Positions 1 through 36,816 of a stretch of DNA of 36,816 bases are shown here, in pieces; position 1 is the first letter of the stretch, and every line of letters begins with the position of its first letter. The DNA comes from a virus. The DNA lies in IMG/VR virus record IMGVR_UViG_3300049440_000057, positions 1-36,816 of that record, one strand, 5' to 3'. The position numbers were made by a program, and so were the translations under genes. Under the pieces are notes generated by a model. The model was not told the DNA's origin and ran no database searches. It saw only the letters and a program-made list of their open reading frames with translations.

Positions 1-127
1 ACCTCGGCTACGTCAGGGTCAGACTCTGAACCTACTGGGTTGACCTGGATGCTGGGCCGCTGCTGGCGCTGCTCGTTCGTGATTTGTCGCTTGATGCTGG
101 GGAGGCGGTTAATCGTCAGGCATGGCC
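1..127. repeat. Left copy of 127-bp terminal overlap (circular assembly)
   Basis: Bases 1-127 are identical to 36690-36816. The repeat sits inside the portal gene and the reading frame continues through it, so it is the k-mer overlap of a circular contig rather than a biological terminal repeat. The portal 5' portion lies here and its remainder at the other window end. Confidence 0.95.
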
Positions 128-365
128 GACCGTCAGTATACCTGCTGGTTGCGATGTTATCCGGCCACTGGTCTCCGGCCAGGAACTTCAAATCATCTAG
201 GCTGGCATCCCTATTCTTGGCTTCTGCCTCTGCTGCCAGCTTGAAACGTTCTTGCGCTACCCGCAGAAAGTCTCGCAGCTTGTCCCGTTGCGCGGCAATG
301 GGATCTTCTGGCGAAGTCGCTGTTTTTACGTCTTCGTAACCGTCAGCCAATGGTCTTCGCTCCAT
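1..365 (-). CDS. Portal protein, N-terminal part (continues at 36689 across the circle)
   Basis: This is the 5' part of the P22-type portal gene. Reading from 365 down to 1 and on from 36689 to 34838 gives one open frame of about 738 aa, close to the 725 aa of P22 gp1. The N-terminal segment contains DDLKFLAGDQWP and RPCLTINRLPSIKRQITNEQ, typical of the first 100 residues of P22-type portals. The ATG at 365 overlaps the upstream gene by 23 nt. A TTG at 350 is preceded by GGAG at a better distance, so the start is uncertain by five codons. The portal forms the ring at the capsid vertex through which DNA enters and leaves. Confidence 0.92.
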   Translation of the reverse strand, partial: MERRPLADGYEDVKTATSPEDPIAAQRDKLRDFLRVAQERFKLAAEAEAKNRDASLDDLKFLAGDQWPDNIATSRYTDGRPCLTINRLPSIKRQITNEQRQQRPSIQVNPVGSESDPDVAE

Positions 366-597
366 CCGCTATCTCGCGCACTCGCATGTCATCCCAATTC
401 TCGCTTTCGGGAGCACCAGTTCCTTCCTGGTGAGTGGCTATCTCTGCTTTGATTGGGAAAGGATCATTGGGATGGATGCCGAATGTGTAAAGTCCGTGGG
501 CATATCCATCAGCAAAACCAGCGGCGAATATCTTCTCCGCCCACTCCTTTATCTCGTCAGGCAACTGCTCCCAAAGTCTGTGTTTTTTGTCAGCCAT
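343..597 (-). CDS. Conserved-looking small phage protein (84 aa), unknown function
   Basis: An acidic, soluble protein beginning MADKKHRLWEQLPDEIKEW, with no motif I recognise. Its ATG overlaps the groES stop by 8 nt (ATGGCTGA), and its 3' end overlaps the portal start, so it is translated from the packaging-head transcript. A TTG start ten codons upstream (627) follows AGGAG and would lengthen the protein by ten residues. That part would read the shared 30-bp repeat in another frame. Its position between a chaperonin cofactor and the portal suggests a head-assembly accessory, but this is inference only. Confidence 0.75.
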   Translation of the reverse strand: MADKKHRLWEQLPDEIKEWAEKIFAAGFADGYAHGLYTFGIHPNDPFPIKAEIATHQEGTGAPESENWDDMRVREIADGAKTIG

Positions 598-949
598 TGT
601 TGCTGAGCAAGTTGATTTTAACCGCAACGATGGCTCCTATATCCTGCTCGGTAATGAGAATGGTCTCTCCCGCTTTCCAGTCAGGAAACTTATTGCCTGC
701 ACCGGGCACTAGAACGGTGTCGCCGGGCTTGACCACCGTCTTGCAGAATGCCCCTTCAAACCAGCGCCCCGGCCCAACTGCCAGGACTTTGCAAAATACT
801 GGGATATCCCGTGCCGTGTCAGGAATATAAATGCTGCCCACCTTCTCTTCTTCAGGAAATCGCTCGACTAGTACCCGGTCGTGGAGCGGCTCCATGCGCG
901 TAAATTCCGCTTTGCCCATCTTGCTCAGTGTGCCTCGAACTGTTCCCAT
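590..949 (-). CDS. groES: Phage GroES-like co-chaperonin (Cpn10)
   Basis: Residues 19-107 align with bacterial GroES: PLHDRVLVERF at the N-terminus, GSIYIP where GroES has the GGIVL mobile-loop motif that binds GroEL, then KVLAVGPG, VKPGDTVLVP and the canonical end DIGAIV. At 119 aa it exceeds the usual 95-100 aa because of an 18-residue N-terminal extension and a C-terminal tail AVKINLLSNN-G. The tail is encoded by a 30-bp sequence also found in frame in the portal gene. The chosen ATG overlaps the upstream stop (TAATG) and follows GGAGG by 8 nt. It probably caps host GroEL during folding of phage coat or other head proteins, as T4 gp31 does. Confidence 0.93.
   Translation of the reverse strand: MGTVRGTLSKMGKAEFTRMEPLHDRVLVERFPEEEKVGSIYIPDTARDIPVFCKVLAVGPGRWFEGAFCKTVVKPGDTVLVPGAGNKFPDWKAGETILITEQDIGAIVAVKINLLSNNG
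596..625. repeat. 30-bp exact direct repeat, copy in groES 3' end
   Basis: Identical to 36269-36298. On the minus strand both copies are read in the same frame as AVKINLLSNN. Flanking bases differ on each side. In groES the repeat starts exactly after the canonical Cpn10 terminus. Confidence 0.97.
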
Positions 950-1130
950 TACTTGTGCCTCCAGTGGCGTGCATTTAGCGCGAATGTGGCCCGCTTCCGT
1001 ACTGCCGTACTGCCGGACTGCTGCTGTGCTTCGCTTTGGCGAGCTTCGAGAGTGGTATGCCTTTCTTCTGGCTGATTCCTAAGCTCTTATGCAGCAATCC
1101 TTTATGCGATGGCTTGATCTTGATGGCCAT
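949..1130 (-). pseudogene. Small conserved phage protein, frameshifted by an 8-bp tandem duplication
   Basis: The ATG at 1130 overlaps the preceding stop (TAATG). The frame encodes MAIKIKPSHKGLLHKSLG and on to SPAVRQYGSG, ending at 975 after 51 aa. Removing one copy of the duplicated 8 bp at 999-1014 restores a 57-aa protein ending RATFALNARHWRHK. That resembles the FAxNAxxW ending of a family of tiny phage proteins often coded near terminase genes (from memory). The restored stop TAA overlaps the groES ATG (TAATG), matching the tight packing of its neighbours, so the intact form is probably ancestral. As written, the protein has an aberrant last 9 residues. Confidence 0.8.
999..1014. repeat. 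8-bp perfect tandem duplication causing a frameshift
   Basis: gtactgcc occurs twice back to back on the plus strand. The extra 8 bp moves the gene on the minus strand out of frame, and deletion of one copy restores a conserved-looking C-terminus and a normal stop/start overlap. Confidence 0.9.
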
Positions 1131-1288
1131 TATTTGCCCCTCATGCTGCTCAACTTGATGCCCTTTTTCTTATGTCCCATTGCCGGGTTGCGGTGCAGCT
1201 CGCCAACCATCTTGCTACGCTGGCCACCGGACAGTGGGCTGCCCTTGCTGAGCAGGTATTTCACTTGCTTGCGGGTCCAAGGCATCAT
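1130..1288 (-). CDS. Small conserved phage protein (52 aa)
   Basis: Not visible to a 60-aa cutoff. The ATG overlaps the terminase stop (ATGA) and the TAA overlaps the next ATG. The product is basic, with KQVKYLLSKGSPLS, KMVGELHRNP and AMGHKKKG. I recognise this pattern from tiny proteins encoded beside terminase or portal genes of many phages, with no known function. Tight translational coupling on both sides supports its reality. Confidence 0.85.
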   Translation of the reverse strand: MMPWTRKQVKYLLSKGSPLSGGQRSKMVGELHRNPAMGHKKKGIKLSSMRGK

Positions 1289-2757
1289 TGCATCCAATTC
1301 TGCGCATCTTGTCCTGGATAGCGCATTTCTGGCTTGGCTTTCGGCTTGGGCGCTGCTACCTTCACGCTGAACGTCATGGCCAGCATGTCGGCACAGTCCG
1401 GTGAGCTTAGCCCGCGCTTCTTCATGTCTTCCTTGCGCTCAAGCTGGATTTGCTGCTTACTGCTGAATCCGTACTCCGGTCCGCAAAGTTCGTCTGCCAG
1501 CTCGGGGTCGTCGGGTATTTCCGAGCCAGATTGTAGCCACTCACGCATCGCTCCCCATACTTCCGCGCGGCGATTAAAGTATTGAGCGGCGTCATTGGCC
1601 CCAGCCCCGCCATGAAACTCAAAAAGCCGTCTGTTATACCCTCTGTGAGTAATATGGTCGATAACACCGGCTCCAATGCCATCTCCATCCACGACCGTTG
1701 CATCCACGCTCTCGCTTTCCATGAGCTGAATCACTCGCTCCGCCACAAATACCGTGTCCTTGCCGCGCAGCTTCTCTAGAATCACTGCTTTACGGCCTTG
1801 CCGATAGCCAATAACTGTCTGGTCGTCTCCGAATCTGGCAACATCCACAGAAAGAATCTTAGGCAAAGCCTCAAAACCTTCCGCCTTATACTTCCTAGCG
1901 GCAGCCACAATATCCGAAGGGATAAGTTGAGCACTACCTGCTCTCGGAAACTCGCCACGTACCCTAACCCGAACGAAGTCTGAATCTTCTCCATAGTCTG
2001 CTATCCACTTGTCAATCTGGGCTTTGTTGGTGCCTTCCACTGTGCGGGAATCAATTTGAAACGTCTTCCAACGATGCTTGAAACGCCCAAAACACTCACG
2101 AAACCGACCTGTATTCTGCGTTGGATTCCCGAAGGCCAGCCAAATAATCTCCGTGTTCTCGTCGGTGAGCGCACCCTCTGCTACCTCCCAAATCCTGTCG
2201 GCAATGGCGCTCGCCTCATCAAAGATGAGCACGATCCGCTTACCCTTATTGTGCAAGCCGGCAAAGGCTTCTGTGTTGTTCTCACTCCAGCTTATCCTGT
2301 CCGTTCGCCAGACTCGCTGATGCTCCGGCTCCCGTACCGTGATGCTCTCGCTGTTCACCTGAAACCATTTGCTGTTCAAGCCAAGCCGAAACCACTTTGA
2401 AACCTCTGGCCAGGTCTTGGTACGAAGTTGAGTATCCGTATTCGCTGTCAAGACGACCTTGCAATCCTCGCAGGTCGACATCGCCCAGTGAATCACCATT
2501 CCCAGGAGCGCGGATTTGCCAATTCCATGTCCAGAACTGACTGCTACCTGCAAAGGAACAAATCGCGTTGAGCTGGAGCCTAAATGTGCGGTGATTGCGC
2601 TTAATATCTCCGTCTGCCATGCTCTAAGCCCCCTGCTTTCTTGTAATTCCGATTCGCCCCAAGGGTAACAGTACTTCACAAACTTGATGGGCTGGCGCGT
2701 GAAGCCCGCTATGTCCTCAATCAGCGCTAGCTCTGGATTCTCTATCGTCGCTGTCAT
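1285..2757 (-). CDS. terL: Terminase large subunit
   Basis: The 490-aa packaging motor has an N-terminal ATPase and a C-terminal nuclease. Walker A is SSGHGIGKS (residues 74-82) and Walker B is RIVLIFDEAS (174-183). The nuclease acidic residues fall in SVDVARFGDD (about 303-312), VVDGDGIG (356-363) and the late SSPDCADML (about 460). Length matches P22 gp2 (499 aa). It docks on the portal, drives DNA into the prohead and cuts the concatemer. The start overlaps the end of the small-terminase gene by about 40 nt, and its stop overlaps the next small gene. Confidence 0.97.
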   Translation of the reverse strand: MTATIENPELALIEDIAGFTRQPIKFVKYCYPWGESELQESRGLRAWQTEILSAITAHLGSSSTRFVPLQVAVSSGHGIGKSALLGMVIHWAMSTCEDCKVVLTANTDTQLRTKTWPEVSKWFRLGLNSKWFQVNSESITVREPEHQRVWRTDRISWSENNTEAFAGLHNKGKRIVLIFDEASAIADRIWEVAEGALTDENTEIIWLAFGNPTQNTGRFRECFGRFKHRWKTFQIDSRTVEGTNKAQIDKWIADYGEDSDFVRVRVRGEFPRAGSAQLIPSDIVAAARKYKAEGFEALPKILSVDVARFGDDQTVIGYRQGRKAVILEKLRGKDTVFVAERVIQLMESESVDATVVDGDGIGAGVIDHITHRGYNRRLFEFHGGAGANDAAQYFNRRAEVWGAMREWLQSGSEIPDDPELADELCGPEYGFSSKQQIQLERKEDMKKRGLSSPDCADMLAMTFSVKVAAPKPKAKPEMRYPGQDAQNWMQ

Positions 2758-3115
2758 CTATCAATTGCCTGCGTCTGGCCACCGTCTCAGCCAGAGAAAG
2801 TGTCAGCGTGCCGTCCACTGTAACTTCCTGCGCTACCTTGCCCTCCGTGCGCTCAGCCATCTCCCGCAAAAGAAGCACTTTGGCCATTCCTCGGCGCACC
2901 AGCTCTTCCATGATGGATGCTTCTATCTGCTTGCGATTGTTGGGCTTAGACAGAATCCGCTCGAACATCTTACTAATGTGGAGTTTCTTAGGACGCCCTG
3001 AAGGATTTCCAGATTGGCCTTTTACCCACGGTTTTAGGCCTCGGTACTGTGCTTTTTGAGTGATAGCAGTGTCGGATTGAGCGCGGGAAACAGGGTCCAC
3101 GGTCCACAGAATCAA
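2717..3115 (-). CDS. DUF5681-like protein, probable small terminase
   Basis: Residues around 30-45 carry KGQSGNPSGRPKK, the signature of DUF5681 proteins found just upstream of terL in many phages. The rest is helical and charged. Position immediately before terL and size (132 aa) suit the DNA-recognition subunit of terminase. The TTG start at 3115 has AAGG four bases upstream; an in-frame GTG six codons in is an alternative. The 3' end overlaps terL by 41 nt. Family assignment is firm, the small-terminase role is inferred from context. Confidence 0.8.
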   Translation of the reverse strand: MILWTVDPVSRAQSDTAITQKAQYRGLKPWVKGQSGNPSGRPKKLHISKMFERILSKPNNRKQIEASIMEELVRRGMAKVLLLREMAERTEGKVAQEVTVDGTLTLSLAETVARRRQLIDDSDDRESRASAD

Positions 3116-3147
3116 CTAGCCTTAACTGCCTGTCAATGGCTGAATAG

Positions 3148-3450
3148 TTATGAATTTGTTAATCTGGCTGGCTTGTGCTCTGCGCCGTTCTTGCGGCTGG
3201 CGGCTTGCTTGGCTGCGCTCTTGCTTGCTCCACCGAGCTTGCCTAACGCTACTGCTGCGGGATTCTTGACTATGAAGGCACCATGATATTTCTGCCAGTG
3301 TTCACGCTCCTCTGCGCTGGCATGACGCGAGAATTTATACCCCTCGCATGGACAGGTTCGGCTGTCTCCGCAAACGAAACAATGACCATTTTCGTTATGC
3401 TGCGAGCGGTAATCCCCGCAATAACAAACATCGGAACCATGCTGTTTCAT
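3148..3450 (-). CDS. Zinc-ribbon protein with basic Ala/Lys tail (100 aa)
   Basis: The N-terminal 40 residues contain CYCGDYRSQH, CFVCG and CPCEGYKF, a compact Cys/His zinc-binding pattern. The C-terminal half has AAVALGKLGGASKSAAK, an Ala/Gly/Lys-rich segment seen in small phage DNA-associated proteins. It lies between the late promoter and the small terminase gene, so it is probably expressed with the packaging genes. No specific function is assigned. Confidence 0.8.
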   Translation of the reverse strand: MKQHGSDVCYCGDYRSQHNENGHCFVCGDSRTCPCEGYKFSRHASAEEREHWQKYHGAFIVKNPAAVALGKLGGASKSAAKQAASRKNGAEHKPARLTNS

Positions 3451-3456
3451 TAGAGC

Positions 3457-3642
3457 TTACCAGCCAGTCATAGAGAGCGTATTTGCTTCGAGATAACGCC
3501 TCCCGCTAGGTCCATCAATGACATAGGTGGTGTGAAGTGGAATGTCTACATGGGGAATTTGGCCACTGTGCGCGGTATCCTTACGCCAAGTGACCTGCTC
3601 AGGGAAAAGCCAATCAGTAACACGATTCCAGTAGTCTTTCAT
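3457..3642 (-). CDS. First gene of the late transcript (61 aa), unknown
   Basis: The protein begins MKDYWNRVTDWLFPEQVTW and has no recognised domain. An ATG at 3666 would add 8 residues, but the inner ATG at 3642 follows GGAGG by 8 nt. The predicted transcription start (about 3658) lies downstream of the outer ATG, so 3642 is preferred. It is the first gene after the palindrome-bearing promoter. Confidence 0.72.
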   Translation of the reverse strand: MKDYWNRVTDWLFPEQVTWRKDTAHSGQIPHVDIPLHTTYVIDGPSGRRYLEANTLSMTGW

Positions 3643-3664
3643 TGGTCTTGCCTCCATGTCGCCC

Positions 3665-3693
3665 ATTCTCTACCTAAGCGCTTAGGATGTCAA
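3665..3693 (-). promoter_or_regulatory. Predicted late promoter (TTGACA-17-GAGAAT)
   Basis: Read on the minus strand: TTGACA (3693-3688), a 17-bp spacer and GAGAAT (3670-3665, four of six matches to TATAAT). It lies in the 69-bp gap before the packaging genes. The expected start near 3658 leaves a 16-nt leader containing GGAGG. The spacer is occupied by a 14-bp perfect palindrome. Confidence 0.6.
3673..3686. promoter_or_regulatory. Palindromic operator candidate in the late promoter
   Basis: CCTAAGCGCTTAGG is its own reverse complement over all 14 bases and lies between the predicted -35 and -10 hexamers. A dimeric regulator bound here would block or remodel RNA polymerase. Candidate binders in this genome are the ribbon-helix-helix protein (15855-16025) and the HTH proteins at 3712-3870 and 11051-11275. 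Confidence 0.6.
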
Positions 3694-3711
3694 GCACTAT
3701 TTTCAACTATT

Positions 3712-3870
3712 TTAATCCACTGGCTTGTGCGTCCTGCCGTGAGTAATCATCCATATTGTGGCGTAGCTGATGCTGAATTGCTTGGCGATCAGCTTGGGCC
3801 GCTTGCCAGCTTGGTACTGACGGCGTATCTCTGCCGCCTGCTCATCCGTTAGCTTGCGCCGTTCAGTCAC
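3712..3870 (-). CDS. Small helix-turn-helix protein (52 aa)
   Basis: Shorter than 60 aa. It starts at GTG behind GGGAG spaced by 6 nt. KLTDEQAAEIRRQYQAG followed by PKLIAKQFSISYATIWMI is the Hin/resolvase-type HTH (HTH_7-like) seen in many phage proteins: first helix, turn, then a recognition helix at SISYATIW. It is the last gene before the late promoter, so it is well placed to act on the palindrome 26 bp downstream of its stop. Whether it activates or represses is unknown. Confidence 0.8.
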   Translation of the reverse strand: MTERRKLTDEQAAEIRRQYQAGKRPKLIAKQFSISYATIWMITHGRTHKPVD

Positions 3871-3899
3871 CCATGGCTCCCATGCAGACAGTCTCCGCG

Positions 3900-4028
3900 C
3901 TAACTCTTCGGCTCCGGCTTAGCTGGCGATTCGCGATCCAGTGGCGGCTTGAGGCAAGGATTCTCGCTCACCGTAGCCTCTCGCGGATCGCCGTAGCGCA
4001 CCTCTACTTCGTAGCGTTCGTCAGTAAT
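3900..4028 (-). CDS. Small unknown protein with possible ATT start (42 aa)
   Basis: The open frame reads (I)TDERYEVEVRYGD then a Pro/Glu/Lys-rich tail ending KPEPKS. No ATG, GTG or TTG with a ribosome site lies nearby, but an ATT codon at 4028 follows AGGAG with 5 nt between. ATT starts are rare (known in infC). An upstream GTG in the frame lacks a Shine-Dalgarno site. Its 5' end overlaps the preceding gene by 25 nt. Confidence 0.5.
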   Translation of the reverse strand: MTDERYEVEVRYGDPREATVSENPCLKPPLDRESPAKPEPKS

Positions 4029-4267
4029 TTTGTCTCCTCGGGATTGCCCAGCACCTCGCACATGATGCGGTAAAGTGTCATGGCTGTGATGTTGGATTCG
4101 TCTGCTGGCCTGAATCGCTCTAGTTGTGCGTCCAGCAAGGCGTCGAGTTGGCAACGCCGACAATCATCCTTGTGCATATATCGGCTCGGCTCATGGTCCG
4201 CCGCTACATCTGTCGTGTCGTGCGGCCACTCCCGCGACAAGCTGCGAAGCGTTTCCGGCTGGCTCAT
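4004..4267 (-). CDS. Unknown phage protein (87 aa)
   Basis: Begins MSQPETLRSLSREWPHD and includes HKDDCRRCQLDALLDAQ, a single CxxC pair preceded by His that could bind metal, then a helical C-terminus. The ATG overlaps the stop of the small membrane protein upstream (ATGA). No family recognised. Confidence 0.75.
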   Translation of the reverse strand: MSQPETLRSLSREWPHDTTDVAADHEPSRYMHKDDCRRCQLDALLDAQLERFRPADESNITAMTLYRIMCEVLGNPEETKLLTNATK

Positions 4268-4407
4268 GGCTGCCGCTCCCAACCAATCAGAATTGCCCCA
4301 CCACACAGCAAGACAAATAGAATCCAACCAGTTGAATGGCTAACAATCGCACAGGTCAAGCACCATGCCCCAGCCGCATGTCTATAATTCCATCGCCATT
4401 GGTTCAC
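4264..4407 (-). CDS. Small single-pass membrane protein (47 aa)
   Basis: The GTG start overlaps the upstream stop (GTGA) and follows AGGAGG by 4 nt. The last half contains a strong transmembrane segment, GWILFVLLCGGAILIGW, followed by ERQP. The N-terminal half is Trp/His-rich. Its stop overlaps the next ATG. Function unknown; it lies among early genes away from the lysis cassette. Confidence 0.75.
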   Translation of the reverse strand: MNQWRWNYRHAAGAWCLTCAIVSHSTGWILFVLLCGGAILIGWERQP

Positions 4408-4706
4408 AATCCCTCCTCTGCCTGCTGCTTGGCTGCGTCCCATCGGTGCGCTACAGGGCTGGGCGCGGCGGCGAGAATGGCTTTAGCGCGTTCTTGGATT
4501 TCAGAATATTGCCAATCAGGAGGATGGACTGCAAGTAAATGTGTGGCTAAGGCCAAAGACAGTTCGCGCAACCGTTCTTCACTTGCAGGGCTGGCGGGCG
4601 CGGCGGCTAGCGCATCTTCCCATCCATAGGAGTACACAACCTCTTGATCTTTATCGAAAATACGGCGCTTTCTCATTGCCTTCCGCAACCGCTCATATTG
4701 TGTCAT
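4404..4706 (-). CDS. Unknown early protein (100 aa)
   Basis: Begins MTQYERLRKAMRKRRIF, a basic N-terminus followed by two Ala-rich helices with AKAILAAAPSPVA. The ATG overlaps the upstream TGA, and a GTG one codon earlier is also possible behind AGGAG. It resembles the many small helical early proteins of podoviruses; no domain identified. Confidence 0.75.
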   Translation of the reverse strand: MTQYERLRKAMRKRRIFDKDQEVVYSYGWEDALAAAPASPASEERLRELSLALATHLLAVHPPDWQYSEIQERAKAILAAAPSPVAHRWDAAKQQAEEGL

Positions 4707-4897
4707 CACCGTGAACTCCTATTCACCATTTCAACAAAGCGCCTATTCTTTTCTTCGATAAGCGCATATTTCTCTCTATGTTTTGGGCAAGACCTGTCTA
4801 AGTTTCGCTGGTCCTGAGTAATCAAAAATGGACCAGTGAAAACTTTCACCATCTTGTTACAGCCCTTTTCTGGACACTTCAAAAGTTCCTGTGCCAT
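4706..4897 (-). CDS. Small zinc-binding protein (62 aa)
   Basis: Start ATG at 4897 follows GGAGG by 5 nt and overlaps the preceding gene by 41 nt. LLKCPEKGCNKMVKVF and RSCPKHREKY provide CxxxxC and CxxH ligands of a zinc ribbon. The C-terminal half is a charged helix. Function unknown. Confidence 0.78.
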   Translation of the reverse strand: MAQELLKCPEKGCNKMVKVFTGPFLITQDQRNLDRSCPKHREKYALIEEKNRRFVEMVNRSSR

Positions 4898-5138
4898 CGC
4901 TTCCTCCCGTCCGGCTCTTGAGCCACGCCTCAAATTTACGCTCGGCAGTGTCCGCTAAACTCAAGACCAAATCGGCTGAGGTTTCCATTTCAGCAGGAGA
5001 AAGAACTTGATACATCGCCTGCCCCGCTCGCAGCAAGTCCGCGAGGCCGGATTCACGCAGCGCCTCGTCTACGTCCCAATCGTTGCCACAAGTTTTGAGT
5101 ACGACCGCAAACTCCCGCATTGCGTTGTCAACGTCCAT
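4857..5138 (-). CDS. Unknown early protein (93 aa)
   Basis: Begins MDVDNAMREFAVVLKTCG and is acidic and helical throughout, with DEALRESGLADLLRAG. The ATG follows GGAGG by 6 nt, a strong ribosome site after a 190-bp structured non-coding stretch. The last 14 codons overlap the next gene. No domain recognised. Confidence 0.78.
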   Translation of the reverse strand: MDVDNAMREFAVVLKTCGNDWDVDEALRESGLADLLRAGQAMYQVLSPAEMETSADLVLSLADTAERKFEAWLKSRTGGSDGTGTFEVSRKGL

Positions 5139-5158
5139 CGCGCTCCTCCAAACTTTTC

Positions 5159-5273
5159 GCGGGATGCTGGCCCGCTTGGTTTGTGACGTTGCTAGCAGCG
5201 ATTAACTGTCGCCTGCTTACGTCTTCCCTAGGGGGGCATCCCCCAGTTAGTCAAACACGCCGCAGCATCCCGC
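5159..5273. other. Structured intergenic element (11-bp inverted repeat with inner hairpin)
   Basis: The 192-bp gap 5139-5330 has no convincing gene. GCGGGATGCTG (5159-5169) and CAGCATCCCGC (5263-5273) are perfect inverted copies. Between them is a G5-ATG-C5 hairpin at 5230-5244. Minus-strand transcripts would fold into a long-range stem just before the strong ribosome site of the next gene. No U-tract follows, so it is not an ordinary terminator. Confidence 0.6.
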
Positions 5274-5305
5274 TTCTCTCACTGGCCCGAAGGTACTGAA
5301 CTCCA

Positions 5306-5321
5306 GCCGCCAGTGAAACTC
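5306..5321. repeat. 16-bp direct repeat, copy 1
   Basis: gccgccagtgaaactc, identical to 5724-5739. It lies 10 bp beyond the stop of the 5331-5492 gene. The two copies bracket a two-gene segment. Confidence 0.85.
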
Positions 5322-5330
5322 GCAAAGCCT

Positions 5331-5492
5331 TCATGTACTTACTTGCTCTCCAAAAAGCGCAAATCTTTTATTGCAATTCTCGCATTCCACTACCAGGTAG
5401 GCGCAATCAGAGAAATCTTGTTCATCGAAAAACGCCACTGGGTAAGTGTCTTCATGCTTGCATTCTTCTTTTTCTACTTTCGGTCTCCCCAT
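5331..5492 (-). CDS. Small Cys-containing protein (53 aa)
   Basis: Begins MGRPKVEKEECKHEDTY and has YLVVECENCNKRFALF. The CxH and CxxC pairs suggest a small zinc-binding fold. The ATG follows GAGAGGA and overlaps the upstream gene by 19 nt. A 27-codon ORF (5250-5333) starts at its stop but shows no protein-like features and contains the 16-bp repeat. Confidence 0.75.
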   Translation of the reverse strand: MGRPKVEKEECKHEDTYPVAFFDEQDFSDCAYLVVECENCNKRFALFGEQVST

Positions 5493-5701
5493 AAGTCCTC
5501 TCTTTCTGGGATTTGATGCCCTATCGAGCGCCAGAAACTTTCATGCCAGTCTTGCAATGCCACTTTCCTATTTATCCTGATAAGGACAATTCCCGGCGTA
5601 TAGCTAAAACCTGCTACTCTGCCTCTCAGTTGCTCCGTACAAGCGCCCCATTCTTCTGCCTCTCTGGTGGTCGCCACCTCTTCCCCGATTTCAAAGCTCA
5701 T
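5474..5701 (-). CDS. Unknown early protein (75 aa)
   Basis: Begins MSFEIGEEVATTREAEEWG, then a beta-rich stretch RVAGFSYTPGIVLIRI and an aromatic C-terminal part. The start follows GGAGG by 5 nt. A GTG four codons upstream is the alternative. With its downstream neighbour it forms a pair bracketed by 16-bp direct repeats. Confidence 0.75.
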   Translation of the reverse strand: MSFEIGEEVATTREAEEWGACTEQLRGRVAGFSYTPGIVLIRINRKVALQDWHESFWRSIGHQIPEREDLWGDRK

Positions 5702-5723
5702 CTCCCCCTCCACTCTCTATTTG

Positions 5724-5739
5724 GCCGCCAGTGAAACTC
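5724..5739. repeat. 16-bp direct repeat, copy 2
   Basis: Identical to 5306-5321, lying between the stop of the 5747-6145 gene and the start of the 5474-5701 gene. Both copies sit just after a stop codon. Confidence 0.85.
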
Positions 5740-5746
5740 AATCTCT

Positions 5747-6145
5747 CTAAGCTTCCCGACCCTGCTCCTGCGCGATGCCGAGCCAGCGTTCCAGCTTGTC
5801 GGCACAATACTTAAAAGATTTCCATCGCACATGATGGGCTTCCTTAGAATATCCGTAAGTATCTACATAAGCTTCTTTGCGCAACTCCTCCACCAGTCGC
5901 TTCCCTTCCGCGAGCAGGGCCGAGAGCGCGGGGATGGCGTTGACGGCATCCATGATGAGGGCTGCATTCGATTCTGGTGAGGGCGTTTCCGTCCCCCGTG
6001 ATAAGCAATCCACGATTGTAATTCCAGTATCTTGAGTTAGGCAGCGTCCCGCCTGATGCCACGGCCCCGGCGTCGCCTTCTCCCGCAACTCTTCCAACCT
6101 TCCTACCAGTTCGCTTAGGGTCGGGGCTTTAGTGGGCACGCTCAT
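5747..6145 (-). CDS. Ead/Ea22-like early protein (132 aa)
   Basis: LEELREKATPGPWH near residue 17 and SNAALIMDAVNAIPALSALL near 80 match the pattern of Ea22/Ead-type phage early proteins, whose function is unknown. The C-terminal part is basic and helical. Its start overlaps the upstream stop (ATGA). Confidence 0.8.
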   Translation of the reverse strand: MSVPTKAPTLSELVGRLEELREKATPGPWHQAGRCLTQDTGITIVDCLSRGTETPSPESNAALIMDAVNAIPALSALLAEGKRLVEELRKEAYVDTYGYSKEAHHVRWKSFKYCADKLERWLGIAQEQGREA

Positions 6146-6306
6146 GGGCGCCTGCTTTCGATAATCGCTCGGCCTATCAGCCGCTCAAAAGTTTCAGCTA
6201 GGTCTGGTACTTTGTCGCAACGTTTTCCACACTGGCAGCAGAGAATACAGCGGTGCGGGTTCTCGCGCTCCCAGCAGCAAATATGCTTTCCCTGTGGTTC
6301 GCTCAT
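6142..6306 (-). CDS. Small Cys-rich protein (54 aa)
   Basis: Begins MSEPQGKHICCWERENPHR and continues CILCCQCGKRC, eight cysteines and two histidines in the first 32 residues, which strongly suggests a zinc-binding fold. A helical tail follows. The ATG overlaps the upstream TGA. No family named. Confidence 0.78.
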   Translation of the reverse strand: MSEPQGKHICCWERENPHRCILCCQCGKRCDKVPDLAETFERLIGRAIIESRRP

Positions 6307-6677
6307 GGCTCCCTCCAATTCTCGAATGGTTGTTCTTGCTCGCGCCCCCACCAACGCACTCGTAGGCCACGAAATCCTGGGATAGCAAATGGGACGGTGC
6401 AAGCTACCGCTCCGAGATGGCGGATGATTGCGTATTTCACGCTGTCGTTGTCGCTCGGTGGCGCTTCGAGTTTTATGACTGGGGCGTAGCCGCGTAGTTT
6501 TCCATGAGCAACAATATAAAACCTATCTCCGGGCTTTGCTTGTAATGCGAGCGAATGGTTCGTGTACCAAGACCATTCAGTCCACGGACCTTCTTGAGCA
6601 ACACAACCTGGAAGTCCGCCTTCACGCAGCCAGTCCTCCCAGAAATCTTTCGGACACGTCCCAACTAGGTCGCTCAT
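6303..6677 (-). CDS. ASCH/PUA-like phage protein (124 aa)
   Basis: KPGDRFYIVAHGKLRGYAPV near residue 50 and IPGFRGLRVRWWG near residue 98 resemble a common phage protein with an ASCH/PUA-like fold. Such folds usually bind RNA or modified nucleotides. A 16-codon ORF just upstream (6673-6723) only supplies the AAAGGAG ribosome site and is not called. Family assignment is from memory and moderate. Confidence 0.72.
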   Translation of the reverse strand: MSDLVGTCPKDFWEDWLREGGLPGCVAQEGPWTEWSWYTNHSLALQAKPGDRFYIVAHGKLRGYAPVIKLEAPPSDNDSVKYAIIRHLGAVACTVPFAIPGFRGLRVRWWGREQEQPFENWREP

Positions 6678-6716
6678 TCGCTGGCTCCTTTCGCTTCACC
6701 TGATTCGCTCAGAGTC

Positions 6717-7031
6717 TCAGCCATTGCGCACCTCTTGATGATGCAGCCAGCGCTTGATGTTTTCTATTTTACTGTCGCGGCGCATTGCGATTCCAGCCCA
6801 ACTTACATCCTTGGCCCTTGCCAACATGTCGATTGCAAAATCTATGTCTCCGAGTTCCCTCTCCAACTCGCGGCGGTTGGTCATACCTGTATTTACGATA
6901 GGGTTGTAGGATTCATATCCGTGGCGTAGAATCTTGCCGATGGCCTGCTGAGCTTCTCCAAGTTCTTCGGAAAGAATCGCCAGCCTTTCAAGTTGTGCGT
7001 CCGTCAATTTATTGCTAAAAGTCTCAGTCAT
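6717..7031 (-). CDS. MazG-like nucleotide pyrophosphohydrolase (104 aa)
   Basis: SEELGEAQQAIGKILRHG followed by RELERELGDIDFAIDML carries the ExxE...ExxxD metal-binding residues of the all-alpha MazG family, on two helices separated by a short insert. These enzymes hydrolyse NTPs or (p)ppGpp-like nucleotides and are common in phages. The start is MTETFSNKL at 7031; the longer frame is spurious because it overlaps the HNH gene. Confidence 0.82.
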   Translation of the reverse strand: MTETFSNKLTDAQLERLAILSEELGEAQQAIGKILRHGYESYNPIVNTGMTNRRELERELGDIDFAIDMLARAKDVSWAGIAMRRDSKIENIKRWLHHQEVRNG

Positions 7032-7045
7032 TGCGCACCTTCCGC

Positions 7046-7402
7046 TTACTTGCCATTGACCATCTCCCTCGTCCGAAATTTCGTAATCCTGTTGTGCCGT
7101 GCAACGTGGCACCGTCTGCAAATCGCCCGTGTGCCCTCCTCTGAGTCGTCTCCTCCAAATGCTAGCGATGGATTGTGATCCAGCTCCATCGTCAGCCAGT
7201 CTATATTCCGGTTGCAGCGATGCCCGGTCACGCCCCTTACCGGCATTTCGCAGAATCCTTTGCTGCGTTCGAATATCCGCTTGCGTAACCCGCCCATGTC
7301 CAGTCCAAATAGGAACGTCAGCGTCTCGCCGTCCTTGCTGCGCTTGATGTAGCTGCGCCAGTCGAGGAATCCGGCAGCCGCCGTCGCTTCTCGGTCAATC
7401 AC
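7046..7402 (-). CDS. HNH endonuclease (118 aa)
   Basis: The GTG at 7402 follows AGGAGG by 6 nt. RIFERSKGFCEMP, CNRNIDWLTMELDHNPSLA and GTRAICRRCHVARH form an HNH fold: a Cys zinc knuckle, the catalytic LDH, then CRRCHxxxH. It follows the PD-(D/E)XK-type gene and may be a phage resolving or packaging nuclease or a mobile enzyme. Confidence 0.87.
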   Translation of the reverse strand: MIDREATAAAGFLDWRSYIKRSKDGETLTFLFGLDMGGLRKRIFERSKGFCEMPVRGVTGHRCNRNIDWLTMELDHNPSLAFGGDDSEEGTRAICRRCHVARHNRITKFRTREMVNGK

Positions 7403-7419
7403 TTTGGGCCTCCTGCGTT

Positions 7420-7749
7420 TCACGCCTGTCGAGCCTCTGGCAAAGCAAGAAAGAATTCCTTTGCGTGCCCATTCAGAATTTGCCCGTTCGTCCACTGTAA
7501 AACCCGCCACCCGGACATCGTAGCTGTGTTCAATTTGTCGTATTCGTCCTCTTGGGCTTTGCCGCGCCGGTGTCCCCCTGCCCAATTACCGCCTGAACAT
7601 TCAAACGCCAGCCGCTGATGCGGTATCGCCACATCAAATCGCCATTTCCTTTGTGGCCAGAACTGGTATTCGTCGAAGATTTCCAAGTCGTGATAGCCCA
7701 TCTCCCGAAGATGGATTCTTAATAGGATTTGCGCCTGCGTGCGCTTCAT
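7420..7749 (-). CDS. PD-(D/E)XK-type phage endonuclease (109 aa)
   Basis: WRFDVAIPHQRLAFECSGG contains the Asp and the E-x-x-G catalytic strand of VRR-NUC/Holliday-junction-resolvase-like nucleases. GGHRRGKAQEDEYDKLN and GWRVLQWTNGQIL complete the pattern seen in small phage resolvases. The second catalytic residue is Glu-Cys-Ser rather than ExK. Its ATG overlaps the upstream stop (ATGA). A role in recombination-intermediate cleavage alongside ERF is likely. Confidence 0.82.
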   Translation of the reverse strand: MKRTQAQILLRIHLREMGYHDLEIFDEYQFWPQRKWRFDVAIPHQRLAFECSGGNWAGGHRRGKAQEDEYDKLNTATMSGWRVLQWTNGQILNGHAKEFFLALPEARQA

Positions 7750-7883
7750 GGTGCCTTCCTTATCAGCCGCACCAGGGCTGTCAACTGCGGAGAAGTCATG
7801 TCCGGTGCTCGCAAATCCTCGCTCTTGATCTGGCCACGCGGCGGTTTTGGCATCGGCTTCTTGACCTTGGCCTGTTTAGGCAT
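7746..7883 (-). CDS. Small basic protein (45 aa)
   Basis: Begins MPKQAKVKKPMPKPPRGQ with a Lys/Pro-rich N-terminus, then TSPQLTALVRLIRKAP. It starts at TGATG overlapping the upstream stop and ends in ATGA overlapping the nuclease gene. Probably a nucleic-acid-binding peptide; no family recognised. Confidence 0.65.
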   Translation of the reverse strand: MPKQAKVKKPMPKPPRGQIKSEDLRAPDMTSPQLTALVRLIRKAP

Positions 7884-8068
7884 CAACCACCCTCCCGCTT
7901 GCTTATGTGCATTTTCTGCGCAACCCCCATAGCTTCTAGCCAGCACCGCTCTGAACACCAAATAACATTAGGTGGGCAGCCATGCGGAATCTTTCGATGG
8001 CAAGCAGGACGAGCACACTTCTTCCGTGGTTGCCTTTCATCCCAACTTAGATAGCCCCGTTTAAGCAT
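7883..8068 (-). CDS. Small zinc-finger protein (61 aa)
   Basis: MLKRGYLSWDERQPRK precedes KKCARPACHRKIPHGC and IWCSERCW, a Cys/His cluster typical of treble-clef or FCS-type fingers. The ATG lies 5 nt after GGGGG. It immediately follows the methyltransferase C-terminal remnant. Confidence 0.78.
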   Translation of the reverse strand: MLKRGYLSWDERQPRKKCARPACHRKIPHGCPPNVIWCSERCWLEAMGVAQKMHISKREGG

Positions 8069-8077
8069 CAATCCCCC

Positions 8078-8184
8078 TCACTTAAACTCCAGAACTTCCT
8101 GGCTCATCCGCTTGGCCGCTATCTCGCAGTACTTCTCTTCTATTTCTATGCCGATGGCGCGACGGCCTAAATCTTTGGCTGCTC
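8078..8184 (-). pseudogene. C-terminal remnant of a DNA methyltransferase
   Basis: The frame reads [20 protein letters not shown] then [14 protein letters not shown] and stop. This is the end of N6/N4-type (PF01555-like) phage DNA methyltransferases, just after the GSGTT SAM-binding motif. The motif and everything upstream are absent: the frame before AAKDL is unrelated and overlaps the end of 8167-8604. The matching N-terminal remnant is at 8946-8999, about 0.76 kb upstream. Confidence 0.85.
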
Positions 8185-8604
8185 CTGTTGCTTTAGATTC
8201 GCTCGGTAGGCCCGCAGAATTGTTCTCAGCTTGTCCCGGTTGACCATCAAGCCGCCGCCTACAATCGCGTGTGCGATTTCGTCCATCCACGCATCCTCTC
8301 CCGGCGTCTTCATTACTGGCTCATCGAGAATCGCTTGGAGTCTTTCGCTCGCTAGTCGGAACCACGTCTGGAGTTTGTGCTGGCTTTCTAGGCTCAGGCT
8401 GTTCCACTCCGCGTCCGGTAAAAGGACTTCCCCTGAAGGCGATGCATTCTTCACAGTAGGGAGGATAGCCACGTTCGTTGAGGTGTCCGCATTTACCGCA
8501 GTACCACATAGAGCCTCCTGTGCCGATTTCATCTTCGTCCACCTTTCCATGTAAAGTTCTTGCATTTCTGGCCTAGCGTCTGGATACTTTGGCACTTCAC
8601 TCAT
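8167..8604 (-). CDS. Unknown early protein inserted in the methyltransferase locus (145 aa)
   Basis: Begins [20 protein letters not shown]. The C-terminal half has [20 protein letters not shown] and helical [20 protein letters not shown]. Residues about 33-60 look low in protein character, and the same DNA in another frame encodes a clear zinc ribbon (8321-8509), so either a nested gene or two compensating indels exist here. The start overlaps the upstream stop (ATGA). Its last codons overlap the methyltransferase remnant. Confidence 0.68.
8321..8509 (-). CDS. Nested out-of-frame zinc-ribbon protein (62 aa)
   Basis: Begins [19 protein letters not shown] and EEC follows: CxxC, 11 residues, CxxC, a textbook zinc ribbon. 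The ATG lies 4 nt after AGGAGG. It is wholly inside the 8167-8604 gene in another frame. The tail is Pro/Thr/Ser-rich and less convincing. It may be a real nested gene or the displaced middle of the surrounding gene. Confidence 0.5.
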   Translation of the reverse strand: MWYCGKCGHLNERGYPPYCEECIAFRGSPFTGRGVEQPEPRKPAQTPDVVPTSERKTPSDSR

Positions 8605-8789
8605 TTCGTTACCCTGTCAGCCGGTCCCTGATTCCAGATAGCGGAAAGTTTTTGCTGTGTGCTCGGCAATAGCCTGTCCCACTTGTAAGCCGCTTCCATG
8701 TCGGCCAGCGCGGCAGAAGACCAGATTTGTTTCAGAAGTTTCTTTCTCTCCTCAAAGCTCAGCGATATCCACTTCTTTTTGTCACTCAT
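8601..8789 (-). CDS. Unknown small protein (62 aa)
   Basis: Begins MSDKKKWISLSFEERKKLLK and continues as a helical protein with WSSAALADMEAAYKWDRLL. The ATG at 8789 follows GAGAGG by 7 nt; the longer upstream frame is the shadow of another gene. It shares LSxExxxKL-type wording with residues of the following gene ([10 protein letters not shown]), so they may be related. Confidence 0.75.
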   Translation of the reverse strand: MSDKKKWISLSFEERKKLLKQIWSSAALADMEAAYKWDRLLPSTQQKLSAIWNQGPADRVTK

Positions 8790-8946
8790 CATCGTCCTCT
8801 CTGCCATCATCAATCGGGTAATGGGCCGGGCAGTTCTCCACTTCGTCGAAGTCGCAAGTGCAAGCATCTTCATCCTCGTCCTACAAGCAATAAGGACACC
8901 CTACCCTGTCGTCAAACGTCCCATTGTGAATGGCGCAATAAGCCAT
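8782..8946 (-). pseudogene. Cys-rich small protein interrupted by an in-frame TAG
   Basis: The first 21 codons read MAYCAIHNGTFDDRVGCPYC-L then TAG at 8883-8881. The same frame continues for 32 codons as an acidic Cys/His segment with ACTCDFDEVENCPAHYP before TGA. The combined Cys/His ligands look like one zinc protein of about 54 aa. The ATG has GGGGAG 5 nt upstream, provided by the methyltransferase stub. TAG ends several other genes here, so this is a nonsense mutation or a read-through site rather than a recoded stop. Confidence 0.6.
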
Positions 8947-8999
8947 CACTGCTCCCCGTGGTAAATCGTGATGCCCGCGTGCTCGTAGTAGGGCTTCAT
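8946..8999 (-). pseudogene. N-terminal stub of a DNA methyltransferase (17 codons)
   Basis: Encodes MKPYYEHAGITIYHGEQ and stop. Phage N6/N4 DNA methyltransferases commonly start with this wording followed by DCxxxLP and the DPPY motif. Here the sequence breaks off at YHG and a stop follows at once. The C-terminal remnant of the same family is at 8078-8184. Confidence 0.8.
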
Positions 9000-9000
9000 G

Positions 9001-9228
9001 TCAGTATGGATTCGTATAAGACAGCTTCGCTGCTTTCCTTGCCAAGCCGACAATGAGACCCCATTCTTCTTCATCTGGCATATAAACCATCCCGCCTTCG
9101 TCTGTGTCTTCATGGACTTGCGCAACTTCTAAAATCTTTACCACCAAGTCTTCGCGGTTTATTTGTTCTTTGCATTTTTCATTCACGCTATGATAGTTTC
9201 CGCAAAAAGCGCATAGATTTTGGCTCAT
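9001..9228 (-). CDS. Small zinc-finger-like protein (75 aa)
   Basis: Begins MSQNLCAFCGNYHSVNEKCK, a CxxC with nearby His and Cys, then an acidic C-terminal region with EEEWGLIVGLARKAAKL. The ATG at 9228 follows GGGAGG by 8 nt. No family named. Confidence 0.76.
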   Translation of the reverse strand: MSQNLCAFCGNYHSVNEKCKEQINREDLVVKILEVAQVHEDTDEGGMVYMPDEEEWGLIVGLARKAAKLSYTNPY

Positions 9229-9241
9229 AGCCACAGCCTCC

Positions 9242-9559
9242 CTAACGCAACTTCCTTCCCTGCATCTGCTCCAGCACCGCCTCAACGTCAATGTACTTCC
9301 GCTCTGCCGCTAAGCGTAACTGCTCGCGCTCGATAAGCTGTCTTATCTCTGTCCGCTCTGCTGCTGCCTGATTCCGCGCTAGCCAGAGAACCATGAAGCG
9401 TTTCCAGTTCTTCTTTGGCCGCTTGCTGGGATTCGCCTCGATCCATTCGCCCATCCGCAACACTTCCCGTTCAATCTCTAGCGCCGGATACGTGAACTTC
9501 CAGCGGTCCTCGCAGACTGACAAGATGCTCCATAATTGCGGAATATCGGGCCAGTTCAA
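9242..9559 (-). CDS. Replication-organiser C-terminal-like protein (105 aa)
   Basis: LRMGEWIEANPSKRPKKNWKRFMVLWLARNQ resembles the C-terminal tail of phage replication initiators and DnaT-like proteins, where a helical xxWLxANPxRRK segment precedes a Trp-rich helix. The rest is charged helix. The chosen TTG at 9559 follows AAGGGG by 6 nt; another TTG lies two codons upstream. The usual N-terminal HTH domain is missing. Possibly it recruits host replication proteins, but this is an inference from a short motif. Confidence 0.6.
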   Translation of the reverse strand: MNWPDIPQLWSILSVCEDRWKFTYPALEIEREVLRMGEWIEANPSKRPKKNWKRFMVLWLARNQAAAERTEIRQLIEREQLRLAAERKYIDVEAVLEQMQGRKLR

Positions 9560-10467
9560 AGACAACCCCTTCTTCCCGCAAAGGGGTGTTCTATTCCTAG
9601 AAGCAGCTGGCTTTGGTTACATCCCCCATTCCCGAGCTTAACCGTCCCCCGTACAGGCGAGCACGGAGCAAGTCTTATGGGAGGCTTGGCCCTGAGTTCT
9701 CTGCCAGTAAAGACTGAGGCAAAATAAAAACACCTCGCCACGCATTTGCGGTGTGCCAGTTCTCGGATTGTGGGAGATTTCTGGACTGAGTGATCTGCGT
9801 GGTTACCGCCTGGCCCTGTTGCTTGGCTCTCTGTAGCGATGCCCGCACATGAGAGGCTAAGATTGTGACCAACCGCCGTAGCGTTCGCTGGGACGCTATC
9901 CCAGCAGTATCGGTCATCACGTGATACGGTCTCTCTCTGTGCCTCACGGCGAGCGCGAGCACCGCTATAGAAAGCCAAGACTGGCTGGACTGTTTGTGGG
10001 ACGCTCTCGCTGGCAAAGGAGCCGTCCGCATATCCAGTAGCGGACCTACGCTTAGCGTTATTGTCTGGACACAGACTCCGCCGTCGAGCACCCCATAAAC
10101 AGCCCAGCTTGATACAACTGCACCGCCCATGTACTGCGCGGGAGTGGGCGCTTTGTACCCGGAAGAACTTTCGCGGCGAGAGGAGAGGCACGACGAAGTA
10201 CCATTGCCACTGGCCCGCCCCTCTTGATCGTTCTGCTCCGGCTGAGAGCAACCGCGAAACTTTAGATGAAAATGGATTAGCTGATTCATCCGTAAGCTCT
10301 TCTAGAAAACTTATGGGCTGACCCGCAACGGGCTTACGGATGAGGTAGGAACGCCGCAAGCCAGCCCGAAAGCTTTCTGCCTCAACTTTTACATCCATGA
10401 GTACCCTCTTGTCAACGAAAAAATAGCGAAAGCTAGAAATTACTTTAAGCTGACGAATCGAGGTCAT
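9556..10467 (-). CDS. Doubtful 303-aa frame; unresolved 0.9-kb region
   Basis: The ATG at 10467 opens a frame that starts plausibly (MTSIRQLKVISSFRYFFVD and LIRKPVAGQPISFLEELTDE), but after residue 68 the protein is Ser/Arg/Cys-rich without recognisable domains. A second frame, 9675-10289 (204 aa, starting MNQLIHFHLKFRG), overlaps it and is no better. A hairpin followed by TTTTTATTTT sits inside both at 9721-9754. The region may hold a frameshifted gene, a short gene followed by non-coding RNA, or the replication origin. No database check was possible. Confidence 0.3.
   Translation of the reverse strand: MTSIRQLKVISSFRYFFVDKRVLMDVKVEAESFRAGLRRSYLIRKPVAGQPISFLEELTDESANPFSSKVSRLLSAGAERSRGAGQWQWYFVVPLLSPRKFFRVQSAHSRAVHGRCSCIKLGCLWGARRRSLCPDNNAKRRSATGYADGSFASESVPQTVQPVLAFYSGARARREAQRETVSRDDRYCWDSVPANATAVGHNLSLSCAGIATESQATGPGGNHADHSVQKSPTIRELAHRKCVARCFYFASVFTGRELRAKPPIRLAPCSPVRGTVKLGNGGCNQSQLLLGIEHPFAGRRGCL
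9721..9754 (-). terminator. Possible intrinsic terminator
   Basis: On the minus strand ACACC (9754-9750) and GGTGT (9734-9730) can pair around an inner GCA/TGC stem and are followed by TTTTTATTTT. The stem is only 5 bp plus the inner pairs, so strength is moderate. It would end transcripts from 10467 before the replication-type gene at 9559. Confidence 0.35.
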
Positions 10468-10474
10468 TTTGGTA

Positions 10475-10600
10475 CTAGTCCTTGACAGCCAGAATTCGCC
10501 TCATTCGCACCATCACTAGATACCAAGCCAGTTCCTCTACTTCTTGCTCAGTCAAATGTAATTTCATGGCCCTACCCCAGTCCCCAATGAGCTTTCTCAT
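10475..10600 (-). CDS. Very small protein (41 aa)
   Basis: The ATG overlaps the upstream stop (ATGA). It reads MRKLIGDWGRAMKLHLTEQE and VEELAWYLVMVRMRRILAVKD. The internal MKLHLTEQEVEELAWYL resembles small phage helical proteins, and an inner ATG at residue 12 is possible. Function unknown. Confidence 0.6.
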   Translation of the reverse strand: MRKLIGDWGRAMKLHLTEQEVEELAWYLVMVRMRRILAVKD

Positions 10601-10770
10601 GGCTTCTTTTTTGGCGTACTAAAATCATTCAAGAGCCTGCGAAAAGGTTCAGCCACATTAGAGTTTCTTTCATAGTTTTCGCTCTTGAAATCCTCTTCTT
10701 CCACAAACCGCTCCCATGCTTCACGGTCTATAGGCCCGTCATCCCTTGGATTGTCTTCTGGTCCGCTCAT
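10597..10770 (-). CDS. Small acidic protein (57 aa)
   Basis: Begins MSGPEDNPRDDGPIDREAWE and has VEEEDFKSENYE and a basic STPKKKP end. The ATG at 10770 overlaps the upstream stop; an ATG three codons earlier is possible. No domain recognised. Confidence 0.7.
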   Translation of the reverse strand: MSGPEDNPRDDGPIDREAWERFVEEEDFKSENYERNSNVAEPFRRLLNDFSTPKKKP

Positions 10771-11054
10771 GTTCCCCATCCTATTCCCAAGCCATCATCT
10801 TGTTTTTTATCCCAACATTTGTCGCACCAATCATTCCGGTGCTCAATTTCACGGCTACATCCCAAGCATGGATAAGTAGCAGCTTTGAATTCTTGCATCA
10901 GCTCATTTTCACAACGTTGGCAATAGCAGCTTTTTCCATGCCGATGTTTGTTGAATGGCTGCTCAGGAAAATCTTTCAATGGCTTTTCTGTCTTGCAGCG
11001 GAGACACTGCAAAATTGAAAGATTAGTCCCGCATGTCGGGCGTATTCGATTCAA
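10767..11054 (-). CDS. Multi-zinc-ribbon protein (95 aa)
   Basis: Contains LQCLRCKTEKPLKDF, KSCYCQRCENEL, YPCLGCSREIEHRN and WCDKCW, four CxxC-type pairs with intervening sequence like HNH-derived or recombination-type zinc ribbons. The start TTG at 11054 follows GGAGG by 7 nt; the frame is open five more codons to 11069. Histidines HRHGK might mark a decayed HNH nuclease, but the catalytic set is not evident. Confidence 0.75.
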   Translation of the reverse strand: MNRIRPTCGTNLSILQCLRCKTEKPLKDFPEQPFNKHRHGKSCYCQRCENELMQEFKAATYPCLGCSREIEHRNDWCDKCWDKKQDDGLGIGWGT

Positions 11055-11275
11055 GCCACATCCTCCCAAAGCTTCCCCTGCCCCGCCAGCCGGTACGTCA
11101 CAATCCTCGTTCTACCCTTCCACGTTTCCGTGGATGTGATTTGGTGTGTCTTGCGCAGCTCAAATATCCGCCGCGTCGGGCAGAGAATCCCCAGCGCTGG
11201 GCCAATGTCCCATGTAGTCGCCGGACCCTCGCGGAGCCGGGCCAGTACGCGGTCGGCTTGGTTCTTGTGGCTCAC
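11051..11275 (-). CDS. Winged-helix/HTH DNA-binding protein (74 aa)
   Basis: NQADRVLARLREGPATTWDI, then ILCPTRRIFELRKTHQI and RTRIVTYRL fit the small phage winged-helix family (HTH followed by a beta wing). The ATG overlaps the upstream gene stop. It may regulate phage transcription. Confident on fold type, no target known. Confidence 0.82.
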   Translation of the reverse strand: MSHKNQADRVLARLREGPATTWDIGPALGILCPTRRIFELRKTHQITSTETWKGRTRIVTYRLAGQGKLWEDVA

Positions 11276-11625
11276 CGCTTCCTCCGCTTGGCTGCCCGTT
11301 TCGGCGGCTTGATGGCCACGAATTTATTCCAAACGTCGATCCACTCGGTTTGCTTTTTCACGACTGCCGTATTGCCATTAACAAGCTGAGTTACGGCTTG
11401 GCACAATTTGCCCATTTCGTCCGCCAGCCCGTTCCCGGTAGCTATCAGCTTGGCGTCCAGCAGCCCTAATTCCATGTTCATGCAGCACGTTTTGTTGCGG
11501 TCAGGCTTTCCTTTGCACTTCTCGCAAAAAAGAGCGTCAGCTACTGCGTTCAGCGCAGCCAGCAGCTTGCCTTGCGAATCGGCAATGGAGTCCACTTTGG
11601 TGATTAGTTCATCTAGCGTTTTCAT
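11272..11625 (-). CDS. Unknown protein (117 aa) with Cys cluster and basic tail
   Basis: Begins MKTLDELITKVDSIADSQGK, a predicted coiled coil. It includes ALFCEKCKGKPDRNKTCCMN and a C-terminal basic tail KPPKRAAKRRKR likely to contact nucleic acid. The ATG overlaps the stop of the tiny membrane protein upstream. Confidence 0.75.
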   Translation of the reverse strand: MKTLDELITKVDSIADSQGKLLAALNAVADALFCEKCKGKPDRNKTCCMNMELGLLDAKLIATGNGLADEMGKLCQAVTQLVNGNTAVVKKQTEWIDVWNKFVAIKPPKRAAKRRKR

Positions 11626-11738
11626 TGCCCCACCTTGAACGTCAGCCACAGCCACAAAAACGTCACCACAAACCCCAGCGCCGATGCGCCGATAATCTGC
11701 CAGCCGGTAGTCTCAGAACCTTTAAAGGTCAGCTTCAC
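11622..11738 (-). CDS. Tiny membrane protein (38 aa)
   Basis: The GTG overlaps the upstream stop (GTGA) after GGGGGA. The product begins VKLTFKGSETTGWQ and carries one transmembrane segment, IIGASALGFVVTFLWLWL, followed by TFKVGQ. Its stop overlaps the next ATG. It is coupled to another membrane protein immediately upstream, so the two may act together. Confidence 0.75.
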   Translation of the reverse strand: MKLTFKGSETTGWQIIGASALGFVVTFLWLWLTFKVGQ

Positions 11739-11983
11739 CAGTCCCCCAGAATCGCGCTCAAAAACCAGTACAGCGGCACTAGCACGAGCCCCGCGCCCAG
11801 GCAGATGTAAAAAAAGAATCTCAGCATCCCCAATCCCCGCCGCCTCTGAGCGTCCCGGCGATCCTGCTCGGCCTCTCGACGCTCATGCTCGGCCATCGCC
11901 CATTCCCGCTTCTGCCAGAGCCGTTCCTGCTCTGCGGCGTACTCGTCCGCGGTTGTCCAGCCTTGGAACCTTTGCGTGCTCAT
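11735..11983 (-). CDS. Coiled-coil membrane protein (82 aa)
   Basis: A long Glu/Arg-rich cytoplasmic helix (AEQERLWQKREWAMAEHERR) leads to a C-terminal transmembrane segment, FFFYICLGAGLVLVPLYWFL. Topology is N-in with a short exterior end. The start is MSTQRFQGW, overlapping the preceding stop. Its function is unknown; superinfection exclusion is one possibility among small phage membrane proteins. Confidence 0.76.
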   Translation of the reverse strand: MSTQRFQGWTTADEYAAEQERLWQKREWAMAEHERREAEQDRRDAQRRRGLGMLRFFFYICLGAGLVLVPLYWFLSAILGDW

Positions 11984-12201
11984 GCGATGCGCTCCAATTC
12001 GTCAGCAATTTCGCGCAACCTTTCGGCCACGCTCCATAATTCGCTGCAGTTGAACCCATCGCTGATAATCAACTTTAATTTGTTGTAAACCTGTAGCGAG
12101 AAACAAATGGGCGGAATAACCAGCTTGAACCCGCACCAGCACAGATTCGTCGGCCCAAGGTAATGCGTATGCCCTTTTTGCGAGACAATCTGCTCAGTCA
12201 T
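11980..12201 (-). CDS. Unknown small protein (73 aa)
   Basis: Begins MTEQIVSQKGHTHYLGPTNL and ends in a helical SVAERLREIADELERIA. It has the strongest ribosome site of the window, AAGGAGGT 5 nt before the ATG, directly downstream of an 11-bp hairpin. No family recognised. Confidence 0.75.
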   Translation of the reverse strand: MTEQIVSQKGHTHYLGPTNLCWCGFKLVIPPICFSLQVYNKLKLIISDGFNCSELWSVAERLREIADELERIA

Positions 12202-12214
12202 TCGCTACCTCCTT

Positions 12215-12256
12215 GGTGCCGGGCTAGGGGGCTTGTTTCTGTTCCAGCCCGGCACC
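12215..12256 (-). promoter_or_regulatory. 11-bp perfect RNA hairpin next to a consensus ribosome site
   Basis: GGTGCCGGGCT (12215-12225) and AGCCCGGCACC (12246-12256) form an 11-bp GC-rich stem with a 20-nt loop in the 63-bp gap 12202-12264. On the minus strand it ends one or two bases before AAGGAGGT. There is no U-tract, so a role in RNA stability or translational control fits better than termination. Confidence 0.7.
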
Positions 12257-12264
12257 CGTCAAAC

Positions 12265-12606
12265 TCAAGCATCCCCCAGGCTTTCAGGCTGCACAGGCCC
12301 ATCGTGTATCTCTCGCCACTTCGCTACTAGTGGCTCCGTGAAGCTCTTCAGCACATCCGCTATGAACACGCCAAACAGCACTGGATTATCGTCTAGCTGC
12401 CTCAAGATGCGCTCCCGTTCCCCGTGAAAGTCCTTGTATGTTTCCTCGTCCGCTGGAAAGACGATTCGCTTCCGTTTCTCAGTGTTCTTGATGCGCTTGG
12501 CGGCATCACGTCTTGGAAACCTCATCCTTGTGCATGGCTCATCGTCGGGAATCGGAGCTGCCAGTAGCTTTTTCAACCGCTCTCGTTCCTCGACCCATCT
12601 CGGCAT
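12265..12606 (-). CDS. Unknown basic protein (113 aa)
   Basis: Begins MPRWVEERERLKKLLAAPIP and contains RMRFPRRDAAKRIKNTEKRK, then a helical acidic half. It starts in a TGATG overlap with the ERF gene, so it may work with the recombinase. No family recognised. Confidence 0.75.
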   Translation of the reverse strand: MPRWVEERERLKKLLAAPIPDDEPCTRMRFPRRDAAKRIKNTEKRKRIVFPADEETYKDFHGERERILRQLDDNPVLFGVFIADVLKSFTEPLVAKWREIHDGPVQPESLGDA

Positions 12607-13400
12607 CAGGCAATCTCAATCTCCTGCTTCTCGCAGAGTTTCTTGAATCCGGGCAGGTAGTTCGGCGCAAACTGGTAGTAATTTCCGCCCGTCTTGTCTC
12701 TCCTCTTTTCGGCAGACACGTCAGACAGGAATTGCAGCATCGGCTCATCGGCCAAATAGCCGTTAACGGCCACGTCGCTGTTAGGCATAATCTTGATCCA
12801 CACTATCCGGCGAGCGTCCGTATGTGCCGGTTCCTGTGACTCAGAGCCATTTCCAGCCAGCTTCGCCTTAAATTCGTCTATCTTCTGCTTGGCGATGGTC
12901 TTAGCAGCCTCAGTGGTTCCGCGTCCTGAAGCCGCATTTCCGTCATCATCCTCGGAAGCCACGCCCACAATCGCGGCATAGCTGTAGCGCCTGGCGTAGG
13001 TGATGGAACTCCCGCAACTCTGAGCGGTGAAGCCATCTCTACCGAGCGCCGGCAGGGTGATTCTCCCGCGCATCCATTCGCCGGAACTGTGGGCCAGGAT
13101 AGATTCGAGCGTCATGGTCTTGGCGTCCGGCGTCACATCTGGCCATTGCAGGACTACCAATCCGTTGCTGGCCAGTGCTTCTTGTGTGGCATCGACGTAG
13201 GTGGCTAAGTCGGCGTATTTAGACGCCTTGCCGCCGCGCATGAAGGCTGCGTTATCAGTCTGTTTGAGCACCGGCTTAAACTTGAGCTGGGCCAAAGCAA
13301 GCGCCTTCACAAGCTCGCCAATCGTCTGACTGTGCGTCACCTCAAAGACTTCTTCAAACGCCGCTGGCGTTTCTGGCTGTACCTTTTCTGGTTCGCTCAT
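12606..13400 (-). CDS. erf: ERF-family single-strand annealing protein (264 aa)
   Basis: The central block matches ERF: LAQLKFKPVLKQTDN, KYADLATYVDATQEALASNG-type wording, then CGSSITYARRYSYAAIVGVA, the best conserved ERF motif. ERF anneals complementary single strands and circularises or repairs phage DNA without RecA. The start MSEPEKVQ (13400) overlaps the preceding stop (ATGA). The C-terminal third is more variable, as usual in this family. Confidence 0.93.
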   Translation of the reverse strand: MSEPEKVQPETPAAFEEVFEVTHSQTIGELVKALALAQLKFKPVLKQTDNAAFMRGGKASKYADLATYVDATQEALASNGLVVLQWPDVTPDAKTMTLESILAHSSGEWMRGRITLPALGRDGFTAQSCGSSITYARRYSYAAIVGVASEDDDGNAASGRGTTEAAKTIAKQKIDEFKAKLAGNGSESQEPAHTDARRIVWIKIMPNSDVAVNGYLADEPMLQFLSDVSAEKRRDKTGGNYYQFAPNYLPGFKKLCEKQEIEIA

Positions 13401-13687
13401 GGCTGCCTCCCTAGTGCCTGCAACTGCCGCTCGGCTTCGGTTTTGTGCGCTTTCAATTCGCGCATCCGGTTCATGGATCGCCACATCTCTCCCTCGAAAT
13501 ACCGTGCTTGACGGTCGTACTCCGCGATGTCCTCGTGCAGCTCCTTGCGCTTCTGCATCCGCTCGGCGTCGGCTAGCAACACATCCAGCGGGTCATGCCC
13601 CAAAGCGTCTTCCATTGCCTGTACCTCCTCATCGTCCAGAGAATTGCTCATTGCCCGGTCCTGCAAATCTTGCTCTGGCGTGTTCAC
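13397..13687 (-). CDS. Coiled-coil early protein (96 aa)
   Basis: Begins VNTPEQDLQDRAMSNSLDDE, with a long heptad-like charged segment later (ERMQKRKELHEDIAEYDRQA). The GTG follows GAGAGG and overlaps the stop of a 17-codon ORF (13684-13737) that has its own GGAG. An inner ATG at 13651 is an alternative. It may pair with ERF, given position, but no domain is identified. Confidence 0.7.
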   Translation of the reverse strand: MNTPEQDLQDRAMSNSLDDEEVQAMEDALGHDPLDVLLADAERMQKRKELHEDIAEYDRQARYFEGEMWRSMNRMRELKAHKTEAERQLQALGRQP

Positions 13688-13777
13688 GATTGCCTCTCTA
13701 GTCGCAGCCTTGCCGATTTCTTGCCGTTCAAATCCATGCCTGACTCCCATGCGGGGGATGGGGGCCTGAACTACCTG

Positions 13778-14680
13778 CTATACGTGTGCTTCTGCTTCCA
13801 ATCGCGTGATGTAAAAATGGATTCCACCGCCGCATTCCTGCCAGCGGTCGGCGTTCCATTCGCTACAGCGCACAATCTTTCCTTTGCGGTATTCCGTCTT
13901 GCCGTCGTGAATGGAAATTCCGACTTCCGCGCCGATAACTTCCAACACCTTGACGAATGCTGCGCGGCACTTGCGCCCATGCGCGTTAGACCGCGCCGCT
14001 TTGGAGGGCACGGCCAATTGCACAATCACGCCATTTCTGCATTTCTTCCAACCAACGAATGGGCCGCTGTCAGGGAGAATAGAAGTGCGGGCAAGTGTAA
14101 GATCAGCCTCTTTTACGTCCTGGAGGTCGGCCCAGCTGAGGTCGGCCCCGCTGAGGTTGGCCCTGCTGAGGTCGGCCCCGCTGAGGTTGGCCCTGCCGAG
14201 GTTGGCCCCGCTGAGGTTGGCCCCGCCGAGGTCGGCCCCGCTGAGGTTGGCCCAGCTGAGGTCGGCCCCGCTGAGGTTGGCCCTGCTGAGGTCGGCCCCG
14301 CTGAGGTTGGCCCAGCTGAGGTCGGCCCCGCTGAGGTTGGCCCTGCTGAGGTTGGCCCCGCTGAGGTTGGCCCAGCTGAGGTCGGCCCCGCTGAGGTTGG
14401 CCCTGCTGAGGTCGGCCCCGCTGAGGTCGGCCCCGCTGAGGTTGGCCCTGCTGAGGTTGGCCCCGCTGAGGTTGGCCCTGCTGAGGTCGGCCCTGCTGAG
14501 GTCGGCCCCGCTGAGGTTGGCCCAGCCGAGGTCGGCCCCGCTGAGGTTGGCCCTGCTGAGGTTGGCCCCGCTGAGGTTGGCCCTGCTTTTAACTGCTGCC
14601 TCAACTGCCAACTTGAACGAATCTGTTTCGACGCTGAAAAGAACGCCGCCATTCAACCACGATTTAATCTCGAACTTCAT
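13778..14680 (-). CDS. Pentapeptide-repeat protein (300 aa)
   Basis: An N-terminal cap FEIKSWLNGGVLFSVETDSF is followed by about 31 tandem A(N/D)Lxx pentapeptides (ANLSG, ADLSW, ADLGG, etc.), which fold as a right-handed quadrilateral beta-helix. A C-terminal domain of about 110 residues (SGPFVGWKKCRNGVIVQLAV onward) resembles DUF5758-like caps. This architecture is common in phage and bacterial genomes. Qnr and MfpA of this fold mimic DNA and bind gyrase, but no such role is shown here. GGGAGGGG precedes the ATG. Confidence 0.9.
   Translation of the reverse strand: MKFEIKSWLNGGVLFSVETDSFKLAVEAAVKSRANLSGANLSRANLSGADLGWANLSGADLSRADLSRANLSGANLSRANLSGADLSGADLSRANLSGADLSWANLSGANLSRANLSGADLSWANLSGADLSRANLSGADLSWANLSGADLGGANLSGANLGRANLSGADLSRANLSGADLSWADLQDVKEADLTLARTSILPDSGPFVGWKKCRNGVIVQLAVPSKAARSNAHGRKCRAAFVKVLEVIGAEVGISIHDGKTEYRKGKIVRCSEWNADRWQECGGGIHFYITRLEAEAHV
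14125..14590. repeat. 15-bp minisatellite (about 31 units)
   Basis: Units such as gctgaggttggcccc and gctgaggtcggcccc repeat in tandem with third-position changes. They encode the pentapeptides on the minus strand. Because the unit is 15 bp and lacks stops in several frames, long open frames of simple repeats also exist on both strands. Confidence 0.95.
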
Positions 14681-14802
14681 CGCCCCTCCCTATTTACGCC
14701 AAAACAAGCTATTGCTTTCCACAGCTACCAAGTGATACGTTGCCGCCAACTTAGAACTGACGGAGGCTTTTGTGTTCAATCCCATGACCAAAGGCCAAGC
14801 CA

Positions 14803-15057
14803 ATGAATTTGCCATCCGTAGAGTCGCTATTTGAGTGCTCAGAACAGTTCTTGCAGGACTTGCAGCTCGCCTCGCTCGACCGTGGCACGCGGCGGCTGAA
14901 GGCTGCCAAGATCGAATGGAATGAAGCTGTCAACGAGTTCGCTAACGCCGAAGTTGCCGCATACCTAAGAGCGCACCGGGAAGAGATTCTGGACATGGCC
15001 CGGCGCACCGTCGAAGCGCAAACGGTGTTGCAGTTCCCGGCCAGGAAATCAGCTTGA
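14803..15057 (+). CDS. Lone plus-strand gene (84 aa), unknown
   Basis: The only convincing plus-strand gene. It begins MNLPSVESLFECSEQFLQDL and continues as a well-mixed helical protein with WNEAVNEFANAEVAAYL and EEILDMARRTVEA. A-purine-rich AAAGG lies 8 nt before the ATG. The opposing minus-strand frame over the same DNA is Ser/Arg-rich and looks like a shadow. Transcription opposes the early genes, so it may be an independently regulated (for example lysogeny-like or immunity) gene; function unknown. Confidence 0.65.
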   Translation: MNLPSVESLFECSEQFLQDLQLASLDRGTRRLKAAKIEWNEAVNEFANAEVAAYLRAHREEILDMARRTVEAQTVLQFPARKSA

Positions 15058-15098
15058 TTATGTAAAGTTGTGAATAATGCAGGAGTGGTTAGTTCAGA

Positions 15099-15123
15099 TA
15101 AGTCGTTATGTTTCAGCGACTTA
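15099..15123. promoter_or_regulatory. 7-bp inverted repeat after the plus-strand gene
   Basis: TAAGTCG (15099-15105) and CGACTTA (15117-15123) are perfect inverted copies around an 11-nt loop in the 122-bp gap 15058-15179. It could be a weak hairpin terminator for the plus-strand gene or an operator. No U-tract follows on either strand. Confidence 0.4.
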
Positions 15124-15179
15124 GTATAACTTATGGGACGCTGGCTGGCACGTGTTTGGGCTGGCGTGTTCATGGCTCT

Positions 15180-15422
15180 TTAGGCTGAGACCTTCTCTTT
15201 GGATTCGGTGGCGGCGATGGCGGCTCGCAAGGCTGTCATTGGACACCGCTTGCTATGCCAATTCTGATCTGCGGTATCGTGACACATGCATCCTTGCAGT
15301 TCGGCAAGCTTGGCTGCGGCGAGTAGCGCGTCTCGCTGGGCCTGCAAGCCAGCTGCGCACGTCCTGCAACCATCGCGCCTGTCGAAGTCGTGGCCGCACT
15401 TGTACATAGTTTTGGCGCTCAT
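15180..15422 (-). CDS. Cys-rich duplicated-family protein A (80 aa)
   Basis: Begins MSAKTMYKCGHDFDRRDGC and RTCAAGLQAQR: CxH and CxxC ligands of a zinc knuckle followed by a helix. The middle has LQGCMCHDTADQNWHSKRC, a second Cys/His set missing in copy B. The C-terminus ALRAAIAATESKE matches copy B. The first 115 bp are 113/115 identical to copy B, showing a recent duplication or conversion. Confidence 0.8.
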   Translation of the reverse strand: MSAKTMYKCGHDFDRRDGCRTCAAGLQAQRDALLAAAKLAELQGCMCHDTADQNWHSKRCPMTALRAAIAATESKEKVSA

Positions 15423-15427
15423 GCGCT
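15313..15427. repeat. 115-bp duplicated segment, copy A
   Basis: Matches 15749-15863 at 113 of 115 positions. It covers the first 36 or so codons of protein A plus the preceding stop/start junction. Confidence 0.9.
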
Positions 15428-15625
15428 AACCTTTTTGGATTGCCGCTCGGCCTCGGCTTCGTAATCTCGTACTACTTTCCAATCCTTACGGTCGAGAACT
15501 CCATAATCTTTATGATTCCGTATGCACCACGCCGCGGTGATGGGATTGGCAAAGCCAGTACTGATTGTGCTGCCATCCTCGACCATAATCACTTTATAGA
15601 TTTTCTCGTTGAACCGGGGGCTCAT
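15419..15625 (-). CDS. Unknown early protein between the duplicated genes (68 aa)
   Basis: Begins MSPRFNEKIYKVIMVEDGST, then TGFANPITAAWCIRNHKDYG, a compact alpha/beta-looking protein ending ERQSKKVSA. Both ends are ATGA overlaps with the flanking paralogues. The shared ending (K)VSA and start MS of neighbouring genes mark a repeated junction sequence. Confidence 0.75.
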   Translation of the reverse strand: MSPRFNEKIYKVIMVEDGSTISTGFANPITAAWCIRNHKDYGVLDRKDWKVVRDYEAEAERQSKKVSA

Positions 15626-15858
15626 GCGCCCACCTGCTCTTTGGATTCGGCGGCGGCGATGGCGGCACGCACACGGAACAAAAAATCATCTGCTCGCCAA
15701 TTGATGCGCCCTGCCTCGAAATCCATAATCTTGCTCTCGATGTCTTTCGCTGCGGCGAGTAGAGCGTTTCGCTGGGCCTGCAAGCCAGCTGCGCACGTCC
15801 TGCAACCATCGCGCCTGTCGAAGTCGTGGCCGCACTTGTACATAGTTTTGGCGCTCAT
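15622..15858 (-). CDS. Cys-rich duplicated-family protein B (78 aa)
   Basis: The N-terminus is identical to protein A (MSAKTMYKCGHDFDRRDGC, zinc-knuckle ligands) through GLQAQR. The middle differs (IESKIMDFEAGRINWRADDF), and the C-terminus AAIAAAESKE again matches A. So the two are mosaic, with conserved ends and unrelated cores. Function unknown. Confidence 0.8.
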   Translation of the reverse strand: MSAKTMYKCGHDFDRRDGCRTCAAGLQAQRNALLAAAKDIESKIMDFEAGRINWRADDFLFRVRAAIAAAESKEQVGA

Positions 15859-15863
15859 GCGCT
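15749..15863. repeat. 115-bp duplicated segment, copy B
   Basis: Matches 15313-15427 at 113 of 115 positions, covering the 5' end of gene B and its junction with the upstream RHH gene. A shorter 35-bp similarity joins the 3' ends (15195-15229 and 15637-15671). Confidence 0.9.
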
Positions 15864-16025
15864 CACCGGCTCTTTGGTGGCTTGCCGTGCTTGGAGGGCT
15901 TGCGTCAGCAGCACTTCCACCAAGTTTGAGATCGTTCGCTGGTCCTCGCCTGCCAGCCTCTTGAGTTGCCGCTTGAGCTGGGGCGGTACGCGAACGGTCA
16001 GCACTTCATCGGGTGGCTTGGTCAT
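15855..16025 (-). CDS. Ribbon-helix-helix (Arc/CopG-like) regulator (56 aa)
   Basis: Under 60 aa. The sequence EVLTVRVPPQLKRQLKRLAG then EDQRTISNLVEVLLTQAL has the beta-strand with alternating residues, the first helix and the second helix of RHH dimers. Such proteins bind palindromic operators through the paired strands. It is the second gene of the early transcript. ATGA overlaps on both sides. It is a candidate for control of the late-promoter palindrome or its own promoter. Confidence 0.87.
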   Translation of the reverse strand: MTKPPDEVLTVRVPPQLKRQLKRLAGEDQRTISNLVEVLLTQALQARQATKEPVSA

Positions 16026-16270
16026 GGCTTAACGTTCCAAACAAATGGTCTCTTGGGATCAATAAATAGCGGCCTCACGTTCCGCTCCTCGTACATACAA
16101 GCCGCTAAATGACACGCTTCGCGCAATTCCGTTGGTGTATATTTGGCGTCTCGCATGTGGGCATACAGCACGTCCACTATCGCGTGGAACATCGGGTCTA
16201 CGTGATAGCGCTCCTGCGGAGGCGTTCTGTCCCACACATCTTCTGATGTCCGCATTGCTTTTTCGCTCAT
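16022..16270 (-). CDS. First early gene, conserved small phage protein (82 aa)
   Basis: Begins MSEKAMRTSEDVW, then YHVDPMFHAIVDVLYAHMRD and YTPTELREACHLAACMYEER. This pattern recurs in small early proteins of many phages (recalled, function unknown). The start ATG at 16270 coincides with the predicted transcription start, so it is probably translated from a leaderless mRNA. An upstream ATG at 16318 would need transcription from before the promoter. Confidence 0.82.
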   Translation of the reverse strand: MSEKAMRTSEDVWDRTPPQERYHVDPMFHAIVDVLYAHMRDAKYTPTELREACHLAACMYEERNVRPLFIDPKRPFVWNVKP

Positions 16271-16276
16271 GTGCAA

Positions 16277-16305
16277 AGGATAAGGCAAGCGTATACCTTT
16301 GTCAA
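16277..16305 (-). promoter_or_regulatory. Predicted early promoter (TTGACA-17-TATCCT), leaderless
   Basis: On the minus strand TTGACA (16305-16300), a 17-bp spacer and TATCCT (16282-16277) lie upstream of ATG 16270. The usual 7-bp distance places +1 on the A of the ATG, and no Shine-Dalgarno site precedes it. Confidence 0.7.
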
Positions 16306-16362
16306 GAAAATAATGCAAGGAGGCTTAAAATAGATGGCAGGTGAGAGCCGGGCTGTCCCAGA

Positions 16363-16409
16363 TTCGGGGCGCGGTTACACCCCGGAGTATCGCGGTTGTC
16401 TCTCCGCGA
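16363..16409 (-). terminator. Two hairpins between the late and early blocks
   Basis: TCGCGG/CCGCGA (16390-16395 with 16404-16409) and TTCGGGG/CCCCGGA (16363-16369 with 16380-16386, one wobble pair) form adjacent stems after the last late gene. The downstream minus sequence has only ATCTATTTT about 30 nt later, so intrinsic termination would be weak. Position supports an end-of-transcript structure. Confidence 0.4.
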
Positions 16410-16415
16410 ACATCG

Positions 16416-16868
16416 TTAGGCTGCTGGCGGAGTAACCAAGGCAGCGGGTACTGGAGCTTGCTGTGCTGGCGGCGCTGGCGGCAATGGCTGGCCTTGTGAC
16501 TTCACGTTGTCAGGCTTGAGGCTGTTGAGCACCTGAGCTACGCCGCTGGTGATGTTCGTGCAGCCTTGGATGAATCCAGCTTCGTCTGCGATCTCATGCC
16601 CGGAAACTATTTCGCTGGTCCTGACAATATTTGTCACCAAGGGAGCGGCGGCAGCCAGTTTCATTGCTCCGGAACCTGGAGTCTGAATCACTGCCTCTGC
16701 CGTCACTACGATCTGAGCGATAGCGTTGAGGTCATTGCTGGCCTTCGTCACTGTGCCAGCAACGGCGTTAGCTTTCGAGCCAAACAGCGGCGCGATAAGC
16801 GGCTCAAGCCCTGTCAGAACTGCGATACCTCTTGCTAGGAAATTGCCCAACTTTTCTAGAAATGTGAT
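16416..16868 (-). CDS. Last late gene, Ala-rich protein with possible ATC start (150 aa)
   Basis: From the ATC at 16868 the frame reads (I)TFLEKLGNFLARGIAVLTG, an amphipathic start, then an Ala/Val-rich helical body and a Pro/Ala-rich tail (PPAPPAQQAPVPAALVTPPA). AGGGAG lies 7 nt before this ATC. The nearest conventional start, TTG at 16850, has no spaced ribosome site. Similar proteins end phage late regions near lysis genes; function unknown, perhaps lysis or head associated. Confidence 0.7.
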   Translation of the reverse strand: MTFLEKLGNFLARGIAVLTGLEPLIAPLFGSKANAVAGTVTKASNDLNAIAQIVVTAEAVIQTPGSGAMKLAAAAPLVTNIVRTSEIVSGHEIADEAGFIQGCTNITSGVAQVLNSLKPDNVKSQGQPLPPAPPAQQAPVPAALVTPPAA

Positions 16869-16954
16869 GGTAATTCTCCCTTCTTAGTGTTAGATTTTTG
16901 GTAATGAAACAACCCAAACTTATCAAGAGGTACCTGGAGTTCGTTAGCGCCCAT
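16856..16954 (-). CDS. Tiny protein after the endolysin (32 aa)
   Basis: Reads MGANELQVPLDKFGLFHYQK and ends PSHF before TAG. GGGAGG lies 6 nt before the ATG, and the ATG overlaps the peptidase stop (TGATG). Short, but the ribosome site and coupling support expression. Function unknown. Confidence 0.55.
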   Translation of the reverse strand: MGANELQVPLDKFGLFHYQKSNTKKGELPSHF

Positions 16955-17367
16955 CAAATTCCTCCCGCCGCAGCCGTTTGAATATCCTCTGCGTTGTTGA
17001 GCGGCGCTGGCGGATAGACAGTACCTTTTCTCACTTGAATATGAATATGTTCCCCATCCTGCCCTTCGTTTTCTATCCAGACGAAGAATCTGCTGCCTTG
17101 CGGCTCGCTTTCAGGGATAGCCAGGAAGTCTTTAATCTTAGCGAGTGCGAGCTGCTTGTCCGGCAAGTCGTGAGTGCGCACGTCATAGGCTTCCCCGCGA
17201 TGGTGCGGGTCATCAGGCCCGGAGTGTGCTCCGTCCGTCCCGCTGGTAATCGTCAAATCGTGGGCTATCTGGTCGGCGGCATCCTCGATGGCTGCCAGGA
17301 TGCGGAACCCGCCCGGAGCAATCACCGCGAAGCTCACGCCGTCTTTAACTCGTATGCAGGGAATCAT
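16954..17367 (-). CDS. M15-type peptidase, probable endolysin (137 aa)
   Basis: SGTDGAHSGPDDPHHRGEAY-D carries the HxxGxAxD zinc ligands of D-Ala-D-Ala carboxypeptidase/L,D-endopeptidase family M15, and GEHIHIQV supplies the second His-x-His. Length matches minimal M15 endolysins. Together with the holin-like gene upstream it should cleave peptidoglycan cross-links at lysis. It has no signal peptide, so release depends on a holin. Confidence 0.85.
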   Translation of the reverse strand: MIPCIRVKDGVSFAVIAPGGFRILAAIEDAADQIAHDLTITSGTDGAHSGPDDPHHRGEAYDVRTHDLPDKQLALAKIKDFLAIPESEPQGSRFFVWIENEGQDGEHIHIQVRKGTVYPPAPLNNAEDIQTAAAGGI

Positions 17368-17501
17368 CAATCGTCAACCTTATCTTTCCCGTTGCGCCAG
17401 ATATGCACGTCGAACTTTACCCCGTGCCTGTTGAGCGCTCGCATGAGCCATACAATCAGCCCGGCGATGACGCCATGCCCTCCCATCGTGGCCCAATCCA
17501 T
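17367..17501 (-). CDS. Small membrane protein in the lysis cassette (44 aa)
   Basis: Begins MDWATMGGHGVIAGLIVWLM, one transmembrane segment, then a basic tail ALNRHGVKFDVHIWRNGKDK. It is coupled to the holin-like gene (GTGA/ATG overlap) and to the peptidase (TGATG). It could be a second holin, an antiholin or an i-spanin-like piece; the class cannot be decided from sequence. Confidence 0.75.
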   Translation of the reverse strand: MDWATMGGHGVIAGLIVWLMRALNRHGVKFDVHIWRNGKDKVDD

Positions 17502-17785
17502 CACGGCTTTGGCGGTTCCTGCTTGATAGCCGCCCGTTGCTCATCGGTCCAGACTTCCCGTTCTTTTGGCAGCGGGCTTTGCTTCAGAAAGGCGAAGGTT
17601 ACTATGCTTCCAGCAATAAGGAAAGTAATCCCGGCATTGACAAGTGTATGGTGCAGGCCCGCGCCGATGTTAAAGTCTTTCGGGTCAGTGAGATTATTGG
17701 CGAAGAAGGAAGACATGGCCGAAGCGCCACCGCCAATGAATCCGCTTCCAAGACCGTATAACCAAGATTGCCATGCGAGCTTCAT
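17501..17785 (-). CDS. Holin-like membrane protein (94 aa)
   Basis: Two hydrophobic segments, WLYGLGSGFIGGGASAMSSF and LVNAGITFLIAGSIVTFAFL, are separated by a polar loop and followed by a charged cytoplasmic tail (PKEREVWTDEQRAA). This is the class II holin topology. It precedes the M15 peptidase by two genes. It is predicted to open the inner membrane for endolysin release. Confidence 0.78.
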   Translation of the reverse strand: MKLAWQSWLYGLGSGFIGGGASAMSSFFANNLTDPKDFNIGAGLHHTLVNAGITFLIAGSIVTFAFLKQSPLPKEREVWTDEQRAAIKQEPPKP

Positions 17786-17807
17786 GTATGCTCCATCTGC
17801 TTCAGTT

Positions 17808-17978
17808 TCACAGTTTCTCCTTTGCCTTTTGATCGAAAACTTCCGTAATGCGCATCGTCAACCGGCATAAAATCGTCTCTGGGTCCGTCTCTCGTGTATA
17901 GCGTTGCAGCGCGTGCAGCAGCTTCTTTTCAAGGTCGGATAGCTCCCGAGAATCCTCATGGGCCTTGGTTTTTGCCAT
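17808..17978 (-). CDS. Unknown small helical protein (56 aa)
   Basis: Begins MAKTKAHEDSRELSDLEKKL and is entirely helical and charged, ending ITEVFDQKAKEKL. An ATG 7 codons upstream (17999) is an alternative. It overlaps the 3' end of the exported-protein gene. No domain recognised. Confidence 0.65.
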   Translation of the reverse strand: MAKTKAHEDSRELSDLEKKLLHALQRYTRETDPETILCRLTMRITEVFDQKAKEKL

Positions 17979-18339
17979 TGGCCCTGCGGCGATATTCATG
18001 GACGCCCCACCAGGTCTCGAACGCGCTGGCCGAATATCCAAGAACGTAACAAGGCTTCCCACCGCCGTCTTTCCAGCAGCCCTCGGCGACAGCGGTCATG
18101 GCGAAAGTAGCCCCGGTCTCGAATCCGAAGATGCCCCATGCCGCACCGTAGTGGCCAGTGCAGCGCTCTACGTCCACTTCGCGGCAATGCTTGAGACCAT
18201 AAGCTCCGATAGCCACTGAAGCAACTGCCGCACCTTCCATAAAGAGGAATCGCTTGTGCGTGGAAACCCAGTGCTTCGGGCCAGCTTGGACGGGCAGGGC
18301 AAAGAGAAGCGCGAAGAGGAAAGCTATTTTGAAGTGCAT
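17956..18339 (-). CDS. Exported small protein in the lysis region (127 aa)
   Basis: A signal peptide MHFKIAFLFALLFALPVQA is followed by GPKHWVSTHKRFLFMEG and several Cys and Gly-rich hydrophobic stretches (ASVAIGAYGLKHC, FGFETGATFAM). It overlaps the preceding spike gene by 16 nt. Small Cys-bearing exported proteins are common near lysis cassettes, including spanin-type and surface-exclusion proteins, but no motif decides. Confidence 0.75.
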   Translation of the reverse strand: MHFKIAFLFALLFALPVQAGPKHWVSTHKRFLFMEGAAVASVAIGAYGLKHCREVDVERCTGHYGAAWGIFGFETGATFAMTAVAEGCWKDGGGKPCYVLGYSASAFETWWGVHEYRRRANGKNQGP

Positions 18340-20066
18340 GTGTAATCTATATCCCAGGTGGTAGCCGTAAGAGCTGCACCATTGTTGTCCCAAGTGATTA
18401 CCGGAGCTGTATTGCTGCGTGTAGAGATAAAAACCGTAGCGCGTGCATTCCATACTCCGCCGCCAGTTAGAGCGGGGGTGAATTGACAGCTAGGATTCGG
18501 GAAAGTTCCTATAAAGTTCATGGTCACTGTGCCTAAGGCTGCTGGCCCGGCACCGGCAACCGTTATACGCAGCGTTCCGCTGTCATTAAAAGCAGTCCCC
18601 GACATTGCACAGGAACCACTTGCACCCGCACCTGTTACGGTTGGGCACGAGGGTTGCATGGACGCAGTGAATGCTCCGGTGTAGGTGTTGCCGCCTTCAT
18701 TGAAGTAGCCGCCTGTGGTGAGGGCCACGCCTTGCGTTGAGAGTGAGTTGGTGCTTCCAATAATTACAGAATCCCTAACATACGCTTTACAGGTCGCTTG
18801 ATTCAAATCGATTCCAAGTGCTGGATTCAATGAGATGAAACCGGAAATATGGTAAGTGTCTCCCGCTCCATTGCAATAGAATTGCGCCCCGCCAGCACCC
18901 ACAGAACCGTAGCTCTGGTCATTTGTTGAATACCATGTATAATTAGTACCACCTAGGTTTATCTGTATGGTTCCAGTAGTTTGTCCAAAGTATACATTGG
19001 TTGTCCGTATAGTACCGCCACTTCCTGCCGCCTGCGCCGCTGGACCGGATGAATCCCCACAGAAGCTATTAGACAGACTCATGGTGTTAATCCCCGCGAA
19101 GCTACAAGGGATATGACCGAATTGGTCTACATAGACGGAATCATTTTTGTTGGAAAACGGAATGGCAAATCCAAATAGATTGGTATCCCCGCTCCCGAAA
19201 GCGACTAGTGTCAAATCGTGAATGAAGTTTGCATGGCTGGCAGGGTCGATTACCGTTTTGGAATTGTTGCCCGTTGCTCCAAACCCCGCGCCTGTAACCG
19301 TGAAGTTGGAAAGATTGGAGAACGCCGAGAACAGACAGCCGTTAGACGAAGCACCTGAACCCGTACAACTGGCAAAGCTGTTGTCTGAGGGGATCAGAAA
19401 TATAGTGACCGCTTGCCCCTGCCCCTCAAAGTTGTTACCGGCATCTATCGTTGCGCCAATGCTGTTCACCGTCGTATTGAGACACTGCGGCGGACCAACG
19501 AGTCCGAATCCGAAGGGTAACGGAGACACTCCCGCTGGGGAAATGACGGCCACACAACTGCTCGCCGCTCTTATTGCGGCATCGACGGAGCCAGCGGCAC
19601 AGCACCATTTCGAGCGGTCATCTGTGAATATCCAAAGCTGGCAACCGGCTGCACATGCTCCCGTGGAATTTCCGGTGACGGTAAGTGAGGTCGCGCTTGC
19701 CACTGTGATGACCCCAACCGGTCGAGAAGCGACTCCCGCAATACATCCCACGACACCGGCATTGCAGTTTGTCCCATAGGCTACTTTCCCAACATCGGAA
19801 GCTACGCCGATACAGTTCACCCCATCGAGCGTAACCGTGGTACTTGTGTTCGTCCAGGTTGCAGCGGTGTTGAGGCAAGGGCGGCCATCGAAAGAAATAT
19901 TATAGGGCGGCGCGTTGGGATAAATGGCGTTACTACCAGCGAGGCCGGAATTGTTAGTAGCTACTGACGTTATGCCCCCGCCTGAGCCGCCGCCCGTAAC
20001 AACTTGAGCCGACACTGTTCCTGCCAAGAGAAGCGTCGCCAGCAATGCCTTAAATATAGTCAACAT
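18324..20066 (-). CDS. Tailspike/fibre-like protein with signal peptide (580 aa)
   Basis: N-terminus MLTIFKALLATLLLAGTVSA-Q is a textbook Sec signal ending in an Ala-x-Ala site. The rest is Gly/Ser/Thr/Asn-rich and repetitive, as in beta-helix spikes: SVDAAIRAASSCVAVISPAG and AGNNFEGQGQAVTIFLIPSD resemble the first rungs. The C-terminus has a compact beta domain (VMNFIGTFPNPSCQFTPAL-type wording). A longer TTG start at 20090 exists. Probable receptor-binding protein; the export signal is unusual for a virion part. Confidence 0.75.
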   Translation of the reverse strand: MLTIFKALLATLLLAGTVSAQVVTGGGSGGGITSVATNNSGLAGSNAIYPNAPPYNISFDGRPCLNTAATWTNTSTTVTLDGVNCIGVASDVGKVAYGTNCNAGVVGCIAGVASRPVGVITVASATSLTVTGNSTGACAAGCQLWIFTDDRSKWCCAAGSVDAAIRAASSCVAVISPAGVSPLPFGFGLVGPPQCLNTTVNSIGATIDAGNNFEGQGQAVTIFLIPSDNSFASCTGSGASSNGCLFSAFSNLSNFTVTGAGFGATGNNSKTVIDPASHANFIHDLTLVAFGSGDTNLFGFAIPFSNKNDSVYVDQFGHIPCSFAGINTMSLSNSFCGDSSGPAAQAAGSGGTIRTTNVYFGQTTGTIQINLGGTNYTWYSTNDQSYGSVGAGGAQFYCNGAGDTYHISGFISLNPALGIDLNQATCKAYVRDSVIIGSTNSLSTQGVALTTGGYFNEGGNTYTGAFTASMQPSCPTVTGAGASGSCAMSGTAFNDSGTLRITVAGAGPAALGTVTMNFIGTFPNPSCQFTPALTGGGVWNARATVFISTRSNTAPVITWDNNGAALTATTWDIDYTCTSK

Positions 20067-20319
20067 CAAATTCCCCCACTGTCCCGCCAAGTACTAACTG
20101 AAGCCCATGCGGGAAGAATATCGGTGAATTGAGAGCCACCCCTACTGTGATAGGGAATGCCGTGATGCCGCCGATCAAAGCCACTGTCCCGGCAGGCCCG
20201 ATGTCGTTAATCACGAACGTGGAAGATATGCCTGCGTTCGAGCAGGCGATATTGCGCACATAGCCTGCGCCATCTTTCAGAAAGTAAGTACCGCTCGCTG
20301 CGAATTTCTGGTAAGCCAT
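20050..20319 (-). CDS. Small beta-rich tail-associated protein (89 aa)
   Basis: Begins MAYQKFAASGTYFLKDGAGY, then IGPAGTVALIGGITAFPITV, a beta-rich protein. AGGAGA precedes the ATG. It sits between two fibre-like genes, so it may be a tail or fibre accessory. Its 3' end overlaps the spike gene. Confidence 0.72.
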   Translation of the reverse strand: MAYQKFAASGTYFLKDGAGYVRNIACSNAGISSTFVINDIGPAGTVALIGGITAFPITVGVALNSPIFFPHGLQLVLGGTVGEFDVDYI

Positions 20320-20330
20320 GTTATCTCTCC

Positions 20331-21557
20331 TTAGAAAATTACTGCTTTTAGTCCTTGCTCGGTGATGCTATTGCCAGGATTCGCTACGCCCATCTGCTCG
20401 GTGACTTGCAAGGTGTTCGCTATCGTCGTATTTATAGAAAGTGTTGGCGTACCGAGAACTCCATTCGGGCCGATAACTCCGCCACCGGAAGCGCTGGAGA
20501 AATATTCGCAGCCCATGTTCATTGTCCCTCCAGCTCCGCTGGTCAGCACGAAAAGCTTCATAACTGAATTCCACGGCTGATTGTTGGCTATGCCCGTAGT
20601 GACTGAAATGACACAAGCGGTCCCGCCTCCAACACTCACATTAATCAATAGATTGTTGCCAACAGCACTGCTTTCAATGCCTTGCAGGTTGACGGCGAGC
20701 AGGCTCCCTTGTAAGAGCGTATTTGCGGCAATTGTGCAAGACATCAGATTCTGCTGTGCGTTATTGTTAACTACATTTACCGGCGTAAAGTTCGTGCAGC
20801 CAAGATTCGCCGCTGCTGGCGGAGTACAGCCGGTCGTTGTAGCTCCGCCTAGCGCATCCGTGCATAGCGTGGCTGCTGTTCCTGCGATGGTGCCAGCGCT
20901 GAGCAGCTTGGTATCCGTACCTTGCACGCCCGTGCCTGTAGTTGGGCCATTGATTACCGGAGCTGTCAGCGTCTTGTTGGTGAGCGTGTCTGTGGTTGCG
21001 CGGCCCACGAGCGTATCCGTGGTATTCGGCCCTGTCACCGTCACGTTGCCAGCCGGTGCAGGAAAGTTTACCGTGGTCTGATTCGGCGCGGTCCCAAGCA
21101 CGAGCTGATTGACGCTCGGCGTAACGATGATTGGCTGCGTAAACGTCTGTTGGCCCGTCCAAGTGTTGACGAGGCTGAGCAACCCCAGCTCTCCAGTGAT
21201 GCCGTCCACGCTCCAGATTTGCTGCCCGCTGGCACAGTTCACCCCTCCGGCAGAGAGCAGCACGAGCTTGTAACCTTGCGCGGTCAGCCAGACGTTGGCG
21301 CGGCCCCCGGCGTCAAGGATCACGGGATTGGAGTTCGTTGCCACGCCCGTTGAGTCCGTGTAGGTCGCTTGGGGCGTCGAGGTGCCTGACTGGTAGCTGA
21401 AAAGACAGCCCCCAGCAAGCGGAATGCCGTTATTATCCATGAATTGGAGCTTTGGATAAGGGGATACCGTAACTGGCACTTGCGCGGAAGCCGCCAATGG
21501 GTATAGGGTCAGGGCGATGATTGAGGCGATGATTCTCGGATATGCCGCGTATCTCAT
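20331..21557 (-). CDS. Tail-fibre-like protein with signal peptide (408 aa)
   Basis: Residues 1-25, RIIASIIALTLYPLAASAQ within them, form a Sec signal. It is followed by LQFMDNNGIPLAGGCLFSYQ and TPQATYTDSTG, the N-terminal domain common to many phage tail fibres. The remainder is Thr/Asn/Val-rich beta structure with Cys pairs. It is coupled to the preceding ejection gene (ATGA). A probable second receptor-binding or collar fibre. Confidence 0.8.
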   Translation of the reverse strand: MRYAAYPRIIASIIALTLYPLAASAQVPVTVSPYPKLQFMDNNGIPLAGGCLFSYQSGTSTPQATYTDSTGVATNSNPVILDAGGRANVWLTAQGYKLVLLSAGGVNCASGQQIWSVDGITGELGLLSLVNTWTGQQTFTQPIIVTPSVNQLVLGTAPNQTTVNFPAPAGNVTVTGPNTTDTLVGRATTDTLTNKTLTAPVINGPTTGTGVQGTDTKLLSAGTIAGTAATLCTDALGGATTTGCTPPAAANLGCTNFTPVNVVNNNAQQNLMSCTIAANTLLQGSLLAVNLQGIESSAVGNNLLINVSVGGGTACVISVTTGIANNQPWNSVMKLFVLTSGAGGTMNMGCEYFSSASGGGVIGPNGVLGTPTLSINTTIANTLQVTEQMGVANPGNSITEQGLKAVIF

Positions 21558-22834
21558 TGTTCGTTCCCTTGTTCGTTATTTTGACCGCCGCGAGGCTGAG
21601 CGTTTGCAAGCGCGTTCGTATAAGCGGCCAGCCTCATATTGGCCCCGGGGAGACTGACGCCTTTTTTGTTAAGCGCAATTGCTAGTTTCGATTTCAAAAC
21701 AGGATCATCAATCACTGCTTTAATAGCCCCTGAAATGATGGCCAGTGTTTTGCTGCCGGTAGCAGCTGCTACGCCTCCCGTTGTTATCGCAGTACCGATA
21801 CCCCCCAATTGGTGATTGGCTATTCTCCTCACCGCCTGCTGGAGTGCGGGGTCTAATCCAAGAAGCTGTGATTCTTTAGCATTGAGCTGTCCAATTTCAG
21901 GGAACTGCTTGACAAGTTCTTCCTTGATGCCGCGTGCGAGAGATTTTTGCGCTTCCTTGGTCGCATCGCTCAATTCTCCGTAGGAACCGGCTATCTGCTT
22001 ATATGTTCCTGTTTTAATGTCTTGCGCCTTCAATGCAGGGATTTCAGGAGATTGATTGGCCAGAAATTCATTCCCTGAACGTCCGATGGCCGTCTGTGCT
22101 TTGACCGGATTTACTTGATTAGAAGCGGTTGCATAAGTATCTTCGAGGCGCGAAGCTACGGCATATTTATTTACTGTAGCCATAGGAGACGCGGCGATTT
22201 GCGCCCGTATTTTATTGTTCAAATCTTCAACTAAGGAACCTAGTTTTTGTACTCCCTCTTCACTGACGGGTATTGCGTTCTCAAGTCCGGTACGAACCAT
22301 GCTTTTAACTTCTGGGAGAGAGTAAGAGCCTGGCCCTGGCTTGAGGGCACTCTGATACATGCGCTCGGCTGCCGTGGCTGTGGGTGCCGCGCCTGCCGCC
22401 GCGTTCTTTAAGGCGGAACGAGCCTGCATCCCTGGCCCTACTTGCCCCGCTGCCACCACAGAAGCTAATCCTCCCGCCAGGGTAGCCGCCGCCCCGCCGT
22501 AGTCATTATTGCGTACGTCTGCGGCCATCGCTGAGGACATTGGTCCGAAGAACGGAACAGCTTTAGTGATATTGTCCTGCGTGGGATTCTTGACCGCCTC
22601 GCGGATACTTGACCACCAAGGCTCAGAATCTTTCGCCGTGCCCGTCAAGTGCTTAAACCAATTCGGAATGTCGCTGATAGAGGTCGGAAGTCCTGCCGCA
22701 CTTAGGGCCTTGCCTGCATATTCTTCCGCCTTGCCTTCCACCTTCTGGAACATGTTTGGCGTAGCAGCATCCGGCGTAATCGTGACTTGTGGGGCTGGCT
22801 CAGTGTCCGGCGTAATCGTTACTGAGGTTGCCAT
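21554..22834 (-). CDS. DNA ejection protein (426 aa), P22 gp16-like position
   Basis: A predominantly helical protein with long coiled stretches (EEGVQKLGSLVEDLNNKIRA) and Gly/Ala-rich segments (YGGAAATLAGGLASVVAAG, GGIGTAITTGGVAAATG) that could insert into membrane. The order after hub and spike and the composition match podoviral ejection proteins that leave the virion to form a conduit. Start overlaps the HNH stop (TAATG). Exact P22 counterpart uncertain. Confidence 0.75.
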   Translation of the reverse strand: MATSVTITPDTEPAPQVTITPDAATPNMFQKVEGKAEEYAGKALSAAGLPTSISDIPNWFKHLTGTAKDSEPWWSSIREAVKNPTQDNITKAVPFFGPMSSAMAADVRNNDYGGAAATLAGGLASVVAAGQVGPGMQARSALKNAAAGAAPTATAAERMYQSALKPGPGSYSLPEVKSMVRTGLENAIPVSEEGVQKLGSLVEDLNNKIRAQIAASPMATVNKYAVASRLEDTYATASNQVNPVKAQTAIGRSGNEFLANQSPEIPALKAQDIKTGTYKQIAGSYGELSDATKEAQKSLARGIKEELVKQFPEIGQLNAKESQLLGLDPALQQAVRRIANHQLGGIGTAITTGGVAAATGSKTLAIISGAIKAVIDDPVLKSKLAIALNKKGVSLPGANMRLAAYTNALANAQPRGGQNNEQGNEQ

Positions 22835-23214
22835 TAAGCTTCACTTTCCTTTTTGAAAGTTCTAATTCGATGGCAATTTGCACAGACCAATTCGCATTTA
22901 GCTAATTCTTCTCGAAGAATTCTTAACGAACGCGTAAAGGCATTTGAAAGTTGAAACTTCTTAGTACCAGAAACATGGTCAAAATCCATAACATACCAAG
23001 GATAAGATAGACCGCAATCAGCACAAGATTTATTCTTGTGTTCTCTTAGAAGTTTCCTATTCCTTTCAGCCATCCTGATACGCCTACGTTGACCTTTGGT
23101 TTTCCCTGCAAGACCTTCGGTTATCCCGTAGCGCAGATGATGAGCATGAGTAATCGCCAAACGATGCGCTTCTGTCATTGGGCCGTGAAATTTGCTACCT
23201 ATTGCGTAACCCAT
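22834..23214 (-). CDS. HNH homing-type endonuclease among ejection genes (126 aa)
   Basis: KSCADCGLSYPWYVMDFDHV followed by CELVCANCHRIRT has the HNH core: CxxC, DFDH catalytic His and CxxCH. The N-terminal half is basic with ITEGLAGKTKGQRRRIRMA, like a DNA-binding linker. It is more A/T-rich than its neighbours and sits between two ejection genes. A free-standing mobile endonuclease is most likely. Confidence 0.88.
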   Translation of the reverse strand: MGYAIGSKFHGPMTEAHRLAITHAHHLRYGITEGLAGKTKGQRRRIRMAERNRKLLREHKNKSCADCGLSYPWYVMDFDHVSGTKKFQLSNAFTRSLRILREELAKCELVCANCHRIRTFKKESEA

Positions 23215-24788
23215 ACTCCCCCTTTCACGATGTATTTCTTGCCGTCAGAACCGGTTCCGGTCTGTCCTTCCCTGAGTCCGGTTGCTTGACCGCCCGGCTT
23301 GTGCTCTGTAGTGGAAGGCGTAGTGGAAGCTTTGCCTCCTTGCGGATTAAGCCTGTCAAGGGTTTGCCGCGCTTCCGGCATGATAAAGCGGTCTTCAAAA
23401 GATGGCATCCCTTCGGATTTGTTCTGGTTCCACTGGTAAGCCTTCGAGGAAATCTTAGAGCGCAATAGTTCCGCCGTGATGGCTGTGTTGGCTTTGAGCG
23501 TTTGCGGAGCTAGGTTCGGGTCAAAATCAGCTTCTGTCGTGCCGCGCTCATCTTGCCCGCCACCTGATCCTACATAAGCCTTGGTAAGCTCGGGGCCTAC
23601 GCGATGCACGATAGTCTTGAACGTGGCCATGGGCGTTGAGCCGGTTTCAAGACCTAGACGGTTGGCAATCGAGTTGAGCACGCGCACATCGCCATTCTTC
23701 AGCGAATCAATGGCATCGTTCAGGATGCCCACATGCCCAAGAGCTGTGTTGATAGCTCCGATTTCCTTGTCTTGCGTGAAAGACTTGCGAAGCTGTGCCC
23801 GCTGCTCGTTGAATTGCGGGTCTTTCTGGAAGACCGCTCCCATGACGTTCTGCCAGTAAGGGCTCTTGAGCGCAAAGCTGCTTGGCGGGGTCATGCGCCC
23901 CTCAAGGATGGCGTCCGCAGTGGCTTGCTGGCTCTTATTGAGTGTCGGCGCTGCCGCTGCTCCTCCGCCAGATGCCTGCAAATTGAAATTGAAGGCGGGA
24001 ACAAGTTTTGCCTTATATTCTTGGAAATCCGACAAGTCTTTCCCGGGATTCTTTTTGAGCCAAGCATTAGCTTCCTGTACATCGAGACCAGTGCCTACCG
24101 CTCCACCGCTCTTTTCCTGGCCGGCAAGCTGCTTGGCCTTCATCTGCGCGAGCGCGGCATCCTGCTTGGCTTTCTCCGTTTCTGCGTTCTTTGATTGCTC
24201 CGCCGTGAAAGCCGATTGCCCTTGCAATGTCTTTTTGAGCGCCTGCAACTGGTCCGGCGATTGATAAGTGATGGCCTGCGCGTGCTGCGGGTCGAGCCAT
24301 TGATTTTGTATGGCCAGTTGCTTTTCCTTTTCAAGCGCCGCTGCCTGCTGTTCAGGAGGCATTTGCAATACGTTGTCCAGCCCCGCGATAAGATGCTGAT
24401 TCTTTTCGTTTTCCGTATCGAATTGCGTCTTGGCGGCGTCGGCATCCGCTTTAATGGCTTGCGCAGCCTTGGCGTGCATGTCGAGGATATGCGATTGCGC
24501 CGTGGTTACAGCCTGAAACGATGCCCCGTTTTTCTTCATTAGTTGCGGGAGTTCGTTCAAATCCTTGCCATCCCATTGCTGCATGGCCTTCGTCGCGGCT
24601 TGCTGATCCTGCACCTGGAGTTGCTGTTGCTGGAGGGCGAGCTGCGCCTGTTGCAACTCAAGAGGGTGCATCTGGGCTTGCTGTTGCTGCTGGCCAATCA
24701 TGGACTTCAGCTGCACGCCCTTCAAAGCCGTGTCAATGGGGCTTGGCCCTTGCGTGTTTATCGCCAGCGCTGCTAGAGGTATGCCCAT
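23199..24788 (-). CDS. DNA ejection protein, Gln-rich (529 aa)
   Basis: The first 110 residues are Gln/Leu-rich coiled coil (QQQQQAQMHPLELQQAQLAL region). A Pro/Lys/Gly-rich segment and a helical central body with IGAINTALGHVGILNDAIDS follow, then a Gly/Thr-rich tail ending VKGGVWVTQ. This matches large podoviral internal proteins. Its last codons overlap the inserted HNH gene. Confidence 0.78.
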   Translation of the reverse strand: MGIPLAALAINTQGPSPIDTALKGVQLKSMIGQQQQQAQMHPLELQQAQLALQQQQLQVQDQQAATKAMQQWDGKDLNELPQLMKKNGASFQAVTTAQSHILDMHAKAAQAIKADADAAKTQFDTENEKNQHLIAGLDNVLQMPPEQQAAALEKEKQLAIQNQWLDPQHAQAITYQSPDQLQALKKTLQGQSAFTAEQSKNAETEKAKQDAALAQMKAKQLAGQEKSGGAVGTGLDVQEANAWLKKNPGKDLSDFQEYKAKLVPAFNFNLQASGGGAAAAPTLNKSQQATADAILEGRMTPPSSFALKSPYWQNVMGAVFQKDPQFNEQRAQLRKSFTQDKEIGAINTALGHVGILNDAIDSLKNGDVRVLNSIANRLGLETGSTPMATFKTIVHRVGPELTKAYVGSGGGQDERGTTEADFDPNLAPQTLKANTAITAELLRSKISSKAYQWNQNKSEGMPSFEDRFIMPEARQTLDRLNPQGGKASTTPSTTEHKPGGQATGLREGQTGTGSDGKKYIVKGGVWVTQ

Positions 24789-24790
24789 AG

Positions 24791-25600
24791 TTATCCCGGG
24801 AATCCTGCCTGGTCAGGTGACGGCCCATACTGCGGCGTTTGCGGCTGACCTTGGCCTAATAGTTGCTGTAATTGATACATCTGCGATAGGTTGTTCAATC
24901 CTCCAGCAGCGGCATTCGCAATCCCCGCGTAGCCGCTTGCCGTAGCTGCTCCTTGGTTCTGAAGGCTCTGGCCAATCTGCCCCGCAGACCCTAGCAGGAT
25001 GTTGCTCACGTTGCCAGATGCTGCCTGCCCAAATGAACCAAGCTGCCCTGCCGCTGTCTGGCCCATTCCCGCTACCGATGCCAAGCGGTTGAACTGATTC
25101 GCCTGATTCTGCTGGAAGATGTCGTAATTTTGCTGATATTGGCCGAGCGCCCGATTGTAAACATTCGAGTATTCGTTCGAGGCGTAATCCTGCCCATATT
25201 GCTGGATGGCTTTGGCCGTCCCGCCAGTCAAGAGGTTGCCTCTGGCTGCCGCTGCGCTTTGCAACGCTTGATTGCCCTGCTGAAGCCGGAACTGGTAGCC
25301 GGGGTCGTTCTGTTCTGTTGTTCCCGTAGGCGCCTGGAATTGCTGCGTCCATGGCTGGAAGTTGCTTGCCAGATTTGACAGTTGCCCAATAGCCCCCTGC
25401 CCTGCCTTGAGCCATGGGGCCTCGTTTTGTTGCTGGGTTTGCCATTGTTGCTTCTGGAAGTCTAGGGCGTTCTGGGCAGATTGTGCCTGGAGCTGCGCGG
25501 CGCTCTTCGCCGCTCCTGCCTGTGCTCCGGCTGCGGCATGCGAGCCGATAGCGCCTATGACGCTTCCTCCAACTGCTGCGATAATCGGAATGGCTGGCAT
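24791..25600 (-). CDS. DNA ejection protein (269 aa), P22 gp7/gp14-like
   Basis: N-terminus PIIAAVGGSVIGAIGSHAAA contains a Gly-zipper hydrophobic segment, then Gln/Ala/Asn-rich coiled coil (LDFQKQQWQTQQQNEAPWL). The phrase QQNEAPWLKAGQGA occurs in internal virion proteins of P22-like and related podoviruses. It starts in a TAATG overlap with the acetyltransferase gene. Confidence 0.8.
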   Translation of the reverse strand: MPAIPIIAAVGGSVIGAIGSHAAAGAQAGAAKSAAQLQAQSAQNALDFQKQQWQTQQQNEAPWLKAGQGAIGQLSNLASNFQPWTQQFQAPTGTTEQNDPGYQFRLQQGNQALQSAAAARGNLLTGGTAKAIQQYGQDYASNEYSNVYNRALGQYQQNYDIFQQNQANQFNRLASVAGMGQTAAGQLGSFGQAASGNVSNILLGSAGQIGQSLQNQGAATASGYAGIANAAAGGLNNLSQMYQLQQLLGQGQPQTPQYGPSPDQAGFPG

Positions 25601-25971
25601 TAGACTGGCTTCTCCCAGATCGTCAAACGCGACTGCTTGTATCCCATGCGCATCAAGTACTCTTCGATCTTGGATTCCATGGCATAGGCGTATATCGTGC
25701 CGACTCCCTGATTCCTTGCTTCTTTCTCAAGTCGCTGCAAGAGCCGAATCCCTATCAGCCCTTTACGCTTATGCTCTGCGACCCACGTCCCTTCGACATG
25801 GAAAGGCCGAATCAGCATCGTTCTGCCGACAATCAAGCCATTTTCCCGCGCCACTACCACAATGCTGTGCTTCGGGTCGGGCCGATAGCCTTCCTCGACG
25901 CTTTTCAATTCGTCGTAGTCCTCCGGTGCGAGCCGTTCAATCAGAACGACGCTAGTGGTAATCGTTTCCAT
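25600..25971 (-). CDS. GNAT acetyltransferase (123 aa)
   Basis: GTWVAEHKRKGLIGIRLLQR supplies the R/K-x-x-G-x-G/A acetyl-CoA pyrophosphate loop (RKGLIG). GTIYAYAMESKIEEYLMRMG covers the later strands. GNAT genes are common just before internal protein genes in podoviruses (recalled), perhaps modifying a virion protein. The ATG at 25971 has AAAGGA close by. Confidence 0.83.
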   Translation of the reverse strand: METITTSVVLIERLAPEDYDELKSVEEGYRPDPKHSIVVVARENGLIVGRTMLIRPFHVEGTWVAEHKRKGLIGIRLLQRLEKEARNQGVGTIYAYAMESKIEEYLMRMGYKQSRLTIWEKPV

Positions 25972-26210
25972 GTATCCTTTGCCACACAAACATAAACAAA
26001 ATTCGCATCGTACCGAACTGGCTGCCCCGGCGTTCCCGGCGAAGTGGACAGCGCTCCCACGGGCCACGCATCTAGCGGCTGGCTGAGCGCCGTAGTTACT
26101 GCCTGAAACCAGCCCAGCCACGGCCAAGAGACGATATTCTTTGGCGAGAAATCCGCAGGAGGATTCCCAAGAAAGACGGTGCGTACCGGAGGTGCGGCAA
26201 AGTTGCTCAT
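25941..26210 (-). CDS. Small tail-associated protein (89 aa)
   Basis: Begins MSNFAAPPVRTVFLGNPPAD and has WPWLGWFQAVTTALSQPLDA, then a beta end with CVAKDTWKRLPLASF. The ATG overlaps the spike stop (ATGA) and its end overlaps the acetyltransferase. Similar short proteins follow fibre genes in this phage group; likely structural, no name. Confidence 0.72.
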   Translation of the reverse strand: MSNFAAPPVRTVFLGNPPADFSPKNIVSWPWLGWFQAVTTALSQPLDAWPVGALSTSPGTPGQPVRYDANFVYVCVAKDTWKRLPLASF

Positions 26211-27931
26211 CGCGCTACTCTCCAGTTGATCGTCATGGCCGTTGGCGTGATGGTTCCTCCCGATGAGTTGCAGTAATTAAAATTGACGTTCCCTGCCGTA
26301 GGCCATGCGTTGAGCGTCAATCCCCCGCCGTTACCGATAGTTGCAGCGGCGTTGCGGGTCACGTCGATAACATCCGTGGTCAGGACGCCGGTCGCCGCTA
26401 CCGTCACCGTCGTCCCGCAAGCGCCAGTCAAAATCCCCGCCGTGGTCATTGCGGCTGTGCCGCTGGCTATCGTTTGAGGAATGGGGAAGAAAGAACCGTT
26501 GTTATAGCTGCATTTCATCACGTTGGCCGTAGAATCGGCGTAGCATCCGGCCACCCCAGCGGCAGCAACTCCACTAGGAGCTGCGATTGCAGGAACTGTA
26601 AGTATGTTCGTCTGATAGGCGCTTGGGTTGCTTAACGAAATCACTGTCAGCGAAGAAAATGCCGCCCCAGTTCCTCCAAGGATAGTTGGGATTTGCGTGG
26701 GACTTACATTGGAAACTTGGACGTTTCCGCGCGTTGGGGTGGTAAGAGAAAAAGCCTGAGTGAATGTCTTACCACCAGAAGTCAAACTGAGTCCGTGGAT
26801 TTCCAGGAAACTGTTTCCGGTGAGCGCGATAAAATCATCCTGTATGCCAACCGTTTGGTCGGTCAACATGACACCGCCATAGAGACGGATATCGGCCAAC
26901 CCTATAAAGTAATGAGGACTATTGGCGCTGGCTGTCGGAAAGTCCTCGAAGTGGCAAGCGGTGCAGGTCACATAGGCCTTGGTCGTGTTGCTCGTGAAGT
27001 CGAAAAGAGGGCCGATGTTTGTTGAGAAAACTGTCTGGTCAAAAGTGTATTCACTGCCAATTACGGCAGTATTTTTGAATCCTGTGCCGTTTGCCGTGAT
27101 GAAGCCACCGATGAAATCGTTGTTCGTGTTAGTAGCATTCGTAAAGGCTATGCCGTTGTATTGAAGCAGCGGATTGACCCAGGTGACGCCCGGAATGTCG
27201 TTCACGTTTGCGTTGTTGTAGGCGAACTGGAATCCGATGATGGCCACTTGGTCGAAGGTTGCATTGCTCATCCCCCAATTCGTCGTCCCCCAACTGATTC
27301 CGAATGCTGTACCTCCGCAACTGCCGATTGTGGAGCAATTATTATTAACTAGCGCAATATTCCGCAAGCCATGTTGTGAAGCATAAGAATTGGTAGTCGT
27401 GGGAACATAATCTCCAGTAATTGCTATCCCTGTTGTTGGCGTGAAGTTCAAACAGGCTCCGCCAAGCGGCGAGGCGGCTCCAGTGGTTGTGCCGTGGCCG
27501 ATGAGCAGGGGATATTTCCCAGACGTGCTCAACACGATTGGCGTCGTGAAGTTCATGCAGGCCATGCCGAGGTTGTAGATATTAATTTCTCCGCCCGTGG
27601 ATGGCAGCGCAGCATAGGCCGCATTGATCCATGCTCCAATGTCCGCTCCTGCCCATCCTTGCGAGTTGGCTGAATCTACGCACTTGACGGCCTCAAAGTC
27701 CTTGCATTGCATCTGCCCCGTAAACGTCTCCGTACCGCTATGTGTGCCTGTTCCAGTCGTGCCATAGGTTCCAAGGGACCATATCCCGGTCACAGTGCAA
27801 GCCAGATTAGCAGCGCAAAAAGTATTTGTCTGAGCCTGCACTTCCGAAGGCAAAGAGACGTACACACCGGCAGTGATGCCGATATAAGCACCTAGAATCA
27901 CGGAAATGATGATTGCCAGTCGTTTCATCAT
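26207..27931 (-). CDS. Tailspike with signal peptide and beta-helix (574 aa)
   Basis: The start MMKRLAIIISVILGAYIGIT leads a hydrophobic signal ending near VQAQT. GWAGADIGAWINAAYAALPS is the entry motif of pectate-lyase-like (PF12708-type) beta-helix spikes. Repetitive rungs follow, and a C-terminal beta domain. The start at 27931 overlaps the hub stop. A longer frame to 28114 is a shadow of the hub gene. Predicted host-surface binding or depolymerising spike. Confidence 0.82.
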   Translation of the reverse strand: MMKRLAIIISVILGAYIGITAGVYVSLPSEVQAQTNTFCAANLACTVTGIWSLGTYGTTGTGTHSGTETFTGQMQCKDFEAVKCVDSANSQGWAGADIGAWINAAYAALPSTGGEINIYNLGMACMNFTTPIVLSTSGKYPLLIGHGTTTGAASPLGGACLNFTPTTGIAITGDYVPTTTNSYASQHGLRNIALVNNNCSTIGSCGGTAFGISWGTTNWGMSNATFDQVAIIGFQFAYNNANVNDIPGVTWVNPLLQYNGIAFTNATNTNNDFIGGFITANGTGFKNTAVIGSEYTFDQTVFSTNIGPLFDFTSNTTKAYVTCTACHFEDFPTASANSPHYFIGLADIRLYGGVMLTDQTVGIQDDFIALTGNSFLEIHGLSLTSGGKTFTQAFSLTTPTRGNVQVSNVSPTQIPTILGGTGAAFSSLTVISLSNPSAYQTNILTVPAIAAPSGVAAAGVAGCYADSTANVMKCSYNNGSFFPIPQTIASGTAAMTTAGILTGACGTTVTVAATGVLTTDVIDVTRNAAATIGNGGGLTLNAWPTAGNVNFNYCNSSGGTITPTAMTINWRVAR

Positions 27932-29736
27932 GCGCCTTTCGCCAGTTGCTTCGATATGCGCTCCGTAGGCGTAAAGCCGGGGCTGGCCATCAGGTAAGCG
28001 TCTACGACGCGCCAGGGGATTGGGTCGCTGGCCTCCAGCTGATAAACACGGTCGCGGGACCGCCCCAAGCGCCTCCAGATGGCTCGTTTCTTGTATTGCC
28101 CAGCTTGCCCGCAATCCACATCGTATTTATTCGACCATGCGTGCCCGCCATCATCCGACCAGCTGAGCGTGGCTACGGGGTCGCGGGCCAATGCTTGTAA
28201 GTTCTGAGTAGTCGTCAAAAGTCCCGGCGTAGTGACGCCCAGCACCCAAACAGTCAGCCCCGTGCTGCTGTTCATCTGCAACTGCGGAGGATTAGCGCCA
28301 AGAGCTATCGCCGTGGTAGTCAAAAGTCCTGCAAGTGTTACTCCTAGCTGCCACGAGATTGTATTCGAGCCATCGTTTAGGATGATGGTCTGCGCTGGTC
28401 CTGTTACCGTGGCCGCGCTATGCAAATTCCCGGTATCGTCAACGGTGATTTGCCATAGATTCGCTCCAGAATCAGCCAGCGTGAAAGTAGTCGGAGAAAC
28501 AGTAAACCCTTGCAGCGGCGGCTGCGGCCCCAGCCCGGTCTCGAAATCCACCTGCAACTGGTGATGGAAAATCCATTCTTGTTCGCTGGAAATGTGCGGA
28601 GCACGGCGAATTCTGCGAATCGGGAAGCCGTCAAGGTCGTTATAGACGTTCGTGCTCATGCTATAGATACGCCCAACCGTGTAATCTCCTACGAGGTGCA
28701 TTCCGAAGTTATAGGTATGGAACCTGGCCCGGTGCGCGGTAAACTTTCCAGAATTGGCGTTCCAGAAGCCTCGCTGGTGCCACATGCCAGTTGAAACGTC
28801 ATAAACCCAAGTCGCATCCGCCGAAGGGAAGGTTAGGACATAGAACGTATGCCCGGCATCCTGATAGGCGTAAGCAATCGCGTCCGTCATGGTGGGGTAT
28901 TGTTGCCAGGCGTACTCGACGGCATGATTCGAGATTCGTTGAGGGCTGTAGCCTTGCGCCCGCCATGCAATTCCTGCTCCGCGCTCATCTCCGCCAAGCC
29001 AGAAAACTGAATTGTCGATCCTCGCTGCGCCCAGCGTAGCGATAGATCCTTGCTCAAGAAATGCTCCCGGTACGGGCTGAACCGGATTGAGCAAATCCCC
29101 GGAGTTGTACAGCACAATCGAACGTGTGCCGCCCCATAGCCACAATTCCCTATGGTCTGCCAGGGAACTGACTACGTTATCGGCAAAAAGAGATACCTGA
29201 CTGACGTTCCCAAGGTTCCAATTCGTCGCATCTTCAAGGTCTGAGAGCTGAAATTCGTTAGAGTTCTTGATAACGGCGATGAAAAACCCATCAATAAAAT
29301 GCACCGTAGCCCATGGGCCGGCTTGCATCGCCGGAGGCACCTGCACCAGCGTAAGCGCCTGCAAATCGAAGACATACCCGTTGCCGCCTGAAGCAATCAG
29401 CAGTTGCGAGGCTCCCGGTGCGCCGCCTACTACCATAGAAACCGACTGGCCGTCGTTTACCAGCCCCACATAAGGAACTTTTACCCCGCCAACCTTCAAT
29501 TCGTAGAGCGTAGTTCCTGAAATGGCCCATGCGCGCCCGTTGAACGATATTTCGCCACGGATCGGGTCATTGCCGAGGATGTAAACAGGTTTCAACCCGG
29601 GCGTTGGATAGAGCGCCATGCCTGACTTGCCCATGCCCGATTCAATGGATTCCGGCATCCAGTTCATGCACATCTGCGCATCGGCGTTTACCGATTGGCT
29701 CTGGTAGGAGGGGCCGACAAACCCGAAGCGTGCCAT
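27928..29736 (-). CDS. gp10-like tail hub / DNA stabilisation protein (602 aa)
   Basis: The first 400 residues match the P22 gp10 (phage_stabilise) beta-propeller family: NWMPESIESGMGKSGMALYP, LYPTPGLKPVY, WLGGDERG. The end has TLSWSDDGGHAWSNKYDVDC and RAIWRRLGRSRDRVYQLE, also conserved. Between them about 110 residues (about 408-517) look inserted, with two copies of a W-x-LGVT-x2-GLLTTT unit. P22 gp10 is about 470 aa. It caps the portal and holds the spikes. Confidence 0.88.
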   Translation of the reverse strand: MARFGFVGPSYQSQSVNADAQMCMNWMPESIESGMGKSGMALYPTPGLKPVYILGNDPIRGEISFNGRAWAISGTTLYELKVGGVKVPYVGLVNDGQSVSMVVGGAPGASQLLIASGGNGYVFDLQALTLVQVPPAMQAGPWATVHFIDGFFIAVIKNSNEFQLSDLEDATNWNLGNVSQVSLFADNVVSSLADHRELWLWGGTRSIVLYNSGDLLNPVQPVPGAFLEQGSIATLGAARIDNSVFWLGGDERGAGIAWRAQGYSPQRISNHAVEYAWQQYPTMTDAIAYAYQDAGHTFYVLTFPSADATWVYDVSTGMWHQRGFWNANSGKFTAHRARFHTYNFGMHLVGDYTVGRIYSMSTNVYNDLDGFPIRRIRRAPHISSEQEWIFHHQLQVDFETGLGPQPPLQGFTVSPTTFTLADSGANLWQITVDDTGNLHSAATVTGPAQTIILNDGSNTISWQLGVTLAGLLTTTAIALGANPPQLQMNSSTGLTVWVLGVTTPGLLTTTQNLQALARDPVATLSWSDDGGHAWSNKYDVDCGQAGQYKKRAIWRRLGRSRDRVYQLEASDPIPWRVVDAYLMASPGFTPTERISKQLAKGA

Positions 29737-30464
29737 CAGCGGCCTGCCGGGAGGTCAGTCAGCCAGTTGTAGACTCTGCCTCGTGGATTCACTACTGCCG
29801 GGTCTGCATAACTCAATGGCTGTGGCGCGTTGAGGCTCTTGATGAGCGCCTTGGTTGCAACAGCCTGCATAGCCACTTCGGGAGGTACTTGGCGTCCAAA
29901 TTCCGGTGCCAAATCAACTGCCAGGTTGTAACGAATCGCCTTGATATACGCCGGGGGAAATGTGACATCGGTCGTTAGGTTTGGAAATGTCTGAATTGCC
30001 GTCCATCCATAAATTCGTGTGTTAACCGGGACGGTTGGGATGCACCAGAAATTTAGGTTTCTTAGCGGATATGCGCCATCGTCATAGACTCTCTGCGGCA
30101 GTGTGGAATTGATGAGCTTGACGGGGATTAGCTCCTGCCATTGCTGGTCCGTTAGCATATCGAGGGGAAGTTCGAGCGGTTGCGCGGGGTTGTTAAGATT
30201 CACTATCGACATGCGCTCGATTCGCGCAGGCCGCGGCACATTGAAGTTTCCACCTGCCCCGAGGGTATAAGTCTGCTGGCCAGGTACGAGCGGAAACTCA
30301 TTGATGGTGATCGTGAAAATCATCATTCGCTCTGCTTGCCAGCTGTCAATCATTTGCTGGGCAATGAGCAAAGCGTCGGCAGCTTCAGGACCTGATGGAG
30401 TCTCGCCGCTTGCCAAGACTCCTATCAGCCGTAAACTGCTCGCAATGAGGTCTCCACCGGTCAC
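29736..30464 (-). CDS. gp4-like head-tail connector (242 aa)
   Basis: The N-terminal pattern LIASSLRLIGVLASGETPSG then IAQQMIDSWQAERMMIFTIT is typical of P22 gp4-type accessory proteins that bind the portal ring and close the filled head. The C-terminal helix AVATKALIKSLNAP fits. P22 gp4 is 166 aa, so this is longer. Stop and next start share TGATG-type overlap with the hub gene. Confidence 0.83.
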   Translation of the reverse strand: MTGGDLIASSLRLIGVLASGETPSGPEAADALLIAQQMIDSWQAERMMIFTITINEFPLVPGQQTYTLGAGGNFNVPRPARIERMSIVNLNNPAQPLELPLDMLTDQQWQELIPVKLINSTLPQRVYDDGAYPLRNLNFWCIPTVPVNTRIYGWTAIQTFPNLTTDVTFPPAYIKAIRYNLAVDLAPEFGRQVPPEVAMQAVATKALIKSLNAPQPLSYADPAVVNPRGRVYNWLTDLPAGR

Positions 30465-30733
30465 GCTACCTCAGTTGACTTCTGCGCAGGAGGTTGTAAC
30501 TCCCAACCTTCCTTGAGAATTTCCTTCTCTTCCTTGGCGTCTTTGATGGACTTCGTGACGTAGTAATGCTTTTCCGGGAAGCGCGAAGCTATCCCGGCAT
30601 CATTGGTCACGATTTTCTCGTAAGCCGGTGACTTCAAATCTCCCTTGCCTTCGCCTACATACTTGTAAGCGGCGCGAGGGTAATCACCGACATGCGGCTT
30701 GCGCAAATCTTCGAGATCGTGTTTCTGGTCCAT
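30461..30733 (-). CDS. Small head protein (90 aa)
   Basis: Begins MDQKHDLEDLRKPHVGDYPR and is rich in Lys and Glu, ending QPPAQKSTEVA. It is coupled to the genes on both sides. Similar short proteins lie between coat and connector in P22-like phages. No function known. Confidence 0.72.
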   Translation of the reverse strand: MDQKHDLEDLRKPHVGDYPRAAYKYVGEGKGDLKSPAYEKIVTNDAGIASRFPEKHYYVTKSIKDAKEEKEILKEGWELQPPAQKSTEVA

Positions 30734-30915
30734 TATTCCACCTTCTTTTCAGTGCCCGGCTCTGGGTTGAACTCGTTCGGATACGGCTGCGCCATATGGT
30801 CCTCGCGCTTCGAATCCGGCAATTTCACGGGATGGCTGGCCTTCTCGAACAAATGATCCTTGAGCTGGTGCGGCTGTACGACTCTTTCTCCGTGCGGGTG
30901 TGGATTGTGTGCCAT
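30733..30915 (-). CDS. Small His/Pro-rich protein (60 aa)
   Basis: Begins MAHNPHPHGERVVQPHQLKD, six His in 60 residues, ending NPEPGTEKKVE. AGGAG lies 5 nt before the ATG. It is coupled to its downstream neighbour. Function unknown; it lies in the head-assembly block. Confidence 0.72.
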   Translation of the reverse strand: MAHNPHPHGERVVQPHQLKDHLFEKASHPVKLPDSKREDHMAQPYPNEFNPEPGTEKKVE

Positions 30916-30925
30916 TGGTTCTCCT

Positions 30926-31417
30926 TTACGTGGTTGGTTCTACCGTGTAATACACGGTGATGTGAGCAGTCCCGGTCCCCGCAGCAAAGTCGTTGGTAAT
31001 CTTGCTGATGACCATTGCCGCGTTCTCGTTCGTAGGCGGATTGGCGGCAGTGGAAGTTCCGCCAAAGAAGATAGTCTGCTGAGAACGCTGCCCGGCTGAC
31101 GGGCCAGTAAAGACGGTGTTGGCCGCCAAAGCTTGCGCCATCGTGCCCACGGCAAAAGACACTGCACCGCCAGCATCGGTATAGGCTGTCCCGCCAAGCA
31201 AACGAACGAGTACCGACATGGGAACAATCATCAAGCCCGGCCCCGGAGCGGGAATCAAGCTAATGGAGGCTGTCTTGATGGTGAGGATTTGCGCAGAAGT
31301 CAGAAAAATATCGGCACGCAGAGGAGTGTAGAACGTGCTCTGAATCTGCAACTGCGTGTCCGGCAGGTAAGCCCCGTACTTGCTGAGTGCTGCTGGTATG
31401 GTTACAGCGGTTGCCAT
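30926..31417 (-). CDS. Head decoration or capsid-associated protein (163 aa)
   Basis: Begins MATAVTIPAALSKYGAYLPD and is beta-rich (Thr/Ala/Ile), with TASISLIPAPGPGLMIVPMS. It lies two genes after coat, a usual place for decoration or head-completion proteins. No Cys, no signal peptide. Confidence 0.7.
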   Translation of the reverse strand: MATAVTIPAALSKYGAYLPDTQLQIQSTFYTPLRADIFLTSAQILTIKTASISLIPAPGPGLMIVPMSVLVRLLGGTAYTDAGGAVSFAVGTMAQALAANTVFTGPSAGQRSQQTIFFGGTSTAANPPTNENAAMVISKITNDFAAGTGTAHITVYYTVEPTT

Positions 31418-31465
31418 TCGTTGCTCCTTAAAAGTGGGGCGGAATCCGCCGCCCCTCGGAAGGAG

Positions 31466-32053
31466 TTAAGCCAAACGAGACGGATGCCACTTGCCGCTGC
31501 CCTGATCGAAAACAAAGGTCACGGCAGATGCGGCAGTGGTAGAAGTCCCGGCTACGGCTACATTGCCCGTCGCATCCCAAGTCAATCCGGCGCCGGAGCC
31601 ATCAAAAACAATCGTCACTTGCCCACCTTCGATGCTGCCGGGAACAGGGTTGATTGTCTTTACGATAGTGGTGCCGGTCATGTGGAAGTATGGGCCGGTT
31701 GGCGTGATGGTGTTGGCGCTGACAACAGGGGCTGACCATCCGATGGTATTCGGATAGAAGTCCTGTTGCGCTTTGACGGAGATAGGCAGTCCTGCGAAAT
31801 CAGCAGGCAATCCGGAAACGACCGGGCAAGATGCGCCGTGGGCCGAAGCCGGGCTGCCATTGAATCCACGCAGGACAGAAACCACCAACCCATTGACGCC
31901 GGTGACTTGCATGTATTCTTGTTCTACAAGCAAGTAAGTGATGCCAACGCCGGTTGTGAAGTTGGGAGCCGTAATGCCCGTCACCGAGCCTACGGCAAAG
32001 GAAGTATCGCCTGCCAGAACTGCTGCGGTTAGAGTAGTCGCGTTAAGAGCCAT
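31466..32053 (-). CDS. Head fibre/decoration-like protein (195 aa)
   Basis: Begins MALNATTLTAAVLAGDTSFA, then LLVEQEYMQVTGVNGLVVSV and LRGFNGSPASAHGASCPVVS, a pattern common in proteins encoded next to coat genes in podoviruses. Low-complexity Thr/Ala/Gly beta segments follow. AGGGAGG precedes the ATG. Probably on the outer capsid; not proven. Confidence 0.75.
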   Translation of the reverse strand: MALNATTLTAAVLAGDTSFAVGSVTGITAPNFTTGVGITYLLVEQEYMQVTGVNGLVVSVLRGFNGSPASAHGASCPVVSGLPADFAGLPISVKAQQDFYPNTIGWSAPVVSANTITPTGPYFHMTGTTIVKTINPVPGSIEGGQVTIVFDGSGAGLTWDATGNVAVAGTSTTAASAVTFVFDQGSGKWHPSRLA

Positions 32054-32065
32054 GTCATTCCTCCC

Positions 32066-33295
32066 TTAGCTCGCTACCCGGCAAGCAAGCTCGGGATAAA
32101 GCGTTGTCCAGCCATACAAAACGTCTGTTCTGGTCGGGAAACGGTCGGTGTTGATGTCATAAGCGCGTACCAGGCGGATAGAAATGCCCAGTTGCTTGTC
32201 TGCCACGCGAGCGGCCATGTCTACTCCACCCGGCAGAGGAAGGTCCGCGCAACCCATTGCAAAGGCATCCTTGTGGAAAGCCAGTGCTTGCGGGCTGGAG
32301 ACATTCGCTGCGGCAAGGCCACCAAGTACGTTGATGGTCGCGCCGTTCTGTGGGAAGGCAGTTACGTTCTGGAAAGGTCCGCTGGTTATGGCCGAAGGAG
32401 ACACGGAAACAGTCATTGCGCCGCCGCCCGTCGCCGTCGCATTGGCCAGCACTACGAACTGCCGTAGTGCGCCAGTGGATTGCTTCGATTGCGGGTTGAC
32501 AGCAAAACAGCCGGTAGCTCCGGAACCAATCGTGAACACATTGCCCTTGAGCAAGGTCGAGGTGGTCACAGTCCAGTTGCCGGTCACGAATGAACTAGCC
32601 GTTGAGCCTGCCAGCGTAAAGGTGGGCTGAAGAATCCCGTAATTGCCCATTACGTTGGTGCCAACGTTCTGGTCCATGGACCACTTCATGCCTATGCTGC
32701 GGCCCATCGTGCCCTCTTCGTATTGCCGGGCAATTTCAGTGGATTCCTGAAACAAGCCCTTGAGAGTGTCGATGATGGTTGCTTGCATGGCGGGGGAAAT
32801 GACCATGGAACGCAAATTGTCGCGCGGAGCCGCTTCCTCATCGAGCCTCTGGCCAGCTTGAAGATAGGTCAAAAGCGCGTTGGGGACGGTGCCGGGCACG
32901 CCAATCGTGTTGAAAACGTTCAGATATTGCTGCATCCCGTCGAAGTCGATATGGTTGGCAATGTTGGCGATGGCCGGACGTACAAAGCGGTCGCTGAAAT
33001 CGTCAATCGACAGCGCAAGGTCTTGCGAGGTAAAAGCAATGTCAACACCTTGCTGGGTGGTCAAAACGAGAGGTACCTGAGTCTCGGTCGCATCCTCAAT
33101 CGACAGACCTTGACCCGTGCGGCCTGCATAACGAGCAGGCTTACGGATGTTCAGGACTGTGCCGATTTTAGCGCCAGCTCTGCCGAAAGAATCGTCAAAG
33201 TCGCGCCGAACGTATTTGGTGAAGGTGAGGTTGTTTTCGAGAACTCGCAGGGCCTCTCTTGTAATCATGCTGATGGTTAAGAGAGTATTTGCCAA
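32066..33295 (-). CDS. Major capsid protein (P22 coat-like)
   Basis: The 409-aa protein starts at TTG 33295 behind AAAGGAG at 7 nt. LTFTKYVRRDFDDSF and GTVLNIRKPARYAGRTGQGL, with IDDFSDRFVRPAIANIANHI, are characteristic of the P22 coat family (PF11651-like, HK97 fold). P22 gp5 is 430 aa. It is the main shell subunit and assembles with the scaffold encoded upstream. Its leader carries an 11-bp inverted repeat. Confidence 0.93.
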   Translation of the reverse strand: MANTLLTISMITREALRVLENNLTFTKYVRRDFDDSFGRAGAKIGTVLNIRKPARYAGRTGQGLSIEDATETQVPLVLTTQQGVDIAFTSQDLALSIDDFSDRFVRPAIANIANHIDFDGMQQYLNVFNTIGVPGTVPNALLTYLQAGQRLDEEAAPRDNLRSMVISPAMQATIIDTLKGLFQESTEIARQYEEGTMGRSIGMKWSMDQNVGTNVMGNYGILQPTFTLAGSTASSFVTGNWTVTTSTLLKGNVFTIGSGATGCFAVNPQSKQSTGALRQFVVLANATATGGGAMTVSVSPSAITSGPFQNVTAFPQNGATINVLGGLAAANVSSPQALAFHKDAFAMGCADLPLPGGVDMAARVADKQLGISIRLVRAYDINTDRFPTRTDVLYGWTTLYPELACRVAS

Positions 33296-33315
33296 GAGAT
33301 AGCTCCTTTGTCAGA

Positions 33316-33353
33316 TTTTTTGACTTTAAGTTTTTCGGGAGCAAGTCAAAAAA
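33316..33353 (-). promoter_or_regulatory. Inverted repeat in the coat-protein leader
   Basis: TTTTTTGACTT (33316-33326) and AAGTCAAAAAA (33343-33353) are perfect inverted copies 16 nt apart. On the minus strand the stem lies just before the coat ribosome site. Together with the direct repeats it fills the 105-bp gap 33296-33400. Confidence 0.6.
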
Positions 33354-33403
33354 GGTGACTAGAAGCCTTGATACCAGAGAGCAAAGTCAAAAACAGGTGA
33401 CTA
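33344..33403. repeat. Two near-identical direct repeats next to the GIY-YIG-like gene
   Basis: agtcaaaaaaggtgacta (33344-33361) and agtcaaaaacaggtgacta (33385-33403) differ by one extra base. The second contains the stop codon of the nuclease-like gene, so they may mark the edge of the inserted segment. Confidence 0.65.
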
Positions 33404-33868
33404 AGAGCCTAAAACTTTTTCCACGTTAAGAGATTGCAGAAGAGATTCTAATTCCGCTACACGCTCTTCCGCTTTGCAAGCTCTCGCCGTTAACCTGCTT
33501 ATATGTTTTCTTCCTTTTTCACTGGCGAAATACTGTTTCAAATGTTGTATGGAATCTTTCTCAATGTTGGCAAATGTCTGTTTCACTTGAGCATAATCAA
33601 ATCCCATTGCGTTGATTTCCGCAATCACTTTTGGCAATTCTTGGCCTTTGAATAGGAACCATTCCCCATTTATTTTGTGTTTCTCAAATCTTTCATGCAG
33701 TTCCTTTTCAAGTTTGTAGTGGTCCGTCGCTTTCCATACTGCTATTACTTCTACTCGGAATGGGAGCAATATTCCCAATTCGGAAACACGGATACTGGCA
33801 TTTTTTGAAAGTCCTATCTTGTACCAATTAAAAAGATGAGAGCCGATTAGATAAACATGGCCAGCCAT
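33401..33868 (-). CDS. GIY-YIG-like (T5orf172/MUG113) protein (155 aa)
   Basis: VYLIGSHLFNWYKIGLSKNA-SIRVSEL is the T5orf172/MUG113 variant of the GIY-YIG nuclease fold, with the VYLI strand and YKIGxSxxxxxR. A later HERFEKHKINGEWF matches too. It sits between scaffold and coat genes where no such gene is needed, and is clearly A/T-richer than its neighbours, so it is a probable mobile insertion. Catalysis is not certain. Confidence 0.85.
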   Translation of the reverse strand: MAGHVYLIGSHLFNWYKIGLSKNASIRVSELGILLPFRVEVIAVWKATDHYKLEKELHERFEKHKINGEWFLFKGQELPKVIAEINAMGFDYAQVKQTFANIEKDSIQHLKQYFASEKGRKHISRLTARACKAEERVAELESLLQSLNVEKVLGS

Positions 33869-33900
33869 GATGCACTATTTACTCCTAAAAAATCCGTTTG

Positions 33901-34845
33901 TCAACGCCTAAATCGCGCTTTTGCCTGTTCGTCGCGCAATTTCCGCCAATCGGCATAGGGAATATCAGGGTCGGCGAGTGATGCCGCGGATTTTGTGCTG
34001 TGGCCGCTCAAGCCCTTAATCGGCGGAGGCGCTGAACTGACAGGCAGCTTGTCCGGGCCAACCTTGCGAGCATTGACAGGTTCTTCGGTGCCCCTCGAAA
34101 CGTCCATCATAACCATTGTCTTTATGCTTCCTAATTCTAGGAGCATGTCCGCTATCGTCATTTTTCGTAATTCTTTGGCAATATCTGGATTTTTTGCAAG
34201 ATACAACATGACCCGAGGAGCCGCTTCCTTGCTCATTCTCTTTATAGTTTCGGAAGCTACTTGGCTTACTTCAACCTTGCTTTCAGAAATTATTTCATCA
34301 AAATCTGTGTTTATTTTTCCGTACTCCTCGCAAGCGGAAGTAAAATCCTCTTCTCGCTTTTGGTTCGCTTTTTGTTGAGCAAGTTTTTGAGCTTTAGCTT
34401 CTTGCGCGAGTACTTCTTGCCTGATTTCCCAGCGGGTTTGCGCTTTAATCCACTTCTCGTAGGTGTCGAACTTGTCTTGTGTTGGCTCGGGGTCGGCAGA
34501 CTCGGCAGGCTCAGGTTGCTCAGTTGCGGCGGGAACAGGTTCCACAGCAGGCTTAGCTTTGCGTGCTTCGGCAAGCTCAAGTTCAAGTGCCGAGGCACGT
34601 TGTTCGGCTGATTTAGCCCTGTCTGCCAATGCGGTCTTTTCTGCAGTGAGTTTCCCGATGCGTTTTTTATAAGGGTCTTTTGCAGTCGGTTCGTTGGCAT
34701 CATTCGGTTCCTCGTTGTCTACCTGCTTGTCGCCCTTGGCGGAGGTTTGCTCCAGTTCCGCCTCTTCCGGCTCCTGCACTGTGCCGGCAGCCTGATTCAC
34801 CTGCTCTTGCGTGTCTGTCGTCGAGGCTACTTGCACGTCACCCAT
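33901..34845 (-). CDS. Scaffolding protein (314 aa)
   Basis: The start is MGDVQVASTTDTQEQVNQAA, overlapping the portal stop; the longer frame is a portal shadow. Acidic and Glu/Ala/Lys-rich with extended helices (LTAEKTALADRAKSAEQRAS), it resembles P22 gp8 (303 aa). The Arg/Lys-rich C-terminus WRKLRDEQAKARFRR fits the coat-binding end. It is needed for prohead assembly and is then released. Confidence 0.88.
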   Translation of the reverse strand: MGDVQVASTTDTQEQVNQAAGTVQEPEEAELEQTSAKGDKQVDNEEPNDANEPTAKDPYKKRIGKLTAEKTALADRAKSAEQRASALELELAEARKAKPAVEPVPAATEQPEPAESADPEPTQDKFDTYEKWIKAQTRWEIRQEVLAQEAKAQKLAQQKANQKREEDFTSACEEYGKINTDFDEIISESKVEVSQVASETIKRMSKEAAPRVMLYLAKNPDIAKELRKMTIADMLLELGSIKTMVMMDVSRGTEEPVNARKVGPDKLPVSSAPPPIKGLSGHSTKSAASLADPDIPYADWRKLRDEQAKARFRR

Positions 34846-36816
34846 TCCCGTTTGCTCCTGCCGCTGGTTGCGGCGCATTGTCCTGCATAGTCGCTTCGTG
34901 GTCCTGCTGTGTTGCTGCCATGTCCTGTTCGTGGCCTTGCTGGTCCTTCTGCAAAGCCAGGTCATGCGCCGAGCCGTGCAGCTCTGACCAGACGCCTTGC
35001 ACCGTCTTGGCGCGTTCGATGGCTATCTGGGCCTTGGTGCTGATTTCCGCGATGGCAATCTTGGTCTCATTGTTGAGCTGCGCAATCTGTACCTGAGCTT
35101 GCTGCTTTACCTGGTCCGTCTTGATTCTGTCCGTGGCATCCTGCAACGCCTTGACCAGCAAATCATGCTGCTGCGCGAACTGTTGGAGTTGTGCTTGTGC
35201 CTGTTGCAACTGTGCTTCGGGGTCGCTCTGGTCTCCGCCTTGCAACTGTTGAGGCAGCATCTTCTTGAGCCTGTCAGCCATTTCCTGCGCTTGTGGCCAG
35301 TCCATATTCCGTACAATTAGGTCGCCAACTATCTGCATTGCTTGAGGATAGGCTTGCACGAGGGCCATCTGCGCAGCTACCGCCTCTTGGCGCTTCGTCT
35401 GATAGCTTGGGCCAACGGAAACGGTCACATCGTAGCGCCCGGTGCCAATGTCATAGACTTTCTTGACGCCTAGCGCCTGTTTCATCTCTTCGGGCGTCAT
35501 CCCGCCTGAATTGTCCTTGGTGTAGACTCCTACGTGGCTCGCCGTGCCATCCGGCTCGATAATCCGCTGAATCCTTGGCGCATCGTAGATTTTCGGTATC
35601 AAATCGAGCAGAATCTTTCCCGTCCAGCGGATTGCCCGGCTCAAATTGTCTGAAAAATTCAGATTTCCGATGTCTGATTGCTTCTGGAGCAGCTGAACAG
35701 CCTTGCCCGACTGGTCCCTTTTGTCCTCGCCTAGCGAAGGGTTGAATATTCCAACTACAGCTTTCAGGTCATTGTCTGCCTGCCGCGTCATCAGCGTAAT
35801 GGCCTGCACGGGCGGCTCGAATGTCTGCCGGGCTGGTGGTGGAAGCGGCGTGCCGTTCAAACTGACGGGTTTATACTCCAAATAGGGCATATTCTTGGTA
35901 TTGGCATTGGCCCATTGGCTCTCATGGTTCTCAAACTGGCCCTCCCCGCCCACAAACGGCGCTCGCGGAGCTAAGGCAATCATCTCTGTGCCGGAACTCA
36001 CCCAATAGTTGTACATCCGCTGTGGGTCTTTGGCATCTCGCACAATCCCCGCCAAATGCCGCTTCCCGTCAATGTCGAAGTCATCGCCTAGGACTGGAAT
36101 GATGGGGATAAACAGCCCCGGCCAGTCCTGCCCTTGCCAGTTGCTCGAGGTGGCGTTCAGCACTTCGATGCCGTTTATCTTTGAAACCACCACTTTGCGC
36201 TTTTGCACGTCCCTGCTGCGTAGGACAGTCACACCTTGCGGCAATAGCTGCCCTTCCTCTTGCACCTGATTGTTGCTGAGCAAGTTGATTTTAACCGCGT
36301 CGTATTCAACGTGGTAGTACATCGCCACGCGGATAGTGTCTTTCGTCGCCCAATTTGGGGCTTGATCGCCTATTGACTGAAAATCAGGCAGCCCAGCCGC
36401 ATCAGAGTTGGCATAATCCCTTAAATACTCAACCTTTGGTATGTCCTCGACCTTGAAGCACCAATCCGCATCGCAATACGTTGGTTCTATTGCACTTGGG
36501 TCGAAGTAGATAGTGAAGGGATTCTTGGTGCGCTTGATGAAGATTTCCTGGTCAAAGCTCGTGTCATCGAGGTAGTCAGTCATCACTTCCCAATAGCCGA
36601 ATCCGCCCGTCACCATCATCTCAAAACCTGTGTCGTAGGCTATTTCAGCGTCAGAATTGACCTCGATATGCCGGATAACCCCTTGCAACACCTCGGCTAC
36701 GTCAGGGTCAGACTCTGAACCTACTGGGTTGACCTGGATGCTGGGCCGCTGCTGGCGCTGCTCGTTCGTGATTTGTCGCTTGATGCTGGGGAGGCGGTTA
36801 ATCGTCAGGCATGGCC
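34838..36816 (-). CDS. Portal protein, main part (5' end at 365 across the circle)
   Basis: The frame continues from the window's start (positions 365-1). It has DTGFEMMVTGGFGYWEVMTD and FTIYFDPSAIEPTYCDADWC, the core of P22-type portals, then AVKINLLSNN at 36298-36269 (in the shared repeat). The C-terminal barrel is a long Gln/Ala coiled coil (QAQAQLQQFAQQHDLLVKAL) as in P22 gp1. Bases 36690-36816 repeat 1-127. The true product is about 738 aa. It is coupled to the scaffold gene. Confidence 0.94.
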   Translation of the reverse strand, partial: PCLTINRLPSIKRQITNEQRQQRPSIQVNPVGSESDPDVAEVLQGVIRHIEVNSDAEIAYDTGFEMMVTGGFGYWEVMTDYLDDTSFDQEIFIKRTKNPFTIYFDPSAIEPTYCDADWCFKVEDIPKVEYLRDYANSDAAGLPDFQSIGDQAPNWATKDTIRVAMYYHVEYDAVKINLLSNNQVQEEGQLLPQGVTVLRSRDVQKRKVVVSKINGIEVLNATSSNWQGQDWPGLFIPIIPVLGDDFDIDGKRHLAGIVRDAKDPQRMYNYWVSSGTEMIALAPRAPFVGGEGQFENHESQWANANTKNMPYLEYKPVSLNGTPLPPPARQTFEPPVQAITLMTRQADNDLKAVVGIFNPSLGEDKRDQSGKAVQLLQKQSDIGNLNFSDNLSRAIRWTGKILLDLIPKIYDAPRIQRIIEPDGTASHVGVYTKDNSGGMTPEEMKQALGVKKVYDIGTGRYDVTVSVGPSYQTKRQEAVAAQMALVQAYPQAMQIVGDLIVRNMDWPQAQEMADRLKKMLPQQLQGGDQSDPEAQLQQAQAQLQQFAQQHDLLVKALQDATDRIKTDQVKQQAQVQIAQLNNETKIAIAEISTKAQIAIERAKTVQGVWSELHGSAHDLALQKDQQGHEQDMAATQQDHEATMQDNAPQPAAGANGNG
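36269..36298. repeat. 30-bp exact direct repeat, copy in the portal gene
   Basis: Identical to 596-625 and read in the same frame (AVKINLLSNN). In the portal the segment sits inside the protein with continuous flanking sequence, so this copy looks native and the groES copy derived. Confidence 0.97.
36690..36816. repeat. Right copy of 127-bp terminal overlap (circular assembly)
   Basis: Identical to 1-127. Trimming one copy gives a 36,689-bp circle and an unbroken portal frame. Confidence 0.95.

Follow-up and report, generated by a model that had tools for sequence, protein, structure and literature searches.

The closest described counterparts of the rearrangement considered here concern short repeats and small genes at gene boundaries. 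In mycobacteriophage Island3, gene 68 is a small orphan gene inserted at such a boundary, and a short stretch of it (about 50 bp, or 18 residues) matches the C-terminal end of the gene upstream of it (Pope et al. 2011, PMC3029335). In LRRHood, 29-bp direct repeats flank inserted genes (PMC3029335). A third type of event, quasipalindrome-associated template-switch mutation, is described as using a local inverted repeat as template (e.g. PMC7202029, PMC8794818).

The window analysed here, the 36,816 nucleotides of virus record IMGVR_UViG_3300049440_000057, contains a gene for a phage GroES (Cpn10) whose 3' end holds 30 bp also present in the portal gene of the same genome. These 30 bp were probably placed there by a single, recent and non-reciprocal event that copied part of the phage's own portal into the overlap between the groES stop and the start of the next gene.

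Gene organisation and the variable GroES-portal slot

The contig derives from a virus of bacteria and is a circle: its two ends share 127 bp (bases 1-127 are identical to 36690-36816), which leaves a unit of 36,689 bp. The genes discussed here lie on the minus strand in the order terL, GroES, orfA and portal, an order that crosses the circle junction. The terminase large subunit gene (terL, 1285..2757; PHROG 2 / 5902) is located upstream of the GroES gene (590..949, 119 aa), which is assigned to Pfam PF00166 (E=1.4e-15) and to PHROG 3188, co-chaperonin GroES. It is followed by orfA, a small orphan gene from the open reading frame list (343..627) that starts either at a Shine-Dalgarno-spaced TTG at 627 or at an ATG at 597; it has no Pfam or PHROG match and no convincing relative among the related loci. 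The portal gene extends over 34838..36689, with its 5' part across the circle junction and a TTG start at 350, and is of the P22 type: the P22_portal profile PF16510 covers most of its length (E=1e-157, 526.6 bits). The stop of orfA overlaps this TTG start within TTGGCTGAC (342..350, minus strand), and the pattern list places the heptamer GGCTGAC on both sides of orfA, within 342..350 and at 595-589. GroES shortly upstream of a P22-type portal is also seen in many environmental phage contigs (L095, L098, L106, L107, L109, L110, L112-L116, L118-L121 and others), though none of the named phage records listed by a GroES search has this gene order.

The slot between GroES and portal varies among relatives. 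It is empty in L001, L003 and L087, where the two genes overlap directly, and in L086, L091 and L089 it is occupied by small ORFs that differ from one to the next. In L089, a 17-bp exact duplicate of the groES end, which includes the Shine-Dalgarno and the start (5256-5272 and 5348-5364), and an 18-bp exact duplicate of the portal start (5487-5504 and 5632-5649) surround the small ORFs between the two genes within a few hundred bases; one of these ORFs ends in IIGAILG, after a GroES ending in DIGAILG. The flanking genes also differ in their affinities: the terL of the window is nearest that of L089 (87% identity), whose portal is only 57% identical, whereas the window portal is closest to those of L001 and L002 (78%), and the terL of L001 is only 62% identical. 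The GroES-portal boundary thus appears, from these comparisons of sequence, to be prone to recombination, a mosaic junction at which small genes are gained and lost.

An exact repeat shared by groES and the portal gene

Two exact copies of the 30-mer ATTGTTGCTGAGCAAGTTGATTTTAACCGC are present on the same strand, one in groES (596-625) and one in the portal gene (36269-36298); allowing up to 3 mismatches gave no further match, and none would be expected. On the coding strand (minus) both copies read GCGGTTAAAATCAACTTGCTCAGCAACAAT and are translated as AVKINLLSNN, each in the frame of its own gene. The preliminary description had reported both copies and their common frame, and the search and the translations agree with it; it had also treated groES and portal as neighbours on the circle, which has to be amended, as orfA intervenes (84 or 94 codons, 343-597 or 343-627). 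A chance origin of the repeat was excluded, since none of 100 dinucleotide-shuffled sequences contained two matches to the 30-mer, and the pair is the sole exact repeat of at least 11 bp in the terL-to-portal region examined. As for the background, exact repeats of at least 20 bp were found in 18 of 174 related loci (1.53 Mb), many of them simple-sequence or tandem-like. Clean repeats like the 30-bp pair are uncommon, not unique.

Repeats of other kinds were noticed elsewhere. Within the window, a 104-aa ORF has a repeated gene-start sequence of 27 bp (89% identity) at each of its ends (6707-6733 and 7014-7040), the second copy starting an ORF of only 16 aa; a stretch at 15190-15867 is duplicated at a distance of about 440 bp, with 97% identity over 122 bp and 93% over 40 bp; and an array with a 15-bp period (14033-14677, about 40 units) lies within an ORF. 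Near the start of another phage GroES, in L133, the 24-bp exact repeat GATGCCTAAATCCCGCGAAGAAAT (4807-4830 and 4946-4969) is perhaps another duplicated gene start.

Direction of copying

Close GroES homologues encoded between terL and portal were obtained by a profile (alignment) search, a single-sequence search with GroES having yielded none. Their identities to the window GroES are 71% (L086), 70% (L087 and L088), 64% (L089), 62% (L091), 59% (L001 and L090) and, for the more distant L003 and L092, 46%. The six distinct close relatives (L086, L087, L089, L091, L001 and L003), all with the slot order terL-GroES-portal, end in D(I/V)GAI(V/L)(G/A) and a stop, the endings seen being DIGAIVG, DVGAIVA or DIGAILG, and all lack the tail. 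At the DNA level, L091 and the window share the 19 bp GATATAGGAGCCATCGTTG as far as the break, where L091 continues with GC-TAA. A homologue of the portal segment, however, is present in 133 of 143 aligned portals (for example, PVTICLLPNN in L001 and PVKICLLPNN in L002), although the segment is variable among relatives and missing in some of them (L106, L107 and L112). Because the close GroES relatives lack the tail while 133 of the 143 portals have the segment, the direction of copying is from portal to groES; the reverse, with the portal as recipient, was ruled out, as the portals of relatives already have the segment. On these alignments the segment was donated by the portal gene, and in groES exactly 30 bp were inserted, with GTT before them and GGC-TGA after them.

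This comparison bears out the proposal in the preliminary description that the groES tail was copied from the portal. It had predicted relatives with the portal segment and a GroES ending at AIV, and the relatives aligned do have the segment and a GroES that stops at AIV-G/A; it had also named a GroES with the same tail in other phages as contrary evidence, and none was found, the exact 30-mer being absent from the IMG/VR viral collection. Its view of the tail as an addition right after the canonical Cpn10 end holds in that the Pfam match stops at residue 108, the V immediately before the tail, and needs correction in that the old Gly-stop remains after the insert: the protein ends AVKINLLSNN-G-stop, so that the insert is not strictly terminal but lies one codon inside the gene. 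By comparison with the relatives, this final Gly-stop is ancestral. The GroES matches among named phage records were all distant, a junction-pattern search gave mostly unrelated matches in its loose form and only L091 and L003 again in its tight form, and no relative was found that is close enough to date the insertion or to order it relative to the arrival of orfA.

Effects on GroES and on the overlapping orfA

The Cpn10 domain of GroES is intact despite the insert. The Cpn10 profile matches residues 19-108 with 57.6 bits (curated cut-off, 21.1), and the top fold matches of the predicted model, a monomer built from 18 sequences with a mean pLDDT of 75, are Cpn10 structures (probability 1.00, E 9e-7), the T4 gp31 structure 1g31 being among the matches. 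The tail is poorly predicted, with a mean pLDDT of 48 in the last block versus about 90 for the core strands. Since several distant phage GroES bear other, unrelated C-terminal extensions (L102, L106, L107 and L115), the C-terminus appears to tolerate additions. The ten extra residues, as modelled, are probably an unstructured and tolerated tail, and the insert is probably neutral for GroES.

The same 30 bp are also in frame in orfA when this is read from the TTG at 627. Upstream of this codon (627-625), an AGGAG Shine-Dalgarno (634..638, minus strand) lies inside the groES 3' end at a distance of 6 nt, an arrangement that also precedes the TTG with which the next gene begins in L001 (with GGGG instead), L003, L086, L087, L089 and L091. 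The first base of the insert is a G, which preserves the spacing of the TTG, and the insert length of 30 bp leaves the ORF from that TTG (94 codons) in the frame of orfA; ten codons were therefore added to two overlapping genes, groES and orfA, at once. The preliminary description mentions neither the sharing of the insert with orfA nor the small-gene slot. With the old start kept in frame, orfA would still be translatable by coupling to groES. At the other end, AAT from the insert and the adjoining GGCTGAC create a new ATG at 597, with no evident Shine-Dalgarno in its start context.

Mechanism and alternative explanations

The insertion is exact and directly oriented, and its donor lies downstream on the circle at a distance of about 1 kb. 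It split the ancestral GTT|GGC-stop junction and left the two overlapping reading frames open. Polymerase template switching or illegitimate (little-homology) recombination could have produced it; no copying mechanism is proven, because the microhomology at the breakpoint amounts to about 1 bp. A small hairpin may have helped. The flank and the insert ends form an imperfect 12-bp inverted repeat, AGCCATCGTTGC (635-624) and GCAACAATGGCT (603-592), spanning 592..635 on the minus strand, in which the insert end GCAACAAT can pair with ATCGTTGC, made of left flank and insert start, at 7 of 8 positions; counted against the flank, the insert end pairs at 8 of 9. Equally good pairing is offered by 26 of 73,378 random donor positions (3.5e-4); the match was spotted once the fold had been seen. 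The folding energy of the stem is ordinary (z -0.65 versus shuffles), and 20% of random inserts fold as stably. The pairing fits a hairpin-helped template switch and is only suggestive of it. An RNA regulatory element at the junction was considered and set aside, the stem energy being ordinary.

The main rival to copying from the phage's own portal holds that one recombination with another phage brought in orfA and the 30 bp together, as a single piece. Such an arrival would agree with an insert that ends exactly at the orfA start, with the GGCTGAC heptamers around orfA and with the small ORFs of L089, which come with junction duplications. However, the repeat is 100% identical to the window's own portal and the portals of the nearest relatives differ strongly there, so that the donor must be the window phage or a very near one; moreover, orfA has no known source, and a joint arrival is considered unlikely. 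An assembly or sequencing artefact that joined two reads through the 30-mer would be conceivable for a metagenome contig, since short k-mers can join reads through exact repeats of this kind. In a chimera the flanks would be exchanged, whereas both flanks of both copies match those of relatives, which makes it unlikely, and the 127-bp end repeat suggests that the presumed assembler worked with a final k-mer of 127, far longer than 30; overall, an artefact is highly improbable.

Selection could be invoked for either of the two genes. For GroES, the tail would be a functional portal mimic made in one step, the portal-derived peptide docking the co-chaperonin to the portal or to GroEL-bound head proteins and thereby recruiting it to head assembly. 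Its identity to the portal segment, in frame, and the position of GroES among head genes in many relatives speak for this reading, but the tail is found in no other phage GroES, the variable and sometimes missing portal segment makes a poor conserved docking site, and the low prediction confidence is that expected of an unstructured end. A role of this kind is very unlikely, and the earlier suggestion that the tail may affect GroEL binding or target the cofactor found no support, the neutral option offered with it being favoured. For orfA, the insert might have been selected for changed expression, through the ATG at 597 that it creates or through a hairpin over the start, the imperfect stem covering both TTG and ATG; with a new ATG that lacks an evident Shine-Dalgarno and a stem whose energy is ordinary against shuffles, this can hardly be expected to be the case. 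A single copying event from the phage's own portal thus remains the preferred reading.

Comparison with described systems

The window offers a snapshot of a phage protein gaining a new end in one step, by an exact ten-codon intragenomic transfer that was kept in frame in two overlapping genes, and it does so at a head-gene junction that repeatedly houses unrelated small genes and leaves the genes on either side intact.

With GroES/Cpn10 proteins (PF00166), phage co-chaperonins like T4 gp31 among them, the window GroES shares the fold and the family match; it differs from them in its ten extra, portal-derived residues before the last glycine. The small ORF of L089 that ends in IIGAILG after GroES DIGAILG is a case of the same type as Island3 gene 68, whereas the piece copied in the window was taken from the portal, about 1 kb downstream, and not from the end of the upstream gene. 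As in LRRHood, there is a short exact direct repeat of near-equal length at a gene end, with one copy in relatives and two in the window. Unlike the LRRHood repeats, which flank a gene insertion on both sides, one copy in the window lies inside the portal, in a segment kept in relatives' portals, and only GGCTGAC flanks orfA. With the quasipalindrome template switches the window shares a templated multi-base change at a site able to pair with its flank; the copied bases match a directly oriented template about 1 kb away rather than a local inverted repeat, although the insert end pairs with the flank. The class of event is already known from comparable mycobacteriophage events, and the value of the window is as an example of it.
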